A stretch of DNA of 64,000 nucleotides from Aquisphaera giovannonii (GTDB lineage Bacteria; Planctomycetota; Planctomycetia; Isosphaerales; Isosphaeraceae), in NCBI RefSeq assembly GCF_008087625.1, contig NZ_CP042997.1, positions 5,828,001 to 5,892,000 on the forward strand, read 5' to 3'. The notes below the pieces were generated by a model. That model was not told the DNA's origin and did no database searches. It saw only the letters and a program-made list of their open reading frames with translations. The position numbers were made by a program, and so were the translations under genes. Of the stretch, positions 1-64,000 are shown in pieces. How positions within the stretch are numbered: the first letter of the stretch is position 1; the number at the start of each line of letters is the position of its first letter.

Positions 1-2231
1 GGGCGGGCCTTGAGGAGGCGGGTGAGGAGGAACCGGCGGACCTCGGACTCCCTCTGGTTGCGGCGGTCGGTCATCTGGTGCATGAGCCTGGACGCGGCGG
101 GGGCGTTCGCGGCCTCGCCGCCGGCGGCCAGGGCCTTCGCGGCGTCCTCCAGGCCCTTCGGATCCTCGCGGGCCCAGCGGAGGACGGCCTGGTTGGCCAT
201 CGGCCTCGCCAGCTTCGGCCTCGACGGGGGAAGCGGATCGGGCGCATCCATCAGGAGCTCGAGCGCCCAGGCCCGGGTGACGGCCACCGTGTCGGCGACC
301 GTCGCCGCGCGGAGGCCGTCGAGCTGCCGGGGCTCGGACGCGTACCACGGCCTCATCGCGAAGAGGAGCCGGGTGAAGGGGGTCGCCTTCGAGTCCTGGG
401 TCTGGAGCCAGGCGTAGCCGATCCGCTCGTAAGTGCCCCCGTGCTCACGGACGTCGGGGCCGAGGCGGATGTCGGCGCGCAGGGCCCCCAGGTCCTGGAG
501 CTCCTTCATGGTCATCGGGTTGGTGAGCTTGTTCGGGTCGTCCACCTCCACGCCGGTGGGGAGCCTCGCGTTCAGCTCGTCGAGGACCGGCCCGTTGAAG
601 GCGTCCAGCCAGTACGTCAGCTCGAACCCCCGATGCCAGGCCCCCCGCGGGCCGCCCACGAGCGCGTTGTAATAGGAGAGCTCGTAGGGGTGGATCCGCG
701 CGGTGGCGACCGCCCCGGGGATCACCACCGCCGCGGCCGTCGCCGCGCCGGCCAGCCGGTAGGGCAGCCGCGCGACCCGGGCCAGGCCCCTCGCCGCGGC
801 GTCGGCCCCCCATCCGGCGAAGGCGGACAGGAAGAAGAAGGTGGGGAGGAAGAGCCGGACGCCGTCGTGCGCGGGGACCGGCAGCATCCGCAGCGCCGGG
901 AGGGTCAGGAATTGGAGCAGGAAGTAGAGCGGCAGGCGGTCGCGGCGGGCCCCGGCCAGGCCCCGGGCGACGCCGACGGCGGCGGCGGCCAGGACCGGGA
1001 TCGGCACCGTGATCGCCATCAGGACCCAGGCGTTGTGCCAGGGGAGCGTGAACTCGTACCCCTGGCCGAAGTAGATGTTGTGGATGTCCGGCAGCGCGCC
1101 CTCGCGGTCGGCGTTGAGGGCGTAGTAGTGGGCCAGCCTCGGGAGCGTCTCGCGCCACCAGGCGGGGTTGCCCAGCCAGCCGATGACCGGGCCGAAGGCG
1201 AGCGCGGCGGTCCAGGTCTCCAGGCCGGGCCGCTCCGCGCCCCAGAGCGGGCTCCTGCCGAAGATCCGGCCGAGGAGCCGGCGGACCACCCAGACCCCCA
1301 GCGGCACGGCGAGGATCCAGCCCGGGAGGTCGGCGGCCGGCCGCTGGAGGAAGAGGTCGGCGTCCTTCGGCGGCAGGAGCTGCCGCTGGAGGGACTGGAT
1401 CTCCAGGAAGGCCATCCCCAGGGGCACGAGCATCGGGCCCGCCGTGACCAGGGCGTCGAGCCAGGCGAGCCGGGCGCCGCGGCCGACGAGGGCCTTCGGC
1501 AGCCGGGTCGCGGCCAGCCAGGCGATCAGCGGGAGGATCACGGTGACGGCCGACATCTTCTCGATGAACGCCAGGCCCGTCAGGATCCCGACCAGGACCC
1601 GCCAGCGCCGGCCCTCCTCCTCGTACAGTCCGTTCCAGAACGCGAGCGACGCGGCCGCCCAGAGCAGGAGCCCGGGGATGTCCGTGTCGATCAGGTGGGC
1701 CTGGCCGTAGAGCCTGGGCAGGGACAGGAGCGATCCCGCCATCGTCAGGGCGGGGAGCATGCCGTATCGCCGGGCCAGGAAGTGGAACCCGACGGCGATC
1801 GTCAGCGCGAACTCGATCACCGAGGCCATCCGCCGCGAGGGGATGTCCTTCATGAAGCCGCCGAAGGCCGCGTGGGCCGCCAGGTTGAGCTGGCCGGCCA
1901 GCGGGGGATGGAAGTTGATCCCGTACCGGCCGTAGGGCCAGTAGAAGAGGAGGGCGTCCGGGTCCAGGAGCGCCCGCAGGTCGTCCCGCGACCGGACGCG
2001 GGCGAGCTGCTCCCACCACTGGGCGGACATGACCTGGCTGTAGCGGTAGGCCGGCTCGTCCCAGGTCAGCCCGATGTCGCCCGTCGTCGGCGCCAGCGCC
2101 ACCAGGCTGAGGGTGAAGACCGCCAGCGAGGCCGGCCACCATCGGGCCGGCCGGGGGGCGGGCGCCTCGGTCGCCGGGGCCGCCTCCGCGATGGCCGCGG
2201 GCTCCTGGGCGCGTCCTGCCATCGTCGTCAT
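1..2231 (-). CDS. GT39-like multi-pass membrane glycosyltransferase, 3'-truncated by the window edge
   Basis: This is a membrane protein of the PMT/ArnT (GT39, GT-C fold) type, which transfers a sugar from a polyprenyl-phosphate donor on the outer face of the cytoplasmic membrane. The reading frame is open from position 2231 down to base 1 with no stop, so about 743 residues are visible and the C-terminus lies outside the window. After a short Pro/Ala-rich leader there is a first membrane segment, then the acidic motif TWDEP near residue 55, typical of the first periplasmic loop of GT39 enzymes, and many hydrophobic helices with Arg/Leu-rich loops. The start is the first of two ATGs (2231 and 2222); GGAGG lies about ten bases upstream of the first. 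A paralogue lies at 5112-6944 with the same layout (GWDEG motif). Substrate unknown. Confidence 0.8.
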   Translation of the reverse strand, partial: MTTMAGRAQEPAAIAEAAPATEAPAPRPARWWPASLAVFTLSLVALAPTTGDIGLTWDEPAYRYSQVMSAQWWEQLARVRSRDDLRALLDPDALLFYWPYGRYGINFHPPLAGQLNLAAHAAFGGFMKDIPSRRMASVIEFALTIAVGFHFLARRYGMLPALTMAGSLLSLPRLYGQAHLIDTDIPGLLLWAAASLAFWNGLYEEEGRRWRVLVGILTGLAFIEKMSAVTVILPLIAWLAATRLPKALVGRGARLAWLDALVTAGPMLVPLGMAFLEIQSLQRQLLPPKDADLFLQRPAADLPGWILAVPLGVWVVRRLLGRIFGRSPLWGAERPGLETWTAALAFGPVIGWLGNPAWWRETLPRLAHYYALNADREGALPDIHNIYFGQGYEFTLPWHNAWVLMAITVPIPVLAAAAVGVARGLAGARRDRLPLYFLLQFLTLPALRMLPVPAHDGVRLFLPTFFFLSAFAGWGADAAARGLARVARLPYRLAGAATAAAVVIPGAVATARIHPYELSYYNALVGGPRGAWHRGFELTYWLDAFNGPVLDELNARLPTGVEVDDPNKLTNPMTMKELQDLGALRADIRLGPDVREHGGTYERIGYAWLQTQDSKATPFTRLLFAMRPWYASEPRQLDGLRAATVADTVAVTRAWALELLMDAPDPLPPSRPKLARPMANQAVLRWAREDPKGLEDAAKALAAGGEAANAPAASRLMHQMTDRRNQRESEVRRFLLTRLLKAR

Positions 2232-2314
2232 CCCCGCCCCGCCTCCCCTGAAAGGACCGAAATCACCGTCCATCATAAAGGGGCGGGCCGGCGGCGGCGA
2301 GGCCCCGCGCGGGG

Positions 2315-4204
2315 TCAGGCCGGCAGGGCCGGGCTCATCCTCTCGCCGGCCCCGTCGGGCAGGGGCGCCGGATCGTCGGGGACCACGGGGATCCGGACGA
2401 CGAACCGGGTCCCCCGGCCGGGCTCCGAGTCGAAGTCGATGGTCCCGCCGTGGTCCCGGACCATCGCGTAGCTGATCGCCAGGCCGAGCCCCGTCCCCTT
2501 GCCGACCGGCTTGGTGGTGAAGAACGGGTCGAAGACCCGGGCGCGGTCCTCGGGCCGGATGCCGCACCCCTCGTCGGCGACGGTGATGAGGATCGCGTCG
2601 TCCGCGGCGCGGGTCTCGATGACGATCGCGTCGCCCGGGGCGCTGGCGTCGATGGCGTTGACGACCAGGTTCTGGACGACCATGTTGATCTTCGCCGGGA
2701 AGCAGCGGGACGGGGGGAGCGGGGCGAGCCGGGTCCGCAGCGCGATCCCCTGGCGCTCGGCGAGGTTCTGCATGAGGCGGACCGTGGTGCCGATCTCCGC
2801 GTTCAGGTCGGCGACCTGGTACTCGGCCTCGCCCAGGTGGGCGAAGTCGCGGAGGTCGGCGACCACCTTCTGGATCCGCAGCAGGCCCGCCCGCGACCGC
2901 TCCAGCAGGCTGTCCAGGTTCTCGAGCACGAACGGCAGGTCCATCTCCTCGGCCAGGTGGCAGATCCTCGTGTAGAGCTCGCCCTGGTAGCGCGCCAGGG
3001 TCTCCTCGGCCTGCTGGTAGAGGCGGAGGATGTCGTGCATCCAGCTGACCTCGCGCCGGAGGACGACGAGGTTGTTGGTGACGAAGGCGAGGGGGTTGTT
3101 GATCTCGTGGGCCACCCCGGCGGCCGTCTGGCCGAGGCTCGCCATCCTCGCCTGCTGGAGCATGCGGGACTGGGTCATCTGGAGCTCCAGGTGGGCGACC
3201 TTGAGCGACTCGTGGGCGTCGCGGCTCTCCTGGAGTGCGCGGGCCAGCTCCTCGTTGGCCCGGCTCAGGTCGAGGGTGCGCCGGTCGACCTTGGCCTCGA
3301 GGTGGTCGCGGGCCTCGCGCAGCTCGGCCTCGGCGCGCTCGAGCCGGCCGCCGACGAGGGCGGCGATCCGCTCGCAGATCAGGCCGGAGAGGGCGATCGC
3401 GGCGACGGCCATCGCGGCCGAGGCGACCGCCGCCGAGGTGGCCACCACGCCGGCCGCCGCGAGCTGGGTCAGCCAGGCGGACCCGATCACCGTCGTCGCC
3501 ACCAGCGGCAGGAACGTCCGCAGCAGGCGGGCCCGGATCGACGGCCCGGCCAGCCGGCTCAGCGGGAACGCCTCCACCCCGGCCGCCGCGACGAGCCCCG
3601 CGCCCAGGGCGACGAAGCATGCGGCCGTGTCCAGGGCCATCGGGATCGACTCGGCGCCGTAGGCCAGCGGGGACTGGGGGCTGAACAGGTAGCCCAGGGC
3701 GAACACCAGCCCGGAGACGGCCGCCGCGCCGCCCCCGGCGCCGACCAGGTGCCGCAAGGCGCCCCGCGGGCGGGCCCGGGACAGGCCCAGCAGGGCCAGG
3801 GCCGCGGCGGTCATCGTGGCCGCGGTGGGGAGCGACATCTTCCCCGTCGGGGCCGGCCCGACTCGCCCTCCCCGGACCGACATGAACCAGTCGTCCACGG
3901 CGAGGGCGGCGCCCGTCAGGTCCTCGAGCACCCTGGCCACGCCGACCAGGACGACGAACGCCGCGGCCGGCCCGGCCAGCCACCCCCCGGCCCGGCCCCC
4001 GACGGCCGCCACGAGCCCCACCCCCAGGATCAGGAACGCGAGGGCCGTGTTCGGCGCCATGGGCATCCAGCCCGGGCCGACGAGGAGCCCGGGGCGGCCG
4101 GCCGCCCATCCGCAGAGCGCCAGGCAGCCGGTCGCCGCGACGGCCCCGCCGCATGCCAGGGAGGCTCGCCGGCACCAGGGAGTCCCGATCTGCTCGCTGT
4201 TCAC
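2315..4204 (-). CDS. Membrane-bound sensor histidine kinase (NtrB/ZraS-like), orphan
   Basis: Two-component sensor kinase of 629 residues. The N-terminal 280 residues are a hydrophobic multi-helix membrane region without a recognisable PAS or CHASE domain. A coiled-coil linker follows (about 285-350), then the dimerisation/phosphoacceptor domain with the H-box AHEINNP (His366) and a HATPase_c domain with N-box Asn516, G1 DEGCGI (544-549), the F-box FFTTK, and G2 GKGTGLGL (568-575). The H-box and kinase core are of the class that often partners sigma-54 activators. All catalytic motifs look intact. No response regulator gene is next to it, so the partner must be elsewhere. It is transcribed divergently from the small Cys-rich gene at 4616, which has a sigma-54-like promoter; a functional link is inference only. 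Confidence 0.9.
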
Positions 4205-4440
4205 ATGCCGTCTCCGCGCCGAAGCCCCCGACGTGAACGGTGACGAGATGAAACCTCAGATTACACGACCGCACGCCCCCCACAAAACGATTCCTCGGCG
4301 CAATCCGTCGGCCGCGAGGCCCGCACCCTCCCGCCCGGCGCCGGCCGCACCCATCGCCGGCCGCCGGCCCTATCCATTACCGGACGCTTGCGCGGCCTTC
4401 GGCCATTTCAACCAGACTTGAAAACATGGGCCAGTTCTGC

Positions 4441-4456
4441 TGGCACGGTGTGTGCG
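4441..4456 (+). promoter_or_regulatory. Candidate sigma-54 (-24/-12) promoter
   Basis: The 16 bases read TGGCACGGTGTGTGCG, matching the sigma-54 consensus TGGCACG-N4-TTGC(A/T) at all but two positions, with the invariant GG and GC twelve bases apart. It lies 160 bases before the ATG of the Cys/Pro-rich gene, leaving a leader of about 150 bases that contains three inverted repeats. No activator binding site was identified. Confidence 0.5.
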
Positions 4457-4494
4457 TAGGCAAGATTCTCCGACTGGGTAGACTGTCGGGTTGC

Positions 4495-4510
4495 AATCGG
4501 GCGCCCGATT
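4495..4510. promoter_or_regulatory. Perfect 16-bp palindrome in the leader (operator-like or RNA hairpin)
   Basis: AATCGGGCGCCCGATT is its own reverse complement. It is downstream of the sigma-54-like promoter and just before the terminator-like hairpin. It could be a dimeric repressor site or an RNA stem; the sequence cannot decide. Confidence 0.4.
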
Positions 4511-4525
4511 ATTTACCCTACCTTG

Positions 4526-4543
4526 CGGGCATGCCCGTTTTTT
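4526..4543 (+). terminator. Intrinsic-terminator-like hairpin with T6 inside the leader
   Basis: The palindrome CGGGCATGCCCG is followed directly by TTTTTT, a rare T-run in this GC-rich sequence. The stem is short (4-5 bp). Its place between promoter and start codon suggests an attenuator, or a terminator for a short transcript, rather than the end of the divergent kinase gene. Confidence 0.4.
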
Positions 4544-4564
4544 GCCAGGTATATTGTCGATAAT

Positions 4565-4582
4565 CGGGGAATCGTCTCCCCG
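4565..4582 (+). promoter_or_regulatory. Small inverted repeat just upstream of the ribosome binding site
   Basis: CGGGGA and TCCCCG are separated by six bases, giving a 6-bp stem that ends about 20 bases before the AAGGAG ribosome binding site at 4602-4607. It could modulate translation or be a transcript-stabilising hairpin. Confidence 0.3.
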
Positions 4583-4615
4583 CTAGTCGGCAGACTCTTC
4601 CAAGGAGATGCATCG

Positions 4616-4987
4616 ATGAAGCGTCACGCTCTGGCCCTCGTCCTCACCGGAGTGCTCGGGTCCATGGTGGTGGTCGGCAATGCCGAAGCCTGCCACAAGA
4701 AGAAGTGCGCCTGTACGGCCCCGGCCCCGGTCTGTGTGGTCGAGCCGGCCCCGTGCCCCGCCCCCCCGCCGGCCCCGGTCTGCGAGCCGGCCTGCGCCCC
4801 CAAGAAGAAGTGCGGCCTGTTCTCGCACATGAAGATGCCGAAGTTCGGCGGCCTCTGCCACAAGAAGGCCGCGTGCGAGCCCGCCCCCGCCTGCTACGAG
4901 ACCGTCGCCTACGCGGCGCCCGCCCCGGTCTACGCGACCACCCAGGCCCCGGTCTACTCGTCCGGCCAGGCCTCCGCTCAGCACTGA
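4616..4987 (+). CDS. Small exported Cys/Pro-rich protein
   Basis: A 123-residue protein with a clear signal peptide (hydrophobic core in the first 25 residues, cleavage likely after NAEA) followed by a mature part with eleven cysteines spread among Pro/Ala-rich spacers and KKK patches; CHKKKC, CAPKKKC and CHKKAAC are repeated themes, and the C-terminus is rich in Tyr-Ala-Pro. The start at 4616 was chosen for the strong AAGGAG eight bases upstream and the signal peptide; an in-frame upstream start at 4523 lacks both. Cysteine content suggests a disulfide-linked cell-envelope structural protein or a metal-binding protein, both inference. Small exported Cys/Pro-rich proteins of this type are common in planctomycetes but have no known function. 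Confidence 0.75.
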   Translation: MKRHALALVLTGVLGSMVVVGNAEACHKKKCACTAPAPVCVVEPAPCPAPPPAPVCEPACAPKKKCGLFSHMKMPKFGGLCHKKAACEPAPACYETVAYAAPAPVYATTQAPVYSSGQASAQH

Positions 4988-5111
4988 GCGAGAATCCCGC
5001 CCCCACGTGCCCCCCGACTGGAACGCACGCTCCGGCCTGCGTCCTCTTGACGGCATGCCCCACCATAGCCCCGTCGGTCGCGAGCCACACGACTCTCGCG
5101 GCCTGACCGGG

Positions 5112-6944
5112 CTATTTTCGTTGACCCGGCCCGCCCCCCGCGGCCGGGATCGACTGCACCCGCTGGACCTCGCGGGCCGGATAGATCGCGATCAGGGGGA
5201 CGCCGAACTTCCTCACCTCGAAGGCCGGCTCGGCCCGCTCCATGAGGAGGCGGGGGATCCCCTGGAGGTCGTTCATCCCCGGCCGGTTCTGCACGACGTA
5301 CCAGGCCGGGACCCCCGGGTCGACGCCCGAGAGCCGCGGCGGCAGCTCCCCGATCCGACGCAGGTAGAGCCAGGACGTCGGGTTCGTGGAGAAGTGGATC
5401 GTCTGCCCCGGCGCGGTCCGTTCGCGGAGCCAGGCGAGCGCCCGCCCATCGAGCGCGTCCCAGTAGTAGGTCGGCTCCATCCCGAGGCGCGTCGCGCCCG
5501 GCAGCCCGCCGACGAGGGGGCTGTAGTAGGAGAGCGGCACCGGCATGAGCAGGGCGACCGACGCGACCCCTTCCCCCAGCGCCGCCAGCACGGCGATCCG
5601 CGCCCGAGGGCCGAGCCACCGCTCGAGCTGAAGGGCCCCCGCGCCCGCAAGGGGTGCGAGCATCCCGAAGGCGGGCAGGAAGAGCCGGACGCCGTCGTGC
5701 CCGGGCGTGTGCGGCAGCGACCGGAGGGCCATCAGGAAGAGCCAGTTGACCAGGAAGAGGCCGGCGATGGGCTCGCCGCGTCCCGACCGCACGGCGCGAG
5801 AGAGGCCCAGGGCCGCCAGCGAGAGGAAGAGGACCGGCGTGACCATGGCGGTCCACGCCAGGGTGTTGTAGGGCGGCAGCGACTGCTTCGGGGTCAGGTA
5901 CGGCCTCCCGAGGAACAGGACGGGGATCCTCGTCGTGTCCTCCCGCGTGAGGTTGGACTGGAGGAAGCGGATCGGCCCGGCGATCGGCTCGACCCACCAG
6001 GGCGGCATGACGGCGTAGAGCACCAGCAGGGCGATCGGCACGCCGATCAGGAAGGTGCGAAAGCCGCGCCGCGGCCGCGCCCAGGCCGCCCACGCGGCGA
6101 GGGGCAGGGGGAGGAACCAGCCGGTGAACTTGGTCGCCAGGCCGCAGCCGAGGATCACGCCGAAGCCGGCCGCGGCGAGCGCCCCGCCCCGGTCCCGGCC
6201 GCCGGCCGGCGGCTCGTCCGACGCCCTGGCGAAGGCCAGGGCGGCCAGGGCCCACAGCGAGGTGAGCACCGCGTCGTAGGCGGCATAATGGGCATGGCCG
6301 AAGAGGTTGGGCTGGAGGAACCACGCGCCGGCCGCGGCGGCGGCGGGCCAGGCCCCCCAGCGGCGGCCGAGGGCATGGAAGAGCAGGGCCCCCGTCGCGC
6401 AGAAGAGCAGGATCGGGCCCAGCCGGGCCCGCGGCAGGTCCCGCCAGCCCGGGGCTAGCACGTCCCCGGCGAGGCCGAGGATCGCGTAGAACGAGGGATG
6501 CCCGTGCGGCTCCTCGCGGGCGAACGGCCAGAAGTAGGCCAGGACCCTGGGGTCGAGGAGCAGCTCCGCCCGGCTGTCCACCTGGTCCGGCCTCGGCGGC
6601 GGGGCGCCGACCTGCTGGACCAGGTCCTCGTCCCGGCCGGGGGGGCTCCACGAGGCGGCGAACCCCGCGGGGTCGCGGACGGCGCGGAGCCAGGCGCGGA
6701 CCCTGGCCTCGCGGCCCAGGGTGTAGCCCTCGTCCCAGCCGATCGCCATCCGGGGCTCGGTGGCGAGCATCGCCGCCAGCCCGGCGAGGCCGACGAGGAG
6801 GCTCGCCGCCGGCAGGCGGCCCGTCCGCGGGGCCGGGGGATCGGCCGGGCCGGGATCGCCCCCGGCCCTCGCCGCGATGGCGGGCGTGCCCGCGCGGACG
6901 TCCCCCGGCTCAGGCCCCGAGCGGGACGAGCTCGAGCGCGGCAT
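5112..6944 (-). CDS. GT39-like multi-pass membrane glycosyltransferase (paralogue 2)
   Basis: A 610-residue integral membrane protein of the GT39/ArnT type. A Pro/Gly/Ala-rich N-terminal tail of about 45 residues precedes the first helix; the acidic GWDEG motif near residue 75 marks the presumed catalytic loop, followed by about ten further hydrophobic helices and a C-terminal soluble domain rich in short motifs such as NDLQG. The layout parallels the gene at 1-2231, and both share the sequence HDGVRLFLP in a late loop, so they are diverged duplicates. The first 35 bases overlap the end of the upstream GNAT gene on the same strand, implying co-transcription and translational coupling. GGAGG lies about a dozen bases before the ATG. 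The acceptor is unknown. Confidence 0.85.
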   Translation of the reverse strand: MPRSSSSRSGPEPGDVRAGTPAIAARAGGDPGPADPPAPRTGRLPAASLLVGLAGLAAMLATEPRMAIGWDEGYTLGREARVRAWLRAVRDPAGFAASWSPPGRDEDLVQQVGAPPPRPDQVDSRAELLLDPRVLAYFWPFAREEPHGHPSFYAILGLAGDVLAPGWRDLPRARLGPILLFCATGALLFHALGRRWGAWPAAAAAGAWFLQPNLFGHAHYAAYDAVLTSLWALAALAFARASDEPPAGGRDRGGALAAAGFGVILGCGLATKFTGWFLPLPLAAWAAWARPRRGFRTFLIGVPIALLVLYAVMPPWWVEPIAGPIRFLQSNLTREDTTRIPVLFLGRPYLTPKQSLPPYNTLAWTAMVTPVLFLSLAALGLSRAVRSGRGEPIAGLFLVNWLFLMALRSLPHTPGHDGVRLFLPAFGMLAPLAGAGALQLERWLGPRARIAVLAALGEGVASVALLMPVPLSYYSPLVGGLPGATRLGMEPTYYWDALDGRALAWLRERTAPGQTIHFSTNPTSWLYLRRIGELPPRLSGVDPGVPAWYVVQNRPGMNDLQGIPRLLMERAEPAFEVRKFGVPLIAIYPAREVQRVQSIPAAGGGPGQRK

Positions 6945-7425
6945 GGGCGGTCGTCGCCTCCGTGGCGGCCCCGTGGGTCCGGATCAGGGCGACCTCGGTG
7001 CAGCTCGGGAAGAGTGGGCAGCGGACGCACTCGTTCCAGATCTTGTGCGGCAGCTCCGCCTTGTCGATCTGCCGGTAGCCGCACCGCTCGAAGAAGCCCA
7101 CGGAGTACGTCAGCGTGAAGACCGAGGCGATCTCCAGCTCCCTCGCCGCGGCCCAGCAGGCGTCGAGGAGCTTCCGGCCCACGCCACGCCCGTGCAGCTC
7201 CTCGGCCACGGCCAGGCACTTCAGCTCGGCCAGGTCCTCCCAGAAGACGTGCAGGGCCACGCATCCGACGACCCTGTTCGCGTCATCCACCGCCACGACG
7301 AACTCGCGGATCGACTCGTAAATCTCCCCCATCGACCTGCGGATCATCAGCTTCCGGTCGGCGAAGGTCTTGATCAGCTCGTAAATCGCGGGGGCGTCAC
7401 CGACGCGAGCGGGGCGGATGTTCAA
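6910..7425 (-). CDS. GNAT N-acetyltransferase, ArgA-like
   Basis: A single-domain GNAT of 171 residues using acetyl-CoA to acetylate an amine. The acetyl-CoA binding signature AEELHGRGVGRKLL and the beta-strand/helix order are clear. The C-terminal stretch LPHKIWNECVRCPLFPSC is a hallmark of the stand-alone GNATs related to N-acetylglutamate synthase (ArgA), so a role in arginine biosynthesis is possible but not shown. Start: the protein begins at a TTG (7425) with GGGAGG eight bases upstream; no ATG or GTG fits the family N-terminus (NIRPARVGD). It overlaps the downstream GT39 gene by 35 bases. Confidence 0.85.
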   Translation of the reverse strand: MNIRPARVGDAPAIYELIKTFADRKLMIRRSMGEIYESIREFVVAVDDANRVVGCVALHVFWEDLAELKCLAVAEELHGRGVGRKLLDACWAAARELEIASVFTLTYSVGFFERCGYRQIDKAELPHKIWNECVRCPLFPSCTEVALIRTHGAATEATTAHAALELVPLGA

Positions 7426-7616
7426 TCGAGGAACCTCCCTGGCCGGCGTGGAGCCGGGGTTGCCTGGCTGAAAGGGGCCGGAACGCATGGAGGCCGGCGC
7501 GTGCCGGCCTCTCGTCCTCAATTCGTCGAAGATCCATTCTATGCCGACCGGCGGCGGAATCAAGGAATCCGACGCGAGTTCCGAGGCAAATCCCGCGCCG
7601 GGAGTGCGGAGGGGGC

Positions 7617-8315
7617 TCAGCGGACGGTAGTCGCCGACGCCGGGCCGTTGCCGCCGACCTGGGCCGCGAGCGTCGGGGGGCCCGCCGGCGTCGGCCGGCC
7701 GGAGGCGGCCGCGGCGGGCGCCCGGCCGTGCTCCCTCGCGGGGAGGACCCGATCGTTGTAGTAATCGATCATGCGGCGGTAGTCCGGGCCGTGGGCCACC
7801 TTCACCAGGCCGATGGACTCGTCGATCTCGCCCATGGCCTGCTCGAGCGTCCAGCCGCAGTACTTCGTCCGGTAGGCGATCTGGGCCATGGAGGCCCGGT
7901 TCAGCCCGTGGTGGCAATGGAAGTAGATCGGGTAATTGTTCGGGTCGGCGAGCACGGCGGCGGCCTCGTCGAGCAGGTCGGAGATGGTCTTCGGGTTCTC
8001 CTCGTTCCGCTGGTCCACGATCGGGATGTGGATCCAGCGGAAGCCGAGCTCGCGGGACAGGGCCTCCTCGCCGCGGGAGAGCGGGTGGTCGTCCGGGTGG
8101 GCCAGGGCCAGCACGGTCTTGATCTTGTAGTCGCGGACGATCCGCCGCATCGGCCAGTCCTTCTGCCAGCCGCCGCGGTAGATCCTGCCGTCCTCGACGA
8201 CGGCGAACTGGCGGGGGAGGACGTAGTCGTGCCCGTGCCGCCAGAGCTGGTGCGCGGCGACGGCGATGAGGAGGATCGTCAATCCCCAGCGGACCAGGGC
8301 CTTGCGCGTGAGCAT
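7617..8315 (-). CDS. Membrane-anchored dual-specificity/tyrosine phosphatase
   Basis: A 232-residue protein with one N-terminal membrane segment (about 8-22) and a cytoplasmic or periplasmic phosphatase domain. The P-loop HCHHGLNRA contains the Cys-x5-Arg signature (Cys134, Arg140) of cysteine-based protein phosphatases, and the preceding strands (TVLALAHPDD, WIHIPIVDQ) fit the dual-specificity phosphatase fold; an Asp near residue 101 could be the general acid. The C-terminal 35 residues are low-complexity Ala/Pro. The ATG at 8315 has AGGAG about nine bases upstream and gives a proper membrane anchor; longer in-frame versions begin in non-coding sequence. Bacterial members of this group act on phosphoproteins or phosphoinositide-like substrates; the target here is unknown. 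Confidence 0.85.
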   Translation of the reverse strand: MLTRKALVRWGLTILLIAVAAHQLWRHGHDYVLPRQFAVVEDGRIYRGGWQKDWPMRRIVRDYKIKTVLALAHPDDHPLSRGEEALSRELGFRWIHIPIVDQRNEENPKTISDLLDEAAAVLADPNNYPIYFHCHHGLNRASMAQIAYRTKYCGWTLEQAMGEIDESIGLVKVAHGPDYRRMIDYYNDRVLPAREHGRAPAAAASGRPTPAGPPTLAAQVGGNGPASATTVR

Positions 8316-8497
8316 CCGGCGGAACTCCTGGGCTGTGCGGTGTCGTCGCCGCGGCCGCGGGCCTCGGGGCGCCGGGCACGGCGCCGGGGCGTCCCCGGCG
8401 AGGGCGGCGAATCCTAGCAAGACGGCCCCATGTCAACAAGCCGGACCCCCGCGCGGGCGGCCCGCGGCCGTCTCCGAGTCTCGATCGACTCCCGGGG

Positions 8498-8503
8498 TAC
8501 AAT
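8498..8503 (+). promoter_or_regulatory. Candidate -10 element (TACAAT)
   Basis: TACAAT stands out in GC-rich intergenic DNA 148 bases before the start of the DAC-like gene. There is no good -35 hexamer at the expected distance. Confidence 0.3.
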
Positions 8504-8645
8504 GTCTGCAAGGTTTCCCCCGAGCCCGGGGCGGTCGCATTTTGGAATCGCCGGCCCCGCGGAAATTGCTATGGTGGGTGTCCGGGTGCCGACGCGGGGA
8601 CGCGTCGGCCGCGCACACCGCCGTAAGCAGGGAGGTGCGGGACGG

Positions 8646-10109
8646 ATGTTGGCGGAACCCTGGACCAGGTCCTTGCGCCTCGATCGGGGCGTCATTGCGC
8701 GGGAGCATGCCTTGCTGGCACGAACCGAGCGACCGAGCGGCCCGATCTCCCGCGTGGTCGGGCTCTACCAGGCCCTGCTCCGACGGACGCTCGAGCATTT
8801 CTTCCCGGACTCGGTGCTCGAGGTGCAGGGTGACCGCAGCGTCATCGACCTGGACGGCTGCGTGGACGAGCCCTGCTACCGCATCCGGGACGACGGGGAC
8901 CACCTCGGCCTGGACATCGAATGGCTGGGCACGAAGCTCACGTTCCGCCCGCAGAGCCCCGTGCCGCTGCTGCCGACGGAGCGCCGGATGGTGGACACCA
9001 TCGTCCGGGCGCTCGACATGCGGTTCCGCGGCCTCTTCGACCAGGACCTGGCCGGACGCCTGGAGCGGTTCCAGTACGTCACCGAGGACCTGATCATCGC
9101 CGACTTCATCCGCCCGGTGAACCCGTACCGGATCCCGGCGGCGCTGGAGGCCCTGCGGGTCGCGGCGCTCTCCACGTACGAGAACCGCCGGGTCTCCACC
9201 GGGGCCCTGCTGCTGAGCACCAACTCCGACCCCGCGGACCCGAAGCGGGCCAACGCCGAGGGCGCGCCGCGGTTCAACGCCCGGCTGACCGCGATCAAGG
9301 GCTTCCACCGGCTCTGCGACGGCGTGAACACCCTCTTCCTCGTGGACCGCGAGGGGGAGATGCTCCGGATGGCGGACATCGAGCGGTGGTCGGCCGACGT
9401 CCAGGACCGGGAGGCGCCCCTGGCGCCCTGCCCCCGGCCGTACGTCAGCCACGCCCGCGCCACCCAGGCCGGCGGCCACGTCTGCCTGGTGCTCACCCCC
9501 AGCCAGGACATCAAGGTCTTCTCCGAGGGGACCATGCTCTTCAGCCTCAGCGACGCCCGCTGGCGGCTGCTGGACATCCCCTCCAAGTTCGCCGCCTGGC
9601 GCGACGCCGTGGGCGCGACGACCCCCCCGGAGCTGGCCCTCTGGCTCTTCCAGGCCGCGCTCAACCTGGGCGAGGCCCGCACCGGCGCGCTCTTCGTCGT
9701 CGTCCGCGACCGCCAGCGGGCCCTCGCGGAGCTGATCGCCCCGATCGACCGGATGACCGAGGAGGTCGCCGTCGACGACCCGCAGGACCCGGAGAACCTC
9801 TCGCCCCGCCTGGCCAAGCGGGCGCTGCACCACGCGATCCGCGGCGCCGACCTCTGCGACATGGAGCCCGCCGTGCTGGAGTCGATCGCCAGCCTGGACG
9901 GCGCGGTCGTCGTGGACACCGAGGGCGCCGTGCTCACCTTCGGCGCCATCCTCCGGATCGCCCCGGAGACCTTGGAGCTCGTCCGCTCCGTCCAGGGCGC
10001 GCGGACCCTCGCCGCCCTGGCCGCCTCGGAATACGGGCCGGTCCTGAAGGTCAGCCAGGACGGCTACATCACCATGTTCCTGAAGGGCCGGCGGCTCTGG
10101 GAGCTCTGA
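8646..10109 (+). CDS. Protein with degenerate diadenylate-cyclase (DisA_N-like) C-terminal domain, probable nucleotide sensor
   Basis: A soluble protein of 487 residues. The C-terminal domain follows the DisA/CdaA diadenylate cyclase pattern: a DGA motif (418-420) in SLDGAVVVD, then G-A-R-T-L (451-455) where the catalytic GTRHR motif is expected, then VSQDGYI matching the VSEE-x-G-x-I strand. The His and second Arg of the RHR motif are Thr and Leu, so cyclase activity is doubtful; variants of this fold (the DACN* group, for example DACNV) have been proposed as ligand sensors. Residues 1-300 form a larger module without a domain I recognise. The start at 8646 has GGAGG ten bases upstream. It stands alone; the divergent neighbour is the phosphatase. 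Confidence 0.7.
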   Translation: MLAEPWTRSLRLDRGVIAREHALLARTERPSGPISRVVGLYQALLRRTLEHFFPDSVLEVQGDRSVIDLDGCVDEPCYRIRDDGDHLGLDIEWLGTKLTFRPQSPVPLLPTERRMVDTIVRALDMRFRGLFDQDLAGRLERFQYVTEDLIIADFIRPVNPYRIPAALEALRVAALSTYENRRVSTGALLLSTNSDPADPKRANAEGAPRFNARLTAIKGFHRLCDGVNTLFLVDREGEMLRMADIERWSADVQDREAPLAPCPRPYVSHARATQAGGHVCLVLTPSQDIKVFSEGTMLFSLSDARWRLLDIPSKFAAWRDAVGATTPPELALWLFQAALNLGEARTGALFVVVRDRQRALAELIAPIDRMTEEVAVDDPQDPENLSPRLAKRALHHAIRGADLCDMEPAVLESIASLDGAVVVDTEGAVLTFGAILRIAPETLELVRSVQGARTLAALAASEYGPVLKVSQDGYITMFLKGRRLWEL

Positions 10110-10136
10110 GCCTTTCGGCGCCTGCGTCGGTACGAC

Positions 10137-10182
10137 GTGGGAGCCGGTTCGCCCCGCGGCATCCGGCTCCGCCCGGCGACCT
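10137..10182. repeat. Half copy of a dispersed GC-rich palindromic repeat
   Basis: Begins GTGGGAGCCGG and contains CCGGCTCCGCCCGGCGACC, the same arm sequence as the full palindromes at 18721-18808 and (diverged) 63667-63738. It lies just after the DAC-like gene. The rest of 10110-10442 shows no gene; a TATCAT near 10370 is the only promoter-like feature. Confidence 0.5.
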
Positions 10183-10442
10183 GACGCGCCTCCGCGGACG
10201 ATGACCAAGGGGCGGGTTAGCGACCAAAGTCGATGATTCTTGATGAAGCCAGATCCCCGGTCTCCGATCGGTGTTTGGCGAATCAGATCCCCCCGGCAGC
10301 TCCGTTATTCTCGGTGGAAACTCGGCCGCACGCTGCTGCGGACTCCGCACCGTCGCGGCGACCGTCGTGGTATCATCGCTTGTCTCGGCGGCGCGGGGCC
10401 GCTGCGCTTCGTCGTCAGGCGGCTCGGAGCGGAAGACGAGAC

Positions 10443-10864
10443 ATGGTGCCCGAGTCGTGCCGCGCCCTGTTCGAGTTGGCGGGTAGGTGGCCTGGCCGCC
10501 GCGTCGCCGTCCCTTACGGTCATCTCGCGTCACTCCGCGGCTTCCCCATGGCCGACCCGATCCTACGCGAGTTCGCGGGCCTTCGGGTCGGCCGCTCGGG
10601 GCCGGGCCGCGATCGTGCGGCCAGCGATATCGAATTCCACACGCGTCCTTCGTTCGATCACCGTTACGCCGTCGCGGAGTTGGAGCCGGCTGGCGCCGAC
10701 CTTTTCCCGCTCGGTAACGTCCACAACCGTCACATGGAGCTGTTCATCGGCCCAGAGGGCCGCGTGTTCGCCTATCTGGTGCCTGTGGTGAGCTGCGATG
10801 CATGGGGCACTCGTTCTCCGAGGCCGTCGAGCGACTACTCCTCGGGCTTGCCAGAGACGCCTAA
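10443..10864 (+). pseudogene. SUKH-3-type immunity protein, frameshifted
   Basis: In the first frame the translation from 10443 contains the SUKH-3 hallmarks: an N-terminal helix ending ELAGRWPGRRV, then FAGLRVGRSGPGR, an SDIEFHTRP strand, LFPLGNVHNRHMELFIGPEGRVFAYL. The expected C-terminal helix (MGHSFSEAVERLLLGL, ending at a TAA at 10862) continues in another frame from about 10790-10802, so one base has been lost near 10790-10801. SUKH proteins neutralise polymorphic or contact-dependent toxins. No toxin gene is adjacent, which fits an orphan, decaying immunity gene. The ATG at 10443 was chosen by domain extent; its ribosome site is weak. Confidence 0.65.
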
Positions 10865-10985
10865 CGTCGCGCTGCAGCGAACCTACACCGTGGCGGCGAA
10901 TTCTCGACGGTCAGAGCTTGTGGCGGTCGTGTGGGCCTGTTCAACTCAATCGGCAGGGCCATCAGGTGATCAGGGGCGCTCGCTC

Positions 10986-11321
10986 GTGAGCAAGGTCTCG
11001 AAAACCCTGGATCGCGTTCTGCGAGGCGCCGCGGACTCGAACATTCGGTTCGATGACCTCCGCGCCTTGCTCACCCATCTGGGCGTCTCCTAACGCGTCC
11101 GCGGCGACCACCATATCTTCGCCCGGGACGGCGTGGCGGAGATCCTCAACCTGCAGCCCCGCGGCAACCAGGCGAAGGCTTATCAGGTCAAGCAGGTTCG
11201 CGGCGTGATCGTCTCCCACGGGTTGGCGGGCGAGCCGGAGGCGGATCAACCCGCCGAGGAACCTCTTTCGGGCGAAGACGTGGGCCTGTCGAATTCGGGG
11301 GATGAGGATCATGGGCAATGA
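10986..11321 (+). pseudogene. hicA: hicA toxin with an in-frame premature stop
   Basis: Reading from GTG 10986, the frame gives SKVSKTLDRVLRGAADSN, RFDDLRALLTHLG, then TAA at 11091-11093. It continues in the same frame as RVRGDHHIFARDGV, AEILNLQPRGNQAKAYQVKQV, the RNA-binding and catalytic-His (GDHHIF) part of HicA mRNA interferases. The stop falls where family members usually have an acidic residue, so a single GAA-to-TAA type change would explain it. The last bases overlap the start of hicB, the normal hicAB arrangement. Unless read through or re-initiated, the toxin would lack its active histidine. Confidence 0.7.
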
Positions 11322-11529
11322 CGTCCGTTACGAGATCATCCTCTACTGGAGCCAGGGGGACCAGGCATTCATCGCCGAGGTGCCGGAGCTGCCGGGCTGC
11401 GCGGCCGACGGGTCCACGTACGGGGAGGCCCTGGCGAATGTCGTGGTCGTCATCCAGGAGTGGATCGAGACGGCACGCGAACTGGGCCGCTCGGTGCCAG
11501 AGCCACGAGGTCGACTGATCTACGCCTAA
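11311..11529 (+). CDS. hicB: HicB family antitoxin
   Basis: A 72-residue protein with the HicB partial RNase H-like fold: YEIILYWSQGDQAFIAEVPELPGC followed by ADGSTYGEAL and an amphipathic helix (VVVVIQEWIETARELG) and SVPEPRGRL. It lacks a C-terminal DNA-binding extension, as in short HicB forms. It overlaps the 3' end of the interrupted hicA frame, so the pair formed one operon. An ATG nine bases earlier (11302) is an alternative start. HicB binds and inhibits HicA and represses its promoter in studied systems. Confidence 0.8.
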   Translation: MGNDVRYEIILYWSQGDQAFIAEVPELPGCAADGSTYGEALANVVVVIQEWIETARELGRSVPEPRGRLIYA

Positions 11530-11687
11530 CCTCGCGCGACAGCGGACCCCGCACCGCCGCAGCGGTTTGGGCTACGATTCGACGGTTTGTTCTGCGGTGC
11601 GGGTCCGGTGAGCCTGGTTGATCGTCCAGAAGACGCGTGGATGCTAACCTCAGGGAAGGGCATTCCTAGGCTGAAAGCGATGCGCCG

Positions 11688-11879
11688 ATGAGCACGGTCG
11701 AGGAGATCACCGCGGCCATTCAGCTTCTCTCGGCGGCCGACGTGGCCCGCGTCCGGGCCTGGCTGGCGGAATTCGCCGAGCGGCTCTGGGACGAGCAGAT
11801 CGAGCGGGACGGCCGCTTCGATTTCATGATCCATAGGGCCCTGGAGGAGCATCGGTCCGGGCGGACTCGCCTCCTGTGA
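11688..11879 (+). CDS. Small antitoxin of an addiction-module pair
   Basis: A 63-residue acidic, helical protein: MSTVEEITAAIQLLSAADVA, RVRAWLAEFAERLWDEQIER, then FDFMIHRALEEHRSGRTRLL. This pattern (a helical pair, D-x-Q-I-E-x-D, then L-x-E-H-R-x-G-R-T-R-x-L at the C-terminus) is typical of small RelE/ParE-partner antitoxins in planctomycetes and cyanobacteria. Its TGA overlaps the GTG of the downstream toxin frame (GTGA), the usual coupling of antitoxin and toxin. The toxin next door is frameshifted, so this antitoxin is probably an orphan survivor. Confidence 0.7.
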   Translation: MSTVEEITAAIQLLSAADVARVRAWLAEFAERLWDEQIERDGRFDFMIHRALEEHRSGRTRLL

Positions 11880-12120
11880 ATCACCACAACGGCAGACTTC
11901 TGGACTTGCTATGCTCACCTTCCCGAGGCTGTTCAGCGGACGGCCGATCGACACGATGCCCTGCTGAGAGCCGATTCGCGGCACCCCTCGCTGCATCTCA
12001 AGGGGGTCGGTGCGGGCGGCGGCCGGATATCAAGCCCAGGCCACTGAGGTGCCCGACGGACTGGTCCGGTTCTGGATCGGAGCCCACGACGAGTCTGAGC
12101 GGCTCGTTGCGGGCGCGTGA
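11876..12120 (+). pseudogene. RelE/ParE-type toxin, multiply frameshifted
   Basis: Fragments of a type II toxin can be read in alternating frames. The GTG at 11876 opens VNHHNGR; one frame over gives FWTCYAHLPEAVQRTADRHD, ALLRADSRHPSLHLK; another frame gives VRAAAGYQAQATEVPDGLV, RFWIGAHDESERLVAGA, with TGA at 12118-12120. The order and content match the RelE/ParE-like toxins that end in a W-x-G-x-H-x-E-Y motif. At least two indels are needed, one near 11897 and one around 12015-12020, so it cannot give a full protein. Confidence 0.6.
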
Positions 12121-12225
12121 TCCGGCCTCGCAAACAAGACGGTCAACCGGCGGTAAGGCAGGGGCCTCGGCGCCGGCCGAGGCGATGTCGTGGTCTCGCC
12201 TCGACTGGCGCCCATCCTTCCCGTT

Positions 12226-13284
12226 CTAGATCGTCTCCATGATCGCCTCCAGCACCTCCGGCCCCGGCCGCAGGGCGTCCTGGCCGAGGTGGGCCAGGGG
12301 CGTCTCCACGACGTTCAGGTCCGCCGTGAAGTCGGGCCGCGAGGCGTCCAGGTAGATGAGGCCGGTGAGGAACTCGTGGTCGCGGTCGCTCTCGGCCAGG
12401 AGGCGGAGGGCCGAGGCCTTGTCGGTGACGTCGTGCTCCTCGTGGCGGATCGCCCGCAGGGTGATCCAGGAGCCGTCGTGGAACTGCACGCGGGTCGCCT
12501 CGCCGGCCTTCTGCTCGACCTCGATCTCCGGCAGGCGGGGGACGAAGCCGACCTCCTGGAGCGGGTGCTCGTGCTCCTTGGCCCAGTCCCAGCTCTTGGT
12601 CGAGCCGTCGAAGTCGTTGAAGGTGACGCACGGGCTGATGATGTCCAGGAAGGCCGTCCCCCGGTGCTTCAGGGCGGCCTTCAGGAGCGGCACGAGCTGC
12701 TTCTTGTCCCCGGCGAACGAGCGGGCCACGAACGTCGCCCCGCCGATCAGGGCCTCCAGGCAGAGGTCGAACGGCGGCACCGGGTTGGTCTCGCCCCCGG
12801 CCCGGCGGAGGTGGGCGTAGAGGTCGGCCGTGGCCGAGAACTGGCCCTTGGTCAGGCCGTAGCAGCCGTTGTCCTCCACGATGTAGACCATCGGCACGTT
12901 CCGCCGGCAGGCGTGCTTGAACTGCCCCAGGCCGATGTTCGCCGTGTCGCCGTCGCCGCTGATGCCGATGCAGGCCAGCTTGTGATTGGCCAGCAGCGCG
13001 CCGGTGGCGACCGACGGCATCCGCCCGTGCAGCGAGTTGAACCCGTGGCTGTACTGGAGGAAGTACGCCGGGGTCTTGCTGGAGCAGCCGATGCCGCTGA
13101 GCTTGACCGTCTGGTACGGATCCAGGCCCGTGGACTTGCAGGCCTCGATCAGGTGGCTGGTGATGCTGTTGTGGCCGCAGCCCTTGCAGAGGGTGCTCGG
13201 CAGGCCCTGGAAGGCCAGGGCCGGCAGGGAGAAGCTGTGGCCGTTGCCGTCGGGATGGATCGGGATCATCGTCTCGGTGGCCAT
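12226..13284 (-). CDS. korB: 2-oxoacid:ferredoxin oxidoreductase, beta subunit
   Basis: The thiamine-diphosphate-binding subunit (352 residues) of a 2-oxoacid:acceptor oxidoreductase, which oxidatively decarboxylates a 2-oxoacid (2-oxoglutarate or pyruvate) to the acyl-CoA and reduces ferredoxin. The ThDP/Mg motif GDGDTANIG is followed by the expected NGCYGLTKGQFSAT, and the N-terminal LCKGCGHN and IGCSSKTP cysteine motifs match the KorB family. It is the downstream partner of korA, 61 bases away on the same strand, forming an operon. ThDP motif and length (about 350) are typical of the two-subunit aerobic enzymes. Substrate choice between 2-oxoglutarate and others cannot be read from sequence alone. 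Confidence 0.92.
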   Translation of the reverse strand: MATETMIPIHPDGNGHSFSLPALAFQGLPSTLCKGCGHNSITSHLIEACKSTGLDPYQTVKLSGIGCSSKTPAYFLQYSHGFNSLHGRMPSVATGALLANHKLACIGISGDGDTANIGLGQFKHACRRNVPMVYIVEDNGCYGLTKGQFSATADLYAHLRRAGGETNPVPPFDLCLEALIGGATFVARSFAGDKKQLVPLLKAALKHRGTAFLDIISPCVTFNDFDGSTKSWDWAKEHEHPLQEVGFVPRLPEIEVEQKAGEATRVQFHDGSWITLRAIRHEEHDVTDKASALRLLAESDRDHEFLTGLIYLDASRPDFTADLNVVETPLAHLGQDALRPGPEVLEAIMETI

Positions 13285-13345
13285 GGGTCGTCGCCTTTAT
13301 CGATCCGCTGCCTGGGAGGTGGGGGATGGGACGCGGGACTGGCGA

Positions 13346-15301
13346 TCACTCCGGGGAGACTTCCCGGGCGTGCTCGACGTGCGGGTTGTCGCGCTCGACG
13401 TCGCCGGTCGGCCAGCCGGGGCCGGAGGGGTGCTTCTCCCAGCCGAGGATCGGCCGGACGACGTTATCCGCCGCGATCGGCATCCCGTTGTAGTGCGTGA
13501 TCGGCACGAGCCGGTCCGCCAGCGTGCCGCGGAGCGTGGCGCGGAGCAGCGCGGTGACCTGCGCGTCCCGGTTCTGCTCGACGACGTACACCCGCTGGTG
13601 CCGCTCGACGAACGCCGCGACCTCGTCGGCCAGGGGCAGCGCGCGGATCCGGCAGTACGCGGTCTCGATCCCCTCGGCCGTCAGCAGGTCGCGGGCCTCG
13701 GCGATGGCGAAGTCGGTGCCGCCGTAGGCGATCAGCCCGATCTTCGCGGCGAAGTCCCCCCCGATCGCGGGGCGGGGGGCCGCCTTCCTCGCCGTCTCCA
13801 GCTTGAGGGCCAGCCGGTCCAGGTTCTTCTTCCAGTCCTCGGGCCGCTCGCTGTAGCCGGACTTCTCGTTGTGCCCGGTGCCGCGCGTGAAGTAGGCCGC
13901 CAGCGGGCTGGGCGTGCCGGGGATCGTCCGGTAGCAGACGCCGTCGCCGTCCACGTCCCTGTACCGCTCGAAGTGGCCGATCCGCTCGATGTCCTCCGCC
14001 GTCAGGACCTTCCCGCGCTCGATGGGCCTCTCCGGGTAGCGGAACGGCTCGCTCAGCCAGAGGTTCATGCCCAGGTCCAGGTCTGTGGCCACGAACACGG
14101 GCGTCTGGAACCGCTGGGCGAGGTCCAGGGCCTCGATCGTCATCTCGTAGCACTCCCCGACGGAGCCGGGGATGAGCACGATGTGCCGGCAGTCGCCGTG
14201 CCCCAGGAGGTGCATCTTGAGGATGTCACCCTGGCTGGTGCGGGTGGGAAGGCCGGTGCTCGGGCCCATCCGCTGGACGTCGATGATGACGACCGGGATC
14301 TCCGCGAAGTAGGCGAGGCCGACGAACTCGCTCATCAGCGAGATGCCCGGCCCGGAGGTCGCCGTCAACGACCGCGCCCCGGCCCACCCCGCGCCGATGG
14401 CCATGCCGACGGCCGCCAGCTCGTCCTCGGCCTGCACGATGGCGAACGACCGCTTGCCGTCGGCGCCGGTGCGGTGCTTCTTGAGGAAGCCCTCGGCGTA
14501 CTCCGCCAGGCTGCTCGACGGGGTGATCGGGTACCAGGTCAGCACGCTCGCCCCGCCGAAGAGGGCCCCCAGCGCCGCGGCCTTGTTCCCCTCGATGAGG
14601 ATCTTCTCGCGGCCCGAGGCCATCGGCTCGACGCGGTACGGCAGGTCCGCGGGGAGGTTCTCCCTCGCCCACTCGTACCCGGCGTTGGCCGCCGCGATGT
14701 TGATGTCCGCGGCCTTCGCCTTGCGCCCGGGGAACTCGCGGCGGATCGCGGCCTCGACGGCGTCCATGCGGATGCCGCAGAGCGAGGCCAGCACGCCCAC
14801 GTAGGTCATGTTCACGACCTTGCGGAGCTTGTCGCGGTAGCCCGGGTCGCCCTTCTCCGGCGGGTAGGCCGCCTCGGCGAGCTTCGTGAACGGCACGGCC
14901 AGGAAGAGGACGTCGTCGCGGAGCCCGGCCGGGTCCACGCTGAAATCCGACCGGTAGACGCAGACGGACCCCGGCCGCAGCGCCGCCACGTCGTCCTTGA
15001 AGGCCGGCTCGTTCATGCAGACGAGGATCTGGGGATCGACGCGATGCCCGACGTAGCCCTTCGCGCTGGCGCGGATGTGGAACCACGTCGGCAGCCCCTC
15101 GATGTTGGAGGGGAAGATGTTCTTGCCGCTGCAGGGGAGCCCCATCGCGTAGAGGGCACGCAGGATCACGAGGTTCGCGGACTGGCTGCCCGAGCCGTTC
15201 ACCGTCCCGACCCGGATCGACAGGTCGTTGACCACGGGGCGATCCGGCAGGTGGCCGGCGTAGGCAGGGGACGTCCGGCCCGGGGAGAGGGTCGCAGACA
15301 T
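13346..15301 (-). CDS. korA: 2-oxoacid:ferredoxin oxidoreductase, fused gamma-alpha subunit
   Basis: A 651-residue fusion: the N-terminal gamma domain (about 15-195, starting RVGTVNGSGSQSANLVILRA, with SNIEGLPTW) is joined to the alpha pyrimidine-binding domain (about 215-440, WYPITPSSSLAEY, AIGAGWAGARSLTATSGPGI, LMSEFVGLA) and a C-terminal transketolase-like domain (IGLIAYGGTDFAIAEARDLL). The gamma-alpha fusion is the normal architecture in actinobacterial, cyanobacterial and planctomycete KorA. With korB it forms the complete enzyme linking 2-oxoacid decarboxylation to ferredoxin reduction; a ferredoxin gene is not adjacent, but a polyferredoxin lies at 35574. Confidence 0.92.
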   Translation of the reverse strand: MSATLSPGRTSPAYAGHLPDRPVVNDLSIRVGTVNGSGSQSANLVILRALYAMGLPCSGKNIFPSNIEGLPTWFHIRASAKGYVGHRVDPQILVCMNEPAFKDDVAALRPGSVCVYRSDFSVDPAGLRDDVLFLAVPFTKLAEAAYPPEKGDPGYRDKLRKVVNMTYVGVLASLCGIRMDAVEAAIRREFPGRKAKAADINIAAANAGYEWARENLPADLPYRVEPMASGREKILIEGNKAAALGALFGGASVLTWYPITPSSSLAEYAEGFLKKHRTGADGKRSFAIVQAEDELAAVGMAIGAGWAGARSLTATSGPGISLMSEFVGLAYFAEIPVVIIDVQRMGPSTGLPTRTSQGDILKMHLLGHGDCRHIVLIPGSVGECYEMTIEALDLAQRFQTPVFVATDLDLGMNLWLSEPFRYPERPIERGKVLTAEDIERIGHFERYRDVDGDGVCYRTIPGTPSPLAAYFTRGTGHNEKSGYSERPEDWKKNLDRLALKLETARKAAPRPAIGGDFAAKIGLIAYGGTDFAIAEARDLLTAEGIETAYCRIRALPLADEVAAFVERHQRVYVVEQNRDAQVTALLRATLRGTLADRLVPITHYNGMPIAADNVVRPILGWEKHPSGPGWPTGDVERDNPHVEHAREVSPE

Positions 15302-15531
15302 GGCTACCTCGAGTTGGAGAGGCCGCGGCCTTCGCCCCGCGCGCCGTCACGTTCGATCGGCGGGCAGAACCGCACGGGGCTTGTCGTGGAGATGGGGGCG
15401 TGCCGCGGCGCACGGCCCCGAGCTTCACTCCAACACATCCGAATTGCCATGGCAAGTGCCGCCTCCCCGCGGCACCGCGGCACGGCGGGACGCGGGGACG
15501 CGGCGAGGGGCCGGCCTCGTCCGATCGGAAT

Positions 15532-15575
15532 GTGGGAGCCGGCTCCGCCCGGCGACCGGGTGAGCCCAGGCCGGC
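15532..15575. repeat. Half copy of the dispersed GC-rich palindromic repeat
   Basis: Starts GTGGGAGCCGGCTCCGCC and continues CGGCGACCGGGTGAGC; the arm equals that of the palindrome at 18721-18808 and the GGTGAGCC loop start resembles the copy at 63667. The opposite arm is missing or decayed. Apart from this, 15302-15627 holds no gene that I can support. Confidence 0.5.
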
Positions 15576-15627
15576 ATGCGAGGGCTCGCGCGGCCAAGGG
15601 CGGAGCGCCCCCAAGGCGAAGGCCCTG

Positions 15628-15852
15628 GTGTCGGGTGCCCTGCGGTCCCTCGGCTCCATCGTCCTGATTCTGGTTGCGGCCGCCTGCGCGTTCGGCTCGT
15701 TCGCGGCCATGGAAGCCCCACGCGACGTCTGGTGGAAGCTCTGGACGATCTGCGGCGTCGTGGGGCTCTCCTGCTTGCTCGGGGCGGGATGTTGGCTCCG
15801 GCCGATGATCCGGAGGGACGGCGATCGGGTAGAATGTCGGCGACAGGGATGA
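15628..15852 (+). CDS. Small two-helix membrane protein (hypothetical)
   Basis: A 74-residue frame from a GTG preceded by AAGGCGAAGG. It encodes two hydrophobic helices (about 5-23, SIVLILVAAACAFGSF, and 36-52, ICGVVGLSCLLGAG) linked by an APRDVWWKLW loop and ending in a basic tail. Short two-helix proteins with this loop recur in planctomycetes, but no function is known. The GC-rich context makes chance frames common, so this is a moderate call. Confidence 0.45.
   Translation: MSGALRSLGSIVLILVAAACAFGSFAAMEAPRDVWWKLWTICGVVGLSCLLGAGCWLRPMIRRDGDRVECRRQG
15830..15835 (+). promoter_or_regulatory. Candidate -10 element (TAGAAT)
   Basis: TAGAAT in the context GGTAGAATGTCGG, 104 bases before the catalase-like start. 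The same GGTAGAAT context occurs before ftsY (28850). No -35 match seen. Confidence 0.25.
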
Positions 15853-15938
15853 CATCGATCCCCTTCAGGTCGACGGATGCCCGATCCGGCGGGACCCCGG
15901 CGTTCGACGCGTCGGGGCCGCCATCCTGGGAGAGATCC

Positions 15939-16925
15939 ATGAACGCTGCCCACCGCTTCGGGATGGTGATCGTGCTCGCGAGCCTCATCGCCGGGGGGGC
16001 CGTCGCCGACGATCCCAGGGGACTTCCCGAGCAGATCGTGGACGAGATGAACGCGATCTTCGGCAAGCATCCGGGGTTCCGCGCGGTGCACGCCAAGGGG
16101 GTCGTGGCCGAGGGCGAGTTCACCCCGTCGGCAAGGGCGGCGACGGTCTCGAAGGCGCCGCACCTCCGAGGGGCCCCGAGCAAGATCACCGTGAGGTTCT
16201 CCGACGGGACCGGGAACCCCGAGATCCCCGACGGCCTCGCCGGCGCGGGGCCGCGGGGGATGGCCGTCAAGTTCCACCTGGCCGACGGCGAGTCCACCGA
16301 CATCGTCGCGAACGCGTTCAACGGCTTCGCCGTGTCCAACGGCGAGGATTTCCTGGCGATGCTCAGGGCCATCGCCGCCAGCGGCAAGGGGGCGCCGAGC
16401 CCGACCCCGCTCGAGCAGTTCCTGGCCGCTCACCCCGCGGCGAAGAGGGTCGTCGCGGCCCACAAGCCGGTCCCGGCCAGCTTCGCCACCGAGCCGTATT
16501 TCGGCAACAACGCCCTCTCGTTCACCGACGCCGAGGGCAAGTCCCGCTTCGGCCGCTATCGGCTCATCCCCGAGGCGGGGTCGAAGTTCCTCGACGACGC
16601 CGAGGCGAAGGCGAAGCCGCCCAACTTCCTGGCCGACGAGCTGCGCTCGCGCCTCGCCGGGGGGCCCGCGCGGTTCCGGCTGGCGGTCCAGCTCGCCGCC
16701 CCCGGCGACAAGGTCGACGATGCGACCGTGGTCTGGCCCGACGACCGCCCGGTGATCGAGCTCGGGATCCTCTCGATTTCGAGGGTGGTCGCCGATAGTG
16801 CCACCGCCCAGCGTGCCCTGGCGTACGACCCCTTGCGCCTGGTCGACGGGATCGAGGCCTCCGACGACCCGCTGCTCGAGCTCCGCTCGGCCGTCTATGC
16901 GGAGTCCAGGCGGCGTCGGAGGTGA
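15939..16925 (+). CDS. Exported catalase-related haem peroxidase (SrpA-like)
   Basis: A 328-residue member of the catalase superfamily of the short, peroxidase-like type. A signal peptide (first 22 residues, AGGAVA cleavage) is followed by the catalase core: RAVHAKG with the distal His51, TVRFSDGTGNP, GPRGMAVKF, and a C-terminal AYDPLRLVDG stretch (Tyr296 as the likely proximal haem ligand). The length, about 330 residues, and the absence of the large wrapping and C-terminal domains separate it from true catalases (about 480 or more); such proteins tend to act as organic peroxide peroxidases. The start has GGGAGAG just upstream and gives the signal peptide. Confidence 0.85.
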   Translation: MNAAHRFGMVIVLASLIAGGAVADDPRGLPEQIVDEMNAIFGKHPGFRAVHAKGVVAEGEFTPSARAATVSKAPHLRGAPSKITVRFSDGTGNPEIPDGLAGAGPRGMAVKFHLADGESTDIVANAFNGFAVSNGEDFLAMLRAIAASGKGAPSPTPLEQFLAAHPAAKRVVAAHKPVPASFATEPYFGNNALSFTDAEGKSRFGRYRLIPEAGSKFLDDAEAKAKPPNFLADELRSRLAGGPARFRLAVQLAAPGDKVDDATVVWPDDRPVIELGILSISRVVADSATAQRALAYDPLRLVDGIEASDDPLLELRSAVYAESRRRRR

Positions 16926-16950
16926 TCCGGGCGGGCCCTGTCCCCGCCCG

Positions 16951-17436
16951 TCACGCCCCGTCCTCCCATGCCCCGAGGAGGCGTCGCACGGCCACGAGCT
17001 GGCCCAGGTGGTACGCGTTGTGGTCGGCGACGAGCATCGCCTCGCGCAGGAGGGTCTGGCCGTCGCCGTGGGGGAAGGGCGTGAACAGGTCCGTCCTCGG
17101 ATCGGCGACGAGGTCCATCATCGCCTTCAGGTCCGACCGGAAGGCCGCGACGGAGCGATCCCAGGCGCCCGGGTCCGGCGGGGCGTCCCCCTCGGGCCAG
17201 TAGCCGTCGGGGAAGTCGGGGGACTCGTGCCCCGGGTCGACGCTGAACTTGAGGATGTCCCACTGGGCGATCCTCATGTGCTCGAGCAGCCGCCACGGCG
17301 TGTGCGGCAGCCCCGGCGGCTTCGCCCCGCGCAGCTCGGCCGGAAGCCCGGCGATTGCCCGCTCGAAATCGACGTGCGCATGCCCCCCGCGCAGCAGCTC
17401 CAGCAGGTGGTCCCTCAGCTTCGCCATCCCGGTCAT
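16951..17436 (-). CDS. DinB family metal-dependent protein
   Basis: A four-helix-bundle DinB/YfiT-type protein of 161 residues with the metal-binding histidine triad in place: His53 in [11 protein letters not shown] and His139/His143 in [12 protein letters not shown]. Members include thiol-dependent S-transferases (bacillithiol or mycothiol) and damage-inducible proteins; the thiol used here is unknown. A second ATG three codons in (17427) is an alternative start. It stands alone, tail to tail with the catalase-like gene (25 bases apart). Confidence 0.85.
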
Positions 17437-17696
17437 GCGTCCCTCCTCGGTCTTGGCCCCCTCCCTCGACCGGGGCGCCGCGTCATGTTCCCGCCGTCAC
17501 ATCGAAGCCCTGGAATGCAAGACGCGGGCCGGTCCCGGGGACAGATCCGCGGGGCCGGGAAGGAGTATGAGGCGATCGCGGGCGTGGTTGCCTCGATGCG
17601 GCTTGCCGAAGGGAGTCGCGGGGGAGCGAAGGCGATGCGCCGGCGGGGGCGTGCCCCGCCGCGAAGCCCGGTCGTGGCGCGGGCCGTCGGGCGGCG

Positions 17697-18593
17697 TCAG
17701 GCCCCGAAGTAGGTCGGCCGGTCGATGTCGGCGATCAGGCCGGGCTGCGTGGGCTCCCAGCCGAGCTCCTCGCGCGTCTTCCGGCTGGAGGACGGGATGT
17801 CCAGGGCGGCGAAGTGGCCGAACCAGCCGAAGTGGCCCGGGGCCTCCTCGAAGGCCTTGCTCGCGACCGGGACGCCCACGTGGCGGCCAATGACGGCGGC
17901 GATCTCCCGGAAGGGGACGCCCTCGTCGGCGATGCCGTGATAGCGGGCGCCCGCCCTGCCGCGCTCGAGGGTGAGCCGGTAGAGCCGGGCGGCGTCCAGG
18001 CGGTGGACGGCGGGCCATCGGTTGAGGCCCTCCCCCACGTAGGCCGAGACGCCCTTCTCCCGAGCGACGGCGGCCAGCATCGGCACGAAGCCGCGATCGC
18101 CGTCGCCGTGGACCGAGGGCGGCAGGCGGAGGACCATCGCCCGCACGCCCCTGGCCGCCGCGGCCTCCGTGGCCCGCTCCGACGCCGCGCGCGGCATCGC
18201 GTCCGGGCCGGACGGCGGCGCGGTGTCCTCGGTCGCCAGGCCGCCGCCCGGCAGGACGCCGACCCCGGACGTCACGACCAGCGGCCGGCCCGAGCCGGCG
18301 AGCACGTCGCCCAGGGCCTCGACGGCCCGGCGGTCGATCTCGCAGACCTCGCGGAACCGCGAGAAATCGTGGACGAAGCCGGCGTGGATCACGCCGTCCG
18401 ACTCGGCCGCTCCCGCCCGCAGGCCGTCGAGGTCCTCGAGCGAGCCTCGATGCGCCCGGGCCCCGGCCGCCTCGACGGCCCTCGCGGACTCGTCGGAGCG
18501 GACGAGGCCCACCACCTCATGCCCCGCGACCAGCAACTCCGGGACGATGGCGGAGCCGATGAACCCGCTCGCGCCGGTGACGAAAATTCGCAT
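17697..18593 (-). CDS. Extended SDR, NAD(P)-dependent epimerase/dehydratase family
   Basis: A 298-residue Rossmann protein starting MRIFVTGASGFIGSAIV (GxxGxxG nucleotide site). Landmarks of a well-populated subfamily follow: RLPPSVHGDGDRGFVPML, AREKGVSAYVGEGLNRWPAV, HRLDAARLYRL, FREIAAVIGRHVGVPV, and HFGWFGHFAALD. The position of the usual catalytic Tyr in YxxxK is occupied by Ala/Ser-rich sequence (PRAASERATEAA), typical of this subfamily, so the reaction is uncertain. The upstream 18594-18958 region has a long palindromic repeat but no gene. Probably an NAD(P)-dependent oxidoreductase of unknown substrate. Confidence 0.85.
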   Translation of the reverse strand: MRIFVTGASGFIGSAIVPELLVAGHEVVGLVRSDESARAVEAAGARAHRGSLEDLDGLRAGAAESDGVIHAGFVHDFSRFREVCEIDRRAVEALGDVLAGSGRPLVVTSGVGVLPGGGLATEDTAPPSGPDAMPRAASERATEAAAARGVRAMVLRLPPSVHGDGDRGFVPMLAAVAREKGVSAYVGEGLNRWPAVHRLDAARLYRLTLERGRAGARYHGIADEGVPFREIAAVIGRHVGVPVASKAFEEAPGHFGWFGHFAALDIPSSSRKTREELGWEPTQPGLIADIDRPTYFGA

Positions 18594-18720
18594 GCGTCAT
18601 CCTTTTGAAATGAGGAGAGAAGTGTCCGACGTATGTCCTGCACCGTCCTGAGGACGCCGGCCCCGCCCGGCGATCCCGCAGGCCCCCGCCTGGAGGCCGA
18701 GCCTCGGTGGCTCCGCCCGC

Positions 18721-18808
18721 CCCGTGGGAGCCGGCTCCGCCCGGCGACCGGGGTTGACCTCGGCCGACACGGCTCGCCCGGTCGCCGGGCGGAGCCGGCT
18801 CCCACGGG
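18721..18808. repeat. Long perfect palindrome (32-bp arms, 24-base loop)
   Basis: Arms 18721-18752 and 18777-18808 are exact reverse complements, starting CCCGTGGGAGCCGGCTCCGC. The same arm appears at 15532 and partly at 10137, with a diverged full copy at 63667-63738. It lies between two minus-strand genes (SDR and aldo/keto reductase). It could act as a bidirectional hairpin, REP-like element or small non-autonomous element. Confidence 0.75.
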
Positions 18809-18958
18809 GCTCGCTCCTCGCCGACGTCGTGATTCCCCAGACGGCTCCGCCTGATGCACATGGTAGCCGGAGGGATCGGCCTCACCTTTTTCGCCGCGGC
18901 CGCCGCGCGGTGCCGGTTGCCACCTCGACGGCCGGCGGCCGCCCCTCGGCCGGCCGCC

Positions 18959-19846
18959 CTACGCCGCCTTCGCGTCGGCGATCGCGTCCAGCCCCGCGAG
19001 GACTTCCGGCGACAGCGTCAACTGCGCGGCGGCCAGGTTCTCCCGCAGATGGACGACGGACGAGGTGCCGGGGATGAGCAGGATGTTGGGCGAGCGGTGC
19101 AGCAGCCACGCGAGCGCGACCTGCATCGGCGTGGCCCCGAGCCGCGTCGCGATGTCGGACAGCAGCGACGACTGGAGCGGCTTGAATCCGCCGAGCGGGA
19201 AGAACGGCACGTAGGCGATCCCCTTCGCCGCCAGGTCGTCGATGAGGGCCTCGTCGTGCCGGCGGTGGGCCAGGTTGTACATGTTCTGCACGCAGACGAC
19301 CGGCGCGATCCGGCTCGCCTCCTCGACCTGCGTCGCGGTGACGTTGCTCAGGCCGATGTGGCGGATCAGGCCCTTCCGCCGGAGGTCCGCCAGGACGCTC
19401 ACGTACGGCTCGATCGTCCCCTCGCCGGGCTCCTCGATGCCGTACATGCTGCGGAAGTTGACCACATCCAGGACATCAAGGCCCAGGTTCCGGAGGTTGT
19501 CGTGGACGGCCTGCGTCAGCTCCTCGGGGGAGAGGGCCGGCAGCCACGACGCGTCCTCGCCCCGCTTCGCCGAGACCTTCGTGACGATCACCAGGCCATC
19601 GGGATACGGATGGAGCGCCTTGCGGATGATCTGGTTGGTGACGTGCGGGCCGTAGAAGTCCGAGGTGTCGATGTGATCCACGCCGGCCGCGACCGCCTCG
19701 CGCAGCACCGCGACCGCCGCGTCCGGATCCTTCGGCGGCCCGAACACCCCGGGCCCGGCCAGCTGCATCGCCCCGTAGCCGAGCCGATGCACCGTCAGCG
19801 ACGTCCCCGGGAACGTGAACCGGCCGCCGAGATTCGCACCACTCAT
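18959..19846 (-). CDS. Aldo/keto reductase (COG0667-like)
   Basis: A 295-residue (beta/alpha)8 oxidoreductase using NAD(P)H. Catalytic Asp60 and Tyr65 lie in DTSDFYGPHVTN and Lys90 in VIVTKVSAKRG. The position usually held by the catalytic His is Arg132 (VVNFRSMYG), which is known in a branch of this family. The C-terminal coenzyme site reads LLIPGTSSVVHLRENLAA. The ATG at 19846 has GGAAAGGAG upstream. A sigma-70-type promoter overlapped by a 17-bp palindrome lies 40-70 bases upstream, so expression is probably under a dimeric repressor. Substrate unknown. Confidence 0.9.
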   Translation of the reverse strand: MSGANLGGRFTFPGTSLTVHRLGYGAMQLAGPGVFGPPKDPDAAVAVLREAVAAGVDHIDTSDFYGPHVTNQIIRKALHPYPDGLVIVTKVSAKRGEDASWLPALSPEELTQAVHDNLRNLGLDVLDVVNFRSMYGIEEPGEGTIEPYVSVLADLRRKGLIRHIGLSNVTATQVEEASRIAPVVCVQNMYNLAHRRHDEALIDDLAAKGIAYVPFFPLGGFKPLQSSLLSDIATRLGATPMQVALAWLLHRSPNILLIPGTSSVVHLRENLAAAQLTLSPEVLAGLDAIADAKAA

Positions 19847-19885
19847 TCGCGTACTCCTTTCCAGGATCGACGGGCGAGATGGCGT

Positions 19886-19917
19886 ATCTTAGGGCGTCTT
19901 TACTTGACGGTCAAGTA
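19886..19917 (-). promoter_or_regulatory. Sigma-70-type promoter overlapped by a palindromic operator
   Basis: On the minus strand TTGACC (19914-19909) and TAAGAT (19891-19886) are 17 bases apart, an excellent -35/-10 pair in front of the aldo/keto reductase. The -35 lies inside the palindrome TACTTGACGGTCAAGTA (19901-19917; 7-bp arms, 3-bp spacer), a typical dimeric repressor site of TetR/HxlR type. No regulator gene is adjacent. Confidence 0.6.
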
Positions 19918-20107
19918 TGGTGGCGGCGGAAAGGACCTCGGCTCGGCCGGCCATGGACTTCGAGGTTCCGCGAGCCGTCGTCCCCATCCGGGTCCCGCGG
20001 CCGGCGGGCGGCCTCGGCGGCCCGGGGCCGGCGTCGGCTCGCGATGCGGCGTCGCCTTGGGCCCGACGCGGCCCGTCGCTCCTGGTGCTCTGTCACGGTT
20101 TGATTTT

Positions 20108-20166
20108 CGGGAGGGCGAGGCTCCTGCCGAGCGCCCGCGCGGCTCGGCAGGAGCCTCGCCCTCCCG
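20108..20166. repeat. Perfect 25-bp inverted repeat with 9-base loop
   Basis: Arms 20108-20132 and 20142-20166 are exact reverse complements (CGGGAGGGCGAGGCTCCTGC begins the left arm). It lies 36 bases past the stop of the aminotransferase gene on the minus strand, so it may stabilise or end that transcript; no T-run follows. It is a different sequence from the GTGGGAGCC repeat family. Confidence 0.65.
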
Positions 20167-20201
20167 GGAATGCGACCCGAACTCCAGGGCGTGATGGAGT
20201 A

Positions 20202-21359
20202 CTAGGCCTCCATGACGCGCTCGAGGGCGACCTTGAAGCGGGCCATCTCGTCGCGGGTGCCGATGGTGACGCGGACGTGGTTGGGGAGCGCCGGCCAGGC
20301 CCGGCCGACGGCGACCTTGTAGGCGATCATGTCCCGGGCCATCTGGCGGCCGGGGCGCCGGCCGTCCACGAGGATCATGTTGGCCTCGGACGGGATGAAG
20401 CCGTAGCCCTTCTTCTGCATCCAGGCGCAGAGGTCCTCGCGGATGTCGGCGACGACCTTCCGTCGCTCGGCGACGAGCGACCGGTCCTTCAGGCTGGCGA
20501 CGGCCCCGGCCATCCCGGTGGCGGGCATGATCCCGAGCCCGCCGTAGTTCCTCAGCTTCTCCAGCAGGTCCGGCCGGGCGATCGCCGCGCCGGCGCGGAG
20601 GCCGGCCATGCCGTAGAGCTTGGAGAACGTCCGCAGCACGATCACGTCCTTGCCCGCGGCGACCAGGTCGGTCGCGGGGCTCGTGGCCGTGGTGAAGTGG
20701 ATGTAGGCCTCGTCGATCAGGACGACGCAGCCCTTCGGCTTGTTGGCGACGATGTAGTCGAGGTCCTCCCTGCGGGTGACCGTGCCGGTCGGGTTGTTCG
20801 GGTTGCAGACGTAGATCACCCCGGCGTTCGGGCCGGCCTCGACCATGCCCTTCGGGTCGTGCGAATAGTCCTTCCGCAGCGGCACCTGGATGGTCCTGGC
20901 GCCGATGAACTGCGCGGCCTTCTCCGGGGCCTCGTAGCCGGGGTTCGCGGTGACGAGCGGCCGGGTCGGGGCCGTGAACGCGAGCACGGCGCGGTGCAGG
21001 GGGTCGCTCGAGCCGGGGAACGGCAGGACGTGGTCCTCCGGCACGCCCTCGGCTTGGGCCATCGCCTCGACGAAGGCGTACGTCTGCTCGAACAGGTAGC
21101 GCCCGCCCTGGCGGACGATGGCGGTGATCGCCTCGATCGCCGCGGGGCAGGGGCCCATCGGATTCTCATTCGCGTTGATCTTCACCGCATCGGTGGGGAT
21201 CCTGCCGATCGCCTTCAGGTCCTGGGCCAGCGCCGACTCGTTGTAGAACGGCAGGGAGGCCCCCGCCGTCATGAGGGCCGCCAGTCGCGCGAAGTCGCGG
21301 CGGCTGAATCCCCTGTCCTTCAGCTCTTCCCGAATTTCGCGCCGCAACGGTTCGCGCAT
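20202..21359 (-). CDS. PLP-dependent aminotransferase (HisC-like) with twin-arginine leader
   Basis: A fold-type I class I/II aminotransferase of 385 residues, closest in pattern to histidinol-phosphate aminotransferase: NANENPMGP near the N-terminus, CNPNNPTGT, LIDEAYIHF, and the PLP-binding Lys247 in RTFSKLYGMAGLRAG. The N-terminus has a twin-arginine leader (FSRRDFARLAALMTAGASLP, then SALA), implying Tat export of a folded, cofactor-loaded enzyme. That is odd for a histidine-biosynthesis step, so a periplasmic or envelope transamination is more likely; substrate unknown. The upstream 288 bases (21360-21647) to the next gene show nothing notable. Confidence 0.85.
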   Translation of the reverse strand: MREPLRREIREELKDRGFSRRDFARLAALMTAGASLPFYNESALAQDLKAIGRIPTDAVKINANENPMGPCPAAIEAITAIVRQGGRYLFEQTYAFVEAMAQAEGVPEDHVLPFPGSSDPLHRAVLAFTAPTRPLVTANPGYEAPEKAAQFIGARTIQVPLRKDYSHDPKGMVEAGPNAGVIYVCNPNNPTGTVTRREDLDYIVANKPKGCVVLIDEAYIHFTTATSPATDLVAAGKDVIVLRTFSKLYGMAGLRAGAAIARPDLLEKLRNYGGLGIMPATGMAGAVASLKDRSLVAERRKVVADIREDLCAWMQKKGYGFIPSEANMILVDGRRPGRQMARDMIAYKVAVGRAWPALPNHVRVTIGTRDEMARFKVALERVMEA

Positions 21360-21647
21360 CGTGCCCCCGCGAGTGTGAGGTGTCGAATCTGGGAGGCGAT
21401 GCAGGTGGAGAGCCTTCGCATCCGCGAAGACCTGCGTGGAATCCCGGCATCGGCCGATCGGGACCGCACCGCCGCGGGGGCGGTGCCCGATCCCGGCCGC
21501 CGAGGATTCTTGCCGACGGGTTCGAGTATGGCAGGAGGCCCCGCATGCCGCAAGCGGCCGTCCTCGCCCCCGACGGTCGCGAGGCCGCCCGGGCGGGGCG
21601 GCCCGTCGCGGGCCCGAACCGCACACGCGGGCCCCGGGGCGGCGGAC

Positions 21648-23240
21648 CTAGGCGGCCGGCCCGCTCGCGACGGGGCTGGACTCGAAGATCTCATCCAGCA
21701 GGTTGCGAAAGCCGATGCTGGTGGGCCGCCGCTCGATCGCCAGCTCCAGGACCAGGCGGAGGTGTTCATCCCGGTTGAGCCAGAGCCGCTGGACCAGCTC
21801 GAAGCAGACCGCCTCCATGCCGCCGTCCTGGCCGGGGATGTCGTCCAGGTTCCAGCCGATGGCGTCGTCCAGCAGCATGGCCAGGTCGGTCCGCTTCGGG
21901 AACTGATCCTTCAGCAACTCCCGGAGCTCGCGGCGGATGACGTTATTCCCCCGCGGCCCGGCGGGGCGGACGACCCGGCGGGCCGCCAGCTGAGGATTGT
22001 TCGGCCGGAGTGCGGACGCCGCCGCGAACAGGTCGCCGATGCGGCCGTTCCCCTGGGCCCACTGGACGAGGGCCCGGATCGCATCCCCCGTCGATCCGGC
22101 CGGCGAGAGCGCGTTGAGATCGACGCCCAGCTCGGTCGCGGCGAGCCTGACCAGCGCGTCGAACCCGAACGCGCCGTGGAGGGCGGTGACCAGTTGGTCC
22201 GCGGGCGGGGGGGCGACGGCCGGCGGCGCCACGACCGGAGGGGCCGGCGCCGGGGCGGCGGGCGCCACCATGGCCCTCGGGTTCGAGTCCGGGGCGGCCG
22301 CCGTCGGCCCCGACGCCGCGGCCGCGACCCCGGTGGCCGCCCGCCGGATCGCCTCGAGCCGGGCGGCGATCGTCGCGGCCGTCACGCCGAACTTGTTCCC
22401 GAATTGCTGCCCGCCGAGGTGCAGGCCGATGACTTCCCCCGTCGCCAGGTCGACGATCGGGGCCCCGCCGGTCCCGCCGGTCGTCGTGCAGTCATGCCGG
22501 AGGGTGCTCCCCTCGACTCCGGTGATCCGGCCGACGGCGACCCTCTTGACCTCGAACACGTCGCCGAAGACCGCCCGCATGACGCCCTGGTCCATCCGTG
22601 AATCGATCGCCGGATAGCCGACCACCGCCACGTCCCGGCCGACCTCGGGTGGCTGTCCGGCGAGGTTGAGCGGGGGCGAGAGCGGGCCGTACGGGCCGAG
22701 CGGCTCGAGGCGGAGGAAGGCGAGCTGCGTTTGGGATTCGCCCGAGATGTCGAGGACCTCGCGGACGGCGAATGGTCGAGGGTTCCCTGACCGGCCCTCC
22801 CGCCGGAAGTCGATCCGGGCGGCCATGAGGTTCAGCGGGTTCGGCGACCCCGGCCGGAACACGAATCCGTGTCCGCCGGACTCGGCGAACTCCCGGGCGA
22901 CGAAGCCGGCGGTGACCACCACGTCGTCGGCGATCAGCCAGCCGGTCCCGACGTAGGGCAACTGGGGGTGATTGTCGACCTCGATCCGGCCGACGGCGGG
23001 GAGGACCCGCCGCAGGCCGTCGCGGACGCCCGCGGCATCGAGCCGGGCCCGCCAGACGTCCCCCACGTCGCCGACGATGTCGTCGTCCTCCACGGCCAGG
23101 ACCGGCCGGCCCTGCCTGATGACGAGGGCCTCCAGTGTCGAGGCATCCGGGCCCCCTTGCGCGGAGAGGGCGTCCGCACCCGGCTCGGCCGCCCGCACCA
23201 GCAAGGCCGCCTCTCGCAGCTGGTCGCGATCGTCTGGCAC
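21648..23240 (-). CDS. Inactive trypsin-fold domain fused to two EAD1 domains
   Basis: A 530-residue protein and the last gene of a three-gene operon. Residues about 85-300 follow the trypsin-like fold of bacterial conflict proteins (VGTGWLIADDVVVTAG, VAVVGYPAID, GVEGSTLRHD, GLHLGGQQFG), but the catalytic positions are changed: Phe113 for His, Gln172 for Asp, Gly258 for Ser (GGTGGAP where GxSGxP is expected). A Pro/Ala linker (305-347) joins two EAD1-type helical domains (about 348-418, ending RPNNPQL, and 433-519, ending RRPTSIGFRNLL). EAD1 is a death-fold-like homotypic adaptor domain. The GTG start has GGAGG six bases upstream. The pseudo-enzyme may bind a peptide or act as receptor or decoy. 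Confidence 0.75.
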   Translation of the reverse strand: MPDDRDQLREAALLVRAAEPGADALSAQGGPDASTLEALVIRQGRPVLAVEDDDIVGDVGDVWRARLDAAGVRDGLRRVLPAVGRIEVDNHPQLPYVGTGWLIADDVVVTAGFVAREFAESGGHGFVFRPGSPNPLNLMAARIDFRREGRSGNPRPFAVREVLDISGESQTQLAFLRLEPLGPYGPLSPPLNLAGQPPEVGRDVAVVGYPAIDSRMDQGVMRAVFGDVFEVKRVAVGRITGVEGSTLRHDCTTTGGTGGAPIVDLATGEVIGLHLGGQQFGNKFGVTAATIAARLEAIRRAATGVAAAASGPTAAAPDSNPRAMVAPAAPAPAPPVVAPPAVAPPPADQLVTALHGAFGFDALVRLAATELGVDLNALSPAGSTGDAIRALVQWAQGNGRIGDLFAAASALRPNNPQLAARRVVRPAGPRGNNVIRRELRELLKDQFPKRTDLAMLLDDAIGWNLDDIPGQDGGMEAVCFELVQRLWLNRDEHLRLVLELAIERRPTSIGFRNLLDEIFESSPVASGPAA

Positions 23241-23277
23241 CTGATACCTCCGTCAGCGACTCGGTCCCGTACGACGA

Positions 23278-23844
23278 TCAACCGGCCGACAGCTCGTCCC
23301 GGAGCGACTTCAGGTCGGCGCAGTTCGGACGCGCCTTCACGGCGGTGTCCAGCAAGGGGCGGAGCCGCCCCGCCGGGTCCACCCACAGCCACTGCACGAG
23401 GTTGAAGCAGATGTCGGTCTGATTCTCGCCCCCCGCGACGTGGTCCAGCTCCTGCCCCAGCGCGTCGAAGACCAGGATCTTGAGGTCGGACGGGCGGGGG
23501 AACTGGTCGAGCAGTAGCCCGCGGAGCCGCCGCTGCCGGTCGGCGACCGCCGCGGCCGGGGCGGCCCCCGCGGGGGCCGGGTCGAGGAGCTGGCCGAGGG
23601 CGGCGACGTCCTTGTTGTTCGGCCGGGCGGCGATCACCGCCTTGATCAGGTCGGCCGTCCGGCCTTCCCGCTCCGCCCACATCACCAGCTCGAACGCCGC
23701 CGTCGAGAGCGATCCCGGCGGGACGATCGAGTCGAGCCGCTGGTCCAGATCGATCTTCATCAACATGTCGAGGTCGGCGTAGCTGAACCCGGACAACAGC
23801 GCCGAGTGGAGCTGCTTCACCTCGGTCCCGGATAGGCGGTGCAT
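23278..23844 (-). CDS. Adaptor made of two EAD1 domains
   Basis: A 188-residue protein that is nothing but two effector-associated domains 1 (EAD1) in tandem: about 8-88 (LHSALLSGFSYADLDMLM, AFELVMWAEREGRTADLIKA, ARPNNKDVAAL) and about 102-186 (LRGLLLDQFPRPSDLKILV, FNLVQWLWVDPAGRLRPLLD, ARPNCADLKSL). No catalytic domain. The gaps to the neighbours are 51 bases upstream and 37 downstream on the same strand, so the three genes form one transcription unit. Two EAD1 copies could bridge the EAD1 of the active protease and those of the pseudo-protease. The domain name is by pattern recognition; a profile search would settle it. Confidence 0.75.
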   Translation of the reverse strand: MHRLSGTEVKQLHSALLSGFSYADLDMLMKIDLDQRLDSIVPPGSLSTAAFELVMWAEREGRTADLIKAVIAARPNNKDVAALGQLLDPAPAGAAPAAAVADRQRRLRGLLLDQFPRPSDLKILVFDALGQELDHVAGGENQTDICFNLVQWLWVDPAGRLRPLLDTAVKARPNCADLKSLRDELSAG

Positions 23845-23895
23845 GGCGGTCGGTCTCCGTCCGTTGCGTCGTGTCGTGGGGGTCGATGGGGTCGT

Positions 23896-24900
23896 TCAAG
23901 CCCCGGCGAGGAGCGTCGCCAGGGCCGGATCGTCCCGCCCCGCCAGGTCCCGGCGGATGGCCTCGGCCTTGACCCCGCGGTTGCGGTCGCGTCCGCCGAA
24001 GTAATGCAGGGCGACGACCTGGAGCGCCGAGCTCAGGCACGGCGAGCCGCTCGAGCCCTCCTCGGTGTTGGCGTCGTAGGCGACCACGTCCGGCGAGCGG
24101 GAATCCTCGACCACCGTCCCGATCGCCAGGCTCAGGGGCCGGGCCATCGGGTGCTGCAGGATGAACACGGGCTGGCCGGGCCGGAACGCGTGGGGCCGCA
24201 GCCGGAGCCATCCCCTCGGGCCGGCCGCCAGGGCGTCATTGCCGACCGGCTCGGCCAGCCGCAGGAGGGCGAAGTCGAGCCCCCCGTCGGAGACGCGCGG
24301 GCTCGTCGCCCACTTCCATTCGCCGGCCAGCTTGCAGGTGCGCCCGTCCGTCGCCTGGCCGTCCGGCCCGGCCTCGCAGTCGAATCGGAGGAGCACCCGT
24401 GCCGGATCCCAGCCCGCGTGGTCGATGGCGTGGAAGTTGGTCAGCAGCACGTCCGGGGCGACCAGGAACCCGGACGCATACCCCGCGTTGCCCTCCGCCA
24501 GCGGCTGCGGCTCGATCCGGCAGACGGCCGCCCGGCATCGGTTGTAGCGGGCGGCCCAGTCGCCGGCGTTCTCGAACGGGACGTCCTCGCGGACGATCCG
24601 CTCCTCCCGGCCCTCGGCGGCCGCGGGGAACTGGAATCGCTGGCTGAGGGCCTTCAGCCGGGCGCTCGCGGGCCGTTCGGCGGCGGCCCCCGCGACCAGC
24701 TCGGGCAGCCGCCCGCGAGCCCGCGCCCAGCTGATCAGCTCGAACGCGATCGACGGCATGTCGCCGGCCATCGAGACGTTCTGGAGGGGCTCGCCGAGCG
24801 TGTCCTCGACCAGCATGCGGAGGTCGTTGAGCGTCGGGTAGGCCTCGAGGAGCGCCTCGCGGAGCTCCCTGCGGAGCTGGGCATCGGGGGGGGGCGGCAT
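23896..24900 (-). CDS. EAD1-trypsin-like serine protease
   Basis: A 334-residue protein with an N-terminal EAD1 (about 8-88: LRRELREALLEAYPTLNDL, FELISWARARGRLPELV, ERPASARLKAL) and a C-terminal trypsin-like protease (about 120-325). The triad is intact: His157 in VLLTNFHAID, Asp209 in GGLDFALLRL, Ser284 in EEGSSGSPC. There is no signal peptide, so it acts in the cytoplasm. EAD domains recruit effectors in predicted NTP-dependent and protease-based conflict systems; here the effector would be this protease. First gene of the operon; GGAGG precedes the ATG. Targets unknown. Confidence 0.85.
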   Translation of the reverse strand: MPPPPDAQLRRELREALLEAYPTLNDLRMLVEDTLGEPLQNVSMAGDMPSIAFELISWARARGRLPELVAGAAAERPASARLKALSQRFQFPAAAEGREERIVREDVPFENAGDWAARYNRCRAAVCRIEPQPLAEGNAGYASGFLVAPDVLLTNFHAIDHAGWDPARVLLRFDCEAGPDGQATDGRTCKLAGEWKWATSPRVSDGGLDFALLRLAEPVGNDALAAGPRGWLRLRPHAFRPGQPVFILQHPMARPLSLAIGTVVEDSRSPDVVAYDANTEEGSSGSPCLSSALQVVALHYFGGRDRNRGVKAEAIRRDLAGRDDPALATLLAGA

Positions 24901-25342
24901 GGGGCCTCCGGGTGCGGACGAAGGGGACCTTCGCGGGATCGTCTCCGGCTCGCCCCGCCGGGGGACGAGTGGCCTACGGGGCGGCCGTCCTCGGCGAGCG
25001 GCCGCCCGGACAGCCGGCGAACATAGAGAGGCTCCGGGGCTTTCTCAAGCGCATGAGGAAGCCGCCCCGAGACGTCGTCGTCTTTATCAGCGATTCTCGC
25101 CGGCCCCCGAACCGGGCCGGCCCCGGGTCGACCGATCATGCGGCTCCCGCGGTTCCACTCGCCGGGCCTCTGCACGCCCGGGGCCGCCCGTTCGCGCGGC
25201 CTCTCCTCGGCCTGGGGCCCTATGCTATCATCGCCGAGCACCCCGGGCGGGAGGTCGCCGGGCTCCCTCGCCCCGCGGTTGCCGGGCCGACGTCCCGGTG
25301 AACGTGACGGTGAGTCTTGCGGGGCGCGTCCCGGAACGAGGC

Positions 25343-26458
25343 ATGAATCCCATGAAATTCCGCGTGCCGATTCGTCGCCCCCGGGCGGGATGGCTGATCG
25401 GGGCATTGGCGTTGTGCCTGGGCGGGCTCGTCCCGGTCCCCCTGCGGGCCGACTCCCCGCGGCCGACGGAAGGGGATTTCGTCCTCCGCGACTTCCGGTT
25501 CGCCTCGGGCGAAACGATGCCCGAGCTGCGCATCCACCACCGGACGCTCGGCACCCCCAGGAGGGGGCCGCGGGGGACGGTGGAGAACGCGGTGCTCATC
25601 CTGCACGGCACGACCGGCAGCGGCGCCAACTTCATCCGGCCCGAGTTCTCCGGCGAGCTCTTCGGCGCGGGGCAGCCGCTGGACGCCTCGCGATACTACA
25701 TCATCCTGCCCGACGGCATCGGCCACGGCGGGTCGAGCAAGCCGAGCGACGGGCTCCACGCCCGGTTCCCCCGTTACGGCTACCGCGACATGATCGCCGC
25801 CCAGCACCGGCTCCTGACCGAGGGGCTGAAGGTCGATCACCTGCGGCTGGTCATGGGGACGTCCATGGGCGGCATGCACACCTGGCTCTGGGGCCAGGAA
25901 TACCCGGGCTTCATGGACGCACTCCTCCCCCTGGCCTCGCTCCCCGCGCAGATTTCCGGCCGCAACCGCGTGTGGCGCCGGATCGTCGCCGACGCCATCC
26001 GCCGCGACCCGGCCTGGCAGGGCGGCGAGTACCGGTCGCAGCCCCCCTCGCTCCAGACCGCCGCCGAGATGCTCCTGTTCATGGGAGGCAACCCGGCGGA
26101 CCGCCAGCGCGAGGCCCCCACCCGCGAGCAGGCCGACCGCGTGATCGACGCCTACGTCGCCCGCACGACCCGGACGGCCGACGCCAACGACATCCTCTAC
26201 GCGGTCGAGAGCTCCGCCGACTACGACCCCGCCCCGGGCCTGGGCCGGATCAGGGCCCCGTTGACGGCCATCAACTTCGAGGACGACCTCATCAACCCGC
26301 CCGAGCTGGGCATCCTGGAGCGGGAGATCCGCCGCGTCCCGAAGGGCAGGGCGGTCCTCGTCCCCCGCTCCGAGAGGACGCACGGCCACGGCACCCACAC
26401 GCTCGCCGCCGTCTGGAAGGACCACCTGGTCCGGCTCCTCGACGAGTCGAGGCCGTGA
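25343..26458 (+). CDS. Exported alpha/beta hydrolase, homoserine acetyltransferase-like
   Basis: A 371-residue alpha/beta-hydrolase with a signal peptide (about 1-36, ending LRADS). The nucleophile elbow MGTSMGGMHT gives Ser174; LINPPELGIL carries the acid loop and HGHGTHT holds the His. The overall pattern (LILHGTTGSG, YYIILPDGIGHGGSSKPSDG, MIAAQHRLL) matches the homoserine O-acetyltransferase superfamily, but the export signal argues against a biosynthetic role; an esterase or acyltransferase on an envelope or extracellular substrate is more likely. An in-frame ATG three codons on is an alternative start. Its TGA overlaps the GTG of the sulfatase gene, so the two are translationally coupled. 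The divergent region 24901-25342 has a TATCAT at 25226 as the only promoter-like element. Confidence 0.85.
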   Translation: MNPMKFRVPIRRPRAGWLIGALALCLGGLVPVPLRADSPRPTEGDFVLRDFRFASGETMPELRIHHRTLGTPRRGPRGTVENAVLILHGTTGSGANFIRPEFSGELFGAGQPLDASRYYIILPDGIGHGGSSKPSDGLHARFPRYGYRDMIAAQHRLLTEGLKVDHLRLVMGTSMGGMHTWLWGQEYPGFMDALLPLASLPAQISGRNRVWRRIVADAIRRDPAWQGGEYRSQPPSLQTAAEMLLFMGGNPADRQREAPTREQADRVIDAYVARTTRTADANDILYAVESSADYDPAPGLGRIRAPLTAINFEDDLINPPELGILEREIRRVPKGRAVLVPRSERTHGHGTHTLAAVWKDHLVRLLDESRP

Positions 26459-27948
26459 GCGATCGCGGGGGGCCGCCGCCCCGGCGGGCCGGTGGGACGC
26501 CCGGCCCGGGATCGTCCTCGCGGCCGAACATCCTCTGGATCTGCGCCGACGACTATGCCCCGTACGTCAGCGGGACCTACGGCAATCCACTGGCCCGGAC
26601 GCCGAACCTCGACCGGCTCGCGGCCGGGGGCATCCGGTTCGATCGCGCCTATTGCACCTGCCCGCTGTCGACCCCGTCGCGGATGAGCTTCCTCACGGGC
26701 CGCTACCCCCGGTCGGTCGGCGTGACCCTCACCCCCACCCCGCTCCCCCCGGACGAGGTCACGATCGGCCGCCTCCTCGGCACGGCGGGCTACGAGACCC
26801 TGGCGCTCGGCAAGACGCACTACTACGAGCCGCTTGCGCGCGAATTCGAGCGGTGCGTCGACCTCCTGGAGCACGGGGCGTGGCTCGCGGCGCGGCCCCC
26901 CGAGCCCGCGCCGCCGACGGCCGAGGTCCTCGGCCCCTGGCGCCCCTTCCGCGACCCCGCCCGCGTCTGGCTCAACGCCGACGGCCTGCCCTACGCGCCC
27001 GACGCCGATATGCCGGACACGTTCTTCGCGGAGCTGGCCCGGCGCTTCCTCGGATCAGCCTCGCCCCGGTCGCGGCCGTTCTTCCTCTGGGTCGGGTTCT
27101 ACGTCACCCACGCCCCGTTCCGCTTCCCAATCGAGTTCGCCGGCCGGTTTGACCCGTCGGCCTTCCGCCCGCCCGCGGTGAGCCCGGCGGAGGAGGCGGC
27201 GGCCCCGCCCGTCTTCCTGTCCCTGACCGACGACGACCGGCGCGGGATCGCGGCCTCCTACTACACCTCGGTCGAGTACCTCGACCGAAACGTGGGCCTC
27301 ATCCTCGACGCGCTGGATCGCTCCGGCCACGCCGAGGACACGCTGGTCGTCTTCAACTCCGACCACGGATACCTGCTGGGGCAGCACGGGCGCTTCGAGA
27401 AGCACTGCTGCTTCGAGGAGGCCGTCCGTACGGCCTTGATCGTGCGATGCCCGTGGCTCATCGACCCCGGCCGGTCGACCGACGCTCTCGTGGAGCTGAT
27501 CGACCTCGTCCCGACGCTGCTGGACTTCGCCGGTGCCGGGGGCCCGGGCGACGTCCAGGGCCGGTCCCTCGTCCCGCTCCTGGCCGGCCTGGCCGACCGC
27601 CACCGTGACCACGTGATCGCCGAGTACGCCGACAACGCGGAGGCCATGGTCCGGACCGATCGCTGGAAGCTGATCTACTCCGCCGGCAACCGCGTCCGTC
27701 GCGACGGCTATGCCCTGTCCTCCGGGTGGCCCGGCCGGTCCGTCCGCCTCTTCGACCTCCGGAACGACCCCGCCGAGCTGGTCGACCTTTCGGGCCGCGC
27801 GGATCACGCGCGGATCCTCGACGACCTCCTCTCCCGCCTCGTCGCCCACGTGCAGGCCACCTCCCGCGAGTCCGAGGCGATCGAGGGCCCCTGCGACCCG
27901 CACGCCCTCCTCGAGCACCACCTGCCGCCGTTCGAGCGGCGTCGATAG
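26455..27948 (+). CDS. Sulfatase, Ser-type
   Basis: A 497-residue alkaline-phosphatase-superfamily sulfatase. The metal-site aspartates are in WICADDYAPY, the modification motif reads S-T-P-S-R (Ser72-Arg76) followed by SFLTGR, and later motifs include LGKTHYYEP, VFNSDHGYLLGQHGRFEKH, and RTDRWKLIYS. In most sulfatases the converted residue is Cys (C-x-P-S-R); here it is Ser, as in the Klebsiella-type enzymes, which need the radical-SAM maturase anSME for formylglycine. No signal peptide is obvious from the GTG at 26455, so it may be cytoplasmic. Substrate, perhaps a sulfated sugar, unknown; planctomycetes carry many such genes. Operonic with the hydrolase (GTGA overlap). Confidence 0.88.
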   Translation: MSDRGGPPPRRAGGTPGPGSSSRPNILWICADDYAPYVSGTYGNPLARTPNLDRLAAGGIRFDRAYCTCPLSTPSRMSFLTGRYPRSVGVTLTPTPLPPDEVTIGRLLGTAGYETLALGKTHYYEPLAREFERCVDLLEHGAWLAARPPEPAPPTAEVLGPWRPFRDPARVWLNADGLPYAPDADMPDTFFAELARRFLGSASPRSRPFFLWVGFYVTHAPFRFPIEFAGRFDPSAFRPPAVSPAEEAAAPPVFLSLTDDDRRGIAASYYTSVEYLDRNVGLILDALDRSGHAEDTLVVFNSDHGYLLGQHGRFEKHCCFEEAVRTALIVRCPWLIDPGRSTDALVELIDLVPTLLDFAGAGGPGDVQGRSLVPLLAGLADRHRDHVIAEYADNAEAMVRTDRWKLIYSAGNRVRRDGYALSSGWPGRSVRLFDLRNDPAELVDLSGRADHARILDDLLSRLVAHVQATSRESEAIEGPCDPHALLEHHLPPFERRR

Positions 27949-28140
27949 CGGACGTCGAGGGCCATGCCGATCCGGGCGGAGGCGCGAGCCCTCCCCGGGG
28001 GCGGCCCCCGACCATTCCGAAATTTTCTCCGGGCCGGTGTCGATCCGCCCCGTCGTCGGTCGACAACGTTGTGGCGTGCGGTCCGGCGACCGCGAACGGC
28101 CCCGGCCCGGAATCTCCCCAATGGCATGAGGAGTCGGAAA

Positions 28141-28692
28141 ATGACGCGACGAAACCTCGCTCTGGTGTGCGGCTCGCTGCTGGTCCTCCCGCTCGCCCTG
28201 ACGGCCCGCGGCGCGGAGAAGAAGGAGGGCGGCAAGGCCCCCTCGGCCCCGACCAATCTCATCTTCGAAAAGCTCAAGACGCTCGAGGGCACCTGGGTGG
28301 CCGAGGGCGAGGACGGCAAGCCGACCGACCAGGTCGTCAAGACCGTCAAGGTCACCGCCGGCGGCAGCGCCATCCACGAGGTGATCTTCCCCGGCCAGCC
28401 GATGGAGATGGTCTCGGTCTACACCGTCGAGGGCCCGGACGTGGTCATGACGCATTACTGCGTCCTCGGCAATCAGCCCCGCCTCAAGGCCGACCCGAAG
28501 TCCCCGGCCAACCAGATCCGGTTCGAGTTCGACGGCGGCGCCAACCTCGACCCGAAGAAGGACAAGCACATGCACTCCGCCGCCCTGACCATCCTCGACG
28601 ACTCCCACGTCGAGATGTCCGGCTCCGCCTGGGACGGCGGCGCACCCTGCAAGGAGCAGTGCTGCGTCACCAAGCTCGTCCGCAAGAAGTGA
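28141..28692 (+). CDS. Exported lipocalin-like protein (DUF1579-like)
   Basis: A 183-residue exported protein: signal peptide of about 30 residues (LVCGSLLVLPLALTARGA), then LEGTWVAEGEDGKP and a run of alternating strands (VVKTVKVTAGGSAIHEVIF, SVYTVEGPDVVMTHYCVLGN) resembling the small beta-barrels of the DUF1579/lipocalin-like group. Two cysteines (CKEQCC) lie near the C-terminus. The ATG at 28141 was chosen because AGGAG sits eight bases upstream; an ATG at 28126 would bury that site in the coding sequence. Function unknown. Confidence 0.75.
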   Translation: MTRRNLALVCGSLLVLPLALTARGAEKKEGGKAPSAPTNLIFEKLKTLEGTWVAEGEDGKPTDQVVKTVKVTAGGSAIHEVIFPGQPMEMVSVYTVEGPDVVMTHYCVLGNQPRLKADPKSPANQIRFEFDGGANLDPKKDKHMHSAALTILDDSHVEMSGSAWDGGAPCKEQCCVTKLVRKK

Positions 28693-28849
28693 CCCCGCCG
28701 GGGCCGCTCGGCCCCCAGCCTGCCGACATCACGAATCCTCCCCGGGCCGTCGCCCCCAAACGTCACGTTGGGCGCGACGGCCTCGTTGTTTGGTCTCGCC
28801 GCGCCGGCGCCACGCGGAGATGAGGGGGAAGAGGGCCGGGGGGATGCGG

Positions 28850-28855
28850 TAGAAT
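28850..28855 (+). promoter_or_regulatory. Candidate -10 element (TAGAAT) before ftsY
   Basis: TAGAAT in GCGGTAGAATCCTGG, 68 bases before the ftsY start. The same GGTAGAAT context precedes the catalase-like gene. No clear -35. Confidence 0.3.
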
Positions 28856-28917
28856 CCTGGTATCCGGGGCGATCTGCCCCACGGGATTCATCCGACGAAG
28901 ACCACGAAAGACGGAAC

Positions 28918-29823
28918 ATGGCGATCAAAGGGCTGTTCGAACGCTTCAAGAAGGGGCTGGCCCGGACGGCCCAGCTTTTCAACTTCCGGACGTGGTTCGG
29001 CCGGAAGGTGGACCAGTCGTTCCTGGACGACCTGGAGGCCCGGTTGATCCAGGCGGACGTCGGCGTGGCGGCGACGACGCGGATCATCGACCGGGTCCGC
29101 GAGGCGTTCGCCGACAAGACGGCCGACGAAAACCTCGTGAATTTCGTCAAGGGCGAGCTCAAGGGCCTGCTCGAGGACACCACGCCGGGCGTCCTGGCGA
29201 CGGCGGCGAAGAAGCCGACGGTCTACCTGATCGCCGGGGTGAACGGCTCGGGCAAGACGACGTCGATCGCGAAGCTCGCCCAGCGGCTGAAGGACCAAGG
29301 CAATACCCTCGTCCTGGCCGCCTGCGACACCTTCCGCGCCGCGGCCGCAGACCAGCTCGAGATCTGGGCGAAGCGCGCCGGCACGGAGCTCGTCCGGGGC
29401 GCCTCGGGGGCGGATCCCGCGAGCGTCGCCCACGACGCCTGCCAGCGCGCCGTCGCGCGGGGCATCGACATCCTGATCGTGGACACCGCCGGCCGCCTCC
29501 ACACCCAGACGCACCTGATGCGCGAGCTGGAGAAGATCCGCAACGTGATCCAGCGGCTCATCCCCGGGTCGCCGCACGAGGTGCTCCTGGTCCTGGACGG
29601 CACGAACGGCCAGAACGCCATCCGCCAGGCCGAGGTGTTCACGAAGTCGATCGGCTGCACCGGCGTGATCCTCACCAAGCTCGACGGCACCGCCAAGGGG
29701 GGCGTCGCCGTCGCCGTCCGCCAGTCCATGAAGCTCCCCATCAAGTTCATCGGCGTCGGCGAGGGCATCGAGGACCTCCAGCCGTTCGACGCGGACACGT
29801 TCGTGGAGTCGCTGTTCGAGTGA
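28918..29823 (+). CDS. ftsY: Signal recognition particle receptor FtsY
   Basis: The SRP receptor GTPase (301 residues), which docks SRP-ribosome complexes at the membrane translocon. It has the short form: an amphipathic N-terminal helix (about 3-28) for membrane contact but no acidic A domain, then the N domain helical bundle and the G domain with G1 GVNGSGKTT (107-115), ACDTFRAAAADQL, VDTAGRLHT, TKLDGTAKGG, and the C-terminal FIGVGEGIEDLQPFD. All GTPase motifs are intact. Monocistronic by spacing, with a TAGAAT -10 candidate 68 bases upstream. Confidence 0.97.
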   Translation: MAIKGLFERFKKGLARTAQLFNFRTWFGRKVDQSFLDDLEARLIQADVGVAATTRIIDRVREAFADKTADENLVNFVKGELKGLLEDTTPGVLATAAKKPTVYLIAGVNGSGKTTSIAKLAQRLKDQGNTLVLAACDTFRAAAADQLEIWAKRAGTELVRGASGADPASVAHDACQRAVARGIDILIVDTAGRLHTQTHLMRELEKIRNVIQRLIPGSPHEVLLVLDGTNGQNAIRQAEVFTKSIGCTGVILTKLDGTAKGGVAVAVRQSMKLPIKFIGVGEGIEDLQPFDADTFVESLFE

Positions 29824-29900
29824 GGGGGCTGCGTGGGGCCGGGGGACGCGGCACGGGGTGAGAGGAGATTCGGGTGTGCTCCCGTCGCGACACCCACGCT

Positions 29901-30053
29901 CGGGTGGCTGGGGTGGAGCCGCAGGCGACGCCCCGGGATCGCCGGGGCCGTCCCTTCCAGCCTGGCGAAGGGCCGGCTCCCACGGGGGCAGCCTGCTTCC
30001 TCTCGATGGGCAGCCCGCCCGTGGTGTCGCTACGCTTCCACCACAGCCACCCG
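29901..30053. repeat. Imperfect terminal inverted repeats around a non-coding stretch (MITE-like)
   Basis: The left end CGGGTGGCTGGGGTGGAGCC (29901-29920) and the reverse complement of 30034-30053 agree at 17 of 20 positions, enclosing about 110 bases of GC-rich non-coding DNA that includes a fragment of the GGCCGGCTCCCAC repeat arm near 29971. The whole interval 29824-30462 shows no supported gene. Confidence 0.45.
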
Positions 30054-30254
30054 GGGATCGCTCCACGCTGATCGCGAACCAAGCATGGCCGAAATTCCCG
30101 CCTCACCGCCCGGAAGCCCGGCGCCCTCGGCTCCACCACCGGCCCCGATGCCCGCCGGTCCGCCCGCGCCACCCTCGTGACAACGCGGGGCATCACGGCC
30201 GGCTGGCGCGTGCGACCGAGGGTTCTACCCCTGTCCTCGGCCGCGGATCTCTTC

Positions 30255-30260
30255 TATAAT
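30255..30260 (+). promoter_or_regulatory. Perfect -10 hexamer (TATAAT)
   Basis: TATAAT, rare in this GC-rich DNA, 203 bases before the DUF6599 gene start. A matching -35 is not evident, so an extended leader or another sigma factor is possible. Confidence 0.35.
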
Positions 30261-30462
30261 TGGCCTTGCCGACGGATCCCGGCCGGCCGGATGGGCCGGG
30301 ATCCGCGCGGAGCAGCGAAGAAGTCCGAGCGGCCGCGGGAACGCGAAGCCCCTACGGCGTCCCCCCTCAGGCTCCCGCCCTCGGATCCCAGCCAGGCCGT
30401 CGCGATCCCCCGCGGCGACGCGATGTGAAGACCTTCCCCAGCGAACCGAGGGCTGTGGCACG

Positions 30463-32226
30463 ATGAACGGAACGGGCCTCTGGGCGAAGTTGAGCAACGA
30501 GCTGGCCGAGGACCCCTTCCTGGCCCTGGCGCTCGCCGCGGCGCTCGTCGCGATCGCGACCACCCCGATCGCCTTCGCCGTGCTCGGGCGGATGGACTGG
30601 TTCCGGGCCCGCCGCGGCCGCACGATGCAGAAGCCGGAGTTCGCCTCCATCGTCTGCGGGATGATGCTCGTCATGGCCATCCCGGCCATCTTCGCGGCGA
30701 TGGTCCTCAAGAGCCGGACGTTCGACCGGAACCGCTACGAGTTCGACCCCAACCGGACCTGGTCGGTCCTCGAGCAGGGGCGCGGATTCAAGAGCGTGCA
30801 GGAGGCCGACGCGGCGGTCAAGAAGCAGATGGAGTACCTCGCCGGCGAGCGGAAGAAGCTCGTGGACGGCCTGAAGAAGCTGGACGAGTCGATGCTCGCC
30901 CTGCGGGCCGTCGCCGGGACCTCGCCGGCGGTCGCCCAGGCGGTCCCGGGCGTGCTCCAGTCGCTGGCGGGCGTCCGCGCGAGCGTCGGCCTGGAGGGCC
31001 CGCAGCAGTTGATGGATTTCACCGCCCCGCCGGTCTCGCTGGCCGCCGCGATCCCCGCCGGCATGGCCTCGCCCGGCGTGCCGGGGACGGCCATGGTCGC
31101 AGCCCCGGCCGCCGCCCCGACGACGGGCGCCAACGCGGCCCCCACGCCGGCCGTCCCCGCCGGCTCGGGCCTCTCGCCCCAGCAGGTCGCGGCCGAGATC
31201 GCCGCGGTGCCCGAGCCCCAGAAGGGGATCGCCGCGATGATCCCGCTGGCGGACGTCCCCGCCGGCTGGACGCCCGGCAAGTCGGGCGACAAATACATCG
31301 AGACCTTCAACGCCGAGAACCTGTACGAGAAGATCGACGGCCGCGCCGAGAGCTTCACCCAGTACAACGTCAAGGGCATGGCCTACGCCTTCTACCACCC
31401 GACCGGCGACCCCTCCAACGAGGTCCAGCTCTACGTCTTCGAGATGTCCGACCCGCTCAAGGCCCTGGGCAAGTACGGCGCGGAGAAGCCCGACGAGGCG
31501 AAGGTGATCCAGGTCGGCGACGAGGGCTACACGGCCGCCGGCAGCACCCTCTTCTACGCCTCCCGCTACTACACCCAGATCGTCTCCACCGCGGACGACC
31601 CCAAGTTCGCGGCCTTCGCCCTGGAGCTGGCCCGCAAGGTCGCCGAGAAGCAGAAGCCGGGCAGCGGCGGCGCCTCCTCGCCCCCCGCGACGGCCGTCGC
31701 CTCCGCCGATCCCGAGGGCGAGGCGGCGGCGGAGCCGACCAAGGCCGAGTCGCCGAAGCCCGAGGCCTCCAAGCCGGCCGCGTCGGCGGCGTCCGCGGAG
31801 GTCACGCCCGCGACGTACTTCGCCCTGCTCCCGAAGGACGGCAAGCAGGGGGACAACAAGTACGTCGCCCAGGACGTCTTCGGCTACAGCTTCCTGTCGG
31901 ACGTCTTCATGGCCGATTACAAGGAGGGCGAGGCCACCTGGCAGGGCTTCCTCCGCCCCTACCGCGACGACAAGGAAGCGAAGGAGATGCTGGAAAAATA
32001 CAGGGCCAGCGTCAAGCAGGATGGCGCAGAGATCAAGGAGCTGAAGGCCGACGGGGCCGACGAGTTCATCGTCACCTCGAACATCGGCCTGTTCGACGTG
32101 GTCTTCCGCAAGGGGAACACGCTCGCCGGGGCCAACGGCGGGACGACGCTCAAGCCGGCGGAGGACTTCGCGCGGGCCTTCGCCAAATCGATGCCGGCCA
32201 AGCTCCAGGTGATCGGCGGCAAGTAG
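30463..32226 (+). CDS. Membrane protein with two DUF6599-like domains
   Basis: A 587-residue protein. Two membrane helices lie near the N-terminus (about 19-42 and 62-82), then a coiled-coil (about 108-145), an Ala/Pro-rich stretch, and two DUF6599-like domains. The first (about 260-400) has NLYEKIDGRAESFTQYNVKG, LYVFEMSDPLKALGKYG; the second (about 445-580) repeats the pattern more loosely after a Pro/Ala/Glu-rich linker. First gene of a set with the DUF362 protein and the membrane polyferredoxin, which often occur together; this suggests a role in a membrane redox complex, perhaps assembly or sensing, which is inference. Confidence 0.8.
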   Translation: MNGTGLWAKLSNELAEDPFLALALAAALVAIATTPIAFAVLGRMDWFRARRGRTMQKPEFASIVCGMMLVMAIPAIFAAMVLKSRTFDRNRYEFDPNRTWSVLEQGRGFKSVQEADAAVKKQMEYLAGERKKLVDGLKKLDESMLALRAVAGTSPAVAQAVPGVLQSLAGVRASVGLEGPQQLMDFTAPPVSLAAAIPAGMASPGVPGTAMVAAPAAAPTTGANAAPTPAVPAGSGLSPQQVAAEIAAVPEPQKGIAAMIPLADVPAGWTPGKSGDKYIETFNAENLYEKIDGRAESFTQYNVKGMAYAFYHPTGDPSNEVQLYVFEMSDPLKALGKYGAEKPDEAKVIQVGDEGYTAAGSTLFYASRYYTQIVSTADDPKFAAFALELARKVAEKQKPGSGGASSPPATAVASADPEGEAAAEPTKAESPKPEASKPAASAASAEVTPATYFALLPKDGKQGDNKYVAQDVFGYSFLSDVFMADYKEGEATWQGFLRPYRDDKEAKEMLEKYRASVKQDGAEIKELKADGADEFIVTSNIGLFDVVFRKGNTLAGANGGTTLKPAEDFARAFAKSMPAKLQVIGGK

Positions 32227-32344
32227 AGTTGATCGTGGTCGAATCGAGTCGATCGATGCCAGTCGGGGGGGGCCGCGTCGGGCGGCCCCCATGCCTCCTA
32301 TCCAGGCTCTTCAGACCGGATCGAGACCGGGGACGGGACCAACC

Positions 32345-33445
32345 ATGGGCGAGAAGCTGACCCGGACGCAGATCAAGAACCTGGAGCGGCTGGGCGGGGT
32401 GAACCCGGCCGACGAGCCCTTCTCGCGCCGGCAGTTCGCCCGGCAGGTCGGGGGCTATGCCCTGGTGGCCGGCGGGGCGGTCGGCGCGGGGATGCTGATC
32501 CGCGACAACTGGGGGATGGAGGGCGTGAAGCCTCCGCCGCCGGTGAAGCTGAAGGACTATTCGATCGCCCTGCCGTCGAGCAAGCCGAGCCTCGTCGCCG
32601 TGCGCTCGAGCCCGGTCAACCCGGACAATCACGCCTCGAAGGAGGAGGAGCTGGCGGCCCGGGAGGAGCAGGCCTTCAGGATGGTGAAGGCCGGGCTCGA
32701 CGCCATGGGGGGCGTGGCCCAGTTCATCAAGAAGGGGGACGTGGTCGTCATCAAGCCGAACGTGGCCTTCGACAAGAACCCGGACCTCGCCGCGACCACC
32801 CAGCCGGACACCGTGGCCGCCGTGACCAAGCTCTGCCTGGGCGCCGGGGCGCGGAAGGTGATCGTCGCGGACAACCCGATCAACAACCCCGAGAGCTGCT
32901 TCTACAAGACGAAGGTCGGCGAGGCCGCCATCCGCGCGGGGGCCGAGCTGATGCTCCCCAAGGAGAGCTACTTCGAGCAACTCTACGTCGGCGGCGAGAC
33001 GATCACCGGCACCTGGCGGATGTTCTACCGCCCCTTCCGCGAGGCCACGAAGGTCATCGGCATCAGCCCGGTGAAGGACCACAACCTCTGCAAGGCCACC
33101 GTGACGATGAAGAACTGGTACGGCCTGCTGGGCAACCCCCGCAACCAGTTCCACCAGAACATCCACGGGATCATCTCCGACTTCGCGCTGATGATGAAGC
33201 CGTCGCTCGTGATCGCCGACGCCCGCAAGATGCTGATGCGCAACGGCCCGACCGGCGGCAGCCTGAACGACGTCAAGAAGGGCGACACCATGGTCGTGGG
33301 CACCGACCACACGGCCGTCGACAGCTGGTGCGTCACCCGGCTGCTGGAGAAGCCCCGCCACGAGATCCTCTACCTGGACAAGGTCATCAAGCGCGGGCTC
33401 GGCCAGGACTGGCGGCCGCAGTGGACGCAGGAGATCACGGTATGA
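32345..33445 (+). CDS. DUF362 domain protein with twin-arginine leader
   Basis: A 366-residue DUF362 protein. The N-terminus carries SRRQFARQVGGYALVAGGAV, a twin-arginine leader, so the folded protein is probably exported or membrane-anchored. The DUF362 core includes DVVVIKPNVAFDKNP, ARKVIVADNPINN, and KMLMRNGPTGGSL. DUF362 proteins are frequently paired with [4Fe-4S] ferredoxin-like proteins; the polyferredoxin at 35574 is the likely partner although three Uma2 genes now lie between. No CxxC clusters are present in this protein itself. Reaction unknown. Confidence 0.85.
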   Translation: MGEKLTRTQIKNLERLGGVNPADEPFSRRQFARQVGGYALVAGGAVGAGMLIRDNWGMEGVKPPPPVKLKDYSIALPSSKPSLVAVRSSPVNPDNHASKEEELAAREEQAFRMVKAGLDAMGGVAQFIKKGDVVVIKPNVAFDKNPDLAATTQPDTVAAVTKLCLGAGARKVIVADNPINNPESCFYKTKVGEAAIRAGAELMLPKESYFEQLYVGGETITGTWRMFYRPFREATKVIGISPVKDHNLCKATVTMKNWYGLLGNPRNQFHQNIHGIISDFALMMKPSLVIADARKMLMRNGPTGGSLNDVKKGDTMVVGTDHTAVDSWCVTRLLEKPRHEILYLDKVIKRGLGQDWRPQWTQEITV

Positions 33446-33532
33446 GGGAGGGCACAGGGTCGAGGATTGCCGGATGGCCGAGGCGAGCACCGACTGGGTC
33501 GAGATTGCTAACCCATTGAGCGAGGTGTGATC

Positions 33533-34174
33533 GTGGGCATCTCCGCCAAGGTGCGCCCCCGGAAGAAGCTCGAGCCCGGGAAGGGCGTGCAGTCCGTCGC
33601 CTTGACGCTCCCGGAGGAGGTCCGGCTGGGGGTGACTCACGAGGACTTCCAACGGCTCTGCCGCGAGAATCCGGAGCTTCGCCTGGAGCGGACCGCCGAC
33701 GGAGAACTGATCGCCATGGCGCCCGCCGGGGGGGATTCGGGGAGGAGCAACGCCAAGCTCACCGCTCGCCTCGTCGGATGGGCCGAAGCCGACGGGACCG
33801 GCGAAGCCTTCGATTGCGCGACGGGGTTCATCCTCCCGAACGGTGCGATTCGTGCCCCGGATGCCGCATGGATCCCCCGCACTAAATGGGATTCGCTGAC
33901 GACCGCCCAGCGGCGTGGTTTCCTCCCGCTCTGCCCGGACTTCGCGGTGGAGTTGCGATCGCCGTCCGACGCGGTCGCGGAGCTTCGCAGGAAGATGAAG
34001 GAGTACATCGCGCAGGGGACGCGGTTGGCCTGGTTCATCGACCCGGATCGCGGGAAGGCCGAAATCTACCGCCCCGGCCGGCCCGTCGAGGTGCTCGACC
34101 GGCCCGCGACGCTCTCCGGCGAGGACGTCCTGCCCGGCTTCGTCCTCGACCTCAAGGGCATCCTGTTCGACTGA
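33533..34174 (+). CDS. Uma2 family PD-(D/E)XK nuclease-like protein (copy 1)
   Basis: A Uma2/DUF820-type restriction-endonuclease-fold protein of about 213 residues. The core has RAPDAAWI (motif Asp), DFAVELRSPSD (Glu) and the Lys region KMKEYIAQGTRLAWFIDP, then YRPGRPVEV and LPGFVLDL. The start is GTG 33533, seven bases after GAGG; a GTG at 33527 is possible. Uma2 proteins are abundant in planctomycetes and cyanobacteria, and no function is established. The last 125 bases are identical to those of copy 2 and nearly so to copy 3. Confidence 0.85.
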   Translation: MGISAKVRPRKKLEPGKGVQSVALTLPEEVRLGVTHEDFQRLCRENPELRLERTADGELIAMAPAGGDSGRSNAKLTARLVGWAEADGTGEAFDCATGFILPNGAIRAPDAAWIPRTKWDSLTTAQRRGFLPLCPDFAVELRSPSDAVAELRRKMKEYIAQGTRLAWFIDPDRGKAEIYRPGRPVEVLDRPATLSGEDVLPGFVLDLKGILFD

Positions 34175-35024
34175 ACGAGGCATGGATCATGAGCACTTCC
34201 GTCGCCGAACTCCATGCGAAGAGGCCCGCCGACGGCTGCCCGGCGGACCAGGCCGTCGCGCTATCGGTTCCGCCTGGCGTGAAGCTGCAGGTCTCCGCCG
34301 AGGACTTCTGGCTGCTCGCCTGCGAGAACCCGGACCTCCGGCTGGAGCGGACCGCGGAAGGAGTGTTGATCGTCATGGCGCCGGCATCGCCGGATGGAAG
34401 CCAGAGGAATCTGAGCCTCGCCGCGCAACTCTGGAACTGGAACCGCCAAGCCGGCATCGGCATCGCCTTCGAATCGTCGGTCGGCTTCACGCTCCCCAGT
34501 TCGGCTGTCCGCGGACCTGACGTCTCCTGGATCGCGCTCGATCGGTGGGAGAAGCTCTCGCCGGAGGACCGGCTGAAGTTCTCGCACATCTGCCCCGATT
34601 TCGTCGTTGAGCTCCGATCGAAATCGGACACCGTCCCAGATCTTCATGCGAAGATGGAGGAGTATCTCGCCCAGGGCGTACGCCTCGGCTGGCTGATCGA
34701 CCCATTCCGCGGGAAGGCCGAAATCTACCGCCCCGGCCGGCCCGTCGAGGTGCTCGACCGGCCCGCGACGCTCTCCGGCGAGGACGTCCTGCCCGGCTTC
34801 GTCCTCGACCTCAAGGGCATCCTGTTCGACTGAACGAGGCATGGATCATGAGCACTTCCGTCGCCGAACTCCATGCGAAGAGGCCCGCCGACGGCTGCCC
34901 GGCGGACCAGGCCGTCGCGCTATCGGTTCCGCCTGGCGTGAAGCTGCAGGTCTCCGCCGAGGACTTCTGGCTGCTCGCCTGCGAGAACCCGGACCTCCGG
35001 CTGGAGCGGACCGCGGAAGGAGTG
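34049..35024 (+). repeat. 317-bp exact direct repeat (34049-34365 and 34708-35024)
   Basis: The segments are displaced by exactly 659 bases and cover the 3' end of one Uma2 gene, the intergenic 14 bases, and the 5' 177 bases of the next. The DNA identity appears complete over 317 bases, whereas the gene middles differ strongly. This is a tandem duplication maintained by recent recombination or gene conversion at the ends. Confidence 0.85.
34189..34833 (+). CDS. Uma2 family PD-(D/E)XK nuclease-like protein (copy 2)
   Basis: A 214-residue paralogue of the neighbouring Uma2 genes. Catalytic-core features: RGPDVSWIALDRW, DFVVELRSKSD, KMEEYLAQGVRLGWLIDP. The first 59 codons are identical in DNA to copy 3 and the last 125 bases to copy 1, while the middle is clearly different from both. 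The ATG is the second of two close ATGs (34182 is out of frame), after GAACGAGG. The spacing of 14 bases to each neighbour suggests one transcript. Confidence 0.85.
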   Translation: MSTSVAELHAKRPADGCPADQAVALSVPPGVKLQVSAEDFWLLACENPDLRLERTAEGVLIVMAPASPDGSQRNLSLAAQLWNWNRQAGIGIAFESSVGFTLPSSAVRGPDVSWIALDRWEKLSPEDRLKFSHICPDFVVELRSKSDTVPDLHAKMEEYLAQGVRLGWLIDPFRGKAEIYRPGRPVEVLDRPATLSGEDVLPGFVLDLKGILFD

Positions 35025-35492
35025 CTGCTTGCCATGCCGCCCGCGGGGAGTGAGGGAGGGATGCTCAACGCCAGGCTCACGATACGGCTGGGCGTATGGG
35101 CAGAAGCCGATGGGACGGGAATCGTATTCGACTCATCGGCAGGATTTACGCTCCCCAATTCCGCGGTCCGGGCCCCTGATGTCTCTTGGATGCCCCGCGA
35201 GCGCTGGGACCGGATCCCGGCCGATGACCGGCGGAAGTTCGCCCACGCCTGCCCCGATTTCGTCGCCGAGCTCCGCTCGCCCAGCGAATTGATCGCCGAT
35301 CTTCGCCAGAAGATGAAGGAGTACCTCGCGCAGGGTGTGCGCCTCGGCTGGCTGATCGACCCGATCCGCGGGAAGGCCGAGGTCTACCGCCCCGGCCGGC
35401 CCGTCGAGGTGCTCGACCGGCCCGCGACGCTCTCCGGCGAGGACGTCCTGCCCGGCTTCGTCCTCGACCTCAAGGGCATCCTGTTCGACTGA
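34848..35492 (+). CDS. Uma2 family PD-(D/E)XK nuclease-like protein (copy 3)
   Basis: A 214-residue Uma2 protein with RAPDVSWMPRERW, DFVAELRSPSE, KMKEYLAQGVRLGWLIDP. Its N-terminal 59 residues equal copy 2 at the DNA level; its middle (ANARLTIRLGVWAEADGTG region) resembles copy 1 more, and its C-terminus (YRPGRPVEVLDRP onward) is shared by all three. The mosaic pattern points to recombination among copies. Followed 81 bases later by the polyferredoxin gene. Confidence 0.85.
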   Translation: MSTSVAELHAKRPADGCPADQAVALSVPPGVKLQVSAEDFWLLACENPDLRLERTAEGVLLAMPPAGSEGGMLNARLTIRLGVWAEADGTGIVFDSSAGFTLPNSAVRAPDVSWMPRERWDRIPADDRRKFAHACPDFVAELRSPSELIADLRQKMKEYLAQGVRLGWLIDPIRGKAEVYRPGRPVEVLDRPATLSGEDVLPGFVLDLKGILFD

Positions 35493-35573
35493 TCCGAACC
35501 CTCGACTTTGCATCCAGGCCCAACCCAGAGCCTTCGATGTCGACTCCTGGCCCCCCCGAAGGGACCGAGACCC

Positions 35574-37442
35574 ATGGTTAAGATACGCCGCGCCTACGAG
35601 GTCCTCTTCCTGGGCCTCTTCCTCTTCTTCCTGTTCATCACCGACCTGCGCTACCTCAAGGGGTGGCCGGTGTCGATCTTCCTCGAGGCCACGCCCCTGG
35701 TGGCGGTGGCCACGGCCCTGACGACGCACACGATCTACCGGAACCTCGTCTGGGGCCTGGCGATCATCGCCGTCACCATGATGCTCGGCCGGGTCTGGTG
35801 CAACTGGATGTGCCCCTTCGGCATCCTCCACCACCTCTTCGGCTGGATCGGCAACCGGCGGAACACCAAGCAGCTCATCGAGGTGAACCGCTACAAGAAG
35901 ATCTACGCGATCAAGTACTACATCCTGGCGATCATGATCGCCATGGCCTCGCTCTGGATGATCCCGACGGCCATCGACGCCCCCTCGAAGATCCAGGCCG
36001 AGTTCTTCCGCCTGGGGGGATCGGCCGGATCGCTGGAGCTCTTCCTCCTCGCGGGGAGCATCCTGGCCTGGGTCGTGGTCTTCGCCGTCCGGGGCGTCCT
36101 CTGGGAATCGATCGGCGTCAAGGTCTTCAAGCGGTCCCGCCCCGCGCTGGCGTGGGTCGGCCGCGCCCTGCTCGTGCTCGTCGTGCTCGGCGCGGCGGAC
36201 GTCGCCCGCCGCGGCGACGCGGGGCGGCTGGCCCGGGCGATCCCCGCCGGCATCGCCGAGGCCGCCGAGGAGAAGAAGGCGGAGAACAGCACCCTCCAGA
36301 TCGGCCTGCTGGACCCGATCGCCCTGACCGTCCGGTCGATGACGACGGCCGTCCTGCCGACCGTCCACAAGACGACGGAGAGCGTCTACACGGAGCCCCG
36401 CGAATACTGGCAGGCGTGGATCGTCGGCCTGGTCTTCCTGGGCTTCCTGTTCGCGAACTGGTGGATCCCGCGCTTCTTCTGCCGGGCGATCTGCCCGCTG
36501 GGGGCGCTGCTCGGGATCTTCAGCCGGTTCTCGCTCTGGCGGATCGACCGCGACCCGGTCCGCTGCACGGACTGCGACCTCTGCCTCAAGAGCTGCGAGG
36601 GGGCCTCCGACCCGCACAAGGACCTGCGCAAGAGCGAGTGCTTCGTCTGCCTGAACTGCATCGAGGAGTGCCCGCACGACGCGCTCTCGTATCGGTTCCT
36701 GCCCCGGAAGGCCAGCGAGATCACGTACCCGGAGGTGGGCCGCCGCGAACTGCTCCTGGCCGGCCTCTTCGGCCTGGTCTTCTACCCGATGGTGCGGAAG
36801 TCCGGGGGTGTGAAGAAGAACTTCAGCCGGTACGTGATCCGGCCCCCCGGGTCGGTCGCCGAGGACGAGTTCCTCCGCCGCTGCATCAAGTGCGACCAGT
36901 GCATCCGCGTCTGCCCCACGAACGTCCTCCAGCCGGCCCTCTTCGAAGCCGGGGCCGAGGGGCTCTGGACGCCGATCATGATCTCCAAGATGGGCTGGTG
37001 CGAGCTGAACTGCACCCTGTGCAGCCAGGTCTGCCCGACCGGCGCCATCCGCGAGATCTCGATCGTCGAGAAGCTGGGCATCGGCCCGTTCGAGCAGAAG
37101 GGCCCGATCAAGACCGGCACGGCCTTCTACAACCAGGGCCGCTGCCTCCCCTGGGCCATGGACACCAGTTGCGTGGTCTGCGAGGAGGTCTGCCCGGTCA
37201 GCCCCAAGGCCATCTTCACGCGGAACGTCGAGGTCACCGACCGCTGGGGCGCCACGCTCCAGCTCAAGCGGCCCTACATCGACCCGGTCCGCTGCATCGG
37301 CTGCGGGATCTGCGAGCACGAGTGCCCCGTGAAGGACGACCCGGCCGTGTACGTCACCGCCGTCGGCGAGTCCCGCGCGAAGGACCGCTCGCTGCTGCTC
37401 TCGCTCGTGGACGGAGAGGCGCAGGACTGGGTGTCGGTGTGA
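35574..37442 (+). CDS. Membrane polyferredoxin (NapH/NosR-like 4Fe-4S protein)
   Basis: A 622-residue integral membrane iron-sulfur protein. Several N-terminal helices (from about 10 to 210) enclose WCNWMCPFG and later RFFCRAICPLG motifs, as in the NapH/NosR/RdxA-type quinol-linked electron carriers. C-terminal to this are ferredoxin motifs: CTDCDLCLKSC, CFVCLNCIEECP, CIKCDQCIRVCP, CELNCTLCSQVCP, CVVCEEVCP, CIGCGICEHECP, enough for several [4Fe-4S] clusters. A twin-helix break (about 410-425) separates two ferredoxin halves. It probably moves electrons across or along the membrane, with DUF362 and DUF6599 proteins as partners. Acceptor unknown. Confidence 0.9.
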   Translation: MVKIRRAYEVLFLGLFLFFLFITDLRYLKGWPVSIFLEATPLVAVATALTTHTIYRNLVWGLAIIAVTMMLGRVWCNWMCPFGILHHLFGWIGNRRNTKQLIEVNRYKKIYAIKYYILAIMIAMASLWMIPTAIDAPSKIQAEFFRLGGSAGSLELFLLAGSILAWVVVFAVRGVLWESIGVKVFKRSRPALAWVGRALLVLVVLGAADVARRGDAGRLARAIPAGIAEAAEEKKAENSTLQIGLLDPIALTVRSMTTAVLPTVHKTTESVYTEPREYWQAWIVGLVFLGFLFANWWIPRFFCRAICPLGALLGIFSRFSLWRIDRDPVRCTDCDLCLKSCEGASDPHKDLRKSECFVCLNCIEECPHDALSYRFLPRKASEITYPEVGRRELLLAGLFGLVFYPMVRKSGGVKKNFSRYVIRPPGSVAEDEFLRRCIKCDQCIRVCPTNVLQPALFEAGAEGLWTPIMISKMGWCELNCTLCSQVCPTGAIREISIVEKLGIGPFEQKGPIKTGTAFYNQGRCLPWAMDTSCVVCEEVCPVSPKAIFTRNVEVTDRWGATLQLKRPYIDPVRCIGCGICEHECPVKDDPAVYVTAVGESRAKDRSLLLSLVDGEAQDWVSV

Positions 37443-37679
37443 GGCGGACCGCCGCGACCGTCCGATCCTGAGGCCGGCTCCCGGCCTCCGCAGCGAGGCC
37501 GATCATCCTCGCCCCGGCACCACGGGCGAGGGGGATCGGCCCCGTTCGTTGCGCGACCACCCCGGTCGCGGCACGGCTCCCGCTCGCCTCGCGTCCCGGG
37601 ACCTGCGACCATGGATCCTGCGTCAACGGCGGCTCGGTGGATGAGGGGCATGCAACCTGGGACGGAGGGAGGCCGGGCG

Positions 37680-39002
37680 ATGGGGCGATCCTGGAGTCGT
37701 CGCGATGTCCTGAAGCACGCGGGCTCGGCGGGCCTGATGGCGGCCTCGCTCGGCGGGGTCACACGGGCGAGGGCCTCCGGGCCCAACGAGCGGCTCAACC
37801 TGGCGATCGTCGGGTGCGGCGGGCAGGGGGGGGAGAACCTGAAGCAGGTCGCGGCGGAGAACATCGTCGCGCTCTGCGACGTGGACGACCGCCGCGCGGC
37901 GGAGGCGTTCGAGACCTTCCCGAAGGCGGAGCGGTTCCGCGACTATCGCCGGATGCTCGACGCGGCCCACGCTCGGATCGACGCGGTCGTCGTCAGCACG
38001 CCGGACCACATGCACGCCCCGATCGGCCTGGCGGCCATGGACCTGGGCAAGCACGTCTACTGCGAGAAGCCGCTGACGTGGAGCATCGACGAGGCCCGGC
38101 GGATGGCCAGGGTCGCGGCCGAGAGGAAGCTCGCCACGCAGATGGGCACGCAGGGCATGGCCGGCGACGGGGCCCGCGCCGGCATCGAGGCCCTCCGCTC
38201 GGGCGTGCTCGGCGAGGTCCGCGAGCTGCACGTCTGGACCGATCGCCCCGCGGGCTGGTGGCCCCAGGGCATCGACCGGCCGGCGGACCGGCCCCCCGTC
38301 CGCGAGGGCCTGGACTGGAACCTCTGGCTGGGAGTCGCGCCCGAGCGGCCCTACCATCCGGCCTACTCGCCGTTCGTCTGGCGGGGCTGGAAGGACTTCG
38401 GCACCGGCGCCGTGGGCGACATGGGGATCCACAACGCGGCGATGCCGTTCGCGGCGCTCGAGCTGGACGCCCCGATCTCCGCGGAGCTCGTCGCCACCTC
38501 CGGCCTCAAGGCCGAGACGTTCCCCGTGTGGTCGCGGATCAGGGTCGAATTCGCCGCGAAGGCCGGCCGCGGCCCGATCACGCTGCACTGGTATGACGGC
38601 GGCCGGAAACCCCCGGCCGAGCTCGTCGGCGGCCGCAAGCTCGCGGACAATGGCGCGATCGTCGTCGGGACGAAGGGGACCATGTCCTCGACCGAATGGA
38701 CCGGCGGCGACTGGGCGCTCCTGCCGGAGGAGGCGTTCCGCGACTTCAAGGCCCCCGCCGCGTCCGTCCCGCGGGCCCCGGGCGGCAGCCACCACCAGGA
38801 ATGGCTCCGCGCCTGCCGGGGCGGCCCGCCGGCCTTCTGCCGCTTCGACGGCTTCGCGTCGCGGCTGACCGAGACCATGCTCGTTGCCAACCTCGCCCTC
38901 CGCACCGGCCGCAGGATCGACTGGGACGCGGCGACGATGACCGCCCGCGGCTGCCCCGAGGCCGAGCCGTTGATCCGGCGGCGGTATCGCGAGGGCTGGT
39001 GA
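37680..39002 (+). CDS. Tat-exported Gfo/Idh/MocA oxidoreductase
   Basis: A 440-residue oxidoreductase of the Gfo/Idh/MocA family with a twin-arginine leader (SWSRRDVLKHAGSAGLMAAS). The NAD(P)-binding Rossmann motif is LAIVGCGGQGGEN; HVYCEKPLTWSIDEARRMAR contains the family EKP motif, and the C-terminal half is the substrate-binding alpha/beta domain (DWNLWLGVAP, AVGDMGIHNAAMP). Exported members with a tightly bound cofactor are typical of planctomycetes and handle sugars or inositols. GGAGGGAGG precedes the chosen ATG; an upstream ATG at 37650 is a weaker alternative. Confidence 0.88.
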   Translation: MGRSWSRRDVLKHAGSAGLMAASLGGVTRARASGPNERLNLAIVGCGGQGGENLKQVAAENIVALCDVDDRRAAEAFETFPKAERFRDYRRMLDAAHARIDAVVVSTPDHMHAPIGLAAMDLGKHVYCEKPLTWSIDEARRMARVAAERKLATQMGTQGMAGDGARAGIEALRSGVLGEVRELHVWTDRPAGWWPQGIDRPADRPPVREGLDWNLWLGVAPERPYHPAYSPFVWRGWKDFGTGAVGDMGIHNAAMPFAALELDAPISAELVATSGLKAETFPVWSRIRVEFAAKAGRGPITLHWYDGGRKPPAELVGGRKLADNGAIVVGTKGTMSSTEWTGGDWALLPEEAFRDFKAPAASVPRAPGGSHHQEWLRACRGGPPAFCRFDGFASRLTETMLVANLALRTGRRIDWDAATMTARGCPEAEPLIRRRYREGW

Positions 39003-39044
39003 CCCCGTCGGCGACCTCGCCGCCTCGCGGCGCATCGCTCGGCC

Positions 39045-39617
39045 TCAGTGGGGGGGATGCACTTCGGTGATCTTGTTGCAGTGGAGGTCGGCGGTCAGCT
39101 CGTTCAGCTTGCTGGTCCCGACCATCTGATGGCCCGCGCCGAGGCCGTAGTGCTTCCGGAATTTCCCCATCCGGTAGGCCATGCCTTCCTGGCGAGCGAT
39201 CTTCACCTTCTCGTTGCGCTTGTACTGGATGGTCGGGTGGACGCCCGGGCCCTTCGAGGTGAGCATGACGAAGGTGCCGTCCTTGGGCTTGATAAGGCTG
39301 GTGTCGAAGACGTACACGATCCCCGCATAGCCCAGCTTGCGGGCCTTGCCGTGGGCATTGTCGGCGCTCTGGACGTGGATCCCGACATTGCCCGTCAGGT
39401 AGAGGCGGTCGGGGGTGATGCCGGCCAGCGCGATGGTCCGCATGAACTCCTGCATCCCGGCGAACGCCTCGTCCTGGGATTGCTGCTCGACCACGTGGGC
39501 GCCGAGCAGCGATCCGTCGGTCATCAGGAGCGTCACCCCCATGCAGACCAGCAGGTGGGGATAGGCGATGAAATCGGGCTCGTGGGCCACCATGTCCTCG
39601 TCGAGATAGGCCCCCAT
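39045..39617 (-). CDS. Unknown protein, possible CheD-like fold
   Basis: A 190-residue cytoplasmic protein with GGGAGGGACC just upstream. The N-terminal half reads YPHLLVCMGVTLLMTDGSLL, GAHVVEQQ, then an amphipathic helix and PDRLYLTGNVG; a Cys (residue 30) followed by a GAH motif about twelve residues later resembles the Cys-His of the CheD/CNF-type glutamine deamidase fold. The C-terminal half (YKRNEKVKIARQEGMAYRMG, GKFRKHYGLGAGHQMVGTSK) is basic. The resemblance is by eye and weak. It sits divergently from the Gfo/Idh/MocA gene at 39872. Confidence 0.6.
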   Translation of the reverse strand: MGAYLDEDMVAHEPDFIAYPHLLVCMGVTLLMTDGSLLGAHVVEQQSQDEAFAGMQEFMRTIALAGITPDRLYLTGNVGIHVQSADNAHGKARKLGYAGIVYVFDTSLIKPKDGTFVMLTSKGPGVHPTIQYKRNEKVKIARQEGMAYRMGKFRKHYGLGAGHQMVGTSKLNELTADLHCNKITEVHPPH

Positions 39618-39871
39618 CGCGGTCCCTCCCTTGTCCGTGGAACGTACGGCACTCTGCCGCCTCGGGCTCTCGGCCGCCGGCCGCGGCTTGCCGGCCGATG
39701 CCGATGCGGGTAAGGTCCATCACGGTATGCCGGCGAAGGCCCGAAGTCAAAAGAGTCGAGGCGAGTCGAGCCGGGGCAGCCGGGGCGAGGCGGTTGGGCC
39801 GCGAATCCCGGCGAAGGGGCGTGTCCGACGCTCGGCCCCGACGGGGCCACGCAGGCGAGGAGGGGCGAGCC

Positions 39872-40972
39872 ATGGCCGTCGGCGGCAAGGTCAAGGTCGG
39901 GATCATCGGGTCGGGCTTCGAGGCCGACATCCACGCGGCCTCGTTCCGGATCATGCCGGACGAGGCCGAGGTCGTCGCCGTGGCCTCGCCCACGCCGGGG
40001 AACGCCGAGGCGCTCGCGCGTCGGTACGAGATCCCCCGGGTCTTCCTCGACTACCGGGCGATGCTCGCCGAGCCCGACATCGAGATGGTCACCATCACGG
40101 CGCCCAATGCGCTGCACGCCCGGATGACGATCGACGCCGCGGCCGCGGGCAAGCACGTCCTCTGCGAGAAGCCCCTCTGCATGACCCTGGAGGAGGCGGA
40201 CGAGATGATCGACGCCTGCCGCCGCCGCGGCGTCCTCCTGATGTACGCCGAGGAGCTCTTCTTCACGCCCAAGTATGTGCAGGCGAAGCGGATGGCCGAC
40301 GAGGGGGCCTTCGGGCGGGTCCACCTGGTGAAGCAGTCGGAGAAGCATTCCGGCCCGCACGGCGAGTGGTTCTGGGACGTCTCGAAGTCCGGCGGCGGCG
40401 TGTTCATGGACATGGGCTGCCACGGCATCGCCTTCTGCTACTGGTTCCTCGGCCGCCCCGCGATCAAGGACGTCTACTGCCAGATGAACACCCAGGTCCA
40501 CGCCGATAGGACCCGCGGCGAGGACGAATGCCTCTGCATCCTCAACTTCGAGGGCGGCGCCGTCGGCCTGGTCGAGAATAGCTGGACGCGGCTCGGCGGG
40601 ATGGACGACCGGGTGGAGGTCTACGGCTCGTCCGGCCTCACCATGGCCAACCTGCACATGGGCAACGCCCTGCCGACCTACAGCGAGCCCGGCTACGGCT
40701 ACGCCGTCGAGAAGGCCCCGGGCACGAAGGGCTGGAGCTACCCCGTCTTCGAGGAGCTCTGGAACTACGGCTTCCCCCAGGAGATGCACCACTTCGCCCG
40801 CTGCGTGCGGGGCAAGGAGACGCCGATCGCCACCGGCGAGGACGGCCGCGTCGTCCAGGAGGTGCTCCTGGCCGGCTATCGCTCCGCCCGGACGGGGGCC
40901 AAGGTCGAGCTGCCCTACCGCCCCTCCGGCATCGAGCGGCCGATCGACCTGTGGCTGGGGAAGATGGACTAA
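39872..40972 (+). CDS. Gfo/Idh/MocA family oxidoreductase (cytoplasmic)
   Basis: A 366-residue NAD(P)-dependent oxidoreductase without an export signal: KVKVGIIGSGFEADIHAASF (Rossmann), ITAPNALHARMTIDAAAAGK, HVLCEKPLCMTLEEADEMID (EKP motif), then GGGVFMDMGCHGIAFCYWFL and a substrate-domain strand set. GAGGAGGGG precedes the ATG. Substrate is likely a sugar or sugar acid. The TAA stop is also the first three bases of the MITE-like element downstream, so the element inserted exactly at the end of the gene or supplies the stop. Confidence 0.9.
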   Translation: MAVGGKVKVGIIGSGFEADIHAASFRIMPDEAEVVAVASPTPGNAEALARRYEIPRVFLDYRAMLAEPDIEMVTITAPNALHARMTIDAAAAGKHVLCEKPLCMTLEEADEMIDACRRRGVLLMYAEELFFTPKYVQAKRMADEGAFGRVHLVKQSEKHSGPHGEWFWDVSKSGGGVFMDMGCHGIAFCYWFLGRPAIKDVYCQMNTQVHADRTRGEDECLCILNFEGGAVGLVENSWTRLGGMDDRVEVYGSSGLTMANLHMGNALPTYSEPGYGYAVEKAPGTKGWSYPVFEELWNYGFPQEMHHFARCVRGKETPIATGEDGRVVQEVLLAGYRSARTGAKVELPYRPSGIERPIDLWLGKMD

Positions 40973-41156
40973 CCACAGAGGCACAGAGGGCACAGAGAAG
41001 ACGAATTCAGAGAGTTGACATCAAATGTGTTATGATAAAGTTTAGTATTGTAAATGACTATTTTGATAGAATGTATTCGTTGATCGGGGCCAGTGTGGTC
41101 GGAGCCGTCCCGGTTATCATCCCTTCTTCTCCGTGCCCTCCGTGCCTCTGTGGTTA
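40970..41156. mobile_element. MITE-like element with 31-bp terminal inverted repeats
   Basis: Left end TAACCACAGAGGCACAGAGG (40970-41000) and right end (41126-41156) are reverse complements over 31 bases with two mismatches. The interior 125 bases are strikingly AT-rich for this genome and have no coding capacity. This architecture and the CACAGAG-type ends are those of non-autonomous miniature transposable elements; no transposase is in the window. It lies between the convergent Gfo/Idh/MocA and kinase genes. Confidence 0.75.
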
Positions 41157-41163
41157 GTCCCCA

Positions 41164-42249
41164 TTATTTGCCCCGCGCGCGGGCGAGGAGGGCCTGGAGG
41201 GCCTTGCGGAGCTCGGGCATGGTCTGGAAGCGCTCGGCCGGGTCCTTGCGGAGGCAGCGCTGGACGGCGGCATCGACGGCGGGGGCCATGCGGGCATAGG
41301 GCCTGGCGAGCGACGGGACCAGGGAAGGGGGCTGGTACCGCGTGTGCTGCCGCGCGAGCATCTCGATGGACCGGCCCGAGAAGGGGAGGCGGCCGGCGAT
41401 CATCTCGAAGAGGACGACCCCGAAGGCGTAGATGTCGGCGCGGACGTCGGCCGAGGCGGCGTCGGCGAATTGCTCCGGCGCCATGTACGCGCCGGTGCCC
41501 AGCCGCGCGCCGATCCGGGTCAGGCGGGGATTCTCGGACTCTTCCGGCTCGAGCGCGTACTCGCCGGTCGACTGGTCCTGGGTGGTGCCGACCCGCGGCG
41601 ATCGCTCGCCGGCCGGCGTGGCGTGGGCCGGGGCGGCCCTGGGCGCCTCGTCCCTCGGGTCGCTGAAGAGGATGGGCTGGGGGCTTTGCGGCGCGGCGGC
41701 CAGCGGGATCGAGCCGTCGGGGAGGGCGGCCTGGCCGGCGACCATCTCCTCGCAGATCCGCGCCAGGCCGAAGTCGGTGATCTTCAGCGTCCCGTCCTCG
41801 GCGACCATGAGGTTGCCGGGCTTGATGTCGCGATGGCAGCTCAGCCCTTGCCGGCCCGCGTGCTCCATGCCCTGGCAGAACTGGATGCCGAACCGCAACG
41901 CCCGGGGCAGGTCGAGGCGGCTCGTGCCGATCCAGCGGATGAGGTCGCCGCCCTGCACCAGCTCCAGCATGACGTAGGGGCGGCCGTCGAGGATCTCGAC
42001 CGCGTGCGCCTGCACGATGTTCGGGTGCCGGCCCAGCTGGACCCAGAGCCGGCACTCCGTCGCGAAGCGCGTGCGGCGGATCCGGTTCCTCAGCAGGTCG
42101 TCGCGCAGGGTCTTCAGGGCGACCACCGCGCGGCCCGAGGCGGCCCGGTGGTCGTGGACCACGTAGACCCAGCTCATGCCGCCCTCGTGGACGTCGAAGA
42201 TCTCGAACCGGTCGCCGATCCAGTCGCCTACGCGAAGGCTACCCTGCAT
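41164..42249 (-). CDS. Ser/Thr protein kinase (PknB-type) with long activation-segment insert
   Basis: A 361-residue soluble Hanks-type kinase domain without transmembrane or sensor domain. Landmarks: a Gly-rich loop HEGGMSWVY, Lys46 in VVALKTL, catalytic HRDIKPGN (Asp141), DFG (159-161), APE (257-259), and DIYAFGVVLFEMIAGRLPF. The stretch between DFG and APE is about 95 residues rather than 20-30, with an Ala/Pro/Ser/Thr-rich insert (about 170-248) that could be phosphorylated or bind partners. The start at 42249 has GAGGTGA upstream; 42309 would prefix non-conserved Arg-rich sequence. A TATAAT lies about 60 bases upstream. Planctomycetes have many such kinases. Confidence 0.92.
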   Translation of the reverse strand: MQGSLRVGDWIGDRFEIFDVHEGGMSWVYVVHDHRAASGRAVVALKTLRDDLLRNRIRRTRFATECRLWVQLGRHPNIVQAHAVEILDGRPYVMLELVQGGDLIRWIGTSRLDLPRALRFGIQFCQGMEHAGRQGLSCHRDIKPGNLMVAEDGTLKITDFGLARICEEMVAGQAALPDGSIPLAAAPQSPQPILFSDPRDEAPRAAPAHATPAGERSPRVGTTQDQSTGEYALEPEESENPRLTRIGARLGTGAYMAPEQFADAASADVRADIYAFGVVLFEMIAGRLPFSGRSIEMLARQHTRYQPPSLVPSLARPYARMAPAVDAAVQRCLRKDPAERFQTMPELRKALQALLARARGK

Positions 42250-42307
42250 GAGGTCACCTCGCCCCTCGGTTGCTGCGCGGGCGCGGCGCGAGCGGCGCCG
42301 CCACGCC

Positions 42308-42313
42308 ATTATA
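42308..42313 (-). promoter_or_regulatory. Candidate -10 element (TATAAT on the minus strand) of the kinase gene
   Basis: ATTATA on the plus strand reads TATAAT on the minus strand, about 59 bases before the kinase start. No matching -35. Confidence 0.4.
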
Positions 42314-42363
42314 TCCCGGGAGGTCGAGCCGCCGGGGCCGGATCGCGCGGGGAAGGTCGGCGA

Positions 42364-42954
42364 TCAAGGCCCGGCCGGCGCCCCTCGGCCGCGGGCGAGC
42401 TCCCAGTCGACGGCGGTCAGCCTGTAGAGGCGATGGGAGATGCCCGCGAGGGCGATGTCGGCGTCGAAGCGGAAGCCGAGCTTCTCCATGACGCGCCGGG
42501 AGGCCAGGTTGCCCGGGAGCGTCCAGCTCGCCACCTCGGGCACCAGGAGCCGGCGGAAGCCGACCTCGAGGCTGCCGGCGGCCATCTCGGTGGCGAGCCC
42601 GCGATGCCAGTGGTCGTAGACGACGGCGTAGGCCAGCCCGACGGCCTCCTCATCCTCGATCCGATACGCCTGAAGGCCCGCCCGGCCCAGGAATTCACCC
42701 GACCCCTTCTCGCGGAACACCCAGAACCCGAACCCGTGCCGCCCCCAGTGGGCCTCGTTCTGCACGATCCCCTCCCTGGTGACGCGATCCGGCAGGGGCT
42801 GGCCATCCACGGAGAGCGTCTTCATGACCTGCGGATGCAGGTGCAGGCGGCGGATCTCCGCATAGTGTGCCAGCGTCAGCCGCTCCGCGACCATCCTCGC
42901 GGTCGCGAATGTCTCGATCCCTTCGGTCGGCCTCGCATTCATCAAGACATCCAT
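42364..42954 (-). CDS. GNAT N-acetyltransferase, RimJ/RimL-like
   Basis: A 196-residue acetyltransferase of the RimJ/RimL-like type: TARMVAERLTLAHYAEIRRL, WVFREKGSGEFLGRAGLQAY, GLAYAVVYDHWHRGLATEMA (acetyl-CoA site), NLASRRVMEKLGFRFDADI. It may acetylate a protein N-terminus, antibiotic or small amine; no substrate can be named. 331 bases of non-coding DNA (42955-43285) separate it from the XRE gene, and I see nothing there beyond GC-rich sequence. A second ATG lies at 42942, four codons in. Confidence 0.85.
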   Translation of the reverse strand: MDVLMNARPTEGIETFATARMVAERLTLAHYAEIRRLHLHPQVMKTLSVDGQPLPDRVTREGIVQNEAHWGRHGFGFWVFREKGSGEFLGRAGLQAYRIEDEEAVGLAYAVVYDHWHRGLATEMAAGSLEVGFRRLLVPEVASWTLPGNLASRRVMEKLGFRFDADIALAGISHRLYRLTAVDWELARGRGAPAGP

Positions 42955-43285
42955 GTTATACGAGAGGTTCGTTCGGAGGACATGGGCGCATCTTCATGCC
43001 ATATCGTACCAGACATCTTGGGATGTGCCGTGGAACCCGCTCCGCGGCGTGACCGCGCCGCGGCGCATCGAGCCCCCCTCGCCCGAGCGGGGACGGCCGG
43101 AGGCGTACACCGCGGAGCCGGGGGCCATGGGCCCGCGGGCGGCCCGGCGTCGGGCGGCCGCATCGCGGGGAGATCGCCCATGAGGTGGCGAGATGAAGGG
43201 GGGGGGGCTGACCGGCGAGGGGAAGGGGAGGCGTCCCGAGGACGTCCCCTCCCGAGGCATGGGGCGGCGAAACGACCGGGGTATT

Positions 43286-43786
43286 TCACTCGGCGGCGGC
43301 GCGAGGGCGGCCTCGCGTGCGGCGAGGAGCCTCGGGCTCGGCCGGCGCGGCGGCGAACCGAGGGGCCGGTTCCGGCGCGGCCGCGACCGGAGGCGGGATG
43401 ATCGGCAGGAGTCGATAGGACTCCTCGACGATCCGCGCGATCCCTTCGGCCATCGGCGAGGAGAGGAGCCTGCGGAACTTCTCGATCAGCTCCTCGGCCC
43501 GATCCTGCCCGACGGCCCGCTCGACCCCGACGCCGAGCATCGGGGCCGCCTCGACGCCCTCCTGGCCCTGGGCCTCCCCCAGCACGGGGGTCGAGTCCAG
43601 CAGGATTTCCAGCGGCACGCCCAGCGCCCGCGAGATCCGCCGCAAGGTCCCCGCCTGGGGCTTGCTCGTGTTTCCGCGCTCGATCTGGTAGAGGGCGGTC
43701 CGGGAAATCTTCGCGCGGCTTGCGAGTTCGTCCGGGCCCCAACCTTTGGAGTAGCGCAGGTCGCGAATTCGTTTCGCCAGGTTCAT
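43286..43786 (-). CDS. XRE family transcriptional regulator
   Basis: A 166-residue regulator. The first 60 residues are a Cro/CI-type helix-turn-helix (LAKRIRDLRYSKGWGPDELA, SRAKISRTALYQIERGNTSK, RISRALGVPLEILLD). The C-terminal 100 residues are acidic then Pro/Ala/Arg-rich without a recognised sensor. The ATG at 43786 has TGAGG nine bases upstream; a TTG at 43798 is the only longer start. It is divergent from an AT-rich, 690-base region with a strong hairpin that ends at the next gene, and probably regulates itself from there. Confidence 0.85.
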   Translation of the reverse strand: MNLAKRIRDLRYSKGWGPDELASRAKISRTALYQIERGNTSKPQAGTLRRISRALGVPLEILLDSTPVLGEAQGQEGVEAAPMLGVGVERAVGQDRAEELIEKFRRLLSSPMAEGIARIVEESYRLLPIIPPPVAAAPEPAPRFAAAPAEPEAPRRTRGRPRAAAE

Positions 43787-44473
43787 AGATTGCCTCAATT
43801 GCTAATGGGTCAGATGGCCGCCTTGAAGAATTATACGTGTTTGACGCCGCACAGGCGACGTTTTGAAGATTGTTTTTCGCAGGCTCGGATCATAATTCTT
43901 CGGCAAATCCGACGCAATGGTGCATCCGGCCGAAATGCCAGGAAAGACTCGTTCGGCGGGCGGCTGCCTCGCCGGGCCACAAGTCGCGCACCCCTCGCCA
44001 CACCCGCGGTCGAGGCCTGCCCCCGCGGTTGGCGGGCCGTGTCGCGTCAATTTGCCCGGGATTCGCGGCTCGACCGCGGCCGATGCCCGGGCCGCCCGCG
44101 ACGCCTTGCGCCGCACGTGGCGTTTGCTAAATTAAGAGATGTCGAATTGATATCGGAGAATTGGGTCGGCCATTGAGAGGCGGTTTCCGCCAACAATATA
44201 AAATGATTTTAATCCTTCTCACGCATACAGAATCGAATCTTACATGATCTCAATCGGGCAAGCCGCAATGGGCCCGGCGCCGCCGGCCGGGTCTCGCTTT
44301 CTCGGGTGTCCCGCGCAGCCGCCGACCCTCTTGTGCGGGCGACCGACCGGCGTTAATTTTGTGCGGTGCAAGCACGAAGACCACGCATCATAAATGCGTG
44401 GTGTCTTGGTTGCAAGTAATGCCTTAGCATTTCTGTTCGGACGAGGTGGAATGCCCCCCCGAGAGGATCCGCC
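43787..44473. other. AT-rich intergenic island with a strong bulged hairpin (44376-44408)
   Basis: A stretch much richer in A/T than its surroundings, with no supported gene. It holds a small hairpin at 44179-44191 (GGCGG-TTT-CCGCC) and, at 44376-44408, a long stem AAGACCACGCAT...ATGCGTGGTGTCTT (two-base bulge, five-base loop) flanked by TGCAA motifs that could extend the stem. This ends about 65 bases before the 44474 gene and could be a leader RNA, ncRNA, or protein site. Confidence 0.4.
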
Positions 44474-45094
44474 ATGATCGATTCAATCCGGACCTTCGAC
44501 CTGTACTGGCCGTCACGCGTCCCCTCGGTGGCTTCGTCCTCGGAAGTCCCGCGGATCCCGTCGTATCGGGTCGGAGAGCCGTTCGGGGAAGGGCGGCGGG
44601 CCTGGCCGGTCGGTGCCCATTATCGCCATGGCGACAATGGGCACGAGTTGGTCCTAATTCATTCATCGCCGGATAGCAGCATAGTCAACGACGCATGGCG
44701 AGGAGAAGCCGAATTTGCGATTTCGATCCGGGCGGCGATGATCGTTTTCTCGTACCGATTCGGGCGGACGATCCCGTGGTCCGATGCCCCGTACTCCTGG
44801 CACATGCAGGATGCGGCCTCGCGGAGGCTGCCCCCGCCCGGTGGCTCCCCGGAGGCGAGGGCCCTGCTGTGGGTCTCCCTCGTCGGCGCCGAGGACGGGC
44901 TGATCCTCGCCCAGCGGGGGGTCGTGCTGGCGCCCGCGTTCACGAGGGCCCTGGAGGCGGCGATCCGCCGCCAGGCGAGCCGCCCATTCGACCCGCACGG
45001 TTGCGTCACGGCCGTCCGGGACGTGCTCGTCGCGCGTCGGACGCCCGAGGAGAGGCTCCGCCTGGCCGCCTCGCGGACGCGGGGCAACTGCTGA
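44474..45094 (+). CDS. Hypothetical cytoplasmic protein
   Basis: A 206-residue protein with no domain I recognise. GAGAGG lies upstream of the ATG. The sequence has protein-like composition, including EFAISIRAAMIVFSYRFGRT, IPWSDAPYSWHMQ, ARALLWVSLVGAEDGLILAQ, and VTAVRDVLVARRTPEERLRL, with a hydrophilic N-terminus and no signal or membrane segment. It follows the AT-rich island with its hairpin, which may regulate it. Confidence 0.65.
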   Translation: MIDSIRTFDLYWPSRVPSVASSSEVPRIPSYRVGEPFGEGRRAWPVGAHYRHGDNGHELVLIHSSPDSSIVNDAWRGEAEFAISIRAAMIVFSYRFGRTIPWSDAPYSWHMQDAASRRLPPPGGSPEARALLWVSLVGAEDGLILAQRGVVLAPAFTRALEAAIRRQASRPFDPHGCVTAVRDVLVARRTPEERLRLAASRTRGNC

Positions 45095-45121
45095 TCCCCC
45101 GCGGCGGCACGGGGCTCGGCG

Positions 45122-46297
45122 TCAGTCGCGATAGCCGAGGATGGCGGACCAGAGGGAGTCATAAGCGGCAACGACGCCGCCCGCCGAATGACGGCGTTCC
45201 ACGCGGGCGCGGCCCGCGAGGCCGAAGGACCGACAGGCCGACGGGTTGAGCGCGGCCTCCCGCAGGGCGGCGGCCAGGGCCGTCGCGTCTCCCGGGGGCA
45301 CCAGCCAGCCGGTCTCGGCGGGGACGACCAGCTCGTCGGTCCCCTCGACGGCGGTCGCGACGACCGCCCGGCTCGCGGCCATGGCCTCGAGCACCGCGTT
45401 GGGCATCCCCTCCCAGAGCGAGGCCAGGACGAGCAGGTCGGCCGTCGCGAGCAGCCCCGGCACGTCGCGCCGGGGTCCCAGCCAATGGACGCGGTCGCGG
45501 AGGGCCTCCGACCCGGCGATCCGGTCGAGGAGCCAGCCCCGGTCGGGGCCGTCCCCGGCCAGGGCGAGGTGCCAGCCGGGGCATCCGGCGATGACCCGCT
45601 CCGCGGCGTCCAGGAGCGGCACGAGCCCCTTCTGCGCGGCCAGTCGGCCCACCTGGACGGCCAGGAAGGCGTCCCGCGGGATGCCCAGCTCGGACCTCGG
45701 GACCGGGGTCGCCTCGTCGTAAGGCCGCGGGTCGATGCCGTTGGGGATGACCGCCAGGCGGCGGGGGTCTAGCCGGCCGGCCTCGAGGCTGAACCGGCGC
45801 ACGCCCTCGGACACGCAGACCGAGCCGGCGGCCAGCCGCTCCGTGATCCGGTCGAGCGTCAGGTGCCAGCCCTTCTCCCGCTCGGCGACCCGCAGGCCCC
45901 CGAGCACCCACGGCCGCCCGGCGAGCGGGGCGGCGAGCCTCGCCGCGAGGTTGGCGTGGAAGAGGAAGCTCTGCACCAGCTCCGGCCCCCGCGTCCTCAG
46001 CGCCCTCGCGAGCCGGGAGACGATCGCCAGCGGCCGCCGCGGGCCCCCGCCCAGGCATTGGCAGTCGATCCCGGCCCGCCCCAGCTCGGCCGCGAGCGCC
46101 CCCTCGCCCCCCAGGGCGATCACCGACGGCTCCCACCGCGCGCGGTCCAGCCGCGTCGCCAGGCCCACGAGGGCCCGCTCCGCCCCGCCGACGTCCAGGT
46201 CGGTGATCACCAGCGCCACCCGCACCGGGCGAGAGGGCCGCGGGCGAGGGCTCGCGGCCCGGAGTCGGTCTTCGAGGGCCTGCACGGCTGGGGCCAT
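45122..46297 (-). CDS. GT4-family glycosyltransferase
   Basis: A 391-residue GT-B fold enzyme of family GT4: N-terminal VRVALVITDLDVGGAERALV (acceptor-site GGAE), then VSEGVRRFSLEAGRL, VIPNGIDPRPYDEA, QVGRLAAQKGLVPLLDAAER, LALAGDGPDRGWLLDRI, and the nucleotide-sugar motif E-G-M-P-N-A-V-L-E-A-M (EGxxNxxLE). The last motifs TDELVVPAETGWLVPPGD are classical. It likely adds a sugar to a cell-surface or capsule-like polymer. The ATG (46297) has GGAGG directly adjacent, so a slightly different start is possible. Divergent from queA, which starts 158 bases away. Confidence 0.9.
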   Translation of the reverse strand: MAPAVQALEDRLRAASPRPRPSRPVRVALVITDLDVGGAERALVGLATRLDRARWEPSVIALGGEGALAAELGRAGIDCQCLGGGPRRPLAIVSRLARALRTRGPELVQSFLFHANLAARLAAPLAGRPWVLGGLRVAEREKGWHLTLDRITERLAAGSVCVSEGVRRFSLEAGRLDPRRLAVIPNGIDPRPYDEATPVPRSELGIPRDAFLAVQVGRLAAQKGLVPLLDAAERVIAGCPGWHLALAGDGPDRGWLLDRIAGSEALRDRVHWLGPRRDVPGLLATADLLVLASLWEGMPNAVLEAMAASRAVVATAVEGTDELVVPAETGWLVPPGDATALAAALREAALNPSACRSFGLAGRARVERRHSAGGVVAAYDSLWSAILGYRD

Positions 46298-46354
46298 CCT
46301 CCGGAGGTCGCGCCCGCGTCGGTCCGCCGACCGGCGTCGGCGGGCGCGGGGCTG

Positions 46355-46360
46355 TACAAT
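46355..46360 (+). promoter_or_regulatory. Candidate -10 element (TACAAT) before queA
   Basis: TACAAT in GGCTGTACAATGGTC, 95 bases before the queA GTG; a similar TACAAT context precedes the DAC-like gene at 8498. Confidence 0.3.
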
Positions 46361-46454
46361 GGTCGCCGTGGGGAGGCGACGGGCCGTCGCCCGCCACACC
46401 ATTGTAGCCCGATCCGCCGCCCCTTCCCCGATCGGCCCGCCAGGAGCGTCCCGC

Positions 46455-47501
46455 GTGCTCGCGTCCGAGTTCGACTTCGACCTGCCCGTTGAGCTGATCG
46501 CCCAGCACCCGGCCGCGGCCCGCGAGCATTCCCGGCTGATGGTCGTCCGCCGCGACGGGGGGCGCATCGAGCACCGCCGGTTCGACGAGCTCCCGGCGCT
46601 CCTGGACGGGCGCGACATCCTGGCGAGGAACTGCACGAAGGTGATCCCGGCCCGTCTGATCGGCCGTCGCGAGGCGACCGGCGGCAAGTGGGAGGGGCTC
46701 TTCCTCCGCGAGGTCGAAGGGGGGGCCTGGGAGATCCTCGCCGCGACCCGGGGCCGCCCGGCCCCCGGCGAGCGCGTCGTCGTCGACCATGGCGGCGGCG
46801 AGGGGCTCCGCCTGGCCCTCGAGTCCCGCGGCGAGGAGGGCCGGTGGATCGTCCGCCCGCTGGGCCCGCCGGCGGCATCGACCCTGGCCCTGCTCGAGCG
46901 GCATGGACAGATCCCGCTCCCGCCTTATATCCGCAAGGGACGCGCGGGCGAGGAGGACCGGGAGCGCTACCAGACGGTCTTCGCCCGGGCGCCGGGCTCG
47001 GTCGCGGCGCCGACGGCCGGGCTGCACTTCAGCGACGCCACCTTCCGCGACCTCGCGGCGAAGGGGGTCGCCTGGGTGGACCTGACGCTGCACGTCGGCG
47101 TCGGCACGTTCCGGCCGATCGAGGCGGAGCGGATCGAGGACCACGTCATGCACGCCGAGTGGGCCGAGCTGACCGCCGAGGCGGCCCGGGCGCTCAACGC
47201 CAGGCGGGCGGCCGGCGGCCGGGTGGTGGCCGTCGGCACGACCTCGACGCGGACGCTGGAGACGGCGGCCGCCGGCGGCGAGATCGCCCCCTTCAGCGGC
47301 CCGACGGGCCTGTTCATCCGCCCGGGGCACGCCTTCCGCGGGCTGGATGCCCTGGTCACGAACTTCCACCTGCCGCGGAGCAGCCTGCTCGTCCTCGTGA
47401 GCGCCCTGGCGGGCGTGGACCTGATCCGCGAGGCCTACCGGGAGGCCGTCGCCCGCCGCTACCGCTTCTATAGCTACGGCGACGCCATGCTCATCCTGTG
47501 A
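46455..47501 (+). CDS. queA: S-adenosylmethionine:tRNA ribosyltransferase-isomerase QueA
   Basis: QueA (348 residues) transfers and isomerises the ribosyl group of AdoMet onto 7-aminomethyl-7-deazaguanine at tRNA position 34, giving epoxyqueuosine. Family landmarks: FDFDLPVELIAQHPAAAREH, SRLMVVRRDGG, ARNCTKVIPARLIG, IPLPPYIRKG, RYQTVFARAPGSVAAPTAGL, HFS, TLHVGVGTFRPIEAERIEDH, HAEWAELT, RVVAVGTTSTRTLE, FIRPGHAFRGLDALVTNFHL, and YRFYSYGDAMLI. The start is GTG 46455, with CAGGAG nine bases upstream and the family N-terminus directly after it; longer frames are not conserved. Confidence 0.95.
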   Translation: MLASEFDFDLPVELIAQHPAAAREHSRLMVVRRDGGRIEHRRFDELPALLDGRDILARNCTKVIPARLIGRREATGGKWEGLFLREVEGGAWEILAATRGRPAPGERVVVDHGGGEGLRLALESRGEEGRWIVRPLGPPAASTLALLERHGQIPLPPYIRKGRAGEEDRERYQTVFARAPGSVAAPTAGLHFSDATFRDLAAKGVAWVDLTLHVGVGTFRPIEAERIEDHVMHAEWAELTAEAARALNARRAAGGRVVAVGTTSTRTLETAAAGGEIAPFSGPTGLFIRPGHAFRGLDALVTNFHLPRSSLLVLVSALAGVDLIREAYREAVARRYRFYSYGDAMLIL

Positions 47502-47671
47502 GGGCGTGCGGGCGATGTTGACGCGGGGAATCGCGGGGAGGCTTCCGGTCATCGAGGCATCCCGGCGCCCTGCCCGGGGGATACGATCGAATGCCGGGGG
47601 GATGGCCCCGGTCGCCGAGATGAGGAACGGACCCGGCCCGAGGCCTGCTCACGAGGATCGATCCGAGAGCG

Positions 47672-48169
47672 ATGACGACCACCGACCGCCCCGAATCTTG
47701 CGGAGCCGGACTCGAGCCCGGAGGGATCCCCGCCCGCCGCGCCGGCGAGGATCGGCGGGCCCGTCGCACCTCCCCGCTCGACGCGCTGCGGGCCCGGGGG
47801 CGTCGGGGGCGGGTGCGGAGGGCCTCGGAGCGCGAGGGGGCCTACTTCCTGGACCGATTCGACGCGACGACCCTGGCGATGGCCCTCTCGCTCCTGGCGC
47901 TAACCCTGATCGACGGCCTGCTCACGATCGAGGTGCTCGACCGCAGCGGCGAGGAGATCAACCCGGTGATGCGGCACTTCCTGGGCCGCGGGCACGGGCC
48001 GTTCCTGGTGGCGAAGTACTGCCTGACCGCGGCGGGGCTCCCCGTCCTGGTCGTCTACCAGAACTGGCCGTTCTGGGGGACCCGCTTCCGCGTCGGCTAC
48101 CTGTTGCCGATCTTCGTGGGCCTGTACGTGGCCCTGGTCACCTACCAGCTCCGCCTGCTGGGGGGCTGA
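47672..48169 (+). CDS. DUF5658-like small membrane protein
   Basis: A 165-residue protein with a basic N-terminal half (many Arg) and three hydrophobic helices (about 68-90, 105-120 and 138-160). The stretch TLIDGLLTIEVLDRSGEEINPVMR, then GPFLVAKYCLTAAG, matches the DUF5658 family of small membrane proteins. Its last 32 bases overlap the end of the convergent secretin gene. Function unknown. Confidence 0.75.
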   Translation: MTTTDRPESCGAGLEPGGIPARRAGEDRRARRTSPLDALRARGRRGRVRRASEREGAYFLDRFDATTLAMALSLLALTLIDGLLTIEVLDRSGEEINPVMRHFLGRGHGPFLVAKYCLTAAGLPVLVVYQNWPFWGTRFRVGYLLPIFVGLYVALVTYQLRLLGG

Positions 48170-51100
48170 GCGGCCCGGCGTCGGCCGGGAGGAGCAGCCG
48201 CATCCCGACGTTGACGCCGCCCGCCTCGCTCAGCATCTCCCGGTTCAGGGCGGCGACCTCGCCGGCGCGGGCGGGGTCGCCGAGGCGATCCTCGGCGATG
48301 CTCCGGAGCGTCTCCCTGCGGCGGACGACGTGGATCGAGACGCCGCCGTCGCCCCGGGGCGCCCGGCCCTGCTGGGGCGGCCGCGCCTGCGGTGCCGCCG
48401 AGGCCGCGGGCCCCCGGGGGGGCGCGTCGGGATGGGCCGCGAGCTGGATCTGCGAGTCCCGGGTCGCCTGCCTCGCGCCCCGCGGGGCGGCCCTCGCCTG
48501 GGCCCGGCGCGGGGCCGCCGGGGCCGTCGCCGGCACGTCCCGGAGCCGCTCGCGGGGCGGGACGACGAGCCTGGTGCCGGCGGCCAGGGCGCCGGGCCAG
48601 GCCACCTCGCCGCGGTTGGCCCACCAGAGGGCGCGGGCCAGGCCGGGCGTGCCGTAATATCGCTCGGCGATCGAGCCGAAGTCCTCGCCCGCCGCGACGA
48701 CGTGCCGCCTCTCCGACGCGACGACGTGCCGCCTCTCCGGCGCGGGGGAGGGCACGGGGGTGGGCGCGGATGCGGGGGCGACGGCGGCCGTCGCCGAGGC
48801 CGGGACGGGGGTGAGGTCGGGGATCCGGGCCGGCACCCGCCGGGGCGCGTCGTCCGCCCCCGCCGAGGCGAGCGACAGCGCGGGGTCCACCTTCGGGGCC
48901 CGCGACGGCCGCCGGCCGCCGGCCGTCGCGGCGCCTCGCGGCGATCGCGGCGGCGAAGCGGGAGCGGGCCTCCACGCGGTCACCCCGGCGGTACCTGTCG
49001 CCGGGGCCTGGGGCCGGTACGAGGCCGGCGTTGGGGCCGTCTCCGCGGCCGCGACGGCCGCCGGGGGCCGGTCGTCGGCCTCGAGCGTGTCGGCCACCTC
49101 GAAGTCCGACTCGTCGATCCTCCCCGACTGCATCCGGAAGGCCCCCGCCGTGAAGGTGCCCGCGAGGGCCGAGGGCGGGGGAGACGGTGCAGCGAACGCG
49201 GAAGACCCCGGCGACGCCTCCGGGCCCCGGGCCGCCGGCGGGGCGTCCCCCTCCCCGGCGGGCCGGCCCGCCGGAGGCATGGCGGGCCGGGGCCCGGCCG
49301 CGACGTCCCCCGCCCCCTCGGGCCCGGGCTCGGCCGGGGCGCCGCGGCGGCCGCCCCGCGATGCCGATGGGCGGGCGGGCGCGATCGCGGCCGCCGATCC
49401 GGCCTCGCCGGGGCCTCCGGATGGGGCGGCGGGCGCGGGCCCGGCCGCGAGGGCCGTCGACGCCGCCGGCCTCCGCAAAGACGCCTCGCCCGTGTCCCGG
49501 CCGGCCGCCTCGGCCGACCAGATGTGCGGGGTCAGCAGGACGACCAGCTCGCGGCGGCGGTCGATCTTGTCCTTGTTCCCGAACAGGTGGCCGAGGAGCG
49601 GCACGTGGCTGATGCCGGGCAGCCCCTGCGACGTGTAGTCGTCCTCGTCCTCCATCAGGCCGCCGATCACCAGCGTCGCCCCGTCGGGCACCATCACGTT
49701 GGTCGTCAGCTCCGCGGTCGTCGCGCTCGGGAGGTCGTCCACCACCACCCCCTGGCTCCGCTCCGGGTGGATCTCCAGCCGGACCATGCCGTCGTTGGAG
49801 ACGAACGGCCGCAGCCGCAGCAGCGTGCCCACGTTCAGGAACTGGACCTGCTGGATCGTGCTCGTGAAGTTCTGCGAGAGCGTCCGGAAGCCGAGCCGCG
49901 AGCCGAGCTGGATCTCCGCCCGCTGCTTGTTCAGCACGAGCACCCGGGGGCTGGCCAGGACCTTGGTGCTGCCGACGGTCTCCAGCGCCCGGACGAAGCC
50001 GGTGACGTTGTTGGAGACGAACCCGTACTTGATCCCGTTGGTGGTGGAGGCGAAGCCCGTGGCGTCGGCCGCCGCGGTGCTGGTGGCGATCTTGCCCGCC
50101 GCGGTGAGCACCTGGGCCGGCGTGAACCCGACGTTGCCGTTGATCGCCGCCCCGGCGCCGATGACGCCGAGCTGCTGGCCCAGGTTGTCCACGACGGCGA
50201 AGTTGACGCCGAGCTGCTGCTCCTTGTCCAGCTCCACGCTGATGATGACCGCCTCGATGAGCACCTGCACCGGCTGGACGTCCAGCCGGGCGACGATCTG
50301 GTCGATGATCTTCAGGTTCGACTCGTAGTCCTGGATGACGAGCACGTCGTTGCCGGACATCGAGGCGCCGCCCGTCGCCGGCTGGGTGCCGCGCTGGATC
50401 GTCCCGGCGCCGCCGATCACCGCGCCGCTGCCCACGCCCCCCCCGCCGACCACCCCGCCGCCCGCGCCCGCACCCAGGCTGCCCCCCGTGGCCAGCGTGG
50501 ACGCCTCGCTGACCCCGAACTGGTAGTTCGGCGTGGTCGCGAACCGCTTGCGGCCGACGTCCTCGCTCAGGAACGGCGTCAGCATGACCATCACCTCGTC
50601 CGCCCGGACGTAGTTCAGGCGGTAGACCTTGGTGATGATCCGCTCCTTCTTCCTGCCCTCGGCCTCGTCCTTGACCTCTTCCCGGGAGTAGATGAAGCGC
50701 ATACCCCCCTCGTCCCGCTCGACCAGGCCGGCGAGCTTGAGGACCGAACGGAGCAGGTCCTCCAGGGCGACCTTCTCGAAATTGGCCGTGATCGTGCCGG
50801 AGACCTTCGGGGAGACCAGGATGTTCAGGCGGCCCCGGCGGCTGAGGAGCTCCAGCAGTTGGCGGACGTCCAGCTCGTTGGTGTGGAGGGTGACCAGGCC
50901 GTCGTCGTCGAACCGGACCTCCTGCGGCTCGGCGGCCCCGGCGGGCTCGCCCTTGCCTTCGGGCCCGGCGCCCTCGCCGGCCGCGGGCGCGGCGGGGGGC
51001 GCCGCCGGCGGGGTGGTGGAGGGCCTCGCGACCCGGCCCCGGCCGGCGGGCGTGGGGGCCCCGCCGCCGCCGCCCGGGGGCTGCGGCAGCGGCTCGGACC

Positions 51101-51335
51101 GGGGGACCTGGTCCTTCTCCGGGGTGGCCGCCCCGCCGAGGCCCGGCGCCGGCGGCTGCGGCGGCTCCTGGGCATCCGTCGCGGACAGGGGCGTAGGCGC
51201 CGGGCCTCGCCCCGCGGCGGGCGGGCCCGAGTCGGCACCTCTCGCCCCGGCGCCGAGACACGGCACCAGCATCAGGCCGAGGCAGATCGGCGCCGACTTG
51301 ATCGCCGTAAAAGCTGTCCGGTTCAAGGGAAACAC
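48138..51335 (-). CDS. gspD: Type II secretion secretin (GspD) with two C-terminal LysM domains
   Basis: A 1065-residue outer-membrane secretin, the exit channel of the type II secretion system. N-terminal signal and a Pro-rich region (about 35-140) precede an N0/STN-like domain (142-205: HTNELDVRQLLELLSRRGRL), N1-type repeats (RLNYVRADEVMVMLTPFLSE), a Gly-rich loop (283-325), and the secretin core (345-605: VQVLIEAVIISVELDKEQQL, LVIGGLMEDEDDYTSQGLPG, VPLLGHLFG). The segment 610-875 is Ala/Pro-rich. Two LysM-like modules end the protein (about 877-925, HVVAAGEDFGSIAERYYGTP; about 1001-1049, HVVRRRETLRSIAEDRLGDP). LysM binds peptidoglycan, so this may anchor the pore. It is the last gene of the minus-strand operon and overlaps the 47672 gene by 32 bases. 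Confidence 0.9.
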   Translation of the reverse strand: MFPLNRTAFTAIKSAPICLGLMLVPCLGAGARGADSGPPAAGRGPAPTPLSATDAQEPPQPPAPGLGGAATPEKDQVPRSEPLPQPPGGGGGAPTPAGRGRVARPSTTPPAAPPAAPAAGEGAGPEGKGEPAGAAEPQEVRFDDDGLVTLHTNELDVRQLLELLSRRGRLNILVSPKVSGTITANFEKVALEDLLRSVLKLAGLVERDEGGMRFIYSREEVKDEAEGRKKERIITKVYRLNYVRADEVMVMLTPFLSEDVGRKRFATTPNYQFGVSEASTLATGGSLGAGAGGGVVGGGGVGSGAVIGGAGTIQRGTQPATGGASMSGNDVLVIQDYESNLKIIDQIVARLDVQPVQVLIEAVIISVELDKEQQLGVNFAVVDNLGQQLGVIGAGAAINGNVGFTPAQVLTAAGKIATSTAAADATGFASTTNGIKYGFVSNNVTGFVRALETVGSTKVLASPRVLVLNKQRAEIQLGSRLGFRTLSQNFTSTIQQVQFLNVGTLLRLRPFVSNDGMVRLEIHPERSQGVVVDDLPSATTAELTTNVMVPDGATLVIGGLMEDEDDYTSQGLPGISHVPLLGHLFGNKDKIDRRRELVVLLTPHIWSAEAAGRDTGEASLRRPAASTALAAGPAPAAPSGGPGEAGSAAAIAPARPSASRGGRRGAPAEPGPEGAGDVAAGPRPAMPPAGRPAGEGDAPPAARGPEASPGSSAFAAPSPPPSALAGTFTAGAFRMQSGRIDESDFEVADTLEADDRPPAAVAAAETAPTPASYRPQAPATGTAGVTAWRPAPASPPRSPRGAATAGGRRPSRAPKVDPALSLASAGADDAPRRVPARIPDLTPVPASATAAVAPASAPTPVPSPAPERRHVVASERRHVVAAGEDFGSIAERYYGTPGLARALWWANRGEVAWPGALAAGTRLVVPPRERLRDVPATAPAAPRRAQARAAPRGARQATRDSQIQLAAHPDAPPRGPAASAAPQARPPQQGRAPRGDGGVSIHVVRRRETLRSIAEDRLGDPARAGEVAALNREMLSEAGGVNVGMRLLLPADAGPLSPPAGGAGR

Positions 51336-51606
51336 CCTCGCGGTTGCGGCCAGAGGTTCGCTCGCCCGCCGGCCAGGTCCTCGCGCGGAGGCTGCCGCTC
51401 GTGGCGGTTCGTGGGCCGGCCCAGAAGTGAGCAGGCCGGCCCCTTCGATCCTTTGATTCGGCTGCCGGGCAGGGGAGACTTGAGGAATGTTCCGGTTGTG
51501 ACGGTTGGCGAGGGGCCCGCCGGGCCGTCCGGATCCGCGGGCGCCCTTCCGGCCGGGGCCCGCCGCCCGGCATCGGGGGCCGGCCCGCCCGCGCCGATGG
51601 GCCCGC

Positions 51607-52335
51607 TCAGAGGGGGAACTGGCCGCCGCCGAAGTACGAGGGGCCGTAGGGATTGTAGGGGCCCGGCTCCACCACCTGGCCGGGGTAGTAGGGGCGGGAC
51701 GGGTCGAACGGGGGCGGGATGACGCCCGAGCCCTCGCCCGTGATCGGCGCGGTGAACTCCGGCGTGGGCCTGGCGTTGTGGTCCTGGCCGGGCCGGAGGC
51801 CCTCGCCTTCCAAGGTGACGGGGGGCTCGCCGCCGGTCTGCGGCGGCGAGGCCGGGCCCCGGTGGTTGAGCCTGCGGGCCAGCACCGGCTCCACCGGCAT
51901 GTAGTCTCGCGGCAGCGTCCCGAAGTTCAAGGCCACCCGGCGGAGCACGTCCCGCGACAGCCTCTCGTCGCCGACGTGCGCCGGGCCGAAGGTGATCCGC
52001 GCGTTGGTCATGCCGTTCTGCGGGGTCAGCGTGATCGTCGCGGTGCGGCCGTCGGGCGCCCGGGCGGTCATGGCCCTCGCCTCGTGGCCGCGGCGCTCCG
52101 CCGGGTGCTGCTCGGTGAAGCCGAGGTCGCGGAGGGCCTCGATCGTCGCCCCCTCCACCTGGGGGACGGGGAACTGGAACACCTGGGACGACGTGCCGCA
52201 GAAGTTGTAGAAGGCGTAGTCGCTGGCGGCGACCCCCGGGATGCTCCCGACGGCGCGATACCAGCCGGGCAGCCCGCACCCGGGGGCGATCAGCCCGATC
52301 AGCATGGTCGCCGCGGTCGCAACGTTCCGGCGCAT
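51607..52335 (-). CDS. DUF3568-like lipoprotein in the secretion operon
   Basis: A 242-residue predicted lipoprotein: a short hydrophobic leader ends in APGCG (lipobox), followed by a domain like DUF3568 (FQFPVPQVEGATIEALRDLG, EARAMTARAPDGRTATITLT, ITFGPAHVGDERLSRDVLRR) and a Pro/Gly/Tyr-rich tail. Its place between gspK and gspD suggests a periplasmic accessory or pilotin-like role, which is inference. The stretch to gspD (51336-51606) is non-coding. Confidence 0.75.
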   Translation of the reverse strand: MRRNVATAATMLIGLIAPGCGLPGWYRAVGSIPGVAASDYAFYNFCGTSSQVFQFPVPQVEGATIEALRDLGFTEQHPAERRGHEARAMTARAPDGRTATITLTPQNGMTNARITFGPAHVGDERLSRDVLRRVALNFGTLPRDYMPVEPVLARRLNHRGPASPPQTGGEPPVTLEGEGLRPGQDHNARPTPEFTAPITGEGSGVIPPPFDPSRPYYPGQVVEPGPYNPYGPSYFGGGQFPL

Positions 52336-52498
52336 GGGCCCACCCCGCTTCGCTCACCGCGACGCCTCGCCGGACTGGCCGACGACCCCGGCGCGGGATG
52401 CTCCCCCTTGGTTTCGTCGCGACGGTGGCGACGGCTTCAATGATTGTGGCGGCCGGGGGGGGCGGTGCCGGGGTCGCGCCGGGGGCGTCGCGCCTCGG

Positions 52499-52867
52499 TC
52501 ACTTCGGCGGCATGGTGGGGAGCCCGACGGGGTAGGTCCCCCGGGCGGCCTCGACGCTCCACCCGACGCCGTCGGCCCCGGGCAGGAAGGTGACCGTGAA
52601 GTCGGTGCCCTGGACCGTCACCCCGTAGCTGGCCCTCACCCTGGCCATCCCCGGGTTCTTCTCCAGGTACAGGGCCGCCAGGCCGATCGCGTCGAGCGCC
52701 CCTGCGTCCAGCTCGTCCCGCCGGACCCGGGCGGTCTCCGACCGCAGGAAGCTCGCGGTGGTCCGGTGGACGGCCGCCCACAGGCTGAACAGGAGCGCCA
52801 GGAACAGCAGCACGATCGTGAGGGAGGAGCCGCGGCGACGGCCGAGGCGGTCGGGTGCGGGCATCAT
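52499..52867 (-). CDS. gspK: GspK-like minor pseudopilin
   Basis: A 122-residue protein with the prepilin pattern but no Glu at position +5: RRRGSSLTIVLLFLALLFSL, followed by a charged helix and a short C-terminal domain (YLEKNPGMARVRASYGVTVQ). Lack of the +5 Glu is typical of GspK, which sits at the pilus tip and lets the pseudopilus assemble. It is shorter than classical GspK (about 300). Its ATG overlaps the TGA of the upstream gspJ (ATGA). Confidence 0.65.
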   Translation of the reverse strand: MMPAPDRLGRRRGSSLTIVLLFLALLFSLWAAVHRTTASFLRSETARVRRDELDAGALDAIGLAALYLEKNPGMARVRASYGVTVQGTDFTVTFLPGADGVGWSVEAARGTYPVGLPTMPPK

Positions 52868-53487
52868 GACTCCGGCCACGTCGGCCATTGGACGTGGAAG
52901 ACGTAGACGCCGCGGAAGCTCGGGAAGGGCCCGCGGCCCTGGGGATTCGGGCCGGGCCCGGGGTCGGGATGCTGAAGCGTCAGCGTGACCTTCGGGCCGG
53001 CCGCCTCCGGCTCGACGAGGAAGCCCGCCACGTGCCGCGCGACGGCCACCGGGCCGGCCCCGGGGGTCTGGCTCCGGACGAGCTCCGTCCCCGCCTGCTG
53101 GTAGGTCACGGTGTACTGGCCCACGCCGTCCACGCCCGAGAAGGTGAGGGTCAGGGCGGGGCCCGCGACGGCCGGCGGGCTCCCGGTGAGCCGGCAGTCC
53201 TCGAGCGACCCCCGCGAGCCGCCGCCGTCAGGGGTGAGGTAGCCCCCGAGGTCGCGGGCCAGGGCCTCCGCCGCCAGCGAGGCCTCCAGGGCCAGCCTGG
53301 TGCGGCCGTCCACCTCCGCCGCCGGCCTGGCGAACGCCGCCACCGCCCCGGCCAGGAGCAGCGCCAGGAGCCCGCTCAGGAGGGTCGCGACCACCATCTC
53401 GGCGATCGTGAAGCCGCCCCGCCCGCCGCCCGCCCCCGCCTGCTTCCTTTTGATGTGCATGGCCGGATCGCCCGATTGGGCCCTCAT
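52864..53487 (-). CDS. gspJ: GspJ-like minor pseudopilin
   Basis: A 207-residue prepilin with cleavage motif GGFTIAEMVVATLLSGL (G|FTIAE, Glu at +5), then a helix and a C-terminal domain with a Gly/Ser-rich loop (TPDGGGSRGSLEDCRL) and strand GVGQYTVTYQQAG. GspJ is a minor pseudopilin of the tip complex. Its ATG overlaps the TGA of gspI (ATGA) and the stop overlaps gspK. An internal ATG nine codons in is an alternative. Confidence 0.75.
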   Translation of the reverse strand: MRAQSGDPAMHIKRKQAGAGGGRGGFTIAEMVVATLLSGLLALLLAGAVAAFARPAAEVDGRTRLALEASLAAEALARDLGGYLTPDGGGSRGSLEDCRLTGSPPAVAGPALTLTFSGVDGVGQYTVTYQQAGTELVRSQTPGAGPVAVARHVAGFLVEPEAAGPKVTLTLQHPDPGPGPNPQGRGPFPSFRGVYVFHVQWPTWPES

Positions 53488-54002
53488 CTCGCCTCGAAGG
53501 TCGCGGTCACGGCTCCGGCGCCGACGCACCCGTCGGGGCGGAACGCCCGCAACGCCAGGGTGCTCGCGGACGGGGCGAGGGTGCCCCAGTCCGGCGCCGC
53601 CGCGGGCGAGGGCTGCCCGCCGCCCACCTGCTCCAGCCGGGCCCTCGCGGCGAGCTTCCGCGTCCACGGGTTCGGCCACGGGACGATCCGGTACTCGAAG
53701 CCGGGGGCGTCGGCGGCCGCCTGCGGGCCGCCGTCGCCGGCGATCGGGCCGCTCCGCATCGTCACGGAGGCGAGGGTGTAGGGCTTGATCGTGTGGTAGA
53801 AGTAGGGGTTCGAGGGCCCGGTCGGCTGCTCCCGCGTCAGGCGGCGGGCCTGGCGGACCTGCGTGACCACGTAAGGGCACAGCCCCGCCAGCATGACGCC
53901 CAGGACCGCGAAGGCGATCTCCAGCTCCAGGAGGACCGACGCCCCCCGCCGGCCCGGCCGGCCGGCCGGGGCCCCCCCGTGCACCATCGTCTCGGTCGCC
54001 AT
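53484..54002 (-). CDS. gspI: GspI-like minor pseudopilin
   Basis: A 172-residue prepilin-like protein. The leader reads GRRGASVLLELEIAFAVLGV; with Ala at -1 (GA|SVLLE) Glu is at +5, with Gly at -1 it is at +6, so the processing site is unusual. Then a helix and a C-terminal region of short strands (YRIVPWPNPWTRKLAARARL). The place after gspH, before gspJ, matches GspI in standard gene order. TGA overlaps the ATG of gspJ. The ATG at 54002 follows the prepilin layout. Confidence 0.65.
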   Translation of the reverse strand: MATETMVHGGAPAGRPGRRGASVLLELEIAFAVLGVMLAGLCPYVVTQVRQARRLTREQPTGPSNPYFYHTIKPYTLASVTMRSGPIAGDGGPQAAADAPGFEYRIVPWPNPWTRKLAARARLEQVGGGQPSPAAAPDWGTLAPSASTLALRAFRPDGCVGAGAVTATFEAR

Positions 54003-54031
54003 GCCGATCGCCCCGTGCCGCCCGGGCCGGC

Positions 54032-54502
54032 TCACTCGAAGCCGACCCGGATGTCGGGCTCGCCGCCCTTGGCGAGCACCCCGGTCACCTTGCCGTCCTG
54101 CGTGATCGTCAGGGCGCCCGCCCACGAGCCGCCGTTGATGCGCACGGCGGTGGCCGCGAACGAGGACGAGTCCGCCGCGACGACGCTGTAAGAATAGAAC
54201 GCGCCCGGGGCCGCCGGGTCGCCGACGTTGATCGAGGGGTCGAGCAGGTCCGACAGCTCGGCGAGGTCCGCCGCGTAGGACCGGTTCCGCAGCCAGTAGA
54301 TCCGCTCCGCCGTCCAGATCGCCCGCAGGTTGGCCCCGGCGACGTCCAGCCTCGCGGACTCCAGCGCCCGGCCGAACCGGGGGACCGCCAGGGCGACCAG
54401 CACGCCCATGGTGACGAGCACGACCATGGACTCGACCAGGGTGTAGGCCCGCGGCGGCCCCCGCCCCGGGCCGTCGCGCCGCGGGCCCCGCGGCCGGGTC
54501 AC
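54032..54502 (-). CDS. gspH: GspH-like pseudopilin
   Basis: A 156-residue prepilin starting at a GTG (54502) that overlaps the TGA of gspF. The leader ends PPRA|YTLVESMVVLVTMGVL (Ala at -1, Glu +5); the C-terminal domain is small (SYAADLAELSDLLDPSINVG, then GGSWAGALTITQDGKVTGVL). GspH is a minor pseudopilin; this one is compact. Gene order F-H-I-J-K on this strand is the classical one for T2SS. Confidence 0.7.
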   Translation of the reverse strand: MTRPRGPRRDGPGRGPPRAYTLVESMVVLVTMGVLVALAVPRFGRALESARLDVAGANLRAIWTAERIYWLRNRSYAADLAELSDLLDPSINVGDPAAPGAFYSYSVVAADSSSFAATAVRINGGSWAGALTITQDGKVTGVLAKGGEPDIRVGFE

Positions 54503-55593
54503 TTGACGTTCCCCGCCATCTCGAACATGGGCATGTAGATGGCCAGCATCATGCCGGCGATCGCGGCGCCCATGAACATGATGATGAGGGGCTCCAGCAT
54601 CTTCGTCAGCTTGAGGATCATGGCCTCCATCTTCTCCCTGTAGTACGGCGTCACCTGCTCCATGACCGCGGCGAGCTGGCCGGACTCCTCGCCCACCTGC
54701 ACCATGCTCGTGAGCATCGGCAGGAACAGGCCCGTCTCCTGGAGCGAGAGGTGGAGCGGCCGCCCCGCGGCGACCCGCGAGCGCACCCGCTTCAGGGCGT
54801 CGCGGTAGTGCGGGTCGTTCCGGAAGATCTCCCGGACCGTGTCCATGGTCTCCATCATCGGCACGCCGCTCTTCAGCAGCAGGGACAGGTTGGAGGCGAA
54901 CCGGTACATCGCCATCTCCACCCGCAGCTCGCCGACCAGGGGGAGGGCCATGAGCAGCCCGCCCACGTACCGCCGGCCGGCCTCGGTCCTCATGAGCCTG
55001 CGGGAGCCCACCGCCGCGACGACCGCGGCGACGACCCCGTAGTGGCCGTAGGCGACGACCGCGTTCGAGGCGTCCACCACGTGCCGCGTGATCGCGGGCA
55101 GCTCCGCCCCCATGTCCCGGAACATGCCGGCGAACGTCGGGACGACCAGCCAGAGCATCAGCGTGACGCAGACCACCGCGACGACGACCAGGACGCACGG
55201 GTACATCAGGGACGCCTTGACCTTGCGCCTCGTCTCGCGCGAGTCGCGGATCTGCTTGTTCAGGTCGACGAGCACCTGGGCCATCTTGCCGGTGACCTCG
55301 CCGGTGCGGATGGCCTCGATCCAGGCGAACTCGAAGACGTGCGGGTAGGCCGCCGCCGACGCGTGGAACGTGCTGCCGGCCGCGACGCGGCCGGTGATCT
55401 GCTCGAGGATGGCGCGGAGCTTCACGCTCTCGCTCTGGGCGGCGGAGATCTTCAGGGCCTGGAGCAGCGGCGTCCCGGACCCGACCAGTGTGGAGAGCTG
55501 GTGGAAGAAGGCCAGCGTGTCCTCCAGCCTGGCGGCCCGGTGCGGCCTCTTGACGACCCGGGCGTGGTCGACCACCCATTCGTTGAACGGCAA
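54499..55593 (-). CDS. gspF: Type II secretion inner-membrane platform protein GspF
   Basis: GspF/PilC-type inner-membrane platform protein (364 residues), which couples the cytoplasmic ATPase to the pseudopilus. Two GspF domains: about 25-145 (FFHQLSTLVGSGTPLLQALK, EAIRTGEVTGKMAQVLVDLN) and about 240-345 (FASNLSLLLKSGVPMMETMD, QVGEESGQLAAVMEQVTPYY), with membrane helices near 142-165 and 185-205 and at the C-terminus (LIIMFMGAAIAGMMLAIYMP). The start is TTG 55593 with GGGGAGG five bases upstream; longer versions have no family support. First gene of the minus-strand operon, divergent from gspG. Confidence 0.9.
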   Translation of the reverse strand: MPFNEWVVDHARVVKRPHRAARLEDTLAFFHQLSTLVGSGTPLLQALKISAAQSESVKLRAILEQITGRVAAGSTFHASAAAYPHVFEFAWIEAIRTGEVTGKMAQVLVDLNKQIRDSRETRRKVKASLMYPCVLVVVAVVCVTLMLWLVVPTFAGMFRDMGAELPAITRHVVDASNAVVAYGHYGVVAAVVAAVGSRRLMRTEAGRRYVGGLLMALPLVGELRVEMAMYRFASNLSLLLKSGVPMMETMDTVREIFRNDPHYRDALKRVRSRVAAGRPLHLSLQETGLFLPMLTSMVQVGEESGQLAAVMEQVTPYYREKMEAMILKLTKMLEPLIIMFMGAAIAGMMLAIYMPMFEMAGNVK

Positions 55594-55820
55594 GGCAACC
55601 TCCCCGCTCCCCGGCCGTCGCGGCCGGGACGAGCCCTCCCCCTCGACTTGTGGCCGGCCGCCGCCCGGCCCCCGCCCCAAGTCTAGTCCACGTCGCGTGG
55701 CGGCGACGCCGCCGGCCCCGCGGGCCCGCCGCGATTGACGCGAGGCGTGCGTGACCTAGGCTTCTCATGTTCCCGGCCGATGTGCCCCAGTCCAGAGACT
55801 CAACAGGAGTGTGCAAGACC

Positions 55821-56327
55821 ATGACCTACCAACTGCCCCGACCCAGGACGCGCAAGGGCTTCACCCTGGTCGAACTCGCGGTCGTGATCGTGATCATCGG
55901 CGTGCTGGCGGCCTTCGGGGTGCCCCGCTTCCTGAAGTCCGTCGAGCGCTCGAAGGCCTCGGAAGCCTTCGCGTTCCTCGCGGCCGTCCGGTCGTCCCAG
56001 GAGCGCTTCCTGGCCCAGTACGGCACGTATTCCGACAAGGTCAGCAACCTCGACATCCAGGTACCCGCCCCGGCCTACTTCAGCGTCCCCACCACGATCG
56101 ACGCCGGGGCGTCCGGCGAACTCCAGGACTCCTGGACGCTCACGCTCACCCGCACGGGGGCCTCGGCGGGCTACGGCGCCTACACGGTGACCTTCACCGA
56201 CCAGGGCTACGACAAGGCGAACTCGACCATCGACACGATGGGGGACATCAACCCGATCAGCAACAGCTCGGCCAATTCCACCGGCGGCGGCGGCAGCGGC
56301 GGCAGCGGCGGCAGCGGCGGCTCCTGA
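55821..56327 (+). CDS. gspG: Major pseudopilin GspG-like prepilin
   Basis: A 168-residue type IV prepilin: RTRKGFTLVELAVVIVIIGV (G|FTLVE; Glu +5), a long N-terminal helix and a C-terminal domain (FLAQYGTYSDKVSNLDIQVP, SWTLTLTRTGASAGYGAYTV, FTDQGYDK). The tail is a Gly/Ser repeat (about 155-168), perhaps a flexible end. The ATG at 55821 follows AGGAG about a dozen bases away. It opens the plus-strand operon, divergent from gspF; the 227-base gap should hold both promoters. Confidence 0.85.
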   Translation: MTYQLPRPRTRKGFTLVELAVVIVIIGVLAAFGVPRFLKSVERSKASEAFAFLAAVRSSQERFLAQYGTYSDKVSNLDIQVPAPAYFSVPTTIDAGASGELQDSWTLTLTRTGASAGYGAYTVTFTDQGYDKANSTIDTMGDINPISNSSANSTGGGGSGGSGGSGGS

Positions 56328-56475
56328 TCCGCCCGGGGCCCGCCGGGCGCCGCCCGCGGCGGCCGGCACGTCGTCCTGACCCGGGCGGGCGGCCCGCACG
56401 CGTCCGCCCGCCTTCCCCACCCCCCCCCCCCCACGCAGGCGGGCCCGCCCCGGGCCGCCGACCCGGAGCCCGACG

Positions 56476-57987
56476 TTGAACGCCCGCAGCCTGCTCCAGC
56501 GGCGGCCCGCGCTCGGCCTGGTCATCGGCCCGCGCGAGGCCGCTTTGAGCGTGGTGGCGACCACCCCGAGGGGCCGCCGCGAGGTCGCCCGCGAGGCCCG
56601 CGAGTACGAGGAGGACGCCCTCGCCGCGGCGGTCCACGACCTGCTCCGGCCGTGGCTCCCGCCGCCCGGCTCGCGCCGCCCCGGGCCTTGGGTCCGGGTC
56701 GCCCTGCCGGAGTCGCGGGTCTTCCAGGCGGCCCTGGCGATCACCGAGGTGAACCGCCTCGGCTCCCCCCAGAACTTTTTCCTCGAGGCGGTGCACTCCA
56801 CGAGCCTCCGCGCCGAGGACCGGATCATCGACCTGATCCGCAGGGAGGCGGGCCGGCAGCCGATCGCCTGCCTCTGCGCCTGCCCCAGGGCCCTCGTGAC
56901 GTCGCTGGCGGAGATGCTCGGCCAGATGGGGGCGCGGCTGGCGCTCGTCGAGTCCTCCCCCGCCTCGCTCCTGCGGGCGGCCGCGGCGGCCGCCCCGCCG
57001 CCCCGCGGGGGGCGGCTCTGCATGCGGTTCTTCCTGGGCCGGGGGCGGGCCATCGGGGTCACGGCCGTCGGCAGCCTGCCCCTCTTCTGGCACGCCTTCG
57101 ACCTCCCGCCGGGGCGAGAGGGCGCGTCGATCCTGGCCGCCCATTCGACCCTCCGGATGCTCGGCCGCCACAGCAAGATCGTCGCCCCCGTCGGCCGCGT
57201 GTTCCTCCACGGCCGGCCGGACCTCGACGTGGCGGTCGACCCGGCGGGGTTCCAGAAGCGCACCGGCTCCCGCCTGGTCCGCGTCGACGGCCCGGGCCAC
57301 GACCTGGCCTCCGCCGCGCTGGGCGCGGCCCTCAGCTCGCCGCTGGCCGACGCCGACGGGCACGACCTCGCCCGCGAGTTCAAGCCGCCGGTCGCCGTCC
57401 GCGACGTCTTCCCGTGGGGCGAGGCCTTCCTCCAGGGGGCCATCGTCGCCGGCGCGTCCCTGCTCCTCTGCGGCGCGGCCGCCGACGTGGAGACCCGGTA
57501 CCGCACGGCGCGGTCGGAGTCCGCCGCCTTCTCCTGGCTCCGGGAGCAGGGCTGCGAGGAGCTCGAGGCGGAGCGGAAGCTCCTGGAGGACCGCCTCAGG
57601 ACGCTGGGGGCCTTCCGGCAGTCGCGGGTCGACTGGTCCGCCCAGCTCCGCACGATCGCCGAGGACGCCCCGGCGACCACCGTCATCACGTCCCTCCTCG
57701 GGGACGACGAGGCCGAGCTGGGCGGCAGGGACGGCCGCGGCAAGCCCAAGAAGCAGCTGGTCGTCGACTTCGCCACCCCGCTGGCCGCGGGCGGCGCCAT
57801 GCCCGGCGAGATCGACCGCTTCATCTCCGAGCTCCGCGAGGAGCCGGCGATCCTCGGCCACTTCCCCACCATCGAGGTCTCCGGCCTCCGCAACGGCCTG
57901 CTCCGCAACGGCCGCGAGCCCATGGCCCTGTACAGCGTCGTCTGCCTGCCCCGGGCGGAGGCGGCGCGGGGGGCGAAGGCCCGATGA
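56476..57987 (+). CDS. gspL: GspL/PilM-like assembly protein
   Basis: A 503-residue protein. The N-terminal 300 residues have an actin-like (PilM/GspL) pattern (PALGLVIGPREAALSVVATT, VRVALPESRVFQAALAITEV, ALVESSPASLLRAA), followed by one membrane helix (about 315-332, AIVAGASLLLCGAAA), a coiled-coil (ELEAERKLLEDRLRTLGAFR) and a ferredoxin-like C-terminal domain (PN-like). This matches GspL or fused PilM-PilN, which recruits the ATPase. The start is TTG 56476, preceded by CCGGAG. Overlaps gspM by four bases (ATGA). Confidence 0.75.
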   Translation: MNARSLLQRRPALGLVIGPREAALSVVATTPRGRREVAREAREYEEDALAAAVHDLLRPWLPPPGSRRPGPWVRVALPESRVFQAALAITEVNRLGSPQNFFLEAVHSTSLRAEDRIIDLIRREAGRQPIACLCACPRALVTSLAEMLGQMGARLALVESSPASLLRAAAAAAPPPRGGRLCMRFFLGRGRAIGVTAVGSLPLFWHAFDLPPGREGASILAAHSTLRMLGRHSKIVAPVGRVFLHGRPDLDVAVDPAGFQKRTGSRLVRVDGPGHDLASAALGAALSSPLADADGHDLAREFKPPVAVRDVFPWGEAFLQGAIVAGASLLLCGAAADVETRYRTARSESAAFSWLREQGCEELEAERKLLEDRLRTLGAFRQSRVDWSAQLRTIAEDAPATTVITSLLGDDEAELGGRDGRGKPKKQLVVDFATPLAAGGAMPGEIDRFISELREEPAILGHFPTIEVSGLRNGLLRNGREPMALYSVVCLPRAEAARGAKAR

Positions 57988-58595
57988 TGAAGCCCGAGAA
58001 GCCCGCCGGCTCCGCCCTCTCGCGGGCCGTCCTCCGGCACCTCCGCGACCCCCTGCGACTCCGGTTCGCGGTGGCCGGGGCGATGCTGGCCTCGTGGTAC
58101 GTCGGGTTCTACGCCCCGACCACGGAGCGGATGGCGGCCACCGCGGGCCGCATCGAGCTGGAGCGCAGGAGGGCGGCCACGGCCGGCCAGGTCGAGGCCC
58201 TGCGCGAGCGGCTGGCCCCCTTCCGGGACCGCGTCCACCCCCGGGCCGGCGCCAACGAGCTGATCCAGTACGTGATGGCCAGGGTCCGCAGCTCGCCGAT
58301 GAAGCTCGTGGACCTGAAGCCGCAGAAGCTCAAGGAGCTGGGCGCCCTCCAGGCGATCGGCCTGCGCCTCCAGCTGGAGGCGACCTACGAGGACCTGGAC
58401 GACTTCCTCGCCTGGGCCCACAACGACCGCCTCCTGTTCCGCGTCGACGCGCTGAGGGTGGAGCCGGCGAAGGCCCCGGGCCGCCTCGCCGTGGAGCTCG
58501 ACCTGCTGAGCCTGGCGGAGGGCGCGGCGGGCAAGGGCAAGCCGGGCGGGCCCCCCAGGCCCGCGGCCGGGGGCGGGGGCGGGGCGAAATCATGA
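57984..58595 (+). CDS. gspM: GspM/PilO-like assembly protein
   Basis: A 203-residue bitopic protein with one N-terminal membrane helix (about 30-45), a coiled-coil (TERMAATAGRIELERRRAAT, QVEALRERLAPF) and a ferredoxin-like C-terminal domain (SSPMKLVDLKPQKLKELGAL, EATYEDLDDFLAWAHNDRLL) typical of PilO/GspM. Partner of the gspL product. Its first bases overlap gspL and its last overlap the next gene (ATGA each), so the operon is translationally coupled. Gly/Lys-rich tail. Confidence 0.75.
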   Translation: MMKPEKPAGSALSRAVLRHLRDPLRLRFAVAGAMLASWYVGFYAPTTERMAATAGRIELERRRAATAGQVEALRERLAPFRDRVHPRAGANELIQYVMARVRSSPMKLVDLKPQKLKELGALQAIGLRLQLEATYEDLDDFLAWAHNDRLLFRVDALRVEPAKAPGRLAVELDLLSLAEGAAGKGKPGGPPRPAAGGGGGAKS

Positions 58596-59218
58596 GCGGA
58601 CGGACGCTGGCCCGGCTGACGCCCACGATCGCCATCCTGGCGGCCATGGGCTACGCGGCCTATACGATACCCCCCCCGCCGCCCGGCGGGGGCGACGTCC
58701 CGCCCGCCGGCCGCGACCGCCGCGGGGAGGGGGCCGGCCCCCCATCGGCCCCCGCGGCGGACCCCACGCCGCCCCCCCGCGCCCGCAACCCGTTCCTGGC
58801 CGCCGCCGGTGCCGGCCCGTCGCCCGTCGGGGGCGCCGCCCTCGGCCCGGGGGCGGAGCCCGTCGCCGCCGCGGCCCGGGCCCTGACCCTGAACGCGACG
58901 TTCATCCAGGGGGGAGTCCGCTACGCCTCGATCGACGGCCGCCTCTACCGCCAGGGGCAGTCGATCGCCGGCCCCGACGGCCGCGAGACCCCCCTGGCCG
59001 TCTCCCAGGTGGCGGCCGACCACGTGGTCCTCGTCGCCGGCGGCGCGCGGTACACCCTGGCGTATCCCGACGACCTCTCCCCCCGGCCCGCCGCCCGCGA
59101 CGCCGGGCCCCGCGGGGGCCGCGCGACGCCCCGCGGCGGGCCGCCCCCGGCCTCGCCCCCGGCCCGGGCCCACGCGGCGGGCCCTCGCCGCGCCGCGGCG
59201 GGCGCCCCGGGCCGTTGA
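58592..59218 (+). CDS. GspC/PilP-like periplasmic assembly protein
   Basis: A 208-residue bitopic protein: N-terminal helix (about 9-25), a Pro-rich linker, then a small beta domain (RNPFLAAAG, LTLNATFIQGGVRYASIDGR, LYRQGQSIAG, VSQVAADHVVLVAGGARYTL) matching the homology region of GspC and PilP, which contacts the secretin. The C-terminal 50 residues are low-complexity Pro/Ala/Arg. Overlaps gspM (ATGA). The assignment is by domain pattern and position. Confidence 0.65.
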   Translation: MSGRTLARLTPTIAILAAMGYAAYTIPPPPPGGGDVPPAGRDRRGEGAGPPSAPAADPTPPPRARNPFLAAAGAGPSPVGGAALGPGAEPVAAAARALTLNATFIQGGVRYASIDGRLYRQGQSIAGPDGRETPLAVSQVAADHVVLVAGGARYTLAYPDDLSPRPAARDAGPRGGRATPRGGPPPASPPARAHAAGPRRAAAGAPGR

Positions 59219-59281
59219 CGACCCCACCACACCGAGGCCGGCCCCGCGCGGCCGGATCGAGACGAGCACGGACCGACCGCC

Positions 59282-61018
59282 ATGAGCACGTACCTGGAAG
59301 CCCCCAGCGTCCAGCCTTTGATCCTCGAGCTGCTCTCCCGCGGCGGCCGGTTCAGCCTCAAGCGCCTCGAGGAGCTCGCGGAGCTCGTGGAGAAGGCCCC
59401 GCCCGGCACGCCGCCGGAGGTGGCGCTGATCCGCTCCGGGCACCTCTCCGACCGCGAGGTGGCCGACCTCTACGTCGAGGAGCTCTTCCTCCCCCGCGCC
59501 CCGGAGCCCGCCGACCCGCAGGCGACGGACAGGGACATCGCCTGCCTCCTCCCCGAGAAGCTCTGCACCGACCGGTTCCTCTGCCCGGTAGGCCTCCGCG
59601 GCGACGTCCTCGATGTCGCCTTCGTCTCGCCCGAGTCCATGGGCGTCGTCGACGAGCTCCAGCTCCTGACCGGCCTCCGCATCAACCCCCTGATCGCCCC
59701 CCTGTCCCTGGTCGAGGTCCACCTGGACGCCCTCTACCGCGCCAACCGGGAGGGCAAGGCCATCGGCGCGGGGGGCGGGGAGTTCCTCGACGACGGCCCC
59801 GAGGAGCAGGACGTCGACGAGAACGTCCTCAGCCTGGACACGCCCCCGCCCAACGACGAGAACGGGCGCATCGTCCGCCTGGTCAACCAGCTCCTGGAGC
59901 AGGCCCTCCGCAACGGCGCCAGCGACATCCACATGGAGCCCTTCGAGGACGGCTGCAAATTCCGGCTCCGGATCGACGGCGTGCTGCACGAGCTCCCCTC
60001 GCCCTCGAAGTCCGTGTTCGTCATGCTGCTCTCCCGCCTCAAGGTGCTGGCCAAGATGGACATCGCCGAGAAGCGCACGCCCCAGGACGGCGCGATCGCC
60101 CTGAGGTCCGGGGACAAGCGGGTGGACCTCCGCGTCAACACCGTGCCCACCGTGCACGGCGAGAAGATGGTGCTGCGGATCCTGGACAAGGCGGCGATCC
60201 CGATGGACCTGACCGGCCTGGGCCTGGACGAGCGCCAGTCCGCGGACCTCATGCAGTCGATCCGCGCCCCGCACGGCCTGGCGCTGGTGACCGGCCCGAC
60301 CGGCAGCGGCAAGTCCACCACGCTCTACGCCTGCCTCAACCTGCTCAACGAGCCCACGCACAACATCTGCACCGTCGAGGACCCGGTCGAGTACAAGTTC
60401 AAGGGGATGAACCAGGTCCAGGTGAAGTCGCAGGTGGGCCTGACCTTCAGCTCCGCCCTGCGGTCGTTCCTGCGGCAGGACCCGGACATCATCATGGTCG
60501 GCGAGGTCCGCGACCAGGAGACCGCGGAGATCTGCCTGCGGGCCGCGCTCACCGGCCACTTCGTCCTCTCCACGATCCACACCAACGACGCCCTCTCCGC
60601 GGTGACCCGGCTGCAGGACATGGGGATCGAGCCGTTCCTGCTCTCCTCCACCCTCCGGATCCTCGAGGCGCAGCGGCTGGTCCGCCGGCTCTGCCCCAAG
60701 TGCAAGGAGCCCTACGAGGTGGACGACGCCCTGGCCTCGCGGCACGGGCTGGTCCCGGGCGAGGTCATCTATCGGCCCAGGGGCTGCCTCCAGTGCCGGC
60801 GGATGGGCTACCGCGGCCGCATCGGCGTCTTCGAGGTCATCCGCATCACCCCGCGGCTCGCCCACCTCATCCAGACGCAGACGCCGCTGGACCAACTCCG
60901 CAAGGCCGCCCGGGAGGAGGGCATGAAGCTGCTCTACGACTCCGCCATCGACAAGGTCCGCCAGGGCCTCACCAGCCTCGAGGCCGCCCTCAGCGTGACC
61001 ATGGCCGAGGAAGGATGA
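59282..61018 (+). CDS. gspE: Type II secretion ATPase GspE
   Basis: Hexameric cytoplasmic ATPase (578 residues) powering pseudopilus assembly. An N-terminal GspE/N1E domain (about 1-150, ending FVSPESMGVVDELQLLTGLR), a linker, then the ATPase core: HMEPFEDGCKFRLRIDGVLH, AEKRTPQDGAI (Asp box region), Walker A GPTGSGKSTT (338-347), DPDIIMVGEVRDQETAE (Walker B), LSTIHTNDA (His box), and the zinc motif CPKC...CLQCRRMGYRGR. All catalytic elements are present. It is the last gene of the plus-strand operon, 63 bases after the GspC-like gene. Confidence 0.93.
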   Translation: MSTYLEAPSVQPLILELLSRGGRFSLKRLEELAELVEKAPPGTPPEVALIRSGHLSDREVADLYVEELFLPRAPEPADPQATDRDIACLLPEKLCTDRFLCPVGLRGDVLDVAFVSPESMGVVDELQLLTGLRINPLIAPLSLVEVHLDALYRANREGKAIGAGGGEFLDDGPEEQDVDENVLSLDTPPPNDENGRIVRLVNQLLEQALRNGASDIHMEPFEDGCKFRLRIDGVLHELPSPSKSVFVMLLSRLKVLAKMDIAEKRTPQDGAIALRSGDKRVDLRVNTVPTVHGEKMVLRILDKAAIPMDLTGLGLDERQSADLMQSIRAPHGLALVTGPTGSGKSTTLYACLNLLNEPTHNICTVEDPVEYKFKGMNQVQVKSQVGLTFSSALRSFLRQDPDIIMVGEVRDQETAEICLRAALTGHFVLSTIHTNDALSAVTRLQDMGIEPFLLSSTLRILEAQRLVRRLCPKCKEPYEVDDALASRHGLVPGEVIYRPRGCLQCRRMGYRGRIGVFEVIRITPRLAHLIQTQTPLDQLRKAAREEGMKLLYDSAIDKVRQGLTSLEAALSVTMAEEG

Positions 61019-61178
61019 CCGCGGCGACCGGCCGAGCGGGGCGACGGGGATGAGCCCGGTGGCCTCGGCCCGGCGACCCCGTCTCGTCGCGATGCGATCC
61101 GCCTGCCCCCGCGGACGATCCTCTCGTCCGAGGCTGCGTCGGCCTCCTCCACCCGGGACATGATTTCGGGGTGGAGGC

Positions 61179-61226
61179 ACTTACGAAAAGGTGAGTACTT
61201 GCCCCGTGGAAATCCCTTTCTACTAT
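61179..61226 (+). promoter_or_regulatory. Promoter with overlapping palindromic operator-like site
   Basis: TTGCCC (61199-61204) and TACTAT (61221-61226) are 16 bases apart, 45 bases before the SDR start. Just upstream, ACTTAC and GTGAGT (61179-61196) form an inverted repeat with a 6-base spacer and one mismatch, a shape often bound by HxlR-type repressors. Confidence 0.45.
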
Positions 61227-61270
61227 GTCCGCGTTCGGTCGGACTTTCTTCCAGAGGGGGGGGCGAGGCG

Positions 61271-62020
61271 ATGGGCAAGCTCGACGGGAAGGTGGCGGTG
61301 GTGACGGGCGCGTCCAAGGGGATCGGCGCGGCGATCGCGCGACACCTGGCGGCGGCGGGGGCGTCCGTCGTGGTCAATTACGCGTCCAGCCGCGAGGGTG
61401 CCGATCGCGTGGTGAAGGAGATCGAGGGGAAGGGGGGCAGGGCGGTCGCGGTGCAGGCGAACCTGGCCGAGCCGGCGGAGGTCCGCCGCCTCTTCGGGCG
61501 ATCGCGGGAGGCGTTCGGGCAGGTGGACGTCGTCGTCAACAACGCGGGGGTCTACGAGTTCGCCACGCTGGAGGAGGTGACGCCGGAGCACTTCCACCGG
61601 ATGTTCAACCTGAACGTGCTGGGGCTGATCCTGGCGACCCAGGAGGCGGTCAAGCAGTTCGGGCCCGAGGGCGGGAGCATCATCAACATCAGCTCGGTCG
61701 CCGCCTCGTCGGCCCCGCCGACCGCGTCGGTCTACAGCGCCACCAAGGCCGCGGTGGACGCGGTGACGCGGTCCCTCGCCCAGGAGCTGGGCCCGCGGAA
61801 GATCCGGGTCAACTCGATCAACCCCGGCATGGTCGAGACCGAGGGCACCCAGACCCAGGGGATCACCGACGGCGAGTGGCGCAAGCAGGTCGAGGCCCAG
61901 ACCCCGTTGCGCCGCATCGGCCGGCCCGACGACATCGCCCCCGCCGCCGTCTACCTCGCCTCCGACGATTCCGCCTGGGTCACCGGCGAGACCTTCTATA
62001 TCGCGGGCGGGTTCCGCTGA
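61271..62020 (+). CDS. Short-chain dehydrogenase/reductase (classical SDR)
   Basis: A 249-residue classical SDR. NAD(P) site TGASKGIGAAIARHLAAAGA, NNAG motif in VVVNNAGVYEF, catalytic Ser in INISSVAASS and YSATKAA (Tyr-x3-Lys), and C-terminal PGMVETEGTQTQG, DDIAPAAVYLASDDSAWVTG, ETFYIAGGFR. The family is similar to glucose 1-dehydrogenase or 3-oxoacyl-ACP reductase. It has its own promoter with an operator-like repeat, so probably induced by a small molecule. No regulator gene is beside it. Substrate unknown. Confidence 0.92.
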   Translation: MGKLDGKVAVVTGASKGIGAAIARHLAAAGASVVVNYASSREGADRVVKEIEGKGGRAVAVQANLAEPAEVRRLFGRSREAFGQVDVVVNNAGVYEFATLEEVTPEHFHRMFNLNVLGLILATQEAVKQFGPEGGSIINISSVAASSAPPTASVYSATKAAVDAVTRSLAQELGPRKIRVNSINPGMVETEGTQTQGITDGEWRKQVEAQTPLRRIGRPDDIAPAAVYLASDDSAWVTGETFYIAGGFR

Positions 62021-62291
62021 GCGGCGGGCTAGACGCGAGGCCATCGGCCGTGGCCCTTCCGGAGGCAGGTCGTCGCGCGACGGATGCTTCGATCGAGCAC
62101 CGACGGCTCCCCGCGACCGCTGCGGTCGAGGGCGTCGATGGCGGCCCACCCGCCGCGGTCATTGACGGCGGGATGGCGGGACGCTAACCTTCTTCCGGAA
62201 GGCGATAGGCGCACATCATGATCCGTTGATCGTAATCGTCTCGGCTGTGCGGAGTTCGTGGTGCACGTCGATTCCGCATGGTCCTCAACAG

Positions 62292-63008
62292 ATGAAGCGG
62301 GGCCCGAGGATGCGAACACTCGGCATGGCGTTCCTTGGACTCGTGCTGCTCGTTGGGCGGTGTCCGGGCCAGGACGAGGCCGAGGTGCCGAAGAGGCAGG
62401 TCGACCAGCCGGACCATCTCGTGCCGATCGATCCCTATCCGGGCGACTGGCATGAATCGTACGCGAAACTCTATCGGAAGACCCTCCAGCTGCCCGAGCC
62501 TGGGGAGGCCGCGGTGATGGTCTACATGCCCTCGTTCTCCGGCGAGGAGGGCCTGGTCATCCATGAGACGGAGGGAAAGGATCCCTCGTTCATCCTGATC
62601 CATACGCGGGCCGACCGGAACATCTGGTACTCGATGCCAGAGAATAGCGACGACGGCAAGCCGAAGCGGGTGGTCGTCACGCGCCGGGAGGCTCCGCTCC
62701 CCGCGGAGACGGCCTGGCGGGTATGCCGCCTGTGGGAGCGGATGCTTCGCGGCGTCCGCTACCCGATCCCGGCCGAGGAAGATTCCACGGGCTTGGATGG
62801 CGAGACCATCGAGTTCTGGCGTCATAATATGTACGGAACAACATGGTCGCCGGAAGGCGGTGCCCTCAGGGGGCTCCTAGACCTGGGGAGGGCGCTGGCC
62901 GACTATTGCGAAGTTTCCGAGGACAAGCGTGCCGCCACGCTGAAGACGGTCCAGGGACGGTGCCAGGCGCTGGAACGCTACCTGGAAGTGAAGGCTGCCC
63001 CTCGTTGA
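62292..63008 (+). CDS. Exported hypothetical protein
   Basis: A 238-residue protein with a signal peptide (about 1-25; RTLGMAFLGLVLLVGRCPGQ) followed by an acidic, mixed alpha/beta region with no domain I recognise (HLVPIDPYPGDWHESYAKLY, AAVMVYMPSFSGEEGLVIHE, FWRHNMYGTTWSPEGG). A second start (62310, MRTLGM) is as likely because it sits at the hydrophobic core. The ribosome site is weak for both. Ordinary codon use for the region. Confidence 0.65.
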   Translation: MKRGPRMRTLGMAFLGLVLLVGRCPGQDEAEVPKRQVDQPDHLVPIDPYPGDWHESYAKLYRKTLQLPEPGEAAVMVYMPSFSGEEGLVIHETEGKDPSFILIHTRADRNIWYSMPENSDDGKPKRVVVTRREAPLPAETAWRVCRLWERMLRGVRYPIPAEEDSTGLDGETIEFWRHNMYGTTWSPEGGALRGLLDLGRALADYCEVSEDKRAATLKTVQGRCQALERYLEVKAAPR

Positions 63009-63190
63009 CCGTCGGGCGGGCAGGACCTCGTCGACGTGGACGCGTGAACCATCGGGGCACGAGCGACGCACCGTCGCCGTGATTCCGGGTCGTCGAGCCC
63101 CTCAAGATTTCTCCGGAGGCGGTGAAATAAGGCCGTCTCCCGAACGAACTATTCCTGAGCCGCCATCCGCTCCGGCGGCCGGGAGGTTCC

Positions 63191-63616
63191 ATGATCGTCC
63201 TCAAGCCCGACCGCAAGGAGGTGGCGACCGAGAAGGAGCTGGCCGCCGAGTTTCAACGCCATTGCGACGACGGGTATCGCCAGTTCGTCCTGGTGAGCGA
63301 TGAGGGCGCCTACCTGTCGGCGATCGGCGAGGGCTTCGGCCCGTACACGCTGGAATGGTTCCCGGGTACGAGGGCGGGGAGCCACCTCAGGGCTTGCGAG
63401 GATCTCAAGAGCCGGGAGGTCATGGAGGCCCTCCTCGGATTCTTCCGCGAGGGCCCGTCGTGGCGGGGCTCGCTCGCGTGGGAGGAGACGGAGGATGAGC
63501 CGTCGCCGCTCCCGGCCCGCTGGATGGAATCCCTGGATTCGATCCGTCGGCCTGCCCCCGATGAGAACCGAGGTGAGAGCGGATCACCGAAGGATAGCGG
63601 ACGCCCCGTAGCGTAG
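63191..63616 (+). CDS. Hypothetical cytoplasmic protein
   Basis: A 141-residue protein preceded by CCGGGAGGTTCC. It has protein-like sequence (TEKELAAEFQRHCDDGYRQF, VLVSDEGAYLSAIGEGFGPY, TLEWFPGTRAGSHLRACEDL, REVMEALLGFF) and an acidic, Pro-rich tail. No known domain, signal or membrane helix. Monocistronic by spacing; the 183-base gap to the 62292 gene holds nothing else I can support. Confidence 0.65.
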   Translation: MIVLKPDRKEVATEKELAAEFQRHCDDGYRQFVLVSDEGAYLSAIGEGFGPYTLEWFPGTRAGSHLRACEDLKSREVMEALLGFFREGPSWRGSLAWEETEDEPSPLPARWMESLDSIRRPAPDENRGESGSPKDSGRPVA

Positions 63617-63666
63617 GTGCCGGCACAGTCCGGCGACCAGGCAAGCCCCTGCCGTCGGGCCTCTTC

Positions 63667-63738
63667 GTGGGAGCCGCCTCCGTGCGGCGACCGGGTGAGC
63701 CAATGCCGGCGCGGTCGCCGCACGGAGGCGGCTCCCAC
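63667..63738. repeat. Perfect palindrome (27-bp arms, 18-base loop) of the dispersed repeat family
   Basis: Arms 63667-63693 and 63712-63738 are exact reverse complements, beginning GTGGGAGCCGCCTCCGTG. The outer eight bases match the 18721 palindrome; the inner arm differs by compensated changes (GCC-CTCC in place of GGC-CTCC and so on), so structure is conserved while sequence drifts. The rest of 63617-64000 has no supported gene. Confidence 0.7.
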
Positions 63739-64000
63739 CGAGGTTGGCCTCGTGGCGAACGAGAGGCAATTCGCTCTGTCGCGGTTCGGCCGGCCCTCGG
63801 CGGGCCTGCGGTCGGATCGTCTCCACGAACTTCGAGACAGTTGCGCCCGCCGACGATCTCGCAGGGCCCTATCCGGAGGCCCAGGGGCGTCCGTCCCGGG
63901 CCGCGGCACATCGGCTGCATGTCCACCCGCGTCGGAGAGAACCCGTCGGAGCCGCGGCCCCCCCGGGTCGCGGAGGGTCGCTCACGTCCCGGGGGAATGT

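Follow-up and report, generated by a model that had tools for sequence, protein, structure and literature searches.

Inactive trypsin and caspase domains have been described in the effector position of the MoxR-vWA ternary systems, and inactive trypsins of related systems have been proposed to regulate in a dominant-negative manner or to bind peptides (Kaur et al. 2020, PMC7159879). That paper also provides the principle that EAD1s bring proteins into one assembly (PMC7159879). The dead trypsin that is the subject of this report, P0001, resembles the MoxR-vWA systems in its inactive trypsin, its coupling to EAD1, its occurrence in a planctomycete and the dominant-negative or peptide-binding role that may be proposed for it. 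The MoxR-vWA trypsins, however, are described as effectors, whereas P0001 carries two EAD1s and lies beside an intact EAD1-trypsin, with no MoxR or vWA found by its operon.

Two further systems combine trypsins with nucleases. The trypsin domain of P0001 belongs with the NucA- or PLD-fused trypsins, the former represented by the NucA-trypsin 'System 3' (PMC7159879), and LypABC unites a CARD-trypsin (LypA) and a trypsin-nuclease (LypC) in one system in which both serines are required for lysis (PMC13236601). LypC is paired with LypA as the relatives of P0001 are paired with EAD1-trypsins, P0001 being set beside LypC by description. P0001 differs from System 3 and LypC in missing both the triad and the nuclease and in having EAD1s, while LypC needs its peptidase serine for lysis; and, unlike a LypABC-type CARD-NLR system, the operon of P0001 is without an NLR/STAND ATPase. 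MamE and MamO are likewise active and dead trypsin-like partners, of which the dead one promotes the active one, and their history is one of duplication followed by loss, which happened repeatedly; they differ from P0001 in being of the HtrA type, in serving biomineralization and in being without EADs (PMC4794232). The insect clip-domain serine protease homologues are dead trypsins on whose cofactor function an immune protease cascade depends, and they have clip domains instead of EADs.

Those insect homologues are secreted animal proteins. There is a second animal parallel: with caspase-8, cFLIP and vFLIP make up a set consisting of a dead protease with tandem death-fold adaptors, an active adaptor-protease and a protein with tandem adaptors only. 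The operon of P0001 has the same three-member design, with a trypsin instead of a caspase fold and with the adaptors of the dead protease C-terminal instead of N-terminal, so that the likeness is one of analogy only.

The operon lies on the minus strand of the window, the 64,000-nucleotide stretch of the Aquisphaera giovannonii genome that was analysed, where its genes follow one another 5' to 3' in the order P0002, P0003, P0001 with gaps of 51 and 37 bp. Its features are:

23896..24900, minus strand: P0002, an EAD1-trypsin of 334 aa with intact His-Asp-Ser motifs (Pfam EAD1 8-89, Trypsin_2 142-298)
23278..23844, minus strand: P0003, a tandem EAD1-only protein of 188 aa with copies b1 and b2 (Pfam EAD1, 95.5 bits, two stretches)
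21648..23240, minus strand: the P0001 gene, 530 codons with a GTG start (530 aa), a dead trypsin with two C-terminal EAD1s
22338..23060, minus strand: P0001 trypsin fold with N-terminal lead-in, about residues 61-301 (Trypsin_2 98-273, alignment, AlphaFold2, VIA-align)
22230..22337, minus strand: P0001 Pro/Ala-rich linker, about residues 302-337 (sequence; pLDDT below 50 at 317-342)
21975..22229, minus strand: first EAD1 of P0001 (c1), about residues 338-422 (Pfam EAD1 348-420)
21678..21956, minus strand: second EAD1 of P0001 (c2), about residues 429-521 (Pfam second stretch; local HMM 429-520)

The coordinates given for P0001 in the first-pass annotation are exact, and the minus strand, which it had not stated, can now be added to them. 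A GGAGG-like ribosome site lies 5' of the GTG start, and the alignment with the closest homologue begins at the same start; GC3 is 0.92, of coding type, against 0.95 in both preceding genes. Pfam gives 50.6 bits for Trypsin_2 (cut-off 27.6) and 64.2 bits for EAD1 in two stretches (cut-off 24.2), in agreement with the two domains noted in the first pass; beyond the trypsin domain, the protein consists of N-terminal helices, the Pro/Ala linker and the EAD1s. Both adjoining genes of the operon, P0003 and P0002, also encode EAD1. The earlier statement that the operon holds an active protease is right as far as sequence goes, the catalytic motifs of P0002 (TNFHAI, LDFALL and GSSGSP) all being intact. 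An aminotransferase gene lies downstream and a sulfatase gene upstream on the other strand; because the aminotransferase is the sole syntenic match with a congener (G001), no empty site is demonstrable. No MoxR or vWA family appears among the Pfam matches of the ORFs between 15.6 and 30.1 kb (two sets of 10 ORFs, with one ORF in both), and the three operon genes include no NLR/STAND ATPase. The operon has no NTPase or sensor, and its trigger must lie elsewhere. PADLOC matches residues 33-298 of P0001 to a model named 'nacht' (E 5e-12), which is a pointer to defence only.

The first-pass annotation proposed that P0001 keeps a trypsin fold in which His, Asp and Ser are replaced by Phe113, Gln172 and Gly258, and the same three residues occupy the catalytic columns of a 36-row alignment. 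The retained fold is borne out by the Trypsin_2 match, by an AlphaFold2 model with a confident chymotrypsin-like barrel (pLDDT 82-98 in 10-residue blocks over residues 41-310) and by VIA-align, run against a target listing of trypsins and death folds, which places the model on V8 protease (1wcz, Z 23.9, 203 residues, 2.6 A) and on DegS (Z about 22.8). An intact triad elsewhere in the chain, which would have spoken against the proposal, was looked for and not seen; both Pfam and the model give a single trypsin domain. Since the triad is absent, P0001 is a homologue of the S1/Trypsin_2 proteases and not an active member. That a new catalytic or metal site has taken the place of the triad is very improbable: MamO binds metal (PMC4794232), and His249 and His274 remain in P0001, but both are conserved in intact homologues too and are therefore not new, and nothing else suggests chemistry.

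Homologues were drawn from 45 family, 392 phylum and 397 class genomes in overlapping sets, with matches in 4, 6 and 31 of them, respectively, the source genome being counted each time; in the large scans, the best three candidates per genome were scored at E limits of 1e-28 and 1e-25. This yielded 35 homologues whose locus was read, excluding the query and its own operon and leaving out three matches with no locus (G618:C70, G606:C20 and G502:C557). Asp is present in 35 of the 35, and His and Ser in 33 each; within this alignment P0001 alone has lost all three residues. L061 and L062 have Arg for His and Ala for Ser and keep Asp. These two (L061:1009-2454 in G702 and L062:142-2481 in G681) constitute a dead-trypsin clade common to two genera of another family and without EAD1, and a loss conserved over time. 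A second set comprised 80 loci from named genomes, found with one search pattern that contains the catalytic Ser, so that the presence of Ser in all 80 does not count; His is present in 80 of 80 and Asp in 74 as aligned or 76 by context, four homologues seemingly having lost Asp alone.

An orthologue of P0001 with EAD1 was found neither in a P0001-only contig scan nor in the family, phylum and class genome sets, and, by the local EAD1 profile, no P0001-type trypsin of the fetched loci other than P0001 itself shows a clear EAD1, the nearest being one weak stretch at L095 (12.2 bits, E 0.017). None of 18 plasmid records covers 80% of P0001. The nearest relatives are intact enzymes of other architecture, and selection on P0001 itself is inferred from this one gene.

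Where P0001 came from is indicated by a tree of 46 rows, built with the motif columns removed and with five near-copies among the 35 homologues left out (L040, L046-L048 and L052). P0001 falls within a starred four-row clade (95/91) that includes the trypsin of a trypsin-PLD protein (L038, the same place as L065, from Isosphaera sp. PR.3.33), its sister pair being supported at 92/73 and not starred. P0001 itself has no nuclease domain and bears two EAD1s in place of it. In the operon of this trypsin-PLD gene (L148), the next two genes encode an intact EAD1-trypsin and an EAD1 protein. More broadly, a P0001-type trypsin occurs with a P0002-type EAD1-trypsin in the fetched flank, H and S motifs intact, at no fewer than 9 of the 80 named loci (L065, L074, L096, L098, L107, L115, L116, L120 and L127, with an EAD1-like domain on the P0002-type trypsin), a count that is a floor because several loci end at contig ends. 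By organism titles the paired loci come from Bacteroidota, proteobacteria and Isosphaera. At two additional loci, an EAD1-trypsin directly adjoins a trypsin-NucA protein (L241 and L246), and at two more, one in the source genome (L037) and one in a congener (L146), the two are divergent; Endonuclease_NS was confirmed in the protein at L241, L037 and L246. On the strength of all these loci, EAD1-trypsins and trypsin-nucleases are recurrent partners. The probable source of P0001 is the trypsin portion of an effector that joins a trypsin to a nuclease of the PLD or NucA type.

Two of the trypsin-NucA proteins are unusual in themselves. That at L241:8817-11831 (plus strand, G682), encoded directly 3' of the EAD1-trypsin, has an extra C-terminal Astacin metallopeptidase (160 bits). 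That at L174:5208-8354 (G297), of 1049 aa, has a second, seemingly dead trypsin domain (TFGSDV ... GVAGGP), and its NucA domain shows DRGR, compared with DRGH or DKGH in the relatives read; the protein adjoins one with an intact trypsin.

The closest homologue, the intact trypsin of the trypsin-PLD protein (51% identity), allowed a relative-rate test of P0001 against L038 with five outgroups, inside and outside three catalytic windows. Outside the windows the two lineages changed about equally (19 v 18, 21 v 19, 16 v 13, 20 v 15 and 17 v 15), and inside them P0001 changed far more (10 v 1, 10 v 1, 9 v 1, 10 v 0 and 9 v 1). With the motifs counted, P0001 is faster overall with one of the five outgroups (p = 0.036); in the motif-free tree, the end branches of P0001 and L038 are 0.51 and 0.44. 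Conserved positions tell a similar story: P0001 departs at 11 of the 37 positions conserved in at least 90% of 33 intact homologues (the dead L061 and L062 being left out) and keeps 26, while intact homologues depart at no more than six in a leave-one-out control. Seven of the 11 departures are inside motif windows (7/14 v 4/23, Fisher p = 0.042), a marginal result to which the relative-rate test is the stronger complement. Equal change outside the motifs, with an excess inside them, points to a targeted loss of catalysis in P0001 and not to decay. Lineage specificity, with an orthologue not found in the genomes scanned, would suit a degenerating gene that lost catalysis after a domain fusion, but this history is improbable for a gene with 530 open codons, a GC3 of 0.92, a ribosome site, a normal rate outside its motifs and most conserved positions kept, the more so as two parallel cases exist in the genome, one of them conserved between species.

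The same positions bear on whether the dead fold is a recognition module or sensor, its old cleft binding a peptide or an invader protein and its EAD1s recruiting effectors. Among the conserved positions kept are Gly256, His274 and Gly277, the operon is without another obvious sensor, and Kaur et al. (2020, PMC7159879) proposed peptide binding for inactive trypsins. Changes have, however, also occurred at positions close to the catalytic motifs and in the stretch after them (L254T, S260A, F275L and N283K), and control of a partner accounts better for the repeated occurrence alongside an EAD1-trypsin; we consider a recognition module rather unlikely. Of these positions, F275 and N283 are ones that we take to line the substrate cleft. 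The first-pass annotation had gone from loss of the triad to selection for binding. Complete loss, a retained fold, excess change confined to the motifs and an intact EAD1-trypsin in the operon are all upheld, while the binding, peptide recognition or inhibition that it suggested remain proposals.

The genome holds other EAD1-trypsins, live and dead. A whole-genome scan for EAD1 gave 16 matches, 15 of them above the cut-off, and two loci outside the window are of direct interest:

L030:7060-13636, minus strand (C1:291-298 kb): four-gene row of P0008, P0005, P0006 and P0007
first gene of the C1:291-298 kb row: P0008, an intact trypsin whose EAD1 is weak and sub-threshold
second gene of the row: P0005, an EAD1-like P-loop protein, sub-threshold
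third gene of the row: P0006, a STAND protein with a C-terminal EAD1 (29.0 and 30.2 bits), absent from the whole-protein scan
fourth gene of the row: P0007, an EAD1 protein whose trypsin part is badly eroded
L037:8860-11322, plus strand (G000:C1:9949859 on): P0009, a dead trypsin in which Gly, Ala and Ala take the places of His, Asp and Ser, with a long extension at its C-terminus

The trypsin part of P0007 is below the Pfam threshold and matches EAD1-trypsins (best E 1e-5); in the 45 family genomes, P0007 matches only itself and P0002 (E 1e-10). GC3 in its row is 0.79-0.83, lower than in the window operon (0.92-0.95), as would be expected of a recent arrival. At the third locus (C1:9.95 Mb), an intact trypsin is followed by P0009, and as the two are 53% identical to each other their adjacency may simply reflect tandem duplication. 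EAD1 is marginal on the live trypsin (24.6 vs 21.4 bits in two scans, the latter under the cut-off), and none is called on P0009 by Pfam. The C-terminal part of P0009 looks by eye nucleotide-hydrolase-like, PAS-like and TIR-like, none of these being called by Pfam at E 0.001.

This pair is found again in the congener G001, its live copy live and its dead copy dead (Gly, Gly and Ala). Over 176 codons of the trypsin domain, P0009 and its orthologue give a dN/dS of 0.46 (bootstrap 0.31-0.68). Simulated neutral evolution yields a median of 1.08, and a stop is gained in 87% of its runs. The domain of the live partner gives 0.37 and the whole dead protein 0.54. The dead trypsin of P0009 is thus under purifying selection between congeners. 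The first pass had made a loss shared by orthologues the sign of function, and such a loss is seen only in this analogous P0009 pair, elsewhere in the genome.

Twenty-six P0002-type EAD1-trypsins were read, 22 obtained with the local EAD1 profile (>12 bits) and four through the L037 pair. The full triad is present in 22, three are dead, all in this genus, and one has His and Asp with its Ser end missing from the contig. The idea that EAD1-trypsins are dead throughout, as reported for those in effector position, is rejected by these 22 of 26. A Trypsin_2 census of the genome, whose profile misses P0007, found 27 places, with all three residues lost, by eye, in P0001, P0009 and L198. The last (G000:C1:2703498-2703908) is HtrA-like with a PDZ-like region after it, by eye, as is L200 (G000:C1:10116012-10116335), seemingly without two of the triad residues. 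The sole VMAP-C protein found in the genome (L032:7078-8808, plus strand, C1:1345077-1346807) has two N-terminal EAD1 stretches, with no MoxR or vWA family in the seven ORFs scanned around its gene. This protein and the STAND protein P0006 are core components that carry EAD1 in this genome.

On the tree no fewer than five switches between the live and the dead state are needed, and the starred branches force five. A single ancestral loss uniting the dead trypsins of the genus is rejected (p-AU 2e-6, with the caveat of the long P0007 branch), as is a grouping of P0001 with L061 and L062 (p 0.0056). Change counts by themselves cannot separate loss from gain; nearly all relatives being intact, the changes are presumably losses.

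The adaptors carried by P0001 suggest how it could meet its neighbours. Its copies match those of P0003 in order, with 34% identity for c1-b1 and 36% for c2-b2, compared with 25% crosswise and 18% between c1 and c2. The EAD1 of P0002 is 31-35% identical to the copies of P0001, and as the matching copies, at 34-36%, are hardly more alike than that, the case for homotypic pairing is that of the EAD principle as published. AlphaFold2 models P0003 as two helical bundles, for which the best VIA-align row is a bacterial death-like domain from Lysobacter (8srz, Z 8.3); also listed are an Apaf-1/caspase-9 CARD (7.2), vFLIP MC159 (6.9) and caspase-8/cFLIP assemblies (6.3), all of them Z values that are modest for helical bundles. 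Most of the 50 listed rows have death-fold titles; Foldseek E is 0.18 or higher, from a 3-row alignment.

By sequence, live and dead EAD-type trypsins are encoded together here, the dead one with its fold kept at a normal rate and with the adaptor of its neighbours. The explanation that we favour, at a probability of roughly 0.55, is that P0001 is a non-catalytic regulatory partner of P0002 in an EAD1 immune or cell-death protease module. Similar live/dead pairs are found at two other loci of the genome, which makes it probable that the dead copy controls the live one, in the manner of dead protease copies in some animal immune pathways. By the EAD principle, EAD1s would bring P0001, P0003 and P0002 into one assembly, P0001 joining that of P0002 through the two EAD1s that match P0003 copy for copy. 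Its trypsin body, which still has the shape of the protein that an EAD1-trypsin is usually paired with, may then dock on or near P0002, and P0001 may set the threshold of P0002 either by decoy occupancy, which we slightly favour, or by allosteric completion; docking and threshold setting are the least certain steps. For restraint as a decoy, cFLIP is a precedent. For support as a cofactor, precedents are the insect clip-domain homologues and MamO as the non-catalytic activator of MamE (PMC4794232).

Cleavage of the Pro/Ala linker by P0002 would free a tandem EAD1 resembling P0003. An alternative is that P0001 serves mainly as a substrate to be cleaved or as a store of adaptors, its trypsin fold being only a mask until P0002 releases them. 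P0003 corresponds, copy for copy, to the C-terminal half of P0001 in free form, the linker is of low confidence in the P0001 model, and proteolytic unmasking is known in bacterial immunity (PMC12799240). This alternative leaves unexplained why a trypsin, and not any domain, has been kept at a normal rate, and we give it little credence.

With P0001 taken as a regulatory partner of P0002, one may speculate, at odds well against, that a bacterial counterpart of the cFLIP design evolved independently, with P0002 as adaptor-protease, P0003 as the counterpart of vFLIP and P0001 as that of the long form of cFLIP; the genus would have arrived at live/dead pairs of EAD-trypsins on three or more occasions, making dead proteases a standard dial on EAD1 cell-death assemblies. 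Inactive trypsins have been known in such systems since 2020, and the repeated pairing of live and dead copies with tandem adaptors is the new part. In the literature searched on EAD trypsins, CARD systems, bacterial pseudoproteases, inactive EAD peptidases and cFLIP-like bacterial proteins, a coverage that took in few subscription papers, we found no description of live/dead EAD1-trypsin pairs and no experimental test of an inactive protease in an EAD system. An operon with live, dead and adaptor-only members, together with two parallel pairs and a conserved orthologue pair, opens the role of a dead protease in bacterial immune complexes to direct testing, and such tests would show whether control of death-fold assemblies by pseudoproteases was arrived at by bacteria and animals alike.
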